Shown here in pieces: positions 1 to 64,000 of a DNA stretch of 64,000 nt. The notes beneath the pieces were generated by a model. That model did no database searches and was not told where the DNA came from. It was given only the letters and a program-made list of their open reading frames with translations. The translations under genes were made by a program, and so were the position numbers. Position 1 is the first letter of the stretch. Every line of letters starts with the position of its first letter. This stretch comes from Branchiostoma floridae (taxonomy: Eukaryota; Chordata; Leptocardii; Amphioxiformes; Branchiostomatidae). The DNA lies in the NCBI RefSeq assembly GCF_000003815.2, contig NC_049994.1, positions 10,769,751 through 10,833,750 of the forward strand, given 5' to 3'.

Positions 1-2572
1 AACTAACCTGTAATATGTCAATCTTTTTATCTTTGGGTTCCCTTTCATCATCTGCCAAGGTTTCTTGGCACGGATTCAGGGTTTGTCAGGAGAAAAATGC
101 CTCTTCGGTATCTCAAAAGCTATCAGAAGGGTATGTAAGATGGCAAGAAAAGAATTGAAATTTGAACAAGCCCCTAAAGTCTTGCTTTATCCCTGTGTAA
201 TCTTTATAATGCACGTTTGGGAATCTTGTCATAGAACAAGAATGAGGTGGTCTGGGTATATTTCTTGTAAGCTGTAAGGATGTAAATCATGGAATTTGAT
301 TTATTTCTACAAAAATAAACTTAAGTTTTACTTTCCACAATCTCTGTGAATGAATTCAATAGGACGTAACAATACACATTAAATGAAAAATACCAAATGA
401 TTTGCAAAATAAAAGTTTTAAATCTGTGATGTACTTTTTACTCATAACCTTTCTGTCGAAGAACTACTTGGTTTTTCAGTGCCATATAGACCCCATTTTT
501 TTTCGATCAATAACAAAAAGACCTCATAAAAGGGCAGCTAAAACTGATAGAATTCAGTGTACACAACTCAATTTGTTTAAGTATCAGTTATACAGTGTTA
601 TGTTCCTATCATAACATTGCACTTTTTTCCAAATAGACTGAATGTCTAATTTCATACCACGAACATAAAATGCTTACAAGTAGCAAGGAGGTTGAAAGAG
701 GGACAACCTCCTTGCAAGTAGTATGTGTTGGGGTGGGGGTGGGTGTCGCGGTAGTGCTCTCCAAGCAGAAGTTTGGCTTTGATTGTGTTTTGATTTATTT
801 TAGGGCTTTTTTGTTTGGAGTTCTATTTTGTACTGTTTTCTTTATGTCTGCCAGCCTGACAAAAATTGCCTGAAATATGTCAAAATACAGTCGGAGCTGA
901 ATGTCTGCTTGGAAAGTAGTGAAGGAGAAGGTGTAGAAAAATGAAAAAAAAACCTCAACGTACACACCCACGCACACACATAAAGAGACAAGATTTAACA
1001 CTGCCATTTGCTATGGGAGGGTGAAGGCGTAAGAAAGGTCAGCCACATATTCTTAGCACACGGATCAGTTAATCGCATCAGTCTTTTCTCTCACAGTCAT
1101 TAGTTCTGTCAAGATGAGACCCACTTTTTTTGGTACTGTAAAAAAAGCAAAAACAAGATGGTATCATACAATGCTTTATTACTCAAATATTTGTTACCAC
1201 AGTAACAATATGATGATAACACAGAAGCTTGACTCTTAAAGGCAATACTTTTAGGTACAATTTTCCATACATAAAGGTATGTAGCTCTGGAAAAATTTGA
1301 GCAGATTTAAATTAAGTTTCAAGCTCAGTTTTGTTCTTTTCATGGTAATCTGTATATTTAAGGTCTATCCTTGGCAACTGGATTTTCTAACAAGTACCCT
1401 TTAATAACAAAAAAATCAATTACGTGAAATCCAGTTAAACATGTACCTTACTTAAGATGGCACAATCAAATATCAACTAACTTCTTATACCTTTGCAGAT
1501 GTTTCATCATGAAAGCAAAATACTGACATTGCAGTATACATGTAGTTTTGAAACGCACACAGACATAAAGGAATACATGTACTTCTCAAGAAAGATTTTA
1601 TTAATGTACCATTTTCATTACTGACAATTTGTAACTTGAATTCCACTAATTTCCAAACAAGGAACGTAAAAAAAATTCCCAACTAAGGAAGCCATCAACG
1701 ATGATGTTAAAATTTTAAGAGCTTGTTGCCTTTTTCACAGTTCTGTTTATGATGCTCTAGTCTAGCATGTTAAATCAATGTCCAGAAGAAAAGTGTCTAA
1801 CTAGTCAAGCCCTGAACTGTGAAGCGTCACCCTTGCCTAACTGACTGAGAGACAAAACCAGCCACAGCTGAAACATATCCTCTCCTAGATTCTCTCTGAC
1901 ATGGGGAGGTCAGAGGTCACATCAAGGGTCAAGGTGACTGCCATGTTTGCAAGGACAGTCTGGGACTAAAATAATACAGAGTAAACATCCTCATACTTAC
2001 ATTTTGGGTAGCTGTGATAAGGGGTGGGACTTATTTCTGAAGCTTCATTCAGGAGAAAACTTTGTCCTTTTATAATCATTTGAAAAAAGAAAGAATGTAA
2101 ACATTTGTGTCAGAATTATGTTCAAAGAAAAAAAAGGAATCTTACTCTCTCTCTCTCTATCATTTGATGTTGTTGTCACTAAAAATCACAATGAAATTTG
2201 TGTGTCTTAAACAGTAAGTTTTCTTACATTAACTTCAAAAGAAAAACATCATTTTGAGCATGATTTGGGAATATTTAAACATGTAACAAATACATGAAGA
2301 GGAATTATACTCATATTTCTCTACTATTAATAGTATTTTTTTTAAATAATATTATAACATAAAAATGACTTAAGAACATAATACAAAACCTTATTACTAG
2401 AAACTAAAATAATCATGACACAACATACAAGTAGGAGTCAAGGTTGTCTCTGTAAATTTGATCCCTTGAATGTCCTTTTCAATGGCCTGAATAAAGCCTA
2501 AGAGAAATCCCAACAGTACAGTCACCTTCCTGCCTAACAAATACGAGCCTCCTGTGGTGGTTGCCCATCTGC
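1..2572. other. Gene-free flank left of SMUG1
   Basis: I see no exon with splice sites or recognisable protein similarity here on either strand. The sequence is AT-rich, with a short CT repeat near 2146-2159 and one degraded inverted-repeat element at about 754-918. Part of 1-2572 may be 3' UTR of SMUG1, which ends at 2573 on the minus strand, but I could not fix a polyadenylation site with confidence. Confidence 0.6.
754..918. mobile_element. Degraded MITE related to the 23928-25480 element
   Basis: The left end reads TGCTCTCCAAGCAGAAG and the right end is its approximate reverse complement (CTGCTTGGAAAGTA). These ends resemble the termini of the 1.55-kb element in the hnRNP A gene. The TTTTAGGGCTTT...TTCTATTTTG stretch also recalls the subterminal part of that element. 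The arms are diverged and I see no clear target-site duplication, so this is an old, short, non-autonomous relative. Confidence 0.5.
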
Positions 2573-5378
2573 CTAACCTTTAGACTTGGGTACCAGGTAC
2601 CTCATAATGCCTAACTTTTCAAACTCTACCATCATCTGTTCAGCCCACCCTTTGTTGGCCTGAGGGTTGATGGGGCTCGGATGCATTATGAACAAAACTG
2701 GAATATTCAACCCCGTCATTTTCAGCGCGTACTGGGCCCGCTCCTGGGCGAACCTTCCCACGCCAACGATCATTTTCACCTGGAGCAACCGGATCACCTC
2801 GACCAGAGCGGTGTCACACGCACTTAGCAACGGCTCTCGCTGCGTCATGTGTAAACTTGGCGGGGTGACATTCTTCCCCGTTTTGGTCATGAACACGAGG
2901 GGGCAATAGTTGTGAACAAAACACCGCCGAAAGAAGTTCTCGGGCGTTTTGCAGAGCGTACGGAAAAGGCCCCAGAAACGAGTTCCGCTCACCTCGCTGT
3001 GCGTGCAGGCCAGGCCCGTGATTAGTCGTTTAGGGTGCTGGAGGGCCGGTGGATTCACGTTTCCGCTGATCTTCAGAAAGTCCTTCACGAAGGTGGTGTC
3101 ACCAAAAGGAACCTAGAAATGATCACATACAGGTCATCAGCAACTTCATGGCCTTACATACACATTGTACCTAAGTACTTGTCCAAATTTTACGGAATTC
3201 ATACAAGTTTTACGGAATATATTATTAAGTGAAAAGAATGAATAATGAATATGATGAATTTATATGAGTGTTACTAATAGTAAGGATCGCATGTTTTCTG
3301 TTCAACTTCTAAGAATTTTATAAAATTGGTATGTACTATTGTGCATCATAAAACAAACTTTTAGGGTTCTTCTGGGGAAACAAAATGGCTTAGCCAGATG
3401 TCAGTTTCAGAAAAAAACACCTGACCTGTCCTTGTTTTTCTCACCAGTATTTGGTAATGATTACTATTTGTTGCCATGATGATTAGAGAAGTCATGAAAA
3501 AATTATATAATACTTTCTGAGATTTGGGAGGCCTTGAACTAAGAGGAAGTGATCCCATTTGTAGAAGATATAAATCTAGATCCTTGAATTCCTTTGAGGA
3601 TTCTTCCCCATTTCAAGACACAACTAAGGCAAAGCACCCCTAGTAGATTCCTTTTATACTGCATCTCGCTGCAAGTGTGACACTTGATGATTTTACTCAG
3701 CTGTATTGGTTAAACGGTCAGACATATGACTGTCTGTGTATCTTCATTTCTGTATGTTCTCCATGTATTACTTCCGATGTTGTACATGTAGATCTGTGAC
3801 ATCATCTTTGCATCTATAGATTGAAATCAACATGACAGCTATGTCTGTTTTGGATGTCCAAATAATTCCAAACAGAACTAAGGCCACACCAATTTAATTT
3901 GTTGATTCACAGATTCTGAAAACCAGGTTTGTGCCATGGTGCACTTTTTTTAAAATGCGTGATTCACAGCGTGAACCAACAAATTAAATTGGTGTGGCCT
4001 AAAAGAAAAGAAAAGAAAAGAAAAGAAAACCAAAGACAAAATCCATGTTCTATGCATGATGATGATGAAGCATGCCTCATTTTCTAACACCAGTCCCACT
4101 ATGCAATGCATGTAATTGTCAAGCAACGGCCCTGGTGTAGTGGCCTGTGTTTTATCCTCCTTACTGTGTTAATGCTAGCCAGCGGTCAGCCAATCAGATA
4201 CTACTCTGAGACTCCTATTGTTGGCATCACTGGCCAATGATGGCTTGCCAGCACAAATGCAGTGAGAATGGTGGATCACAGGCAGTGCAGCTGCTTGATA
4301 CAGTGCTTGATATACACACTTGCAAATGCAACCACATTTTGCTTGGTGCAACTTAATTTCAAACCCAGGTAGCGCAGTGTGCAACCTGAAATGTTGTAGT
4401 TGGAACAACACTTCTCCCTCACCTATGCTTTTATATTTACTTCTTGATAACAAAAGAAGTCATATGAAAATGGAAGAAAAAATATGGATAAGTAGCAGAT
4501 TTGAAGAGAGGAATAACTTGGAAGAGGGGCAACCTGAAATGTTGATGGCACAACCTGGCTTTTGACTCAGGTTGTTGCCTGAGCAAGCTGGCTGAAAAAA
4601 AGGTATTTTGAGCTTCTGTTGACATATACAATCAGAGTGCCTGGCATTCCCCTATACCTACCCCATTCTGAGCCATTCCAAAAGGACCAGGGTTCATCCC
4701 TAAGAACAGCACATCTTTGTGAGAACAGCAGTACTTCATAACGTAGTCCTTATGTGTCTCCCGCGCATAGTCCAGAGGATTGTACAAATGCGTGACCGGA
4801 TCCCGAAACACGAGGTGTCTCAACGTCTCGCACAAGTTTGCCTCAATCTGTAAGAACTTCATTGCAATGGACCTGTCCACTGTGACAGCATCTGCAACAG
4901 GTGGTTCAGCAATTTCATTGGCTGACTGTTCTGATTTCTGATTGGCTGCTTTGTTTGAGTCCGTCATTTCATTGGCTGTTGAAGTCTGGGTCAAAGTGCT
5001 TTCATTTGTCTCTTCAGTATGATCTCTACTTGATGAAGGGGAAGCATAGTTGGTATTTTCGACAGAAATTTTTTGGTGATCCTCTTCTGACATGACCAGC
5101 ACTATTCTCTGTCCTGATTCCTGTTTGGGAGATGATTCGGCAGCATGGCCCTGATTGGATAATGTTGGCACTGGCTGACCAATGGGTGACTCTGTCTCTG
5201 CAGCACAGTTTCTTGGTACAGAATGGCTTTGTTCACACACTTCCAGGGAGGTAGAACACCCAGCCACTACTACCCCACCAGTTGATGGGTTATCAGGCTC
5301 ACTGTTGTTGTTCGTTATCAAAGCCTGGTCCCCTTCAAGACGTGGTCGCTTCGAGGGGAAGCCATCTTGCCCTGACAT
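2573..5378 (-). CDS. SMUG1: SMUG1 uracil-DNA glycosylase
   Basis: Single-strand-selective monofunctional uracil-DNA glycosylase. This nuclear base-excision repair enzyme removes uracil and oxidised pyrimidines such as 5-hydroxymethyluracil. Two coding exons, 5378-4662 and 3112-2573 on the minus strand, join in phase 0 with donor GTAGGT and a clean AG acceptor, giving 418 residues. The catalytic motif NPGPFGMAQNG ends exon 1 (about residues 229-239) and continues as VPFGD in exon 2, so the intron splits the active-site signature. HNYCPL and HPSPINPQANKGW (from residue 383) are the other family signatures. Human SMUG1 has about 270 residues; the extra length is a Ser/Thr/Asn/Glu-rich N-terminal tail of roughly 170 residues with no visible domain. 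The start at 5378 is the first ATG after a good acceptor (AG at 5417-5418), so a 5' UTR intron is likely. The gene is divergent from SKAP. Confidence 0.95.
3881..4000. mobile_element. 120-bp MITE with 24-bp perfect inverted repeats
   Basis: It lies in the SMUG1 coding intron. The termini begin AGGCCACACCAATTTAATTT and are perfect inverted repeats over 24 bp. A run of about six AAAAG units follows directly (about 4000-4028). A second, broken copy of the same family lies at about 60623-61080. It has no coding capacity. Confidence 0.8.
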
Positions 5379-5597
5379 CTTTGAAACACCAGTGGAGGCA
5401 CCAAAAATTCTTCAATCTGAAGAAAGAGAAGAAAAACACTTTGAGCTCTTGAAATTTGCAGCAGAGATATTGCTTTAATTCTGCACCTGCATGCTGTCAT
5501 ATATTTTGTGTAGTGTTGTTTGATTTCTACATTGCCTCATTTCTAACACAGCCTATATCACCTGGGGACACAAAATCATACAACAGATATTTCCCTG

Positions 5598-5668
5598 AGG
5601 TACGTCTAACCCCCACAGGATGGGGAACAACAGACGTTAAACCGGAGAGTGAGTGAGTGAGTGAGGTT
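5598..5668 (+). repeat. SINE-tail-like fragment ending in GTGA repeats
   Basis: The segment contains ACGTTAAACCGGAGAGTGAG followed by several GTGA units. That arrangement is common at the 3' end of invertebrate tRNA-derived SINEs. The tRNA-like head is not recognisable here, so this is at most a truncated copy. Confidence 0.4.
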
Positions 5669-6319
5669 TCCCTGTGTCAAAGCCAGTATTATGATGACTG
5701 CAATACCAAATACTTTCTCAAGGGGGCATGGCTGCATTGCAATAGTGAGTTCCAGCTTAGCAGACAGCACATAAACATAGTCTGCCAGATTCCATAGGAT
5801 GCTGGAAAAATAGTAGACATTTGCCAAATAGACTTAATATGCCCAAAGCTATAGCCGGCTATAGTAGTACAGTTTGCAATCTTGGGAGTCAGGAGATTCA
5901 GTCTGCCCCCAAATAACAGAAGTTGTTCAAAGTCAAAAGTCTTATCTTAGCAAAGAGGTCTTTTCTAGCATTTCCATGTCAATCAAGCAAATTCTGATTC
6001 ACATTATCTATATCTATCAATGTTCCATGGCGTTGGTATGGTAGTGGGTAAGGCTCAGAATCAAGAGGTCCCAAGTTTAATATCCCCATGCCCTGATGTT
6101 GTGCCCAAGTTTTCCTTACAATGGAGTGGCGCCCATCAAGCGTCTCTGGCAAAAACAACACACTATGGATATCTTGCGCCAATGTACGAACATCTACACA
6201 TCATTGAAAAACAAATCTTACTGACTGGTAAGTGCATGGCCTTGTAAACCATGTGTTGTAGTGGAGGAAATTATTTGTTTTCTATTCTTCCTCAAAAATG
6301 TCAATCAGTGTTTAATTGA

Positions 6320-6600
6320 CAGGAACCTTCTGTCAACAGTGGAAAAATTCTTGTATTTGTGCAACTTTACACAATCTTCGTTATCTTCATCAGGGTTATA
6401 TAAAGGTTTGCATTATGTTTTATTGACTGCCTGTAAATAGCTGGAAAAATCCTTATTGACAGGGGTAAATATCGTTATTGACAGGTTTAGCCTGTCAATG
6501 GTGGGAGAAAAGTATCATAGGCTTAGCCTGTCAATAGTGAGGGGAGGGATAGAAATTCTGCTAATAGCGGTAAAAAAAACTAGCCTGTCAATAGCCTATG
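6320..6600. repeat. Irregular cluster of TATTGACAGG motifs
   Basis: The decamer TATTGACAGG or its complement CCTGTCAATA recurs about six times in both orientations, mostly as AGCCTGTCAATAG. The spacing is irregular, so it is not a simple tandem array. It lies between the first SMUG1 coding exon and the SMUG1/SKAP promoter region. Confidence 0.5.
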
Positions 6601-7199
6601 TCAATTATAAAATTATTGAATGACAAGTAGTAAGTAATTATCTAGGCCTAGCTAGGTACATTGTTAGTCAGGTAAGAATACTTTATATATTACATGTATA
6701 TATTTCAAACCTGGCACAACACATGATATGTGAATTTTGGATATCGTACTTATGGAGATTTCAAAGATAAATTCATATTTAAGTGAACTGTTTTAAGAAC
6801 AAGATCGACAGATACACAGAGGCCGAGATCGTCGGAGGAGCGTCAGTGGGCTTCCAGCCTTCCAGCTCCTGACTGCAGAGACATGGGGTCTCTGCGGTTC
6901 AGGTAAAGAAATGTTATCGTCATATCTCCTTGATGGAATATCAGCTGCGTACGCGTATCGAAACAAAAACATTGGCAGATTTGCACCCCTCCCCCTACCT
7001 TTAAAATCATAAGAAAAGACACGAAAACACTCGCCAGTGCAAGTGGCATTCACATAAAACCCACAGATTGATGGTGGGTAACCTTCCCGAAAGCAAGAAT
7101 CATAAATTTGGTAATTTCTTTGACTCGTTTTGGTGAAAATTCGGGTGAAAATATCCCAATTCTGTTCCTACCTCAAAGTGCCCTCCCACTCTGTGACGA

Positions 7200-7403
7200 T
7201 ACACTGCTATTTGTAAGGGTTATTTTGATTGGTTACTTGAAACCATCACAGCCAATCAGATGAGATTTTCTAAAAGTGTGGATGACGTTTTGTTACTTCC
7301 GGTCAACGTCTCCTCCCTTTCCGGCTTGAACTTTTCAGGAAGTTGGAAGGGGATAAAATTTCTGAAAACAAAAGTTTCCTCTCTTTGCGATTCTTTGAGA
7401 AAA
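7200..7403. promoter_or_regulatory. Putative SKAP promoter, possibly shared with SMUG1
   Basis: Two CCAAT boxes in opposite orientation (ATTGG at 7228-7232, CCAAT at 7252-7256) precede a CRE-like TGACGT (7283-7288) and an ETS-type ACTTCCGG (7295-7302). All lie within 180 bp upstream of the SKAP ATG. Opposed CCAAT boxes with CRE and ETS sites are typical of housekeeping bidirectional promoters. SMUG1 is transcribed away on the other strand, but its first 5' UTR exon is not located, so sharing is inference. Confidence 0.45.
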
Positions 7404-10400
7404 ATGGCCGAGTCGCCAGAGGATTTGAAGAAAACATTGTCAGGTATGTATATAGTTTAGAAATTTTGGTGTATCGTCATCCTTGGTTTCTGTTTCATTC
7501 ATGGTTTCTTTGCAAAACTTTATTCCAGGTTTTACTTCCGGGTATGGGATTTCATTTTTGTGGGAGAAAATTGGCATTTTCTTTTGCATCGTACATACGA
7601 AAAAAGTACTTTTGGTAATTCGGGATGTTGAAACAGCTCTGTTGGTAACGTTATAATTGTGTTCTATGCAGGGGAATATGAGAAAGATATTGCAATCAAA
7701 CCAGGAAGCTTCTTTAGTCTTGCATGTTATCCTTCACTAGGCTTTTAGAGCTTTAGAAGGGTGTGAAACCTTGGTGACACTGAAAAAACTTACACTGTGA
7801 GGGAAAAACAAATTTGGTTGGTTGTCCAAGAAAAAAATAAGAGTGAACCGTGATTGAAAAAAAGAGTTTTCATTCAATTTTGCGTGAAAAATTTTTACAG
7901 AATTTTTACACATCCGTTTTCCCCAATGCGCATAATGTTCTTGAACCTCCTTGTTTTTGCCATTTCCTCGGTGTTGAATTCGTTTTCTTGTTTTTGCCAT
8001 TTCCTTGGTGTTGAATTCATATTCTAACAAACAAGTGGTACATGCTTAATATGTAAGTAGTTTGACAGAACCAAATGAATGAAGTTACGTCAAAGCAAAA
8101 AGTAAACCCAGTTCTTTCAACCAAGTCAGACACCTCAGGTCTGATAGTTTGCTCCAAAACAAAATGATCTGTCCACAGTACCTGTAATTTTGCGAAATAT
8201 ATTTATTCTTAACAGAGGTAGAGCAGTTTCTGGAGAAGCTCAGTAAAGAGAAATTGGGCAAGGATGCTAAGAAGAAGAGAGAAGACATCTTGAACAAACT
8301 GAAAGATCTCCAGGAACAGAAAGGCAGTGATGAAGATTCAGGTAGGTTGTTGTGTTTGTGTAAAACATGCGTTCTGCCGTTGTTGTTGTTTTGTTTTAAG
8401 TCTAGTGAATGTATTTAAGCTCGCAGGGATTTAATTTAGCGGTAGTGGGAAAAAGGACCTTTTTGCGGTGGTTTTAAGTTCACAGTAGCACCATGCACAG
8501 TCTCTTACTGCCATGGAAAATTGTTCTCGGTGGTTTTAAGTTCGCGGTGAAGCGGCCACCACGTAAACCACGAACAATAAACCACTGTGAAAGTTTCTGC
8601 ACTTGCAGTACCTGAAAAGCACGTACTAGTGCTATTACTAAGTTGTATGCAACATTATACTACAGTATTGTTTCCCTCATTATTTTTACAAAACCTGCAG
8701 AATTGGTTACTTGCATTGAAAGATGTGGATATGTATGGCAAAGGCTCTTTCAAGTAGCAGAGGGACATCAGGAAAAACAAATTTTATTCTGAGAACTAAT
8801 CAGTTATTGCATTTGGTTGACATTTGGTTTGTGAACACTTATTGTATTGAAATGACAGCTCAAATCTCTATCATCTCAAAACTGTATCAGATTTCATTGT
8901 AGATTGATGGACCATTTATTTGCAAATTTGTCACAAAGTCAACGTGCAACAGCATATATACATTTTCATTGACTATTGACAACGAAATATCATTCTTTTT
9001 TCTCCTCTTATACCTAATGGTTGACCATCCAGTACGCACTCAGTCTAGAAATACCCGCATTTTACCAACAGACCTGCATATATAACGAAGTGTATTTCAA
9101 CGTAGATGCAATACACAACATTGCCTCTAGGAGGCATACCAGTACCACAAGAGGAAAATATCTGACGCAAAAGTTGTCTTTCTGTGGAATGATGTGTGTT
9201 TGTTTATTGTATTGTCAATGGATAAGAGAAGAATAGAGCATTTAATCTGTCTTCCTATCAAGCAAGGTAATGTCCATCCTAAACTCCCTAAACCCTTAAG
9301 GAGATGTTTATGAGCAGACACAAGACGAAGATGAGACTTATGAGGACGTCACCTCTGTGAGGACCTCTGATGACAGGAGCCAATCTGTCTCATCACTGAC
9401 AGAAGGGCCATATGGAGATGGTGAGTGTCAAAACTTCACAGCAGAGTAATAGGTGTAATTCTGTTTGCGGGGAGACAGTGCTTAAGAGTAAGGATAAAGA
9501 GACTTAGCATCCAATTATAGGTTTGGATACCAGAGTGAAAGTTGTTACAGGTTTGACATTACAATGCATTTTCCTTCTTTAACATTTTATATTCATATCA
9601 GTCTATTTCATTTCGTTTGTTTGATACACTCAGACAGTGGTTGGATGATGGGTGTTAAAACATTTGACATGGGTGCTAAAACAGTTTTTTCCTTTTATAT
9701 TATTCTAAGATTGATAACAGTCTGTTTTGTTTTACAGTGGATGAAACAATCCCTATAACACCTGCACCAAACATCTTTGAACCTGATTTTGCTGCTTACA
9801 TGGAAAAAAAGAGGAAAGGTAAGTTTATACGGTATCCTTGATATAATTTTGATTGCTGGAACACACTACATGTGAAACACAGAAAGGAATCGCTGGTATC
9901 ATGTACCACATATTACACATTATATGTTATCATTTCTATCAGATGCTTTTCTGTTGTACAGAGCTATCATTCACACAAGACCTCTTTCTAGTGTGAAAAA
10001 AGTACATGTCATGTTACAGACAATGGCATAGAATCTATCTCTCAAAACTGGTTATGAAGAGTTCTTTTCATGTACTTACCAGAGGGACCACTGAAGCTGT
10101 CTGCCTGGCAACGTCGCTGGGTGGTCATTAAAGACAACATCATGTTCTACTATGAGAAGCACACAGACAAGAAACAGAGAGGTAACATTTCCATTTCTAT
10201 ATTCTATTCACACCAAACAGTAAATCTCGTAATGTTTGTAGTTATTAGTATTTTTGACGACGCCTCAGGGGAGTCGTCAAGTGGTATATATTGCATTCAG
10301 TCTGCAAAAATTCTAGGAATTGCACAGGCATTTTTCCAAGAATGCTAGTAATCCACAGTATGCTGGGTATGCCCCCCCCCCCTAAATCTGTTCCAGATGT

Positions 10401-13025
10401 ATCTCTGGTATGCAATGGTGGAATGTAGGTCACACTTTTTCCCTGGAGGAATTTGTCCTTTGAAACTAGTGGTAAAACAGGGAAACTCTGCACAATGGAT
10501 CACGTTGTCTTGGTTGTTATGTTATGTTATGAAGGATACATTTTCTTTTCTAGAGCTTGTTCAAGCCATACGCCACAGGCAGACAGGAAATACTTCTGTA
10601 GTGCTCAGCTGTAGGTTTAGCTCACTGGCAGACCATTGTGCTGTACCGGGGATAGTACATTTCTGCTGTCTGTAGGTTTATGTTACAGGTGGGCTAGTAT
10701 GTTGTGCCAGGGATAGTGCGACAGGGAAGTTCCAGTCTATTTCTGATTTGAGCTGTATTGTTGTACCCTCAATCGTCGTCATGGCAATAATACATTTTTA
10801 TTGCCAGTCTTGTTGTAGTTACTGCTTAGCGCAAATCCACAACACAGTGAATATGCATTTGTGAACTCACTGCAGAATTGTTTGAAATGCAAACTTAAAG
10901 CATCCTTTCCCTTCTATCACAGAATTAAGTCCTCACACAAATAAATGAATGTACAGTAGCAATAGACCAACCCTGAGCTTCATTGAATGATAATAAAAGG
11001 TGTTGTCCTTTTTGTGTCCAGAGTTGTGGTGAATGTTTGTTGATTGCCTCGTGGCATCTTCCCTTGGTAGTTTTAAAGAACGCTTGCAGATAGATGTGCA
11101 AAAGCTAGGTGTGACGGATCGTTCGGTGTAATATAACCAGCTGCTGCCATGCCGCGTGCCTGCGAAGCTGGTGTGTTACGCCGAATGGCAGTTATACTGG
11201 CTATATAGATACAGATACAGATTTTATTTCCCATGTTTTTCTCTAAAGGCGCTGTTCGTTTAGAGGGTTATGAAATCAAGAAAGCCGATGACCTTGAGTC
11301 AGCCCCCAAGGTCGACCGAAAGAAGAAGGACCTTTACTTCCAACTGGTCAAGCCTGGCCAAAGAGTGTATCAGGTCAGCCAACTGGGCAAATTGTCAGCC
11401 CACTAGTTTTGCATAACTAACACTAACTAACTACTTATACTCAGAACTTGCTGAATACTTTCAATCTTCAACTGTTTTTTGTTTTTTTTTAATAAGAAAG
11501 TAGAAATGTTTCAAGTCAGTTCTTTTTATATCTGTGGACAGGGTTCTAAGAAGGAACAGAAGAGTCGAGGAGAAGAAGAGATACTGAAAGTAACCAAAAC
11601 TTATTCAAAATATGCTTCTGAAATTGTAGTTTTGACTAATCGGTGCCCTTAATGCTGGTGTAACAAGTGCTTAATCAACATTGCAATCTACAATAATTGC
11701 ACACAATTACCAGTATGCTTTACTTTCAAATCAGTTTCTTTTCATGTTGAAATGTTGCAATTTAAAACAGTGCTGTCTTGAAATCTCTAAAGTCTTGAAA
11801 TCTCCTCACAAGCTCACAAGTAGTTTGACAGGGTGAATAGGCCGTAGCAATCATTTTGGGCTATAATTAAGGCAGTCATTTTGAGCTATAATTAAGGCAA
11901 TCATTTTGAGCTATAATTCAAATACCATCTCACTGCATATCGTATCACATTTTCCTCCTCTACTCTATCACTATGTTCTTCCTGCAAGACTCATATTTAA
12001 CTCAAAATTACAAAAGCATGTACATGTTTTTGTATATGTAATACTAGATTACTAGTACTTAAATGTGATTATTTAAAATTTCCTATTCCTAAAAATGTCT
12101 TTCCCCTCTTTTTCTTTTCCAGTTCATTGCCTCAAGCCAGGAAGATCTGAAATTCATGGTCCACACAATCCACAAGATCACCCCTCCTGCAAGCAAACCT
12201 CAGGACACAGAAGCGGACGATGTTTACGAAGATGCCACCTCCGCCAGGGCTGAGGAAGAGAATCCTTATGAGGTAACCGATGCGAAGATGCAAGACCCCC
12301 CGGCGGAAGAACCTATCGTAGAAGAAGACGTGTATGATGACACCATGTCGCCTGAAGACGTTTACGACGACACTCTCTCCCCCAACCAGCCTGCAGCTCC
12401 AAAACCGGTTGAAACAAAACAGGAACCAGAAGAACCAGAACCTGATGATGAGGATGTGTATGAGGACACCATGTCTGCCAGTCAAGACCATGGTCAAACT
12501 CCCACACTGCCGCCAAGGCCTGGGGAAACCTCGCACGACAAACCTCTACCAAAGAGGGACCTGCCTCCGCCACCACCTGACCCAGTAGAGGACAGCCCCT
12601 CAGGAGACCAACCATCTCCATCAAGGCGGGAACTCCCCCCTCCTCCTGAGAATGGTAGCTCCTCAGGAGACAAGCCTCCGGTACTTCCCAGACGGGAATT
12701 GCCCCCTCCCCCTACAGGAGACAGCCCCCCTCCCTCCCCAGCAAGGAGAGAGTTACCCTCACCACCATCACAGCAAAATCACACCCCACCGTCACCCAAG
12801 AAGCACGTCATTACGGTGCCTCTGCCTGAAAACGACCTGCCCAACATGTACATGGCACTGTGGGACTGTAGCGCCAACACTGTTCAAGACCTCACGTTCA
12901 AACGGGGCGACCTGATCCAAGTGGTGAGCCGAGAGTACGAGTCCTTCAGTTGGTGGGTGGGGTTTCTGGATGGCAAGGTTGGGCTTGTACCCAAGGACTA
13001 TCTCATGCAGGCATATGAAATATAA
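7404..13025 (+). CDS. SKAP1/2: SKAP adaptor protein (PH and SH3 domains)
   Basis: Src-kinase-associated phosphoprotein, a cytoplasmic adaptor linking Src-family kinases and ADAP-type partners to integrin and actin control. Exons are 7404-7443, 8216-8341, 9301-9420, 9738-9818, 10083-10181, 11249-11373 and 12123-13025, all with GT-AG borders and consistent phases, giving 497 residues. Residues 1-50 match the family's helical dimerisation region. A PH domain spans about 114-215 (QRRWVVI, then RVYQFIASS). The SH3 domain fills 438-497 (ALWDC, WWVG, GLVPKDYL), and like vertebrate SKAP it has ALWDC instead of ALYDY. The linker is much longer than in human SKAP2 (359 residues). It carries repeated DVYxDT tyrosine motifs and four RELPPPP-like motifs. 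An in-frame ATG at 7260 would add 48 residues but lies in promoter-like sequence, so 7404 is preferred. The family call is secure; assignment to SKAP1 or SKAP2 is not meaningful before the vertebrate duplications. Confidence 0.95.
7949..8018. repeat. Two-copy tandem repeat in SKAP intron 1
   Basis: A unit of about 34 bp containing TTGTTTTTGCCATTTCCT and GGTGTTGAATTC occurs twice in tandem with one or two differences. It is non-coding and lies in the first SKAP intron. Confidence 0.7.
8406..8610. mobile_element. MITE of the ACTGTAAATGCAG family (SKAP intron 2)
   Basis: This is a diverged reverse-oriented copy of the family seen at 15673, 16134, 54229 and 54849. It keeps the internal palindromic blocks GCGGTGGTTTTAAGTTC and CCATGGAAAA and the GTTTCTGCA subterminal sequence. 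The outer termini are damaged. Confidence 0.65.
11851..11918 (+). repeat. 25-bp tandem repeat, 2.7 copies
   Basis: The unit TCATTTTGAGCTATAATTAA plus five more bases repeats nearly perfectly in the last intron of SKAP. It is a short minisatellite with no coding role. Confidence 0.8.
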
Positions 13026-13634
13026 TCTGTATAGAAATAAGTCATATTACCAATACTACTACATAAGATGGTGATCTGAAGTTGTTGCAATATATTATTA
13101 CTCAGAATTACTGAAAGCTAACTCGAGAAATGTGGGATTGAAACGTTATTCCTGTACATTTCCATTTAATAGTCACACACTTCTTACCGACCAATACTAG
13201 CTATTAAAATCAGGACCAGCCTTACGGACTCAGCTGGCCATTGTAATTGTAATAATATTTACCCACAAGTTAGGCTTCACACTATGTGCATGCAAACAGG
13301 AAAACAGAATTAATACACATCTCAGCTGGCCTTCAAAATTTCAATAGATGCAATATAAGAGTTGCTTTTTGTTAGTCAAATTATGTTTCATCCTTGTTTG
13401 TCAGAATTGGCTTACTGTTAAGTTCATTAAAGCATAATATACAATTCATATAACACAATGGTTCCCATTATATTAGCCTGATTTATTCAAAGTAATTTCT
13501 ATTTATCACAGGCAGAGCCAACTTTGTTATCCATAGGAGGAACAGTACATAGCATGCTTTTCAATTATTTCCTATTGACTGCCAAATGATTAGCAATTGG
13601 TTTACTTACTCACAGGTATATGTATCTATATTGA

Positions 13635-13640
13635 AATAAA
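13635..13640 (+). terminator. Candidate SKAP polyadenylation signal
   Basis: AATAAA lies about 610 bp after the SKAP stop codon. A matching signal on the minus strand for the convergent HP1 gene lies about 270 bp further on (13908-13913). The two 3' UTRs would therefore nearly meet without overlapping. Confidence 0.5.
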
Positions 13641-13907
13641 TTGGTAAAAAGGGTATACATGTATGGTGGCTTTATTATATCAGCCAAATTACACGTGGCC
13701 ATCAGGTTTTTTTTCTATTGTCTGTTTGTGCATTTTCTTTGTATGTCACAAACAAGTGTAGGAGCATGATCACAGGACTTCAGGTTATTTGACCAATCCC
13801 TTGAAGGTAATACATGTATTTATCTGAATATAACAGACCTTTGAGCAAAGTTGGAGTATTGACAAATCATCTGAAAGTCACAGACATGGAACTCTGTACA
13901 CAAGAAC

Positions 13908-13913
13908 TTTTAT
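13908..13913 (-). terminator. Candidate HP1 polyadenylation signal
   Basis: On the plus strand this reads TTTATT, which is AATAAA on the HP1 strand, about 1.55 kb downstream of the HP1 stop. The intervening 13914-15464 shows no other gene and would be the HP1 3' UTR. This is inferred from the motif alone. Confidence 0.4.
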
Positions 13914-15464
13914 TAAACATAAATACACAACTAATACTCCAGAGAAAGGTGTGTCCCTAAAGAGCCAAAGCATCAGTACAACACGTCAGTACCTAGTGTT
14001 CAAAATGTACAAGCTGACAAAAATTTAGACCCTCTGAGCTTGCAAGTATTCCAGCATAAGTGATAAACTGTTTATAACAGCCAACTTCTGCTGGCTATAG
14101 TGTGTCACATTAATATCAAGTAATTATGGGACAGACATTAATAGGAGCACATACATTACAAAAATGTTTATGAAAAAAGTTGTTCCACTGATTAAATGTT
14201 TCTGAAAGTTGTTAGGTAAGTAGAAATGTTGTAGTACATGTACTTTGCTGTCATTACTTTTTGTAAGAAAGTGGGAATTAAGCGACAAGCACAGCCTTTG
14301 TGTCCAAGCACTCCACACTCAATATAGTACACACCAATACAGTTAGTTTGTTACAGTGATTTTTTACATGAGGGTGCCTGTACTGACAGGAAATAACTCA
14401 CTCTGAACTGCAATAAAATGGAATAAGTCGGTTACTGGTCATCTCGGGAGGTTAATGTAAAATGTTACATGTTCCAAAAATGTTGCTGAAAAAACTACGT
14501 TCTCAATACTACAAATTAATCAATGGGACAAAACAATTCTATTACTGGCTTCGGGTACAGACTGCCAAATGCAAGAAGCGATAGCCACTATCTATGCAGG
14601 GGTGTTTACTACAAGCCATCTACATAAAATGCTTAACAGCTCAACCGTCTACATCATATAAAAAAGCTGTAACTAAAATTCCTCCAGCGATTAGCCTTTC
14701 CCTATGGATGGCATCTTATGTTGACTTGGGTGAAGCCTATTTACAAAACCAAAGACATACACATTCCTTTTCCTTGCAGCCCCGTTCGCCACATTGAGAA
14801 GATACAGGTTGAACATTCTCAAATACCCTTTAATCCAAAAACTATACCATGATTTTTGAGTGTTGTTTACCATTTCCCTGAACAAGGAAACCAAGATTTT
14901 CCCGATCATATGCTACTCCCTTGGAACAACCTAATTGTAGTCCACTCTGTAAGGTATCTTTAAATATTTGTGCTATAGACCGAATCCTAGTGAATGTCCC
15001 ACTTCCAATGTGGCGATACCCATGCAATAAATGACATATATCCAAGCAGCCTTTATACCTACAACAGTTTAGAAGCCTACAAGTCTTTTCTTATCTCTTT
15101 GTCTGGCCTCATACCAGAAAGATGCCAAATCGCCAACCTCGTTTTTTTTTTTACATGGAAAAGGCCAAAATCTCTAAGTACCAAACATACTCATAGGTGG
15201 GGAATGGTTTTACTTATACAAATACTCTCCTTTTGCTGAAGTAACCTAACTATTACAGAGAGACATACACAGTTAAGAAGTTGGCCTATCATTAAGTGTG
15301 TCCCCAATGCACACGTAATTATATCAGTGTAAGTTACAGTGACCTACAAAGAGTACCCACTACAGAAGAATATGATTCTTGGTACGTCAACATCTTCTTT
15401 TTATCCTATTGGAAAAGTTCTTTTGATATGAAAGAAAAAAATAACTCTGGAAAATAGGCTGTCA

Positions 15465-18289
<2,825 letters not shown>

Positions 18290-18327
18290 CCTTTGTAGGA
18301 CGATAGAAGTAGAATCCAACAGCACTG
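18290..18327 (-). other. CBX1/3/5: 5' UTR segment of the HP1 second exon
   Basis: On the minus strand a polypyrimidine tract and CAG (AG at 18328-18329) precede 38 untranslated bases and then the HP1 ATG at 18289. Together with the donor at 20506-20511 this predicts a spliced leader exon and a 5' UTR intron of about 2.2 kb. The intron holds no other gene I can see, apart from an imperfect direct repeat at about 19490-19640. Confidence 0.6.
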
Positions 18328-19489
18328 CTGAAAAACAAAAACAGACATTGAACTCAAACCTGCCTAAAAAATAATCTCTCCAAGACGACCAACTGGTGAT
18401 TATGACATGCCCATGACATCTATTCTTGTTAACTATCAAGAAATCATAGGGAAATTGGCCACTTCTGAAGATTGTCCCCCATCCCATGATCCCATCTCCA
18501 GCGCCGGATTTGGACCATTTATACTAGGATTCAAATGAATCAGGATGAATCCCTGCTTATGGGAATCTTGATTCACAAATCCTAATTTACAAATCCTGGT
18601 ATGATTATGAACGAGTGAAAAATAAGAGCAACTTGCAATCTGACACTAGAAGTAAAAGACCATGGAGTGGGTATACTGAGCAGTGCATATCATTCCATTA
18701 TGAAAAAAAAAAAAAAAACTAAACTAAACACATCATGATCAGGGTGCAAGATGTTAAACATGAGGGCATTTCTAGTGGTAGTAAAATTTTCAAATTTCAA
18801 TCGATGGTAAAATAAGCAGCTGCCTGTGCCTGAACATTCTGAGAGAATGTGATGCCCAAGGGCAAAAAAAAAACAGGGACAGATGTGAAGGACAAACTTC
18901 AAGGACAGGTGATCTTATAACAAAGGGCTTTCAGAGATCTGTGAAGAATGACCTTTTTTTAAGTACTTTCATGTTTCACTGTTTTTGTGATACATGTAAG
19001 CTCTTCAGTGCGACAACTACATAAGGGCCTGTTCTGTCTTCTGCCTACCCACTCCCTTGATTCAATAGCAAATTCAAAAAACGTCCTTTATCAAATCCTG
19101 GCAAATTTAAATCCATTCATAGCATATTTTTCAACAGGAGGAATTACGAATTTACAAGTTCAACCTTTTCTCTCTGGGGAATATGTCAAAGGAAATTCCG
19201 TCATTTTGCAGGTGCCATTATGTTCCTAACATTGTCATGCAAATCTTAACAACAATGGTGGAGACAAGACTGTTTACTTCAATGTGATGAGCCTTCACAT
19301 TTGACATCCTGTCACTCGCACAAGCGTAGTGATCTCTGCGACACCTCATTGAAATGGTTAGTGTGGCGATGAAACTTCATTCTGACATGGACATTGTGTT
19401 TTATCACATAAAATATCATAATTTTGCAGGTTATCCTTCGTAATGTTGAGGCTTTTTTTAAGGTATACACGATGGGAGTTGAGAGCCCC

Positions 19490-19640
19490 TACCGCATATA
19501 CATCATCTGTCCGTGTTTGAGTTATGCTGACCCTTTTCTTGGGTCAGCAAAGCGCCCCCACGACCACCCCCGGTCAGGGGACCGGTAAGCAGTAACCGCA
19601 CATACATCATCTGTCAGTGTGAATTTGAGTTATGCTGACC
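19490..19640 (+). repeat. Imperfect direct repeat in the HP1 5' UTR intron
   Basis: Two copies, starting near 19493 and 19595, share ACATCATCTGTC, GTGTTTGAGTTATGCTGACC and TTTCTT. A GC-rich spacer containing CCCCGGTCAGGGGACCGG separates them. This is probably a fragment of a dispersed repeat. Confidence 0.5.
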
Positions 19641-20511
19641 CCTTTCTTATGTTGACCCCGTCCACCTTTACTCAAACACATTCCTAACACTCAAAATAAA
19701 AACTTGTTGCTAGGAATAATAGCAGGATGTGATAATCATTTCTGGCAAGATCTGTGATAACTGATGTACAGCTGTGGATATTCAATGACAAAAACATCCT
19801 TTGTCTTCCCCTGCCATTCCACATTCAGTGCCACAATGTGTATAACTACTATAACGCAGCAGGTATGTATCTGCACATAATTTTGACTTCCAAAGAAGTA
19901 ACAAAGAACTTCTCCCAACGTGACCTATCTATCCTGCATGAACCAATTCATCGTCGACTTCATAAGCCGCATTTTGAATGTTTGGCGTTAAAATGATGAA
20001 TTGTTCAGTAAAAAAGAATCCCTTTGTCGGCCTTCATGACTCACGGGCCAGGTGAGAGCTGCATAGTTGAACGGCGTGGGGCCTTTGTAGGGGAAAACTT
20101 GCTCGCGCTCCTATACATAATTACCCACACCACGAACTAACCTGTGGGAAAATCTACAAATCTATGACATCGAAACTATTGCCAGAGTATCCAAGTCATC
20201 TTACCAGTTCATACTATACTTAGTTCTCCAAAATTAAGACAGGAACTTAGGTACCAAATGAGCCAAGTTGTGGAAGGGTCTTCATCATGACCACAAGGCG
20301 GCCATGTTGAAAAAAAGAAAATGGAAATTTTCGAAGACCTTTTTCTCTCCGACACCACCTTAGAAGGCAAATATCTGACCAAAACTTTCCATAAATCAAT
20401 GACTTGAAGATTGGGAGAGGTCAACAGAAACTAGTCTGACCAGGAAACAGTGTTGTAAGAGTTAAATTAGCGAGAAAAGTTGTTCAAAACAAGCCGATGC
20501 ATCGTGCTTAC

Positions 20512-20875
20512 CTTTCAGTGTGTAGCAATGATCCCCCTCTGGTTGCCCGCCAAAAAAATCAAGACTAGGCCGCATGCGTGTTTTCAGCTTCGGTCATCAT
20601 CGGAAATCTTCGGAAACTCTCCGAACCTAAATTTTTTACAATAGAATAACAGTTACTCCTGCAAAACTACTAAATAACTAAACACCATTAATATTTTGTA
20701 AGTGAATTTCTTATCATTAACATGATATTTCTATTTTATGTGTAAAATTCTAAAAAGTTCGGAATAAATAAATCTTCGGCTTTCTCCGTAGATCGTCGTT
20801 GTTGTCCGTAAAAAGGAGTAATTAGCACCACGTGACTATTCTCACTTCCTCTGGTTGAAACGTGGCGCAGCGAAC
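20512..20875. promoter_or_regulatory. Bidirectional HP1 / hnRNP A promoter
   Basis: The leader exon of HP1 (minus strand, ending at 20512) and the first coding exon of the hnRNP A gene (ATG at 20876) face away from each other within about 360 bp. The interval contains an E-box CACGTG at 20829-20834, read as CACGTGAC (USF-type), then an ETS-like CTTCCTC near 20845. An inverted CGGAAA/CTTCGG cluster lies at 20598-20625. No TATA box is visible. The arrangement parallels the human CBX3/HNRNPA2B1 and CBX5/HNRNPA1 divergent promoters. Confidence 0.75.
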
Positions 20876-27709
<6,834 letters not shown>

Positions 27710-27727
27710 CATATCTGCTGTCCACAG

Positions 27728-27990
27728 GTAAGAGGTAGACATAAACATAGCTAAGGAATATGGGTAGGGTGCAGAGTTTCCTTCAGGGTATTATTAGCAG
27801 TTTCAGACTTAGCCATAGGATTGCCACAGCTTAAAGCTAAGACATGAATACAGTTAGCTCTTAATCGTTATGCTGAGTATTTGGCAGCAGATGTTATATA
27901 TATGTATATAGCCTTAGTGTGTCTGTCAGCTATACGTCAGTGTGGTACTTTTGCTGTTGTTCCTAACATAGCACGTTTATGTACCAACAG
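27728..27990 (+). other. HNRNPA1/A2B1: 3' UTR intron of the hnRNP A gene
   Basis: Eighteen bases after the TAG stop, CCACAG is followed by a strong donor, GTAAGAG (27728). An acceptor, ACCAACAG, ends at 27990. Vertebrate HNRNPA2B1 and HNRNPA1 also have 3' UTR introns, used for decay-coupled autoregulation. This one is predicted from motifs only. Confidence 0.6.
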
Positions 27991-28340
27991 GCCAGACAGT
28001 GAGGTTAGTAAGCTGAGTTTCAACAGTATATGAAGGATGAGAAGCCAGAACAGGAAGTAGGACACACAGACAGGAAGTACAGACACACAGACATGGCAGC
28101 AAAGGATTATGGGAAGCCTCCAACTTATCAAGGCCAAATCATGGACTCTATTGTTATAATCCATCTAAAGTAGCTTGGATAGTAGATGGGATCCGTCTCC
28201 ATTTTATTCCAGCAAGATATGTTAGTCACAGATAATTTTCCTTCAGAGAGTAGTGTGCTTTTGTTGTTTCTTTCAGTCAGTGTAGGTATAAGTATTTTGT
28301 GTATATTGTACATGTAAAGGCAGTGAGGAATGAAGATTGA

Positions 28341-28346
28341 ATTAAA
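28341..28346 (+). terminator. Candidate hnRNP A polyadenylation signal
   Basis: ATTAAA lies about 630 bp beyond the stop codon, after a 3' UTR carrying repeats of ACACAGACAGGAAGTA. The exact cleavage site is not determined. Confidence 0.4.
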
Positions 28347-29269
28347 GGCATGAGTACAACCAATAGTGGTGCAGGTCAGGTAGTCTTTTTCAACATGAGT
28401 ATCCAGACATCCCTTTGAAGAGGGTCCAATGACATTACAGCTGTAGCTTTTTGAGAAATGGTGAAAACATTATTCTTGTACTAATAGGACGGTACATGCC
28501 ATGCTAAGGTTATGAAGAAAAGGAGGGTAAAATTTCTTGTTGTCAGAACTGGAATTTGAGACAGTTATACGGGATTTTTCAGTAAGGGATTTTTAAAGCA
28601 CTTTTCCACTTCTATTTATCAGAAGTTCTGTGCATGTGCGCACGTCTTACAAAATTGTAGTAGATGTGTTGCAGTCAATGTTCGGAAATAAATGTTTTTA
28701 TTCGTGTGAAGGACACTTAGCCCCTTGTGACCACAACTGTCATTGTTACTTGGAATCGCAATACAAGTAGAAACGTAGTAGGGGGTTAAGATAATGCTTT
28801 TACAAAATGGTAACAGCAAAGCTTTGTCTTGTACTAGTTTCATGTGCTACGCTTCAGATGGTAGGGGCGTTTGAAATGGCAAAAATGCCAGTAGTCAATG
28901 ATTATGTCTGTTGATATCCATCAGGCAGCAAAACATAAGATTTTAAGTATTTATATCTTGCATACATATACACAGACACCGTTTTCCAAATTGCTGAAAA
29001 ACAGCTCCAAAGCACAACTCTGCATGTGAATGCAAATCATGTTTAGCAGCCTATCATCTCCCCGTACTACAAAACATGTTGACTTCTCCTTTCATTCAAA
29101 CATTACACCTGGGAACCACAGCATACACACAATCAAGCGGTTACTGGTCTACTTTGTACAAGGAAGTCTACCTCATAACTTCTTCAAGATAGTAGGAGCC
29201 ATTTCCTTGTGCAATGGCCAGTGAGGTCAAAGGAGAGGAGACAGCGGACTCGTAGCAAAGTCCGAGCCG

Positions 29270-29755
29270 AGGAAAGCAGCTAGCTACAAATAACAGACAA
29301 CAGCACAGCTAGCAACAGACGACATATCTGGGTGAAAGGTCAGCCAGCTAGCCAACCCAGAAGCGTCAGGAACATTGACAGAGAGGCAGACAGGCGGCCC
29401 TCTGGTTCAGGGAAGGTCAGCTAGCAGCCACCGAGAGGTCGTCTCAAGTCACTTGACTTACCAGCCAAAAGTACTGAGCTGAGGCTAGCAAGAGTTGTCA
29501 GTAGAACTGAACTGGGAGACTAGGAAGAAAGCTAGCTACAGCCCAGATAAACACCCTTGGGCTATCAGAGAGAGAGGGAGAGTACATCTAGCCTCGACTG
29601 AAAACCTACATATGGAGTCAGCTAGACTTGGAGGGCAGCCTCTTGGGTTCTAAGATGGAAGTGAGCTAGCCACAAAGATGCCTGAGGGGGAGAAGTGAGC
29701 TAGGAGCTGCTCTCCGGGTTTCGGTTGATTTTGAGGGAGTGCTAGGAAGTGCACA
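29270..29755. repeat. CTAG/GCTAGC-rich purine-biased segment
   Basis: The tetranucleotide CTAG occurs about 12 times in under 500 bp, often inside GCTAGC or AGCTAGC, where about two are expected by chance. The strand is purine-rich (AGAGAGAGGGAGAG near 29570). There is no open frame and no regular repeat period. Confidence 0.6.
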
Positions 29756-31271
29756 GGTAGGCAAGAATCAGACCAGTCATCTTGTATGTTTGTCACACAG
29801 TTTTGGGATAGAAAGGGGATGGTTGGATAGAAAGGTATGGGTTTGTATGGGAACAACAACACAGGAAAACTAGATCTCTTACAATAATGTACAACACAGT
29901 TCAGTAACTTGCATGAAAATTGGAAAGGCCATAACTTTTGAAGATACTCCCAGTTGATAGCTGCCTTTTGAGGTACTGTACTTGATGCAGCAGGACTTCA
30001 GCTGGGATGATAAAGTTGTGACCTTTCTGAGCTCCAGTGTTAAATAGGGTTTGAGCTGCTCACCATGTCTTTCCAAAGCATAGGTGCAAATGTTCCTGTT
30101 ACTTTTACCAAGCTGAATTCCCCTTGCACCCTTGCTGAAAAAATGACTTAGGTCATCTCCCAAGTTGTGTACGTTAGTCATCTGCAAGTTCAATGTCGAA
30201 TCAATTGACACCCTTGGCTTCTATTTGATTCCTTGGTATGATTCAAAATTGTCGAGTCCCATTCTGTACAATTCTGAACTCGGATTTTTATTTGGTGGGT
30301 AATTAATTTCAAATGCTGTCAACCTTTTCTGAAACAAACGTATGGAAAATTTTAGGGTATGGTCCACAAGACAGGTAAGATTACATAAATTCTATTGATG
30401 AGGAAAATCCAGTCCTGGAATGCTCTTTGCAAAGCTAACAAGCCTAATTCGACATTTATTACAACTTTGGAGATGGCCCTAACTATGTGTATTCAGATAT
30501 GCCTTACATGGATATGAAAGAATCGTCTTAAAACATGGTTTATCTTTCATGTTTCAGTGTGCCGTATCAGACACCATCTCTCCATGCTGCATCTTCAACA
30601 TTCCTCACAGACTGTGCAATATCCTGATGAATGTTCCTCTGCAAGGGCCATCTGGCGTCAGTGGTTCAAGTCTTCAGAAACTTCAATGGCAGCTACCATG
30701 TGTCAAATTTTTAAAAAACATTTCTCAACTGTTTGTCCAAGTTGTCAAATACCTTTTTAAACTGTGGAAAATTCCAACAATGTTGCAATCACACTCTAAG
30801 AGTGTGTTTTTAAAGTTGGTTTTTGTAATAAAATGCTTTTTTGAACAAGAACATTACTGTGATATTCTGCTTCTGTAGGTTCTTCTTGGTTATTCTAATC
30901 TAAGGAGAAGCATAGTTGTAGGAAAGGCCCAAAGAAAGTTTGTCAGACTAGGTATTCTTTAACCATAGATTAAGATACAATATTAGGTCAAACTCCATAC
31001 ACGATAGCTATTAGTATTATAGGTAGTCACATCAGGAAGAACTTGATCACAAATGTATCCAAAGGTCTACCAACAGGGAGTAGATGTCCAAGCTTAGTTA
31101 AAAGTAACCAACTACACCATGCAAACTTTGCAACTGGGATAACAGGAAAGGTATGGATCTATTCTATTGAGCTGATTCTAGAAAAATCATGACTTGGACT
31201 GTGATGGGCATCTGCTGTCTTATTGGTTGAACTGCTTTTTTTGTTATTCACCGCAGCAGGCCAGTGCCAAC

Positions 31272-31549
31272 TAGCCTGGGTACCATCTGGATAGTAGTTG
31301 GCTCTGACATTTACTATACCCTATATTGGTCCCTACACATCAGCAAATAATGGAATGGGTTCAAGCTCTCGCTCGAAGAGGCGTTCCAACATCCGAAACA
31401 CCCTCCGTCCACTCGTGGGAGGCCTGTTGTCATCGAACGAGCACTCATGAACCGATTCCTTAATTCGCTCATTTACTGGCATTACCACCAAAAGGTTTGA
31501 ATGCGCAGTTCTCCCGACAGGTAGCAGGAGCGAACTACTACCCGGATAG
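31272..31549. mobile_element. MITE of the TAGCCTGGGTACCATC family, 3' end damaged
   Basis: The left end reads TAGCCTGGGTACCATCTGG followed by ATAGTAGTTGGCTC. The right arm GAGCGAACTACTACCCGGAT is its inverted repeat but lacks the last bases. A more complete copy lies at 61117-61426. Confidence 0.7.
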
Positions 31550-32171
31550 CAAATTCAACCTTAATGTGATCATCCCAAGACCTACCCACACTTCAAATAG
31601 AACAGTTTTAAATATATTTGGAAAGGCACGCAGAGAAAACAATTCCTCCATATTGATGGAGGTAATAGAAAGATGGTGGCTGTAATAATACCCTGTAGTC
31701 CTGACTAAGGATCACAGGTGCCACTAAGAGACTGTCATATGTTTAGAAAACAAGACCAAACACAAATGCCCTATATGTACTTTACTATTGAGAAAGCCAG
31801 GTTGACAAGAGGAAAAGTTGTATTCCTCTTTGAATCAAGTTTATTGTGTTTCTCTTGCAATGTAGTATTGGATGCAAAATGAAGGCCATTCAAATTTTGG
31901 AACTATATATGTTTCGTAAATCAAATTCAGATAGAGGTACACAATAGCTTGTATTTTTTTCCACTGCTCATTTTTACCGGTTTGTACCTTTTTAACTAGA
32001 CCCATATCAAAAAGCAGGCCAAAGGATACAAGTGAATAACCTCCCATGTGCCTGGCAGCTTTGTACAAAAGGGGATTTTGGCAACCAGAAATCAGAGTGA
32101 AGCTAAAACAGGAAAAAAATCAAGTTCATTACTATTTTAACTGTAATCTTCATTTTGTACATACTTCCTTG

Positions 32172-32205
32172 TGCATTTACAACTGTTTTGACAGTTGTAA
32201 ATGCA
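32172..32205. repeat. Perfect 14-bp hairpin
   Basis: TGCATTTACAACTG and CAGTTGTAAATGCA are exact inverted repeats separated by six bases. No terminal structure or duplication is visible, so the nature of the hairpin is unknown. Confidence 0.7.
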
Positions 32206-32744
32206 ACTGGAGCTCTGTCTTGACACAGGCTGGATGACAACTATACCAAGGGACAAATATGTGAAGGCAGTTCAAAATCTGCAACTGGATCCAAATAGGA
32301 TATTTAATTCCGGACATATTAAGTGACATCCATCAATATTCTTCTGTGTCACTAGAATGAAGAAATCAATACTACATGTTGTAGTACATTTATTATTATT
32401 TTTTATATAAGCTAAACGTGTTGAAGTCACTAATTACTCGTAAGGATCATACAATCCTTGCAAGTTAGTGACACAAAACCTACTTGTTCTAAAGTCCAGA
32501 AGTAAATATCTAATTTGATTTATACAAAGTAACATTATATAGAGCAAGAGAGAAATCTTGGAAGCCAATATGCTATGGCATGTTTCCAAATTCTGCTGCC
32601 CCTCTCGAAAGTTATTTTCTGACCCCACTTTTTTAAGCATCCAAGGACTGTCCCTCCTTGCCTCTCCAATGGAAAGGTCCAATATTTGCTTTGGTCTGCT
32701 TACAAGTGAACTACAAGAATGCCACAGACTTACTTTGGTCATAC

Positions 32745-32986
32745 CCCCTTTCCACTAGGGCAGCGATCTCGCTGTGCTCTCTCTGCGACCTAAAATTTGA
32801 CACATCTCTCAAACGAATTGTTGAGAAAAAAAATCTTTTTATGCTTTGTGTGTTATGTTGTCTTTTCAGTGTCACTTTTACATTTTGTATGATATACCCA
32901 GTATGAAATCGAAGTTTGCACATATTCGTTTTAGGTCGCAGTGAGAGGGCGATGTGATCACCGTCTAGTGTAAAGGCGGCCTTAGG
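32745..32986. mobile_element. MITE with about 50-bp inverted repeats
   Basis: The left arm runs CCCTTTCCACTAGGGCAGCG to CTGCGACCTAAAA. The right arm runs TTTTAGGTCGCAGTGAGAGG to CACCGTCTAGTGTAAAGG. The arms are imperfect inverted repeats around an AT-rich centre. No protein is encoded; the minus-strand frame of 113 codons across it is an artefact of the repeat. Confidence 0.75.
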
Positions 32987-34231
32987 GGTTTCAGGTCTGA
33001 CCTGTACTGTTGATGATCGCCAGTTTCCTTGCAAGTCTGAAGCAGCAGACACATCATTGAAGCACCTGTCTTGTCACTGCAGTCTTGGAGTCTAGTAGTT
33101 TACTGTCAATGAATGTTGCATAGAATAGTGACATGGCACAAAAACTCACATTGGCCTGCTATCAACACCATACACAGATTGGCCTACTTTGTACAAGGGG
33201 GCAACACAACATTTCTACACAACAAACTTTCAGAAATGGATGTGTCCGCTTGTAATGCTGCTGTACCTGAAAATACTGCTAGGGGCACAGTATCAATGTT
33301 TCAAAATGACCTCAATAATTACCCACACCAAAATGCATACAAATCCATCAAAAGGAGCTTGAGTTAAAGGGATATATTGTAAAAAATAAAGTCAATTCCT
33401 GTCATTTTTCTACATTTCTACACTTCACAGCAATATTCAGAATGTATGGATACGACTTTGCTGTCCCGTGAGGACGTCTTGAAATATGCGCACTTCCTAC
33501 CGCCACTTGAGTTACCCGCCATTTTATCTAAATTTCTGATGAACCAAGCTCTAGAACGCGTTCGGTGGTTCGCTAGAATCGTTAGTGAAGTTTGTTGAAA
33601 GTCCCCGCGAAGCTCCGAAGATCTGCGACCGCAATAGTCAATTTGGAAATCTACGACTGAGTTACTTCTGGGTAGGCTACCCGGAAGTAAGTGAATTCTG
33701 TAACTTGTATGAAAGTCATATCATGGAGGATTGCACAAATATGCATTGACTAATTAATTATGTAAGTAAGTGACATTCTGATGAGCAACTAGCCTATTGC
33801 AATGAGAGTTTCATGTTTTACATGAAATAATTCACCTCTAAACGTTCTATTTGTTTTAGTGGCCACCATCATCTTGTTGATGTTTCTGACATTCCCAACA
33901 TTGCCTTTCATATATATGGTAATCTAAGGTGCAGGGTGGGATCACATCTTCAAGGTGCCTTCCATTCTGAGGAAATACTTCATTTGTGAGTTTGGTTTGA
34001 GTCTGAGTGTATACGAATCCACAATTCGTATAGAAATTTGATCTGTTTGGGTGGTTGTTCATGCTTTTGCTACATTCAGAGACTGAGCCAAATCCTTACA
34101 TCTCCTTGGCTAGGTGTATTGACTTTATAACACACATGCATTTTTCACTTCCATTATTATTTCCATGATTTTTCTTGCATAGATCCTTTGAAAAAAAACA
34201 AGGATTTGAATCGGTATCTGCACCTAATGAA

Positions 34232-34354
34232 GTACTAGCCAGAGTATCATCCTCCGTAGTAACCGCTGGCTCACGACTTTCACTTGCTAATCCGTGGTTA
34301 GCAAGCGAAAGTCGTGAGCAGCGGTTATACGGAGGATGATACTCAGGCTAATGC
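34232..34354. mobile_element. Foldback element of about 115 bp
   Basis: Two arms of about 53 bp (34236-34290 and 34298-34350) form an almost perfect palindrome with a 7-base centre. The arms include GTATCATCCTCCG and CTCACGACTTTC. Imperfect 9-bp flanks, ATGAAGTAC and ATGCAGTAC, look like a target-site duplication. Confidence 0.75.
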
Positions 34355-34613
34355 AGTACTACGTTTTCAACGAAATACTTTTAAAAATGTAACTTGAAAG
34401 TTGATGTGCCCAATAAGCTTAGGTGCCTCATCAGCAACAAGAGTTCGGAGACCTCCTATCTCTGTGAAATATTCATGGTTACACAAATGACTCCCATATC
34501 TACATTATCGCATATGCATGGTTACATTCACCTTACTTCATCATCATCATCATCATCGGTCGACGTGATCACACATGTTTGCACATGTTAACACACGACG
34601 GGGTTATACCGCA

Positions 34614-36325
34614 TATGGGGTGACATACCCTTTCGCTGGCTAATTACAAGACGGGGATGCGCCAGGTCTCCCGTCCGGGTGAATGATGTACATCACCGTG
34701 TGGCTGATACGGTATGTAGGTTCGCCAGGCCTACAACTGGGTGATTTGATCACCTTTAACTTATGCAGGTCAAAATGTTGACAGTGGATTCATTGTAAAG
34801 AATTGTGGAACTATTGTATTGATTATGTAAATTAGACTCTAGGAACTTATTTGCATAATTGGTATCATGTCATAAACGACATATTTTACATGCATTTTTG
34901 TCCTATAATGGAAAACAATGCAAATATAGATTTTTCTCATATTAAATCCTAATTTGCATGATTTTCTCTTCATTATGTACATCTCTGTCTAAGTTAATGC
35001 ATACTAAATATTATGGGAGTCCGTTCTTCCTTTCTTCAGTTATTCTCCGAAGATTTTGACAAAAGAGCCTCTGTAGTTCCAGAGCAAGCTGCTAGGCCAA
35101 ACCTTCACAATTTCTTCCTTGCATCACAAGCTATCTACCAACAAAATATCAAGATTACAGCATGTCCAGGTCAAAAGATACAAAAAACAGAATATCTGCT
35201 GCAGTTCCAAGATCACATACCAGGGGGACAAAAATCCACCTTGATGTTCGTCTTCCCAGTCCCCATTCACTTAACAAATATTATTACAATCCATTCATAG
35301 GGCTCTAATGTTATGTTGACCACAAATATCCAGAAACACATAACGTTACACACACACCCCAAACAATATCTCCATTTTTCATGGAGGTAATAATAATTGA
35401 AACGTTGACGGTTTTTAAAAAAGAATACAAAATTTAAACCCAAGGAAATTTTTGACGCATAGCGCTAGTTCACCTTTATCCGCGGGATGACCTTTGTCCG
35501 TTGTTTTTAAAAACAGCACATTTAGGAGTATTAAGTCTGCTGACAGTAGTCACAAATTTGCAATATTTTCAAAATTTAACCGTTAACGACTTTAACCGTT
35601 ATATCCCTAGATATGTTTTTTGTATAGGTTACTTGTTACCCTCGAATAAAGGTGAACCAGCGTTACTAGTATTAAAGCACCTAAGAGCACAAAGACCAAT
35701 GTGCCCCTATACCATGAATGGGCCCAAGATTTTTCAGCCCTGAGAATTTTGAATTAACGTTACTTTTTTCTATTAAGTCACCTCGAGATGGATCCTTCTA
35801 CCATTATTTTACTTGCATTTCCCTTTAAATTGTTTTGAANNNNNNNNNNNNNNNNNNNNNNNNNNNNNNNNNNNNNNNNNNNNNNNNNNNNNNNNNNNNN
35901 NNNNNNNNNNNNNNNNNNNNNNNNNNNNNNNNNNNNNNNATATATCAATTCATTCGAAATACACAGTTTTGGTGATGATTTGCAAAAAAACTTGATAAAA
36001 TGAAATAAAATGATTTTAAAGGCATCTATAAAAAAAAAAAAAAAAAAAAAAATTATTTGGCTCACTCTAGATCTACCCTTGTGCCAATTTTCAGGTTATT
36101 CGACCCAGGAATGACGGAGATAAATCCCAATAAAGATGGGGACAGAAGAAAAAGAAACGTGATGAAAACAGTATGTCACTCCATTCCATTTTTTTTTAAT
36201 CCATTACCTACGATATGAAATCCTTACTTCTTTTTAATCCTGGGCCATCAATTTAACTGGATAGGAGACCTGGCGCATCGCCATCTTGTATATTAAGCTA
36301 AAAGAAAGGGTATGCCACCCCATAA
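34614..36325. repeat. Pair of inverted repeats flanking a gap-containing segment
   Basis: A block of about 63 bp at 34614-34676 (CATACCCTTTCGCTGG, GATGCGCCAGGTCTCC) recurs as its reverse complement at about 36247-36325, at roughly 80 percent identity by eye. The segment between contains the 100-N gap and an unrecognised 95-codon frame (35013-35300). It could be one large element or two unrelated insertions of one family. Confidence 0.5.
35840..35939. other. Assembly gap (100 N)
   Basis: Exactly 100 unknown bases, a conventional placeholder for a gap of unknown size. Order and distance across it are therefore uncertain. This matters for the UBR4-like exons just to the right. Confidence 0.95.
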
Positions 36326-36403
36326 GTATAACCCCAATGGTGCTGTAATACACCATATGACGATGAGTGACTGACTTATACCTGAATATACAAAGACACA
36401 AAC

Positions 36404-39400
36404 CTTGGACTTTGCAGGAACAGTTTTGATTTCTTGAATCAAGATGGAGTCTGGTTTGACCATGATAACCACTGGAGTACCCGCAGTCTGAGTTAGACAG
36501 CAGATCAGCCCAGGATGGTTCAGCACTTCACTCCACTGGCACAGAGATGGACTGGTTCCTTTTCCTGCACCATTTGAACTACACACAGATAACATATTGG
36601 TGTCATGTTATAATTTTCTTAAGTAAGATGCTTCAGCATAAAACATCCAGCTGGCATTGAGTTCTTTATTCAAAAGGCAATTATCATGGAATGCCATTCA
36701 TGTCTGCCATGTTATTCCAGACAAAAAATTATTTCATGAAAAAGACATTAAACTTCTTACAGTACCTCCTTTATTAAGCTTGTCACTCACCGTATTTTAA
36801 CTGCATAATGAGCACCATACATTATATCTATATACAATACATTTTAAAATACATAGTGAGTGTGAGTGAGTGACATAAATACATACATGTACATTAGATA
36901 ACATGCAAGTGTCACCTACAGAAGACAATCTAAACTGGTCAATGATTCTAAGAGCTGCCAAACATTTTCCTCACTTTCCTTCCTGATAGAATTTAGAGAA
37001 TGGACAGACAGACAGACAACGTAATATCCCCCTTCACTTGGTGTGTACTAACAACCACATGTACTTACTACAGTCAAACCTGCTCAAGACGACCACCCAG
37101 AGGAACGGGTAAACATTAGGTCAGTTTGGACGCACATGGTTGGTTTGAAGAGTATCAACTCACAACATGCCCGAGGCATAGTATAAATGGTTTCTGTTGT
37201 GTTCAATGGCAAATAACAAGCACACGCACGCAAAGAAGTAAGTCAGCGAGGTGCTAAAATCTGACGCAAACTGGATGATTTCGGCACAAAATCATGCTAC
37301 TTATCATCAAAAATCGATGATACCTCAAGCTTGACATGGTCGTAATGGGCAGGGATTTGGTCCTGTGCAGTCCCAATTTTTGGTCGCATAATGCTTACGT
37401 CATTGGGGAAGATTTTGGGGACTGAGAAAAATCGGCGGTAATGACCAGGTGGTCGGTTTGAAGAGGTCTTGGGTTGCTTGGGCAGGCTTGACTGTATTTT
37501 GTTTCATGTCATACCTGGCCCGTGATAACGTTTGATACCAGTGTTCCAGACCGGATGATATACTGGTATATATGATAGAATACAACATTTGGTGCATTTC
37601 ACATTAAAATCTGTGTTTTCTTGAGTAGTTATAACATATGATGTAAATATTATACCCATTATTACCTTCATGAAATGTCATGGAGGTTATATTTTCACTC
37701 GTGTTGGTGTGTCTGTCTGTGAACAAGATAACTCAAGAACTGCTGGATGGATTGGTTTCATACTTGGTATGTTGGTAGGGTGTGCATGATGAAAGCTGGA
37801 AATGATTATATCCCCCCCCCCCCCACACACACAGCGACTTCCTTTGGTACTGCAGCACAACTTCTGGTTTTGCTATCTCATGTTCTGATTCTGAACAAGC
37901 TATGGTCACGATTCTGAGGTGTCACATAGCTCTTGTGCTCGGAAAGAAGTTACATAAGTTTGGGCCCCCTAGCGGCTAGTTTTGGGATAGCAGGGGCAAT
38001 TTTGTCAAAAACTTCTGAAGAAGATATTTAACTCAAGAAGGGAACAACAGGATTATTGGTAATACTATATACTATTAGGTACCTCGGACAATGTTGTTCA
38101 AGATAGAATAGTAATTGTAAAGTAATAGTACATTTGCACAATTAATGAGAATATTCTATGATTATGGATAACAGTTTTTCAATGTATCTCTTGTCCCAAA
38201 CACCCAAACACCGGTGCAAAGGCCTAGTGGGTAGAGTGTTCGCCCTGCATTCGGTAGGTCGTGAGTTCGATCCCCGGCCGAGTCATACCAAAGACTTTAA
38301 AATGGTACATGCTTCTTTCTCCGCTCAGCACTCAGCATTCGGGAAAGAGTATGGAAGTTGAACACACACCACTACCAGTGGACTAGCCTCCTGCTGTAGT
38401 GATTGCGTTGTGTGGCCCAAGGGCTACTGAAACGGAGATGGGCGCCGCCCTATGCGCCATCAGGCGCGGGAAGGAACTTTGACTTTGACTTGTCCCAAAC
38501 ATGATATGGTCTTGACATTGGGGTGATAAATAGCTTTCAGTGTCGTGACAAAGGGGGGCAAGTTTCAGACCCCCAACATTTAATTTTGGAACTGCAGGGG
38601 CATTTTTGTCAGGACACTCCAAAGAGGATAACTGCAGAAAGGAACGATTGCCATCATTTTAGGCATGCAGGTAGCTTTGGCAAAGGTGTTCATAATGACA
38701 TACATGTTATGCAAATGAGGACTTAATTTACATAATTAATGAGGAAATTGTATAATTCCATTCTTTTCAATAACTGGACTGCAATGAAAGTAACACATAA
38801 AATTAATATAAATTATGTTAGGTGGAACATAAGCAGATACCAAATATTAATGAGGAGCTGATTTCATAATATATGCAAAAAATGAAAACCACTGAATGAT
38901 TAATGATGGGAATTTGATACTTGTGACATGTGTAAATTAGTCAATGATGAGCATCACCATGTATACATCATGTTTACTTAATGTGTAAGTCATTTGCATA
39001 AACTTAACAAAAAAAGCTCTTAATATTTCATGGAGATAAGAGGTTGCCGAACTCTTACTAGTTATATCATATTTTCTTGGGTGGCCAGGTATAACATTTA
39101 CATTTTTTCATGTATATCATCCTCTGGCCATCCTCCTACCCGTGGTTGGGCTGGTACTTTTGATTCACCATGTTGTATTAAATTATTTTATATAATATGT
39201 TATACCCACCCAAGAAAACACACATTTTTATGCGAACTACGCCAGAAGTTCTGTGTCCCTGAGCAGACAGTTGTAACAACAATTATTATACAGAATGTTG
39301 GAATGGATGTTGTTCTTTTCCACTGTCACTTTTCTGCCAATCAAACTTAAGTTAAACAAGTACTGTTGCTAACTTTCAATTGGTTGGTCCTATGCTATAA

Positions 39401-42400
39401 ATACTACAGACATTCATTAAGTAGGACATGGAGTTCAGTATCAATGATTGTAACAACACTAACCTTCGCAGCGTCACTGGAAAGACAGGACTCAGCTCGG
39501 TCACGATTTTCTTCAGTGGAGAAATGAAGTTTTTCCCTGCAGACACAAAAATGTATTACAATGAGGAATTTTGTGTCTGAGTTTATTTGTAGGTGGTATC
39601 TCACTGCACTTGGGGCACCCGTGTGGTACTGCAGGTTTGAAAGATTACTCATCATCATCATCTTCAATACCAATACCAATAGCCCCGCAAGGGGCAACGT
39701 AGGGGAGAGTTGAGGTCCCTGGTTAGGCCAGTAGGCCTCCTGCCTGTCAAGGCAGGACTCAGAGCAATTACCACTGTACATGTGCCAGGCAATTGCAAGG
39801 CAGTCCACTTTGGAATGGTTCTAGGGAAAAACGAAAATTTATAGGCGTCTGTCATGAGCATCCTCCTAACGCCCGGTCCCAAACGGCATTAGCCTATGGG
39901 GCCCTGCTATCTAGATGCCTACCGGCCGTTATTATGATTGTCGCCACAAACCAGCTGTCAACCAATCAGAGAATAGGCTTTTCTTGGGCTTTTGGTTGTC
40001 CAAAGCTGTCTTGCAAAGGCCACTGGGAAGCTATCTGCCAACCATGATACTGTAACAGTGGTATTCAAGGACTGCTAAACCGAAGACGCCTAACGGCTTA
40101 AGCCTTTATGGCCGAACGGTTTGCACGTTCGATTTGTGATCCGGCTGCCCGGGTTCGGCGCGGGTTCGAATCCCGGGAGTCGGGGTGTTGTTTCTTTCTG
40201 TTCTTACTCGCCCCTCTGGTTGTTTCACTGGTTCCCACACCGGGAATCGAACCCGGGCCTTGGCGGTGAGAGCGCCAAATCCTAACCACTAGACCATATG
40301 GGAGACGCCTAACGGCTTAAGCCTTTATGGCCGAACGGTTTGCACGTTCGATTTGTGATCCGGCTGCCCGGGTTCGGCGCGGGTTCGAATCCCGGGAGTC
40401 GGGGTGTTGTTTCTTTCTGTTCTTACTCGCCCCTCTGGTTGTTTCACTGGTTCCCATGCCGACCCTGTGAGTAACAGGCTAGCGGATGTGCCACACAGGG
40501 ATGTCGAACTCGGAGATTCGAGGACGAATCTTGAAAAGAAAAGGGGGAGTAGTGTAACAGTGGTATTCAAGGACTGCTAAACCGAAGACGCCTAACGGCT
40601 TAAGCCTTTATGGCCGAACGGTTTGCACGTTCGATTTGTGATCCGGCTGCCCGGGTTTGGCGCGGGTTCGAATCCCGGGAGTCGGGGTGTTGTTTCTTTC
40701 TGTTCTTACTCGCCCCTCTGGTTGTTTCAATACGTATTACATAGCACCATCCTCCTACGCCCGATCCCCAACGGCTGACTGCCCATATAAGGGTAAGCTC
40801 ATCAATATTTATAAGCAGGGCGACGAGGAAAGTAACTGCGGGTAGGCCATGAGATAGCAGGGCCCCATAGGCTGAGTCAGCTAGCCGTTGGGGACCGTGC
40901 GTAGGAGGATGTGCGTGCGAAGATGAGTTGGTATTTTAGATGTTGACTCCCTGGGGTACCTCCTTGGGCAGGTTTGATTAAACTCTGTGTGTTTATATTT
41001 AGTAATATTATTCATACGTTTGTATAAAACAAGTGCTTTAAAAAAAGCTGTACCTTGCCGGGTAGTAGGGATTTCGTCAGGAAAAGGTACCTCGGCGCTT
41101 CACCAGTGTTCATCAGTTAACATGAGGATCACATCAAAATAATCAGAGACAACCACAGAGTTCCACATGTCGCCCCCCTCCCACCCCAATTCCTGTACGG
41201 GAAAGCTTTAGTGACTTCTCCAGCTGCCAATCCAGTCTCAAATCTATTTTTCACACAATACAAACTCTATCAAGGACATTCATAGTCACAAATGTCTTTA
41301 AAATGTACTTACCTGGCGACTAGTCCCGAAGTTTGCGGCTATTTTTTTGTTTCATGTTGTTGCAATGTACAAAGCGACACCTAGCAACTGTAGTATGAAA
41401 TGCAGCAAAAATCCCCAAGTGTAGGGAAATTTACCTCATTAACATAATCTATGTCAGATAAATTATTGGCACAATAAACCGGTATTGTAAAACTTTTTGA
41501 CCCACAATGAGTATGCATTATTCTTTATTACAAAATAAATTCCTTCTGATGCAATTTTTGATATATCTTTATGATAAACATGGGTTGAAGCGTAGATTTA
41601 TTTACGCTGGACCACATACGTCTAAAATACAGTTTTAATACTGGCCTGCAATGTACCCTTGTCTAACTAAGCCATAAAATTGGGCAAAGAGAAAAGGGCC
41701 TTTGGAAGGGCCTTTGGAAGGGCTGGGTTAACATTGCTTGAACCATTGATCCATCGAACCATGTAAAGATCGGGCCTCATTACCTTGCCGAGCTAAGGCC
41801 CGGCAAGGTAAAAAGTGAGGCGGGTGTTCTTCCTCCTGGGACTTTACCATTTAGTGGCATGCTTGATATGGGTGTCCCACCGCAAATCGTTAGACAGTTG
41901 TACTCCAAGATAGAGGTGGGACTTGACACCGGTGAGGGCTTCTCCGCAGAGGGAGTACTGAGTTATGATGGGGTGCCTTTTATGGGTGATATGGAGGATG
42001 TGACATTTAGAGGGATTGAACGGCATAAGCCAGAATGATTTTGCCATTCTGGTAACGTATCAACATATAAAACCCGACATATAAAAACCGAGTGAGCAAA
42101 GCGAACTCGTTGGTTTTATTCGGTGGTTATAGCAAAGGACCAGGCGTTACGACACCATATACACCTCGGGGTGGGTCATTAACCCTTAATTATGTCATGC
42201 CTAGGCTGCGATAATGTTCGATACAGGTGTTCCGGACAGTGTGATAAAAAGCCGTATCACACAGGCTTCGAAGTTTAATCACACAGGCTTCTATCAAATA
42301 ATTTGAACGGTTTCTGTGCACGCCAGCGCAGCGTCGTCGAAAATTCAAATACCTGATTCGGACATTGGGACATTACTGTTGAAACAATATATTATAGGGC

Positions 42401-43910
42401 CACAGCAAGTAAATTTTATGGATGACATGCACATTAATATTTGCCTGATTTAAGAAAAAAAACAAGGCAAATATGTTGTGTTGTAGACTAATAGTTGCAC
42501 TTGTAGAAGTGGCACTAGCCAGGTAGCCATGACTGTAGTTATAGAAGGGAAACAAAAAATTTAGTTAGATAGTAAAAGTAGCCCCAATATGGAAGCCATG
42601 AGTGTAGTTGCCATGTTGGTAAGTAATACCAGTCTACCACACTAGTGTCACCTTTACTACACTAGTTCACGTCTTGAATATAGACATGAATGCCTTGTAG
42701 GCTGTGATACCATGATTCTTTGCTTAAATTCTTTTTTTTCACGTTTTTTATCTATGTTTATGAACAGGAGAGCCACTTTTTCAGCTATAATTTCTTTCAC
42801 GCCATCAACCAATACTAACGTTGTGGTGCATTTATTGAAAAACACATCATCAAGAGTTGTGAGAAATTGACAAGAGCAATGATGCTGCCTGTAATTTGGC
42901 TCATATAAAGTAGAAAGACTGGCAACAGCAATTTGCCCATTTTACCGTAATGAGGAGCCGCAACGTCAATATGTTTAAGATTTATATTAGGAACTGTTAC
43001 AGTTGTACCTTTGTTGTATTAAGACTGTAAGGCATCAGATGACTTAACCCAGTCATGATTCATGGTCAAATATCAGTTCTACTAGTATCAGATTAATCTG
43101 CATAATGGTATTTCAAGGAAGACAAATTTAGGTTGCTCACAGGTACACTGGTTTCTCCAAGGTATATGACATTGAATGTGTAAATCTGGTTCCAGTGTTA
43201 AAACTCACCTTGTGTGTAGGAGAAGAACAGCAGCTGCAGTGCATGGGAGTAATAGAGAGAGACACCTCCTCCACAAATCTGTCCATTGGATTCCTTCGCA
43301 AACAACATTTTAAAAACATTATACATGTATGATACTGTAACTTTTTAGTTCGTGGCAGTGCTATAGCCGAAGACTGCTACAGTAATGAAAACAGTCGAAA
43401 ACCATCTACTAAGACTTGGTAAGGATGCTACAGATGCATACATAACTGTAGCTTTTGGCAGTGCTGTCGTTAATCTACCTGTATGACTACTTTGGATAAT
43501 GTAGTGCTTTTCTACCACTTTCTTTCAGTCAAACCTGTCCAATCATTAGAGTGGGAAGTGGTCATTACAAAAATGTGAACAGAAAGCAACCATGAACTTA
43601 TTTTACAGTACCTTATAAGTTATATACACAAAACGATAGATAAAGGAAAAAGTAAGGAACATCTGTTAAGCACTGTAAAATTACTGATCTCTTAGAAACT
43701 GCAATGTCTTTCATGTGAAGTGTTAATGGTACAGCACTATATTATTCTGTATACATGTACATGTAATATTTCAAACCATCATATCGGAGACTAATCTGAT
43801 GTGCAGACTGTTTGTTGGCATACATGTACCTTTATATCTGGGTGTTTAGGTTCAAGCAGGGTGGTGATGTAAAATGGTCCATGTATAGCACTGCTTGCCC
43901 TCTCCATGGC
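36404..43910 (-). CDS. UBR4: UBR4-like E3 ligase fragment, four consecutive exons
   Basis: Minus-strand exons 43910-43830, 43293-43209, 39536-39464 and 36578-36404 join with GT-AG borders and matching phases (0, 1, 2, 0) into 138 uninterrupted residues. They contain AMERASSAIHGPFYITTLL, GGGVSLYYSHALQLLFFSYT, GAGKGTSP, LCQWSEVLNHPGLICC and PVVIMVKPDSILIQEIKT. I recognise this as the central, non-catalytic part of UBR4 (p600), a giant N-degron-pathway ubiquitin ligase of about 5,200 residues. I find no upstream or downstream UBR4 exons in the window. The neighbouring sequence is repeats, assembly gaps and the PUR promoter. The fragment keeps its introns, so it is not a retrocopy. It may be a segmental duplicate, a misplaced contig, or part of a gene whose other exons are lost. 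The third exon is the least conserved. Introns carry a SINE, a MITE and the miniature LTR element. Confidence 0.85.
37069..37496. mobile_element. Tc1/mariner-like MITE in a UBR4-like intron
   Basis: It begins TACAGTCAAACCTGCTCAAG and ends GGGCAGGCTTGACTGTA, with extended inverted similarity through GACGACCACC/GGTGGTCGG. The TA at each edge is the expected target duplication. About 428 bp without coding capacity. A solitary terminus of the same family lies at about 43528-43545. Confidence 0.75.
37655..39200 (+). repeat. Dispersed repeat interrupted by a SINE
   Basis: The stretch starts CCTTCATGAAATGTCATGG and contains GAACAAGATAACTCAAGAAC, a sequence type common in invertebrate dispersed repeats. 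It continues on the far side of the SINE at 38203-38488, where TTTTTGTCAGGACACTCC echoes TTTTTGTCAAAAACTTCTG at 38012. AT-rich TTTACATAATTAATGAGG blocks resemble sequence at 53510-53540. I cannot assign it to a class. Confidence 0.4.
38203..38488 (+). mobile_element. tRNA-derived SINE with 13-bp target duplication
   Basis: The head has an A-box-like GGCCTAGTGGGTAGAG and a B box GAGTTCGATCCCC, then a central region and a tail of GACTTT units. Exact 13-bp flanks CTTGTCCCAAACA (38190-38202 and 38489-38501) are the target-site duplication. About 286 bp, in a UBR4-like intron. The intact duplication suggests a fairly recent insertion. Confidence 0.9.
39859..39945. mobile_element. Solo terminus of the CATCCTCCTACGC MITE family
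   Basis: CATCCTCCTAACGCCCGGTC and the following AGCCTATGGGGCCCTGCTAT match one arm of the complete copy at 40748-40911. The two lie on either side of the LTR element, but each is better explained as its own copy. Confidence 0.6.
40114..40195 (+). promoter_or_regulatory. tRNA-like Pol III promoter inside the LTR
   Basis: Within LTR 1, TGGCCGAACGG fits the Pol III A box and GGTTCGAATCC the B box, at tRNA-like spacing. Between them TTGTGAT resembles an anticodon loop reading GTG. The extra arm before the T-stem (CGGG TTCGAAT CCCG) suggests a class II (Ser/Leu-like) shape. The same module recurs in the other two LTR copies of this element. Transcription is not demonstrated. Confidence 0.6.
40232..40303 (-). 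tRNA. tRNA-Glu (CTC)-like sequence embedded in the LTR element
   Basis: On the minus strand this is a complete 72-base tRNA-Glu. The acceptor stem TCCCATA/TGTGGGA pairs with one G-U. The D-arm reads GGTCTAGTGGTTAGGA, the anticodon loop CTCTCAC (anticodon CTC) sits in a 5-bp stem, and the T-arm is CCGGG TTCGATT CCCGG. Two points argue against an ordinary tRNA gene. CCA is encoded directly after the 3' end (TGG at 40229-40231 on the plus strand), and no T-run terminator follows. It sits exactly where the primer-binding site of a retroelement should be, so it most likely derives from a mature primer tRNA. It may still be transcribed. Confidence 0.75.
40748..40911. mobile_element. MITE of the CATCCTCCTACGC family
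   Basis: The arms CATCCTCCTACGCCCGATCC and CCGTTGGGGACC...GTAGGAGGATG are inverted repeats with a few mismatches. About 164 bp, 18 bp right of the LTR element. It is non-coding. Confidence 0.75.
41844..42047 (-). pseudogene. LINE reverse-transcriptase fragment
   Basis: A minus-strand frame of 67 codons carries FNPSKCHILHIT, LTGVKSHLYLGVQLSNDLRW and HIKHATK. These resemble the C-terminal part of CR1/Jockey-type non-LTR reverse transcriptases (the thumb-like segment with YLGV.LS..L.W..HI). No catalytic YADD block or intact ORF surrounds it, so it is a dead fragment. Confidence 0.7.
42060..42250 (+). repeat. Half copy of the 45791-45974 palindromic repeat
   Basis: GGTGGTTATAGCAAAGGACCAGGCGTTACGAC and CACCTCGGGGTGGGTCATTAACCCTTAATTATG (each written here as recognised blocks, read 42121-42199) match one arm of the inverted repeat at 45791-45974. 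The following block (42193-42250) resembles 37506-37560. Confidence 0.6.
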
Positions 43911-43929
43911 CTTTAATAACAACACATAC

Positions 43930-44260
43930 AGTCAGTCATTACACAGTCACTTCTGTCACATCATAACTACAGACATTTCTGTCATAAAATAATCACAGTC
44001 ATCACAGTCACTTCTGTCTCAAAATAGCCACACATGGAGTCATTATTTTCACTTCTGTCACAAAACAGCCACAGTCATTAGTCACTTCTGTCACCAAATA
44101 GCCACATTGTCATTACAGTCACTTCTGTCACATGATAACCAAAGTAGAAAAACAAAAACACACTGTTATTACATAGCCACAGTCATTACAGTCACTTGTT
44201 GACTATACAATCATCAGTCACTTCTGTCACAAAACTGCACAGTCAGTACAGCCTACTTTC
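43930..44260 (+). repeat. Degenerate minisatellite based on ACAGTCACTTCTGTCACA
   Basis: Units of roughly 35-45 bp built from CAGTCATTACAGTCACTTCTGTCACATAATAACCA recur with many indels (read across 43930-44260). The same unit resumes beyond the 371-N gap at 45537-45790. This suggests that the gap and the LINE tail interrupt one locus. Confidence 0.75.
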
Positions 44261-44639
44261 CCTACACGTGTGGTGTAAGGGTCCTAGAAATTCCTGTGCA
44301 AGCGCAAGTCCAGGTATGTAAGAAAATATCAAGGACATTACACAACGAACCAAGACAGTCATGTACACAGCCAGGACACAGAAAATTTTACAGGTGTGTA
44401 CATTTGTAAGACACTTAGTCCCTTGAAACACGGAAATTAGGGTTTTCGTGCAGTGCTATTAGAGGAGATATTTCCTGTGTGTATCCTCCCTCCTTTCCTA
44501 GTCAGAGTGTGCCTAATGTTCATTTTGGAAGATATATAATGGACCCTACAGTCACTTCTGCCACATCATAGATATATAATGTTATCCAATGGCCTTCCTC
44601 ATCGTGTTAGAGACTGTGTTTCTAATTGTGTTTCCTGGT

Positions 44640-44990
44640 AATTGATTACCAGTGTGTGAAAGAATTTGTAAATATGGTACATCTAAAGCAGTGGGAGACG
44701 AAACACATTTCATTTCCAAATGTTCATTCAACGAAACCGAAAGAATCACTCTGTTTAGAGAAGTCACAAAGTATTATCCCAACTTCCCCACATTGACAGA
44801 CGAACAGAAAGCCACTTTTCTCTTGAAATTGCAGAACCCACAAATTTTAGAAAATGTGGGGCTTTTCGTCTCCCTCTGCTTCCAAAAAAGAAGTCACACC
44901 CAACCTGTTTAGAAATAGCCAACACTATTATTTGATTAGAATATTGTTTATGACTGTACTATGTCCACTGTCACTAAGTGTATACCAGTA
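44640..44990 (+). pseudogene. LINE 3' end with C-terminal protein remnant
   Basis: A frame at about 44652-44912 has R-C-X-Y-G and DETHFISKCSFNETERITLF. This matches the cysteine/histidine-containing C-terminus typical of CR1-like LINE ORF2 proteins (C..C...E.HF...C). The nucleotide sequence after it (AACCCACAAATTTTAGAAAA, then CCCAACCTGTTTAGAAATAG) recurs at about 62745-62835. Only the 3' end is present and it runs into an assembly gap. Confidence 0.65.
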
Positions 44991-45000
44991 TAAAAACTCG

Positions 45001-45371
45001 NNNNNNNNNNNNNNNNNNNNNNNNNNNNNNNNNNNNNNNNNNNNNNNNNNNNNNNNNNNNNNNNNNNNNNNNNNNNNNNNNNNNNNNNNNNNNNNNNNNN
45101 NNNNNNNNNNNNNNNNNNNNNNNNNNNNNNNNNNNNNNNNNNNNNNNNNNNNNNNNNNNNNNNNNNNNNNNNNNNNNNNNNNNNNNNNNNNNNNNNNNNN
45201 NNNNNNNNNNNNNNNNNNNNNNNNNNNNNNNNNNNNNNNNNNNNNNNNNNNNNNNNNNNNNNNNNNNNNNNNNNNNNNNNNNNNNNNNNNNNNNNNNNNN
45301 NNNNNNNNNNNNNNNNNNNNNNNNNNNNNNNNNNNNNNNNNNNNNNNNNNNNNNNNNNNNNNNNNNNNNNN
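45001..45371. other. Assembly gap (371 N)
   Basis: Unknown bases. The long frames crossing it on both strands are artefacts of the N run. The same minisatellite occurs on both sides, which supports the local order. Confidence 0.95.
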
Positions 45372-45536
45372 CACCCCCCATAAACATGTGTTATGCCTCC
45401 CTCTATAATACATAACAAATGCATCAGAAAATTAAAGTAAGCTGTCACTTTCTGGCTGACGTTAATGGAAGAAAAATGAGCTGATTTATATATCAAACCT
45501 AAAATCACTATTTTGCACAATTCAATGAGACGACCC

Positions 45537-45790
45537 TACAGTCACTTCTGCCATATCATAACACATAACATAGTCATTTCAGTCACTTATCATACAATAA
45601 CCACGCAGTCATTTCAGTCACTTATCACAAAACCAAACTCAGTCATTTCTGTCACATAATAACAGTCATTACAGTCACTTGTCCAATTATCATAGTCATC
45701 TTTGTCACATAATAACCACTGTGACAGTCATCATACAGTCACTTTTGTTACATAATAACCACATTCATTACAGTCACCCCTGTCACATAA
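45537..45790 (+). repeat. Minisatellite, second block
   Basis: This continues the CAGTCATTACAGTCACTT unit array seen at 43930-44260, with comparable degeneracy. It ends where the palindromic repeat at 45791 begins. Confidence 0.75.
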
Positions 45791-45974
45791 TTAAGGGTTA
45801 ATGGCCCACCCCGAGGTGTATATGGTGTCATAACGTCTGGTCCTTTGCTATAACCACCGAATGAAACCACCAAGTGAGCGAAGCGAATGAGGTGGTTTTA
45901 TGAGGTGGTTATAGCAAAGGACCAGGCGTTATGACATCATGTACACCGAGGAACAGGCGGGTCATTAACGTTAT
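45791..45974. mobile_element. Palindromic MITE of about 184 bp
   Basis: Left arm TAAGGGTTAATGGCCCACCC to GGTCCTTTGCTATAACCACC and right arm GGTGGTTATAGCAAAGGACC to GGGTCATTAACG are imperfect inverted repeats of about 70 bp. The centre, AAGTGAGCGAAGCGAATGAG, is short. A half copy lies at about 42100-42199. Confidence 0.75.
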
Positions 45975-46147
45975 TATCATAGAGCCTACCCAAACTTGCA
46001 AACTCCTGTATGAGGCATAGATCCCTTGGTACTATACGTGTGAATTCCGTTGTCAAATTTCTGAAAATTCACATTTGTTCTTTGGTACATACATTTGTAA
46101 GGAGATTACAGATTGCACATGAAACCAAAATTCCACAGAAAATATTC

Positions 46148-46270
46148 NNNNNNNNNNNNNNNNNNNNNNNNNNNNNNNNNNNNNNNNNNNNNNNNNNNNN
46201 NNNNNNNNNNNNNNNNNNNNNNNNNNNNNNNNNNNNNNNNNNNNNNNNNNNNNNNNNNNNNNNNNNNNNN
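46148..46270. other. Assembly gap (123 N)
   Basis: Unknown bases directly abutting the second miniature LTR element, so its left flank is not visible apart from five bases. Confidence 0.95.
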
Positions 46271-46275
46271 GCAAG

Positions 46276-46713
46276 TGAAACAACCAGAGGGGCGAGTAAG
46301 AACAGAAAGAAACAACATGCCCCCTACCCGGGATCGAACCGGGGTCGACAGATCACAAGCCACGAACGCTATCATTGTCGCCACAAAAGCACTAGTGCCC
46401 TTGGGCAAGGACGATAGGCAGTACTTAAACACCACTGTTACACTACTCCCCCTTTTCTTCAAGATTCGTCCTCGAATCTCCGAGTTCGACATCCCTGTGT
46501 GGCACATCCGCTAGCCTGTTACTCACAGGGTCGGCGTGGGAACCAATGAAACAACCAGAGGGGCGAGTAAGAACAGAAAGAAACAACATGCCCCCTACCC
46601 GGGATCGAACCGGGGTCGACAGATCACAAGCCACGAACGCTATCATTGTCGCCACAAAAGCACTAGTGCCCTTGGGCAAGGACGATAGGCAGTACTTAAA
46701 CACCACTGTTACA
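46276..46713 (-). mobile_element. Second miniature LTR retroelement, minus orientation
   Basis: Two LTRs of 167 bp (46547-46713 and 46276-46442) appear identical. They flank a 104-bp internal segment (46443-46546) with a primer-binding site TGGTTCCCACGCCG and a polypurine tract GAAGAAAAGGGGGAG. The internal segment and LTR ends match the element at 40051-40729 almost exactly. The LTR centres do not match: here they hold a different tRNA-like stretch with TGGCGACAATG (A-box-like), TTGTGAT and GGTTCGATCCC (B box). Five bases separate it from a gap and no target duplication is confirmed. It is non-coding. Confidence 0.85.
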
Positions 46714-47189
46714 AAGAAGACCCGGTGCTTTTGTTTAGACTGATCAATTATTATTATGAAAGAGAGTCTAATTATCTGCTTTTTGTCCTTTGCATATTAT
46801 CATGAATATAGTCATGCAAGTAAAATTTGTGTTTTGAGCCTTGATGGAGCTTCAGCAACTTGACCTTGACCTCTGGCCTAGAATTCCAATTATGTTTCTC
46901 CTTACAGAAACCTGGACTACTAAGGAAAGAAAGTAGCTATTCAAAGCTTTCGTGAAAGATTTTGCATTCCAAACTATTCCCTCTGTCACAAATTTGTAAC
47001 ATTTTTTTTCAGGAAAACTCAATATTCCTTCAACAATTCCACAGCCACACTCTGAGTATCTTGAATTTTTCCGAAAGCACTTGAATCTTTAAAACTTCAT
47101 TGTGTAGAAGACTTCTCAACAAAACGATAAGGACATTCATGCACACATGTTTTTTCGTTGATATTTTGCACGTTTTGCTCCATCCCAGC

Positions 47190-47320
47190 GCCCTTAAGAG
47201 TTTTTAAGGGTGTTTTTTATGTTGAGTGTTGGAGGTTGTGGGAGAGCCCAGACTCATGAATTATTCATGACTAGGCACCGAAGCGAGGCTGGCGAGATTG
47301 CTGCACTAGGAGAGGCGATC
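47190..47320 (+). promoter_or_regulatory. Putative PUR promoter / 5' UTR region
   Basis: Composition changes from AT-rich repeats to G-rich, CpG-containing sequence just before the PUR ATG and stays so to about 48000. The frame is open upstream of the ATG from 47210, so these bases would be 5' UTR by homology only. No TATA box stands out. Confidence 0.4.
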
Positions 47321-50300
47321 ATGTCGGACCGGGACAGTGGTGACGAGATGGGGGCGAGTGCCCAGCAAATACAAGGTGAAATCACAGTCAGAATAGCCGT
47401 GAAAATGTGCAAGGGTCTGGACTGATGTTTGCCCGGGGTTGAAAGCTATGGGAGGCCCGGGATCGGGGTGTAGAAGGGCGCCGGTTGTAGGGGGCTGGGC
47501 CCGGTATAGATGCCACGGCCGTGCTCAGCTGTCATGGCGCTCTAGTGATGGTACTGAGGGGTGGCTCCTTATGAAGACCCTGGCTTCCCTGTCGCCAGCT
47601 TAGCTCGACAGATATGGCAGCCAGCGAGTGACCCAAGCAGACTGTCGGTTGCAAGCCTGGGTTTCCTTCGCTGGGAGATTTTTCGACCGAGTTGAGGAAT
47701 GCGATACTGTGGGGTATGTGAGAGGTTTTCCGGCTATGGTTGTTTGTGATAAATGGATAATGTTTACCGGCGATGCCTCCAAACTCTCTGGCTTTACGGA
47801 CCAAAATGTGCAGGAAATTTCCTCAGATGTCAGTCGAGACATGTCTATAGTTTGTGTGCCGTCATTCTGGGGGTTAAATGTCCCCGATGTGCGCCGCTAC
47901 TTGACGGCAAGTGCGGCTAAATGTGGGGACAACCTGCACCGCCTGTTCGGAATGTATCGGACACGGTCACACACCCCCCTAGTCCGCCGGACAGCGGCCC
48001 CGCCCCACCAACTCATCTCATATTTACCACAAATATCATAATTACCGCAAAATCACCATCATCTTCTCACCTGTCTTCTCACCATGACACAGAGTGGATA
48101 ATATGTCTGTTAATGGCGGTGTAAGCGCCGAGGTTTTGCCGAGAATTCCCTTCTGGAGACCTCCCCCTCTGGCCTCCCTATGGTCCTCCCACCACTACTC
48201 AAGTCTCCCTTGTGTTGACCTCTGCCGGACTTACCACGCAAAATAAGAACCTTGAGACAAACCCTTGTCCTTACAAGACTTTCTGTTATGATATTTGTGA
48301 GATAAGTAACTAGTTAACTCCCCTGTATGTGTGATATTGTTGAGCTCTCTGTGTGACAGCGACTGTAAGCATCGGTATTTCCTAAGATTATAATTTGGTG
48401 CCTAGAAGAAGGCTGTGGTGCCCCTCCCCCCTCCCCAGTTCTTGAAGTATGAACTCTTACGTCTGCAAACTTTTCAACAATCTGTCGCTGTCTTTTCTCA
48501 CCAGGGCTGCTGATATAACAGTTAGTTCTACCACATGTTTGTCAAATTCTACAACTATGAAGGAATAAGTGATTTGGTTGGTTTCGTAGTGGGTTTTTAG
48601 TAGATTTTGTCCCTGTTGCCAATCTCTCTGTGTGGTGAAGGTGATTTAAACAATGCAGAGCATGCACCCCACTGATTAAGTTCATCCTAACAGTACATGG
48701 CAATCTTGTGACTTGGTTTTACACTAATCTTTTCTCCTATAATCTCATTCATTACCATAATCTTGGCAATGTGAAACCAATGGAAAACCATGAAACTTAG
48801 CAGTATTAATTAGACAATGGATGTGAAGAATATTATAATGATATCTTTGAAATATGAATTCTTTAAATATGTCTTGATTTTGTGTTAACCATTCTGGAAA
48901 ACGTACCATTTGCTGCCTCCTTACTTGTCAATGGAATGATGGAAATGACGATGTTTGAAAACAGCTGCACAGGCTGTTCAAACATGGTCTATTTTGTGCC
49001 TGGATTCATGGAAGAATGGAATATTCAAAACACTCAACTAGCTCTTCATTTAGTCTTACTACAGTTCCAAACCACAAATCTCAGTTTCAATTTCTAACTA
49101 AGGAAAAACAACATGTTCCAGCAATGACTATCAATGTTTGAGCCATACTTTGAGAGGTTTTACATGGACAAAGAAACATTATTCCTGAAATACCTCTTGA
49201 AATATGTTTTGAAGAGCTAGACCATATGGTACGAGGTATAGAAAAATCATTTTGAAAAGAATATTGTTTTGAATTCAGGAATGTACAAGGAAAAATTAGC
49301 CCCATAATGTTTTGTGAGTATTTATGTCTTAGATTATAAATATGTAATAACCTTTGAATAGATACAAAATTCTGTAAAATTTGTTTTTATTTTGAGCACT
49401 TTTTTTAGATGTCTCTTTAAATGTATCCTTATTTGACCTCTATCACAGACAGTGGAAAAAAATTCCATACCAGTAGCTTAAAGTCAATCCAGGATGAAAA
49501 AGTGGGACGCTTTCATCTTCTGACAGACAGGCCCAGATTTAGGCATCTGTCCTTCAGAATAGAGTAGCCATTTCAGTTTGAAAATTTAGGTTATTCTCAT
49601 TACATTGTATATTGCCATCTTAGTTGTAGTTAGCCCTTGGGCAAGAAACTGCAATGTATGACTTTATATGGCTGAAGTATGCATTGTTAAAGAATATTTT
49701 TGAAGATTAACTAAAGATGTTTTAACCAGCACACCATGACAGGTGGATCTTAAAATCACAATTCATCAAATTGTAGTGGTCTGATGGGTGGATGGTTAGA
49801 ACTCCCAAAGTATATGTATATATAACTGATTTTTACACACACATGTACCTTTTTGCCAGAAAGATTATGTTCCTAACAACTGTTGGTCGCCTGGTTGAAC
49901 ATGACTGGATTGCTATGATTTAAGGGGTTGGCCAAAAGATCAAATGATTTAATCTTGAGCCAGATCCGAGTCCTTCAATATTTCGGTGAGTCTTTCGGTG
50001 CTATTTTTGGGGCTGCTTTTAATTTTATCAGACCTAGCTTTAAGTCTCCTTAGTAATACTTTTACACGTAGATGCTTTGCGTGGATATTTTGAAAGAACA
50101 ATGCGTTACCATAGTGACAAACCAGAGCGCCCCGTGCCATTGTCAAGTCCAGACTTGCGATTGTCCACGATTGTGGGTTTGTACAAATGCTTCATGCCTT
50201 CACTCCAGGATTTTTGCATGCGTTACTCTTGATTGTCTTGAATTTAGATGCCCTTATCAATGTTAATCTTTTAGGATGAGGGGACAGGAGAAGAACTTTC

Positions 50301-53300
50301 AGTTTGGACTTGAGACCAGTTTTTATCAGTGAAATAGTTTCCTTGTTTCACTTTCACATGGAACGTTCACATTTATTTTGTTGATAAACGTGATAGGATC
50401 ACACTTGAAATGAAAAGAATCAGTCCTGATTAGCATGGTCCTACCCAAGCAAGATGTAAACGTGCAGTTTCACATGCCTCTCTGGAGGAGAAACATTTAT
50501 AAACAGTTTGATCTCTCGGAGACATCTTGTTGTGAGGTCAGGAGTAGAATTTGACAGCCATGCCCTTGTTGGGTGGGTGGGGGCTGGTGAACAAGTAATA
50601 TTCTCACCAGATCAGTTTTGTTGGTTAGTTAATGAACATGATTTAATGCAATTTTTCTAACATTAGAGTGTGTATCCCATGCAAGGCCTTTAAGAAACAT
50701 GTGTTTAAGGTACAAAATAGTTGAAGTATTCAAATGCAAGTCAATCTCTACAACTGGATAACAAATTGAGATTTACTTTCGGATGTTTAAAGTGACATCC
50801 ATCACTCTTCTCCAGTGTCACTAGAATGAACTAATAAAACACTTCAATACAAGTACAGCGAACTAGAAAAACTGGTTGAATATTTTATCCAGTTGTAGAG
50901 ATTGAATTGTGTTTCAATATTGATGTCTAACCTTCTATTCATAAACAGAAGTATAACATCTTAATTCAACTTTCACATTTTGAAGGATTCTTAACTATTA
51001 TAGGGGAAATGCTATCTTAGACGACAGTTAAAGCATTTTGTAGTTATTCCATGCCTAGCCATAAGACCTACCTATTGTATTTGGTTGTCCTTTGAAGTTT
51101 GATATAAAAGTCCCTTGATATAAAATGGATTGTGGAAAAACATAACAAAAAGATAGCCTGTGGACAAGGTTTATAATGCCTTGGTGATTCAGTCATATGC
51201 AGTGAAGTCAGTCACATTATGATTTCCTCCTTGCCCTCTGCTTTATGGTGTCTACTTGTTCTATTTTCACTTTAGGATATCCAAGAATGACTTTGACCTT
51301 GAGCACGCTTCTCTTTATTTTTGGCCTCCCCTCTTCTGCCTCTGATTTTTAAATATAGTCAAGGATGAAAATTATGATGAGCAAGTGTGAGTGAGTGGCA
51401 ATTCGCACGGCTTCAGTCCCCGCTGTACAACTACAAGGCACCCCGTGATCGTGACGTGTCCCGATCTTCATGACAAGAAGCAGACTGGCACGCAGAGATG
51501 TGTACATGAAGGCCCTTGTTCACACACCTCGCATCTGCATTAAATGTCACCGGTGACATCTTGAATGTTAATAGCTCATTACGTGAGGGGTGCACATGTA
51601 TTATATGTGACCTTAACACAAAATAATAATGCTTCTGGGGGTCACTTTAAACAGGTATAGCTTTATCGTCTTGGATTTGGCCATGGTGGTCATATGACCG
51701 GCCATGACCGTGTGATTGGTCAGGTCCTAACCAATCAGCAGTGTAGGATTTTCCTGTCAAACTTCCAAGTTGGGCATTGAACTGAAGAAGCATCCAAGTC
51801 TGATGTAACTGTACCAAAAATAATCTTGAGTTTTGAGGATGAGTGCTAGCATTGTTAACTAGTTGGTACTAGAATGCCAATGCTTAAGATCCCAATTGGA
51901 GTCTTGATCAACAATCAGGGTGGTTTCCAGTTAGTAAATCCTAGATTTTAAGTCAAGCGAATCCTAGAGTGTCATGAATTGAAGTGGAAAGGTTCTGATT
52001 GGTAAATTTCAAATTCATAGTCTGCACTCTACTGTCAGTTTCAGCAGGCTCTATGGGGACCCACCTAGTTAAGAAACCAGGTACAATCAGATCTGATAAG
52101 TAACCTGACAAAAATCACAATTTATGAGCCCACCCCCCTCAAAAAGCCATAATAATTATAGAGTCTACTAACAGGACTAAAAAAAAAATTCTACAAAAAA
52201 AACTACAGTTCTGTGTTTTTTCCTGTCATTCAACAGGCACTTGACATACACATGATATATTATAGGTGCTTACTTTCTTGACTATTTTTGTCATATTATT
52301 CAAATTTACACAAATGTAGTTTTTTTCCATGAACCAAGGAATGGGGATTCTATTAGCATAACAACATGTTACAGTTACAGGTGCTATTTTGAAATTGTTT
52401 TTTTCCATTCCTGCTCCCATACACACCTCATGTATGGCTGCCCATTACGTGAGTGAATTATCTAGCAGAGAGGAGGTTTGAAAAGTGACTTGAATACCTG
52501 ACAAAAGAGTGCACACCTAGAATCATCATTATCATCATCCTAAATGACAATGCAGGACAGCTTGCTTTCTTCACGTGTGATAACAACAGGCAGACAGAGA
52601 TATTTATAGCTTGTTAAGCATCCATATTATGCCGAGTGTATCTTTAAATCAGCATTCTTGGGTTTAACTCGGTAGCTTGGGTGCTTAACATTGCTTAATT
52701 GCCTGGTACCTTTGAAGGGAAAATGATTGGTATCTTAGCAAATAGGTATGAGCAAATTCACAACTGCACTTCTTAAATTGCAACAATGCCGTTTTATCCA
52801 CATCAGGTCAGGGTGAACAAAAAATGTATGTAAATAAATGAAGTACACAAAATGTCTGTCAGAGATTAAGAAGAATTTGGAAGGAAAGGAATTTTCAAGA
52901 TTTATAAGTGCAAAAGAAGCAACAATGTACACATGTACGTTCTGTTCTGAATTTGTGATCCTTGACGGCACGTAAGGATATTGAGGCTGCAGGGCATTTC
53001 ACAATTCAAAATGATTGAATGGTAAGAAAAAGCCTACGAGATAATTTATCACCATCTTTGACTTATTGTGATGGTTACATTCTGCAATCTAATACGTTTT
53101 TGGATGATTCCGTGGTCTGTATATAGAGGTACCATATTCCCAAGATTCATATTCATGCATGTGCTTGCTTGCAAGTCATGGTGCTGGTAGTTCGGTTCTT
53201 CTTGCAATGTATAATCAGAAGCTTTCTTTAAGTTGGGGGAGGGGAGGGGGTCTATACAATGTTGTAAGGTCAAAGAATTCTAAAGAATAGAAGAAAATAG

Positions 53301-56300
53301 AGTAGCTGATTTGAATGAATCACACTTGTGATATCAACCCAAAGTGATATTAAGAACTAGAGTTCCACAACCTCATAACTTCACCAAATGATGTTAATCT
53401 TTTTGAGTTATGAATAGATAAGGCCCTGATTTGCATGACTTATGTTCACCTTTTTAAATGCTGCAAGTATGAACTTCCCATCACCACCAGTATTTTCTAA
53501 CCAATTATGCAAATGAGGTCTTCATTTACATAATTGATACACATTGATATTCCTCTCTTCTCAGTTGCATATGTCACATCACATGTTTTCTTGTTTCACA
53601 TGGTATTTTGGAATACAGCAGATGTATAGAATTTACGTAAGAATTATGCACATAAGAGTCAAATTCAAACAATGCTACATTCCAAAAAGCATCATGATCT
53701 TTCAACCCCTTCTTGAAGTATTCTCATTCAAATTTTCAAGCCAGTTTGTCCCCTGCAGTTCCGAAGCAGCAAACTTCAAACAAAGCAAACTATGTTGAAA
53801 ATTTACAGTATTCCATAAGATTTTGCAATGCTTAATGATTGTAATTGTACAGACTAATTAGAGCAATCACTTGTACCATGAAAGAGTCCTATAAATTTCA
53901 TGTACATGAGAGCAGATGTTTTTGTTTTAGGTCAAGGAGGTATTAAAGTCTCTTTGGTCAGGCTAAAGCCAGTACTAGTAAGTTAACCCCTCCCTACCTT
54001 TGTACAAACAGAATATCAAGACTCTTTGAGTGAGAAAGGAACTCCCCTCCAAGATACAGGTACTTGCTTTGTTATTCTCTGATTGAATTTTACTATATGC
54101 TACTGGGTTGTATATGTTGCTCAACATGTAAATCTTGACATGTTTGCTACAGTTTTATATTTGCAGTGTTCCTAAGTGACTTCTCTGCCACAAATTGAAC
54201 ATGAAACCGCAAATGAGTGGCTCCAATATACTGTAAATGCAGAAATGTTCGCGGGTTTTCGCTGTGGCCACTTCACCGCGAACTTAAAACCACCGCGAAC
54301 ATTTTTCCATGGCAATAAGAGACTACAGTGCATGGTGCTACCGCGAACTTAAAACCACCACGAAAAGTTCTTTTTACCGCTACTGCGAAATTAAATCCCC
54401 ACAAACTTAAATGCATTTACAGTATTACTATTGTGCTCTTCTTTTCCAACTGCTAACTTAAACCTCCATGAAAACATCCTGCGATCACGAAAAAGTCTCT
54501 GACATAGTATGTGGTATGTGAATTAGGTCTAAAGGGTCACAGTAAATAAAAAAGAAAATTCCAACATTTTTCTGCAAAATTCCAAGATTGATTACAGTGA
54601 AACCTGCATGGCACACCTGTTCCCTAATATTAGGCTGCATGGTAGACATTCTGAAGACTTCTGCAGTTCTCCTGTGTTTTTATGACTTCCTGTGGACTCT
54701 CGATGTGTTGGACTATGCTGATGAATAAAAAAGTGCAACTGTTGATTTAAAAGAATGCATGTAACCCAGAAGTGCCATGATTAAGACACTGCATTTAATC
54801 TCCTTGTACCCCCTTTCCTCTTGAGAATGTGATGGCTGAACAACCAAATACTGTAAATGCAGAAACTTTCGCGATGGATTAATGTTCGAGGTTTTCGCGG
54901 TGGCCGATTCAACGCAAACTTAAAACCACCGCAAATATTTTTCCATGGCAGTAAGAGACTACAATGCATGGTGCTACCGCGAAATTTAAACCACCGCAAA
55001 AAGTCCTTTTTCCCGCTACCGCGAACTTAAATCCCTGCAAACTTAAATGTATTTACAGTATTAGAAAATAACGAATTTCCTAAGGCTTCGGGAAAAAAAA
55101 TGTTGTGTTTCCTGTCCCGCCCTAGAAAAAAACTGCTGACCCTAGCCTTTTTTGGTGGGGTGGGCAGTGGAGTCAAATTGTTTCCAGTTAGAATTTTTAT
55201 TCAACCTGCTTCCTATTCAAATAAAAAAAAAAACCTGCTTGTCCTAATGAAAATTAAAGCTTCACATTGAAAGTATAAATGCCTTCTGACATGCATTTTA
55301 ATTATACTTGTATTGTATCACTAGAGTTTAGGCCAAAGTCTAGAGGAAAACATTTTAAAAAGAAGATAATCCCTACCTAACAACCCTATTTTTTTTCAGG
55401 ACTGAAACAGGAAACACGACTCAACATTTTTTCCTAGGCCTAAACAAAGAGCATTATTTAATATTTTGTGTGTTTTGTTGTCTTTTGATTTAAATCATAT
55501 TTTTGCAGCATGCATCATTATCCAAATATGGAATTGAGCTTCACGCTTTTTGTTGGCTCAATAATCCCCATCAAGTGGAAAGTGGACCCTACCAACTTGC
55601 CAAGCATGAAGAGTGTTGTAAAAGTGTAGATTATTATCCTTATAACTGACGAGTAGCGCATGAATAATTCTCATATCCTGTTTTTGAAAGTGATGGGCTT
55701 TCGCATTAGAATCTATTATGTATTACATATATGATACCGTCTCTTTATCAGACTTCGCTTCAAGAAGAACTCCCATGATGCCATGCTTCGTGATGCCGTT
55801 CCTCCCAGTGGATTTTATCGAGCTTTTTTCTTCTACTGGAACATCTATTTCTGACTTCTTTGATGTTAGATTGATTTTTGCATCACCAGATATAACATAA
55901 TACAAAATATGATCTTCAAGGCAGTTTTACCAATTATTCCCATGCTTTTTTGAAGATGACTCTCTGCCTATTGGACTTCCAAATGGTGTAAAATTTGAAA
56001 CTTAGTTTGTGTTTTTTTGCAGTTACCTAAACTCAGCAAAATCATGATACATGTACCACGGATATATGTTAATAGTGTATTACACTGGAGAAAACCTCCT
56101 TCCCTTTTCTGTGGCAAAATTGCTTTGTTTCACATGTTTAAATGTTAGCTTTTAGCCTAAATTTTAGCTCTCTACAAATATTCTTTATCCATATGATCTA
56201 AGTGAAATGTATGCGTAGCAAAGACAGCCATGCAAAACGGAGACCTGCCTTTTTGCATGGGGTTTATCCAGATCAAGAGACGTGCATTAGTCGCCGAAAG

Positions 56301-59300
56301 GTCACGTTTTAATTGGCCGGAAATTTCAAAGCGAAGAAATAAGGCCGGACCCAAGTTAGGAGTATGTCGCATTATCCCTTTTCCCTACTTTTATCCCCAA
56401 ATTTAGAAGCCATCCTAAGCTATTCATAATATACATAAAACATCCTTGTTTTAGAATAATTCGCATGAGATTTGAGTTTAATGTAGTTTAATGTGTAGTG
56501 GTAAAGTGTGTAAGAAAGGCAGTAGGATATTGTTTACATGTGTAGCTGGGAGGGGGGATACCCAGGAAAGACTCACTTTGAAAGGCACCTTGCCACAAAG
56601 GTCAACAAGACCTGGCTGAATAGGAGAGGGAAGAAGTCTTGGCCTTGGTCCAAGTGGTTCAGCTCAGACTCTTACATAACAAGGGATAGACCAAGGAGGC
56701 TTGATAGAAACCCCCCTTGGATAGACATACCATATGCACATGTGCAGAATGGAAGAGAAGCTGAGCAGAGGAAATAACAACTGGCCAACTTGCACACTTG
56801 GAAGCAGTATTTTGTGCTACAGATGATTTTATTTTTTGTGCTACACATTGTGCTACACATTGTGCTACACATTCAGACGCAACAACTCAAATTATTGATG
56901 ATTTGCACCATTTTTGTGTGTTAGTACACTAATGCACTTAGATCAGGGCTCGAAATACTTAGTACGTTTTCCTGCATACCTGCACTAGTGCAGGTACCAC
57001 TGAAAATTACCTGCACCAGACAAATTTTACCCACACCACTCTGAATGTAGGAAGTATGGATTATGCTAAAATTGTTCAGGAACCATTGCTATTTTTTTCT
57101 TTCATACTTTATAGGTGGTAACAGTCAATGCAGCTAGTTGCAATCCACATACACCTACATCTTATGATATTTATATATAAGATCCAGTACATAAACTAGT
57201 GCAGGTTAGGTGCAGGTAGACACCAGAAATACCTGCATAGCTCCAATTTTACCTGCACTAACCTACATATGCATGTAGTATTTCGAGCCCTGTAGATATT
57301 TGTGTAGTTTTATGGAAGTACACCACTTGACATTTGAGTGTCAGAAAAATAAACATGAAGAACTACATGAAGAAGTTGTCTTATTTAGTTCACGCCCAGA
57401 ACTGGTGTCACATAATCTCAATGAACTCTAACATGAAACGCTCAAGCATTTAGTGTGTCACAAAGAGACACCATTCTCAAAAGTTTTTCCTGAAAACCTA
57501 TTGAAACTTGAATTTTGAAGGCTTCAGAAACTGGTAAGATGCCAGCTTGGATTAAAGTGCCAGTCTAAAGTGGGTCAACTTTAGATTTATCATCGTAAAA
57601 CAATGCACTGGAATTTAAAGGTCAGTGTGTACCTTTTGCTCTACTCTATAGGCTATGCAGGTTCCAAATTTACCAGTGTTTGGCATTTTTCCAAGTAGAC
57701 TGATTCTAGCTGCTAATCAAAATTGAAAGCTGAACTGGTAAGTGGCAGCATCTTTGAATGTTCTGTTCCACATTTGTACATTTTTACCAAAGTGGGCGGG
57801 GCGGGGGTGAAAGGTTAAAAAATGCGGGTCAAAGTTCATCAGCTGCAAGACTGTACAATGTTGAGTAAATATAGACCATTGTAAACTTGTCTTTGTGTTC
57901 CTGTTTTTGGTTCCTATTTGAAGATTCCATATGTGGATATGCAATTAACAGTACATTCATCAAAATACAAACCCACAAAAGTAATAAAGCATAATAATAA
58001 TAGATTAGGCAAGACTAATGTGCAAATGTATTATAAATGGAACCATAATGATAATAGATAGATAAAATGACTAAATGGAACAGTGAAGTTCAAAACCCAA
58101 AGGACATCTTATTAATTCTTAACAACTGACTATATGTAGCTCGAACAATTCAGCTCGACTCATAAAAAGCATACTTTTGACAAGTATTTAAGCAATAAGA
58201 ATTGCAAGCCAAATCATTGATAGTGACCAGCTGTTAGTGTAAATGAACATCACACATTATTTAGTGTAGCGTACAATTTGAGGTCCATTTGGCTTAAATG
58301 TTTTTAGATCACAGGTAGATATAGACAACTTAAAATTTACAAGGAAATAAAAATAACAGGTTTGGTTTCTTCAATCCAAAGTGCACAAAAGCTTGTGTTA
58401 CTGTTAGGTAAAGCAAGAAAGATATTTTGATTGCTTGTGGAAGGTTCTATATTCAGATTGCTAGTAGAATAGTTAATAGATATTGCAGCTTACAGAAGAA
58501 CACCCTTTAAATATTCAAATGTACATGGTGATTTTGATTTCGCCATGACCTTCCCATTGCAAATTATTGACATCCTGAACATGCACCTACAATCAATTAC
58601 TACTGTATTACAGATTCCTTTCATCCGCAAAATAAAATTGTGGTGAAACCTCTTCCCCCTCGTACCTCTAGATTAAGTCCTTGCAAAAATAAATGAATTT
58701 GCAGTATTTTGAGCGCTGGTTTGCATCCCCCAAGGTCTGTCAGCCTAGATAACCACTAAGAGTACAGGTCTGCACAATATTAATGTGCAGTTGGATACTA
58801 CCTGCAGGAATATTGATGAATTTTTCATGGAAACGTTCAAGGCCACAAATGAGGCATTCAACTGGTGATGGTTACATACCGCTCCATTCCATCAGTCTTT
58901 TCTTTTCTGGTCATCAGGACAGCCATCACAGTGGTAGCTCACCTGCCAAATGATTTCCTGATATTGAATAATTTTAGGGTATGCAAGCAAGGCCAGTTTC
59001 TGCTGATTTATTAATCATAACTAAATATTTTCACCTCTAAAATTATGCAGTCAGGTCATGAATAGCCTTTCGAGGACATTGTATATTCGCCATCCTTCCA
59101 AGGTCAGTCTTTGTCTGCTTTAGTATTAAGGTCGAAGGTCAAGGTTTGTCTGTTGCCTGCTGATGTCAAAGGCCATCTTAGGTCATTCATGGGTCAAAGC
59201 TTGTCTCTATCCTTAAAGTTGAAAGGTTAAACAGTCAAAACTGGCTGGGTACCACATGGCACAGGCAACTATCTACATTCACAAGCTTTTTTCTATAGTC

Positions 59301-62300
59301 AACCTTACCCTGTCCTTATCAACAGTCAAGGACAGCCTACTATCCTCTTTGGTACTCATAGGTTTTCTCTTTCAATAGGCCGATCCTGACTGTCCATCAC
59401 AATTAGCAGTTCAGCCAATGATAGCATGGCAAGTAGCTCTCTAACCAATGAGGGAATGGCAGTCAGTTTTTCAACCAATGATAGAAATTTTTTTTATGGC
59501 TGCATGTCCATCAAATATTTTTGTTTTTGAATTTTTATTTTGCATTTCTGCCTTTGATGGAGGTGGGCAGAGCTGTAGGATTCGTATACACTTAGATGGG
59601 GACAGAAGAATCACAATCTCTAGAATTTGGTTCAGGTGAATGATCGTTATGCTATGGCTTTTGTGATGTCTATTCCAATCAATTTATTCTGAATACAGAT
59701 TATCAGACTCATGTATATGCAACTAGTTCTTCAGCCTCATGTGGAGATTCAAATTTTAGAAGTCTGTAGCACAGCAAGAAGATGTTGCATGTGCAAGAAA
59801 GGTGGCCCCTTGTATTTATTGCTCTTAACAGTTTTTCACAAAGTGCGGGCAGTGTTATCTGCGGTAGTGGTGTAGCAAATGTATTCTTTATCATGTGCTT
59901 CAGGCTTAATGCCTTTACTAATGCCCATAGTAGCAAACAAAGTAGGTACATCAGTCAAAACAGGTTCAACGATAAAAAAGGAACTAAGAGAGCATGCCCC
60001 TGCAATAGTCATGAAAGCATTTTTTACCCTGAAAATGGTGTATGCATGACTTAGCATGTAGCATAAGTGGTGCGACGGAATTCGGAGGTACGTGTATATC
60101 AAAAACGAATATTGAGTGAGGGGCTAGTTTACACAGCTTTACTGGGAAAGCATTTAATCTTTGTGGTGCCAGATAGTGCGCTCACTTCTCATTGGTTAAA
60201 GCAAGAACATGGCTACAGGCCTGAGAATGAGATACATGTTATATATTAGCCTACGGGCATGGATTTGCAAATAAATATATTATTATTATTATTAATTACT
60301 CTTGATTGAAAATTATGTTATTGTGCTATTTGGGTATGATGTAAAAAATGCACACGAAATAACCTCAACAGAAGTGTTGTTCAATAAAATTATTTTTCAA
60401 GGCACATTTTTATTCCCCTAGTTTATGGAAGCAAGATTCATATTAGAGTGTTTGAAAATCTTTTAGCAGCAATAATCATGGTACTAAAATAGCTTAGCTG
60501 TACATGAAGCATAGCATTAGCAGCCAGTTATTCCCAAATGTCAGCTATTTTTTACTTGAAATCGGTCATAAAATGTTTGGGTAGGCTTTCTCTTTATGTA
60601 ATCTCAATTATTTCAGTCAGTTAGGCCAATCCAATTTAATTTGTTGGTCCTTTGCTTAATAGAAAAACATGATGAAAATAAAACCTGAAGACCAGGTTTA
60701 TGCCTTGGTACCAGGGCTCTAGCCAGCTCGACATTTTTTTCCGTCAGCCAATTCCCATTGTCGTGAAAACACTATTCCAGGAGTTAGAGATACCTTGAAA
60801 AACGGGTTTTCATTAGATTATCGTGTGCGAAAGGGCACCGACACACATTGTCAACAATCATAACAATAGCAAAACAAACAGTGTGTGGCTTTTACGGCCG
60901 TGGACGGCGTCCCCAAGCAGCCTGTAGCTTCCACCAAGGAGCTTTTATCAGATTTTTGTCCGTCAAAGTTGACGGATTGGCTTTAAAATGTTTCCGTCAC
61001 ACGCAGCAAATTTCCGTCAATTGACGGAAAAACGGACGCTGGCTAGAGCCCTGCTTGGTACACTCGGATTTATGGAGTGAATACCGGCATACTCAAGTTT
61101 TCAAGTTTTCAAGTTGTAGTCTGGGTACCATCTGGATAGTTGTTCGCTCCAATGTTTATTATATACTATATACAGTCGCTTCTCTGCTATTCTATCTGGG
61201 AACTTGGACATCTCTAATACCTGGAATATTTAATTCCCGTCCAAATTTTGGATAAGGGTGCTGATTGGGCCCATCCCTCCTATGTTCGAACAATTGCTCT
61301 AAAACCTATTCCTTAATTCGCTTGTCAACTGATATCACCACCAAAAGATTTGGATATCCAGTTCCCCAGACGGGTAGCAGAAGCAAAAATAGGAGCGAAC
61401 TACTACCCGGATGGTACCCAGGCTAATTGATATGTTGTGATGTCCACTTGCTATATTTTTTACTTTAAATTCGCTCAGAACCAAGAAAATAATTGGTTTG
61501 GCCTGATAGTGGTCTATGAGATTTGTTGTTGTTTTTATATGAAGATTATTAGTACAATAAACCTGCACCAAGTAGCAGTAGATATCTATTTGTGCGCAGA
61601 AGTATACCTGTCTCCAATAATATACTCAGGGATGATTAGACATCAGCCGCACGTAATAGTGAGTGAACCTTGCATCCACACATGGCCGGTAACAAGTCTT
61701 TTTTTAGAAACCTACCTTTATTGCTCAGTGAGCGATAGATTTTTGTACTCACCAATGGACCTCCTGGGTTCCTGGAAATTCTAAGTTAAAAATATCGCAA
61801 GCAGACATCACAACAGCTATCCTTGGTACCGTGGTTCAAGGTAACCACTGGCTCAATCTATTCGCTTGCTAACTAAGCGAGAAGATTGAGGCCCACTTCA
61901 AACAGACAACACTTATATAGTCGTGAGACTGTTATTGACTATTCGTTGTGGGCAACGGTTGTCTTTAGACATGCGTTCAGAGTATTGCGGGACACCCGCG
62001 GTGCAGGATTCCACTGCGGTACGTGCGTGCGTGACCCACAGTGACCTCTTGCTTGCAAATTAAAAATGGCGGGAGAATTCTTCATTTTCGTCTTGTAGCA
62101 GATTACTATTCTTTTGCTTGCAAACAAACATTGTCCCCAACAAAGAATGACACAGAGACGGGGAAATATGGAATTAAACCCGGCGTTCCTGGCCGCCGGT
62201 GGTATTACAGATCACTACTAGTATCATGAAGGATGTAGCCACAGGTGGTGGGGCATTGCGCTGGAACAGGCAGTTTCTGATGACAAAAACATGTTTCCAT

Positions 62301-63185
62301 TACTGACTGCATGTATATTTACGGAGAAAAATGCCCTTTCGAATAGAAAAAAACATGATCCAGTCCCGTCGCTGGCGACGATTTTTCTTTGGACATGTGG
62401 GGAATGGTCGCGGACCCCCCGATGAACGTCGCGCGACTGGGTCCGAGGTGGTCGCACGATGATTCCAATAAAAACCCTCGCATGACTATTTTGATTCTCT
62501 TTAGACAGCCTAAAAATGTCGTCGCCGGCAACGTTGTCGACAACAACAGTCGCACGACTATATATATGAAAGTGTTGTCTGTCTAAAGTTGGCCTGAGCC
62601 AGCCATTATATATAGGATGGTACCAAGGCTAACTAAACAACAGAGGGTATAGGGAGACTATGAGATCTGTATTCACTTAAGAAAACTGAGGGAACTAAGG
62701 TCTTCAGGCTTTGTTTTCATTAGCCACTTTCCTCTTAAAATCACAGAAGTCACAAATTGTAGAAAAGATAGGGCTTTTTGTCATCTTCTGGTTCCAATAA
62801 AGAAGTTAAACCCAACCTGTTTAGAAGTAGTAAACACTAGGATTCACGTAGCCTCTTTTTACATTATAATGTTTATCACTGTTCATAATGTCACATGTAT
62901 GTTCCCTATGTTTCCACCATGTACTTGCAATTAGCCTCCGGGCATGAACTTGCAATGAACTTTCTTACTTATGTTTTTCCACGTGAACTATTTTTCTAAA
63001 TCCGATAATCAGGAGTTCAATTTGCTGTGGCTTATGGGCAAGTTTACATCATTAAGAATGGCTATGTCTTCTCTTGTATTTCAGGTGTCCAAGAACTAGC
63101 CACAAAGACACTTCACATCCAGTCCAAACGGTTTTACCTGGATGTCAAACAGAACCGACGGGGCCGTTTTCTCAAAATAGCCGAG
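47321..63185 (+). CDS. PURA/PURB: PUR-family nucleic-acid-binding protein (PURA/PURB-like), 5' part
   Basis: Purine-rich-element-binding protein, which binds single-stranded GGN repeats in DNA and RNA and acts in transcription and mRNA transport. Exon 1 (47321-47375) encodes [13 protein letters not shown], matching the vertebrate start MADRDSGSE. Exon 2 (63085-63185) joins in phase 1 and encodes [22 protein letters not shown] and [10 protein letters not shown], the beginning of PUR repeat 1. It ends in phase 0 at a GTGAGT donor. The remaining repeats lie beyond the window. The start is chosen by homology because the frame is open further upstream. The intron of 15.7 kb contains only repeats that I can recognise. 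Vertebrate PURA and PURB have intronless coding regions and a Gly-rich linker here; this gene has an intron and no Gly-rich stretch. PURG is an alternative family member. Confidence 0.88.
50734..50912. mobile_element. MITE with CAATCTCTACAACTGGATA termini
   Basis: The left CAATCTCTACAACTGGATA and the right TATCCAGTTGTAGAGATTG are near-perfect inverted repeats. The core AGTGACATCCATCACTCTTC is also present in a related sequence at about 32276-32370, where the termini are worn. Confidence 0.75.
54229..54424. mobile_element. MITE of the ACTGTAAATGCAG family (PUR intron)
   Basis: TACTGTAAATGCAGAAATGT at the left and GCATTTACAGTA at the right are inverted repeats with TA at the edges. The internal GTGGCCACTTCACCGCGAAC and AACTTAAAACCACC blocks are shared with copies at 8406, 15673, 16134 and 54849. 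Confidence 0.85.
54849..55060. mobile_element. MITE of the ACTGTAAATGCAG family, neighbouring copy
   Basis: TACTGTAAATGCAGAAACTT at the left and TATTTACAGTA at the right. It lies 425 bp from the previous copy, in the same orientation, with a 15-20 bp insertion near the left arm. Confidence 0.85.
56838..56873 (+). repeat. TGTGCTACACAT tandem repeat
   Basis: Three tandem copies of TGTGCTACACAT follow a single diverged TTGTGCTAC unit. The array is short and not coding. Confidence 0.7.
56944..57292. mobile_element. hAT-like MITE with CAGGGCTCGAAATAC ends
   Basis: CAGGGCTCGAAATAC and GTATTTCGAGCCCTG are perfect 15-bp inverted repeats about 349 bp apart. TAGAT occurs on both sides, a possible remnant of a longer target duplication. 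The CAGGG start is typical of hAT elements. The interior carries repeated TACCTGCAC motifs. Confidence 0.75.
60100..60295 (+). repeat. LINE 3' tail with TTA microsatellite
   Basis: The stretch ends TAGCCTACGGGCATGGATTT, GCAAATAAA and a run of TTA units. The sequence at 62932-62970 has the same TAGCCTCCGGGCATGAACTT ending. This looks like the 3' end shared by one LINE family. Confidence 0.5.
60623..61080. mobile_element. Copy of the 3881-4000 MITE, split by a hAT element
   Basis: AGGCCAATCCAATTTAATTT and GAAGACCAGGTTTATGCC match the left part of the MITE at 3881. The match resumes after the hAT insertion (60712-61053). The right terminus is lost. Confidence 0.6.
60712..61053. mobile_element. 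Non-autonomous hAT element
   Basis: CAGGGCTCTAGCCAGC and GCTGGCTAGAGCCCTG are perfect 16-bp terminal inverted repeats. An exact 8-bp duplication CTTGGTAC flanks the element (60704-60711, 61054-61061). Both features are diagnostic of hAT. 342 bp with no transposase; the interior has several TTTCCGTCA/TTGACGGA motifs. Confidence 0.9.
61117..61426. mobile_element. MITE of the CCTGGGTACCATC family, nearly complete
   Basis: CTGGGTACCATCTGGATAGT at the left and CTACCCGGATGGTACCCAGG at the right are inverted repeats extending through GTTCGCTC/GAGCGAAC. About 310 bp; the second copy is at 31272-31549. Confidence 0.8.
61818..62628. mobile_element. About 0.8-kb inverted-repeat element
   Basis: The left end (CCTTGGTACC, then AAACAGACAACACTTATATAGTCGTGAGACTG read across 61894-61930) matches the reverse complement of the right end (GGATGGTACCAAGG, with the GTCGCACGACTATATATATG block before it). 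The arms are diverged. The GC-rich interior (62380-62460) has many GTCGCGCGAC-type motifs and no recognised protein. Confidence 0.55.
62700..62970 (+). repeat. LINE 3' fragment
   Basis: AGAAGTCACAAATTGTAGAA and AAACCCAACCTGTTTAGAAG match the 3' end of the LINE remnant at 44817-44920, here without an open frame. It ends TAGCCTCCGGGCATGAACTT and lies about 110 bp before PUR exon 2. Confidence 0.6.
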
Positions 63186-64000
63186 GTGAGTAGACCACAA
63201 TAAGAAGAAGAATAAGACGTATTATGTAGAACAATAAGAAGTACTAGTACTCTTTGTTTCGGAAGTCTTGTGTACTTTTATTTTTATTTCACTGAAGAAA
63301 GACAGAGGATGCAGTGTGAAACGTTCGTATAAATTTTGTATATATAACCAGCAGTAAGGATTGATTTAACTACATGTTATACCTACTTTCTGGATGACTC
63401 AGCATTCACAGGAAACATTGAGATTCATATTTTCCCAATGTCACATAACTGACATAGATGTTTGCACTGATAAATTGACAGAGACATACATGTATGTGTC
63501 ACCCTCAGTCAGAAGAATTTCATGCGTATATGAAAATTAAAGCCACGTCTGACATGTAAATCGCTTTCTACATTATACTCCAGATTCTCAATGCATCCTT
63601 TGTTTGTGATATATTCGTCTACGCCTGCTATGTAATGTTGGCTTACGGCAGAATTGCAGTGGAATCCATAATTACACATGCACAATGAATATGATCAAAG
63701 TATGATATCCAGCCATGGTAAAAAATGGCAAGCTTTCAAATGTAGTCTACCAACGAGTGTGTGCTTGCCAGGAAAATTAAAACCAGCCTTCACAATATGC
63801 TTTACTGTTTCCAATGCACAATTGAATGTCCAATGCACAATTGAATGTCTTAACTTCTTAGAAGTACCTTATCCTGGGAATTGGAAAGAGAATTTGGAAT
63901 GGAAAAAGCTACGAGTTTCAATATACGGTATTCCCCTCAGGCACGAGATGCTGAAGAATTTGTTCTTCCCTACGGCTATTGTAGCATGGAATTCGCTATT
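63186..64000 (+). other. Start of the second coding intron of PUR
   Basis: Begins with GTGAGT after exon 2. The 815 bases to the window end are AT-rich, with no exon or clear mobile element that I can support. The direct repeat CAATGCACAATTGAATGTC (two copies at about 63812-63850) is the only structure seen. Confidence 0.6.

Follow-up and report, generated by a model that had tools for sequence, protein, structure and literature searches.

In the lancelet Branchiostoma floridae, a stretch of 64,000 nt that was analysed as a whole (referred to as the window) carries a short insertion that resembles an LTR retroelement and has a tRNA sequence lying between its LTRs. The locus raises the questions of what kind of element this is, whether its LTRs carry a Pol III promoter, and how a tRNA came to be part of the insertion.

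Structure of the window element

All of the LTR retroelement signs named in the preliminary description were found. There are 177-nt LTRs with TG...CA ends, a primer-binding site (PBS) of the tRNA-Glu type (TGGTTCCCA, starting at position 40448), a purine tract and an ATAC duplication (Table 1). The element had also been called protein-less, and an ORF check found no ORF of more than 81 amino acids overlapping it. The layout had been described as two LTRs around about 106 nt; an internal region of 106 nt is indeed present, but the simple arrangement did not hold, as a tRNA-Glu copy and a partial LTR also lie inside. The 325 nt separating the outer LTRs consist of a single C directly after the 5' LTR end, the antisense tRNA-Glu, LTR positions 35-177 and the internal region. 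The window copy is a composite of LTR, antisense tRNA-Glu(CUC), partial LTR, internal region and LTR. At the inner junction, the tRNA copy stops at the tRNA 5' nucleotide and the LTR restarts 24 nt upstream of its A box. The captured tRNA-Glu, which ARAGORN calls a gene, was absent from the first reading and is the unusual part of this locus.

A second family member is found at 46 kb in the same window. It has type B LTRs that are identical to each other and about 70% identical to the type A LTR, and its internal region is 97% identical to that of the type A copy; no matching target duplication was found at its ends, where the flanks read TCTT and CTTG. As a separate observation, the type A element lies within inverted repeats that form a unit of some 1 kb; the arms, at 39859-39945 and 40819-40911, are 75-88% complementary, and the unit resembles a DNA element of the foldback or MITE type.

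Table 1. Coordinates of the LTR element features in the window.
Feature	Position	Strand	Remarks
Whole insertion, 679 nt	40051-40729		between two ATAC copies
Target-site duplication ATAC, 4 bp, left	40047..40050	+	equals 40730-40733
5' LTR, type A, 177 nt	40051..40227	+	TG...CA
A-box-like TGGCCGAACGG, 5' LTR	40109..40119	+	
B box GGTTCGAATCC, 5' LTR	40163..40173	+	
tRNA-Glu copy, anticodon CTC, full-length, 75 nt	40229..40303	-	CCA complement included; antisense to element; ARAGORN; Rfam RF00005, 61.8 bits
Inner LTR (LTR positions 35-177), 143 nt	40304..40446	+	without first 34 nt; identical to 5' LTR
Inner-LTR A-box-like / B box	40328-40338 / 40382-40392	+	
Internal region, 106 nt	40447..40552	+	between inner LTR end and 3' LTR
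Primer-binding site TGGTTCCCATGCCG	40448..40461	+	first 9 nt agree unbroken with tRNA-Glu copy
Polypurine tract	40533..40549	+	
3' LTR, type A, 177 nt	40553..40729	+	differs from 5' LTR at 1 position
3' LTR A-box-like / B box	40611-40621 / 40665-40675	+	
Target-site duplication ATAC, right	40730..40733	+	
Second member, type B, LTR-internal-LTR, 438 nt	46276..46713	-	

Family members and the boxes in their LTRs

Pattern searches of the genome (513 Mb, 431 contigs) found 286 purine-tract/LTR junctions with at most one mismatch and 189 exact matches to an internal marker, and an LTR search gave 1071 first-look candidates, the best 40 of which were scored. The canonical unit elsewhere is LTR-internal-LTR, measuring 429-462 bp in the 30 copies of a strict two-LTR set. 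The 86 rows parsed included 32 two-LTR copies, 13 solo LTRs and 10 multi-LTR or composite copies with complete ends (the other 31, whose ends were incomplete, were unused), and exact 4-bp duplications were found around 26 of the 32 two-LTR copies and 10 of the 13 solo LTRs. Such duplications flanked 24/30 copies of the strict set, by comparison with 13/870 when flanks were exchanged. The family is multicopy and young: the median identity of the LTR pair within an element was 0.994, and 7 of 30 pairs were identical, among loci that, being the best-scoring matches, over-represent young copies and therefore under-represent older ones.

Three LTR types, A, B and C, were distinguished, which differ in U3 and in a tRNA-like head and have most of U5 and the internal region in common, except that the last ~10 nt differ in some type B and C copies. 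One locus (L048) carries an LTR that by eye is a hybrid, and another (L042) has two unlike LTRs (identity 0.819) that are nonetheless enclosed by an exact duplication, suggesting that template switching occurred between co-packaged RNAs. Three-LTR arrays of the form LTR-I-LTR-I-LTR were found at L017, L024, L026 and L095, each with one exact 4-bp duplication, and the array at L095 includes a tRNA copy. Old, diverged tandem members with another purine tract lie at L108, which suggests a long family history. Moreover, the 3' LTR at L003 is without its first 106-109 nt and is fused to the purine tract, with CTAC on both sides by eye; at L104 the 3' LTR at a broken right end passes into a long T tract; and at L094 a tRNA copy passes into a T run and then CA.

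An autonomous partner, which the preliminary description had proposed to look for by its PBS and purine tract, was not found genome-wide by two pattern searches that excluded the family's bases upstream of shared 3' motifs, searches that are blind to a helper sharing neither motif or sharing the excluded bases by chance. Only miniature members were recovered, namely L104 as the single match upstream of the 3' hairpin and L108 as the single match upstream of the purine tract. Comparing purine-tract with internal-marker places (C1-C8 entries among the first 100 matches listed for each) left 34 of 92 unmatched and isolated no partner, because at least one unmatched place, C7:6558858 (L009), holds a miniature copy in which the marker has changed.

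The A and B boxes reported for each LTR were found as a paired pattern in each of the window's three type A LTR copies. This pattern, which was composed after the window sequence had been inspected, matched 3 times in the window and in none of 100 shuffles; the B-box pattern alone matched 4 times (3 in LTRs, 1 in the tRNA-Glu copy), with 0.07 matches expected. In the second, type B element neither pattern matched. Across the genome, the B-box core is kept in 109 of 124 near-full LTRs (57/65 type A, 48/53 type B and 4/6 type C), and the strict A-box consensus, counted in LTRs that have a looser B-box pattern, is found in 56/58 type A, 0/49 type B and 0/4 type C LTRs. These sequence patterns support the reading of the element as a miniature LTR element whose LTRs contain Pol III-type boxes.

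Conservation of the boxes across copies, by which the promoter idea was to be judged, held for the B-box core and not for the rate of change. Within-family divergence in U3, A box, inter-box stretch, B box and U5 was 0.0104, 0.0116, 0.0299, 0.0169 and 0.0176 for type A (43 distinct rows) and 0.0236, 0.0996, 0.1101, 0.0692 and 0.0511 for type B (46 distinct rows), respectively. Divergence of the boxes is below that of the inter-box stretch, yet it is not below that of U3 or, in type B, that of U5. Box conservation as a sign of selection was set aside as unsupported, the type B A box standing at 0.0996 against 0.0236 for U3.

Folding of the LTRs as a tRNA, another check proposed for this element, was poor, with no LTR scoring above the curated cut-offs. 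Type A LTRs gave sub-threshold matches to the tmRNA model (14.3 and 13.0 bits, gathering 47), which belongs to the same clan as tRNA, the tool having omitted one lower-scoring clan match, and the type B element (46270-46720) gave no tRNA-clan match at E<=10. Type C is the only type that aligned to most of a tRNA (tRNA model positions 8-63, 19.1 bits, gathering 29; tRNA-Sec, 25.7 bits, gathering 47). ARAGORN, run on the window and on 18 loci, called no LTR a tRNA, and no 5S rRNA match was found at E<=10 in 39500-41500 or 46270-46720.

These data bear on whether the family could be a plain Pol II-driven miniature LTR element, in which the boxes would be an inactive relic of a past SINE insertion. 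The poor tRNA fold and the box divergence relative to U3 would fit such a relic, as would a TTTT directly upstream of the A box in 53/53 type B, 6/6 type C and 18/65 type A LTRs and a T8 run in U5 of the old member L108. Outside that pre-A-box site, however, only 1 of 124 LTRs and none of 30 internal regions contain TTTT, which is what a Pol III transcript would require, even though the absence of TTTT from the window LTR by itself is not significant (0.06 by shuffling), and the B-box core has been kept in all three types though their heads differ. Taken together, the Pol II reading is considered rather unlikely, and the tRNA-derived A/B-box head of the LTRs is most likely where a Pol III transcript would start.

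Primer-tRNA copies and the probable origin of the composites

The CCA end is added to mature tRNAs post-transcriptionally and is absent from eukaryotic tRNA genes. A 38-nt pattern for antisense tRNA-Glu matched 52 genome places with at most 2 mismatches, of which 43 start with TGG, the CCA complement, and 9 do not; gene-like copies are undercounted here because the pattern itself contains TGG. An LTR-like end, a test whose LTR-end part a random 8-mer passes about 3% of the time, directly precedes 31 of the 43 CCA-bearing places and none of the 9 others, leaving 12 CCA-bearing copies without such a preceding pattern. Among perfect CCA-bearing copies, 21/22 directly follow an LTR-like end. These sequences identify mature tRNA-Glu(CUC) as the primer for reverse transcription. 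Junctions of the main U5 type number 136, and 18 of them, or about 1 in 8, bear a tRNA copy of at least 26 nt. In the 100 of these 136 junctions that were listed, the PBS edge reads tRNA-like CACACCG in 23 (composites counted) and CACGCCG or CATGCCG in 75; copies that are normal in other respects may therefore also inherit short tRNA-templated stretches. No excess of changes was found opposite A58 of the tRNA copies (1/48, in a search that allowed at most 3 mismatches). Besides the window copy, ARAGORN made gene calls on tRNA copies at 9 of 18 other loci scanned.

Twenty-two composites were read (the window copy, 5 from the first loci and 13 plus 3 fetched later), 15 of which belong to the 43 CCA-bearing places. 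In all 22, the tRNA copy begins one nucleotide past the LTR end; 16 were chosen by a pattern that requires this start position, and the 6 that came from LTR or internal searches agree. The LTR end at L099 is CC rather than CA. In 6 composites the copy spans 75/75 nt of the tRNA, and in 15 it is 65 nt or longer. The sequence beyond the copy varies. By eye, it is a short U5-end piece in four cases (L001, L093, L097, L101) and a complete LTR in three, with AG (L048, L086) or TTAG (L031) immediately before the TG of this second LTR; the nucleotides that separate purine tract and LTR end in AG. The window copy is the one case in which the LTR resumes from position 35. Also by eye, L095 continues into the internal region, joined at a common CCA, L098 continues into a type B LTR from a common TCCT, and the tRNA copy of L051 lies inside a type B LTR. 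In three further cases (L102, L105, L106) an inverted U3 or LTR follows by eye, as if the new strand had copied the plus-strand U3 end, and in eight (L091, L092, L094, L096, L099, L100, L103, L107) the copy runs, by eye, into flank or an irregular end.

LTR-type ends on both sides were found in 10 of the 22 composites, and 8 of these 10 are enclosed by exact 4-bp duplications; flanks of the other 2 agree at 3 of 4 bp, and exchanging flanks among the two-ended composites gave exact duplications in 0/90. L098, which has a right LTR end and no left TG, stands outside these ten. An ATAG/ATAG duplication is found at the outer ends of L051, and no exact duplication was seen by eye at L105, with its inverted right end. 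For L096, the end may be a GGTT duplication located in the tRNA copy; for L107, a GATA duplication that stops inside the tRNA copy is possible, unless the copy continues imperfectly.

Taking these results into consideration, the window element very probably belongs to a non-autonomous Helenus-type (TRIMp3) family of ~430-460 bp, and was integrated as a composite with plus-strand strong-stop DNA that extends through the primer tRNA. The DNA sequence directly shows the tRNA copy, its junctions and the duplications, and the order of events suggested for them would be as follows. A Pol III transcript would begin at the A/B-box head of the LTR, and tRNA-Glu(CUC) would prime minus-strand DNA at the PBS. 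A helper acting in trans, probably Ty3/Gypsy given the 4-bp duplication and the published Helenus elements (Kojima 2024), would carry out reverse transcription and integration. Plus-strand DNA started at the purine tract would copy U3-R-U5 and then the primer tRNA.

Plus-strand synthesis normally halts opposite methylated A58, after ~18 nt of the primer tRNA. In the composites it would pass this stop, with the tRNA 5' end reached in 6/22, and the over-long strand, unable to pair simply with the PBS complement, may continue on other ends in the particle. These alternative acceptors would include the minus-strand 3' end (window), the left end of finished cDNA (the class with AG before an LTR), a U5 end and a U3 end. 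In the window copy, the 3' end of the strand would have moved to the minus-strand 3' end at the RNA 5' end, i.e., LTR position 34/35. From this one junction it is plausible that the RNA 5' end, and a Pol III start, lie at position 34/35. A genome search for LTR A broken at that point gave 0 matches, as did a control point, with a pattern that, through a single chance base, does not match even the junction in the window. Products that again have LTR-type ends would then integrate as one piece with a 4-bp duplication.

Alternatively, the composites could be post-integration rearrangements among neighbouring copies, by unequal recombination, gene conversion or nested insertion. Recombination has been reported to explain most complex elements (PMC1950507), and the lancelet family does include three-LTR arrays (L017, L024 and L026), an LTR-tRNA unit lying by eye within another LTR (L051) and irregular right ends in 8/22 composites. 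However, the exact duplications around 8/10 composites and around these three arrays point to single integrations, for which exact flanking duplications were the criterion in the same study (PMC1950507), and recombination alone does not yield a tRNA copy that bears CCA and is attached at the primer position, so that this explanation appears improbable. That the element or its relatives inserted by target choice beside tRNA-Glu genes that were already there, in the way that tRNA genes are targeted by Ty3-like elements, would account for tRNA-Glu adjoining LTR-like ends at many places, but it is largely refuted and very improbable because the abutting copies carry the CCA complement (31/43 after LTR-like ends vs 0/9 without it) and because the duplication encloses LTR and tRNA together in 8/10 composites.

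Relation to known elements and significance

The preliminary description knew only the plant element Cassandra as a comparable case and suggested that a tRNA-bearing animal counterpart would be a new class. Neither idea can be maintained, because tRNA-bearing miniature LTR elements have already been published as Helenus, from fungi, six animal phyla including Chordata, and one plant, and have been joined with Cassandra and Ajax as TRIMp3 (Kojima 2024, PMC10886601); the window family is a new member. As described there, Helenus elements are non-coding, measure 311-1263 bp and have two LTRs, a PBS and a polypurine tract, with a 4-bp duplication in animals and proposed mobilisation by an autonomous Gypsy element sharing the PBS or purine tract (PMC10886601). 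The lancelet family resembles them in its absence of proteins, a PBS complementary to a tRNA 3' end, the purine tract, the 4-bp duplication, tRNA-derived A and B boxes in LTRs that mostly contain no functional tRNA, and tandem arrays, there seen in LTR-11_DR (PMC10886601). Size, boxes and duplication agree with the Helenus features, the strict box A being found in type A only, and Pol III use in the lancelet family is plausible in agreement with the published elements. Inherited primer-tRNA copies set the lancelet family apart: the Results and Discussion of PMC10886601 make no mention of them, and neither 'full-length tRNA' nor lancelet, amphioxus or Branchiostoma occurs in its main text. A literature search of openly licensed PMC papers also found no report of inherited primer-tRNA copies in LTR elements or of lancelet miniature LTR elements.

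Other systems show parts of the same picture. Cassandra likewise has a Pol III-type promoter within its LTRs and forms tandem LTR arrays (PMC7215508), but it is a plant element with 5S rRNA, whereas the lancelet family is of tRNA type. Multi-LTR insertions with one duplication pair, for which abnormal template switching was invoked, have been described in Triticeae (Sabot & Schulman 2007, PMC1950507), without a tRNA copy; 'tRNA' does not occur in the text of that paper. An HIV provirus flanked by tRNA-Gly also has a CCA-bearing reverse-transcribed tRNA, of 67 nt, joined to an LTR (PMC12220202). In that report it concerns one cultured clone, the tRNA-Gly is not the primer and self-primed copying was proposed (PMC12220202), whereas the lancelet insertions are recurrent and in the germline. 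For Ty1, titles cited in PMC5371799 state that the primer tRNA is not inherited and refer to plus-strand strong-stop transfer.

The family differs from a tRNA-derived SINE by its TG...CA LTR pairs and 4-bp duplications. Such SINEs have no LTRs, a 3' tail in common with a LINE and duplications of variable length. A strong-stop DNA model for the origin of tRNA-SINEs, reportedly proposed by Ohshima et al. 1993, is said to predict genomic tRNA joined to U5-R strong-stop DNA. The lancelet composites, whose other strand reads tRNA-CCA-U5'-R'-U3', are like this prediction and unlike the model in that the 22 units read have differing junctions. A text search of PMC3747384 for the strong-stop model gave no occurrence.

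The tRNA-bearing miniature LTR class is known, and what is unusual here is the recurrent germline insertion of primer-tRNA-bearing strong-stop DNA. On balance, it seems probable that this animal LTR element often integrates plus-strand strong-stop DNA that includes a reverse transcript of the primer tRNA which is long and in some cases complete. If so, the insertions would be germline fossils of aberrant reverse-transcription intermediates, which would identify the primer and suggest the RNA 5' end, and they would provide many natural records of how the reverse transcriptase of an LTR element behaves at a tRNA. CCA-bearing retro-tRNAs could then exceed the gene-like copies of one tRNA (43 vs 9, with a pattern that undercounts the gene-like ones), and retro-copies may be counted as tRNA-Glu genes in the lancelet genome, which calls for caution in tRNA annotation. 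Moreover, the units would represent the tRNA plus strong-stop precursors of tRNA-SINEs proposed by the long-standing model, and would bear on the possible origin of tRNA-headed SINEs.
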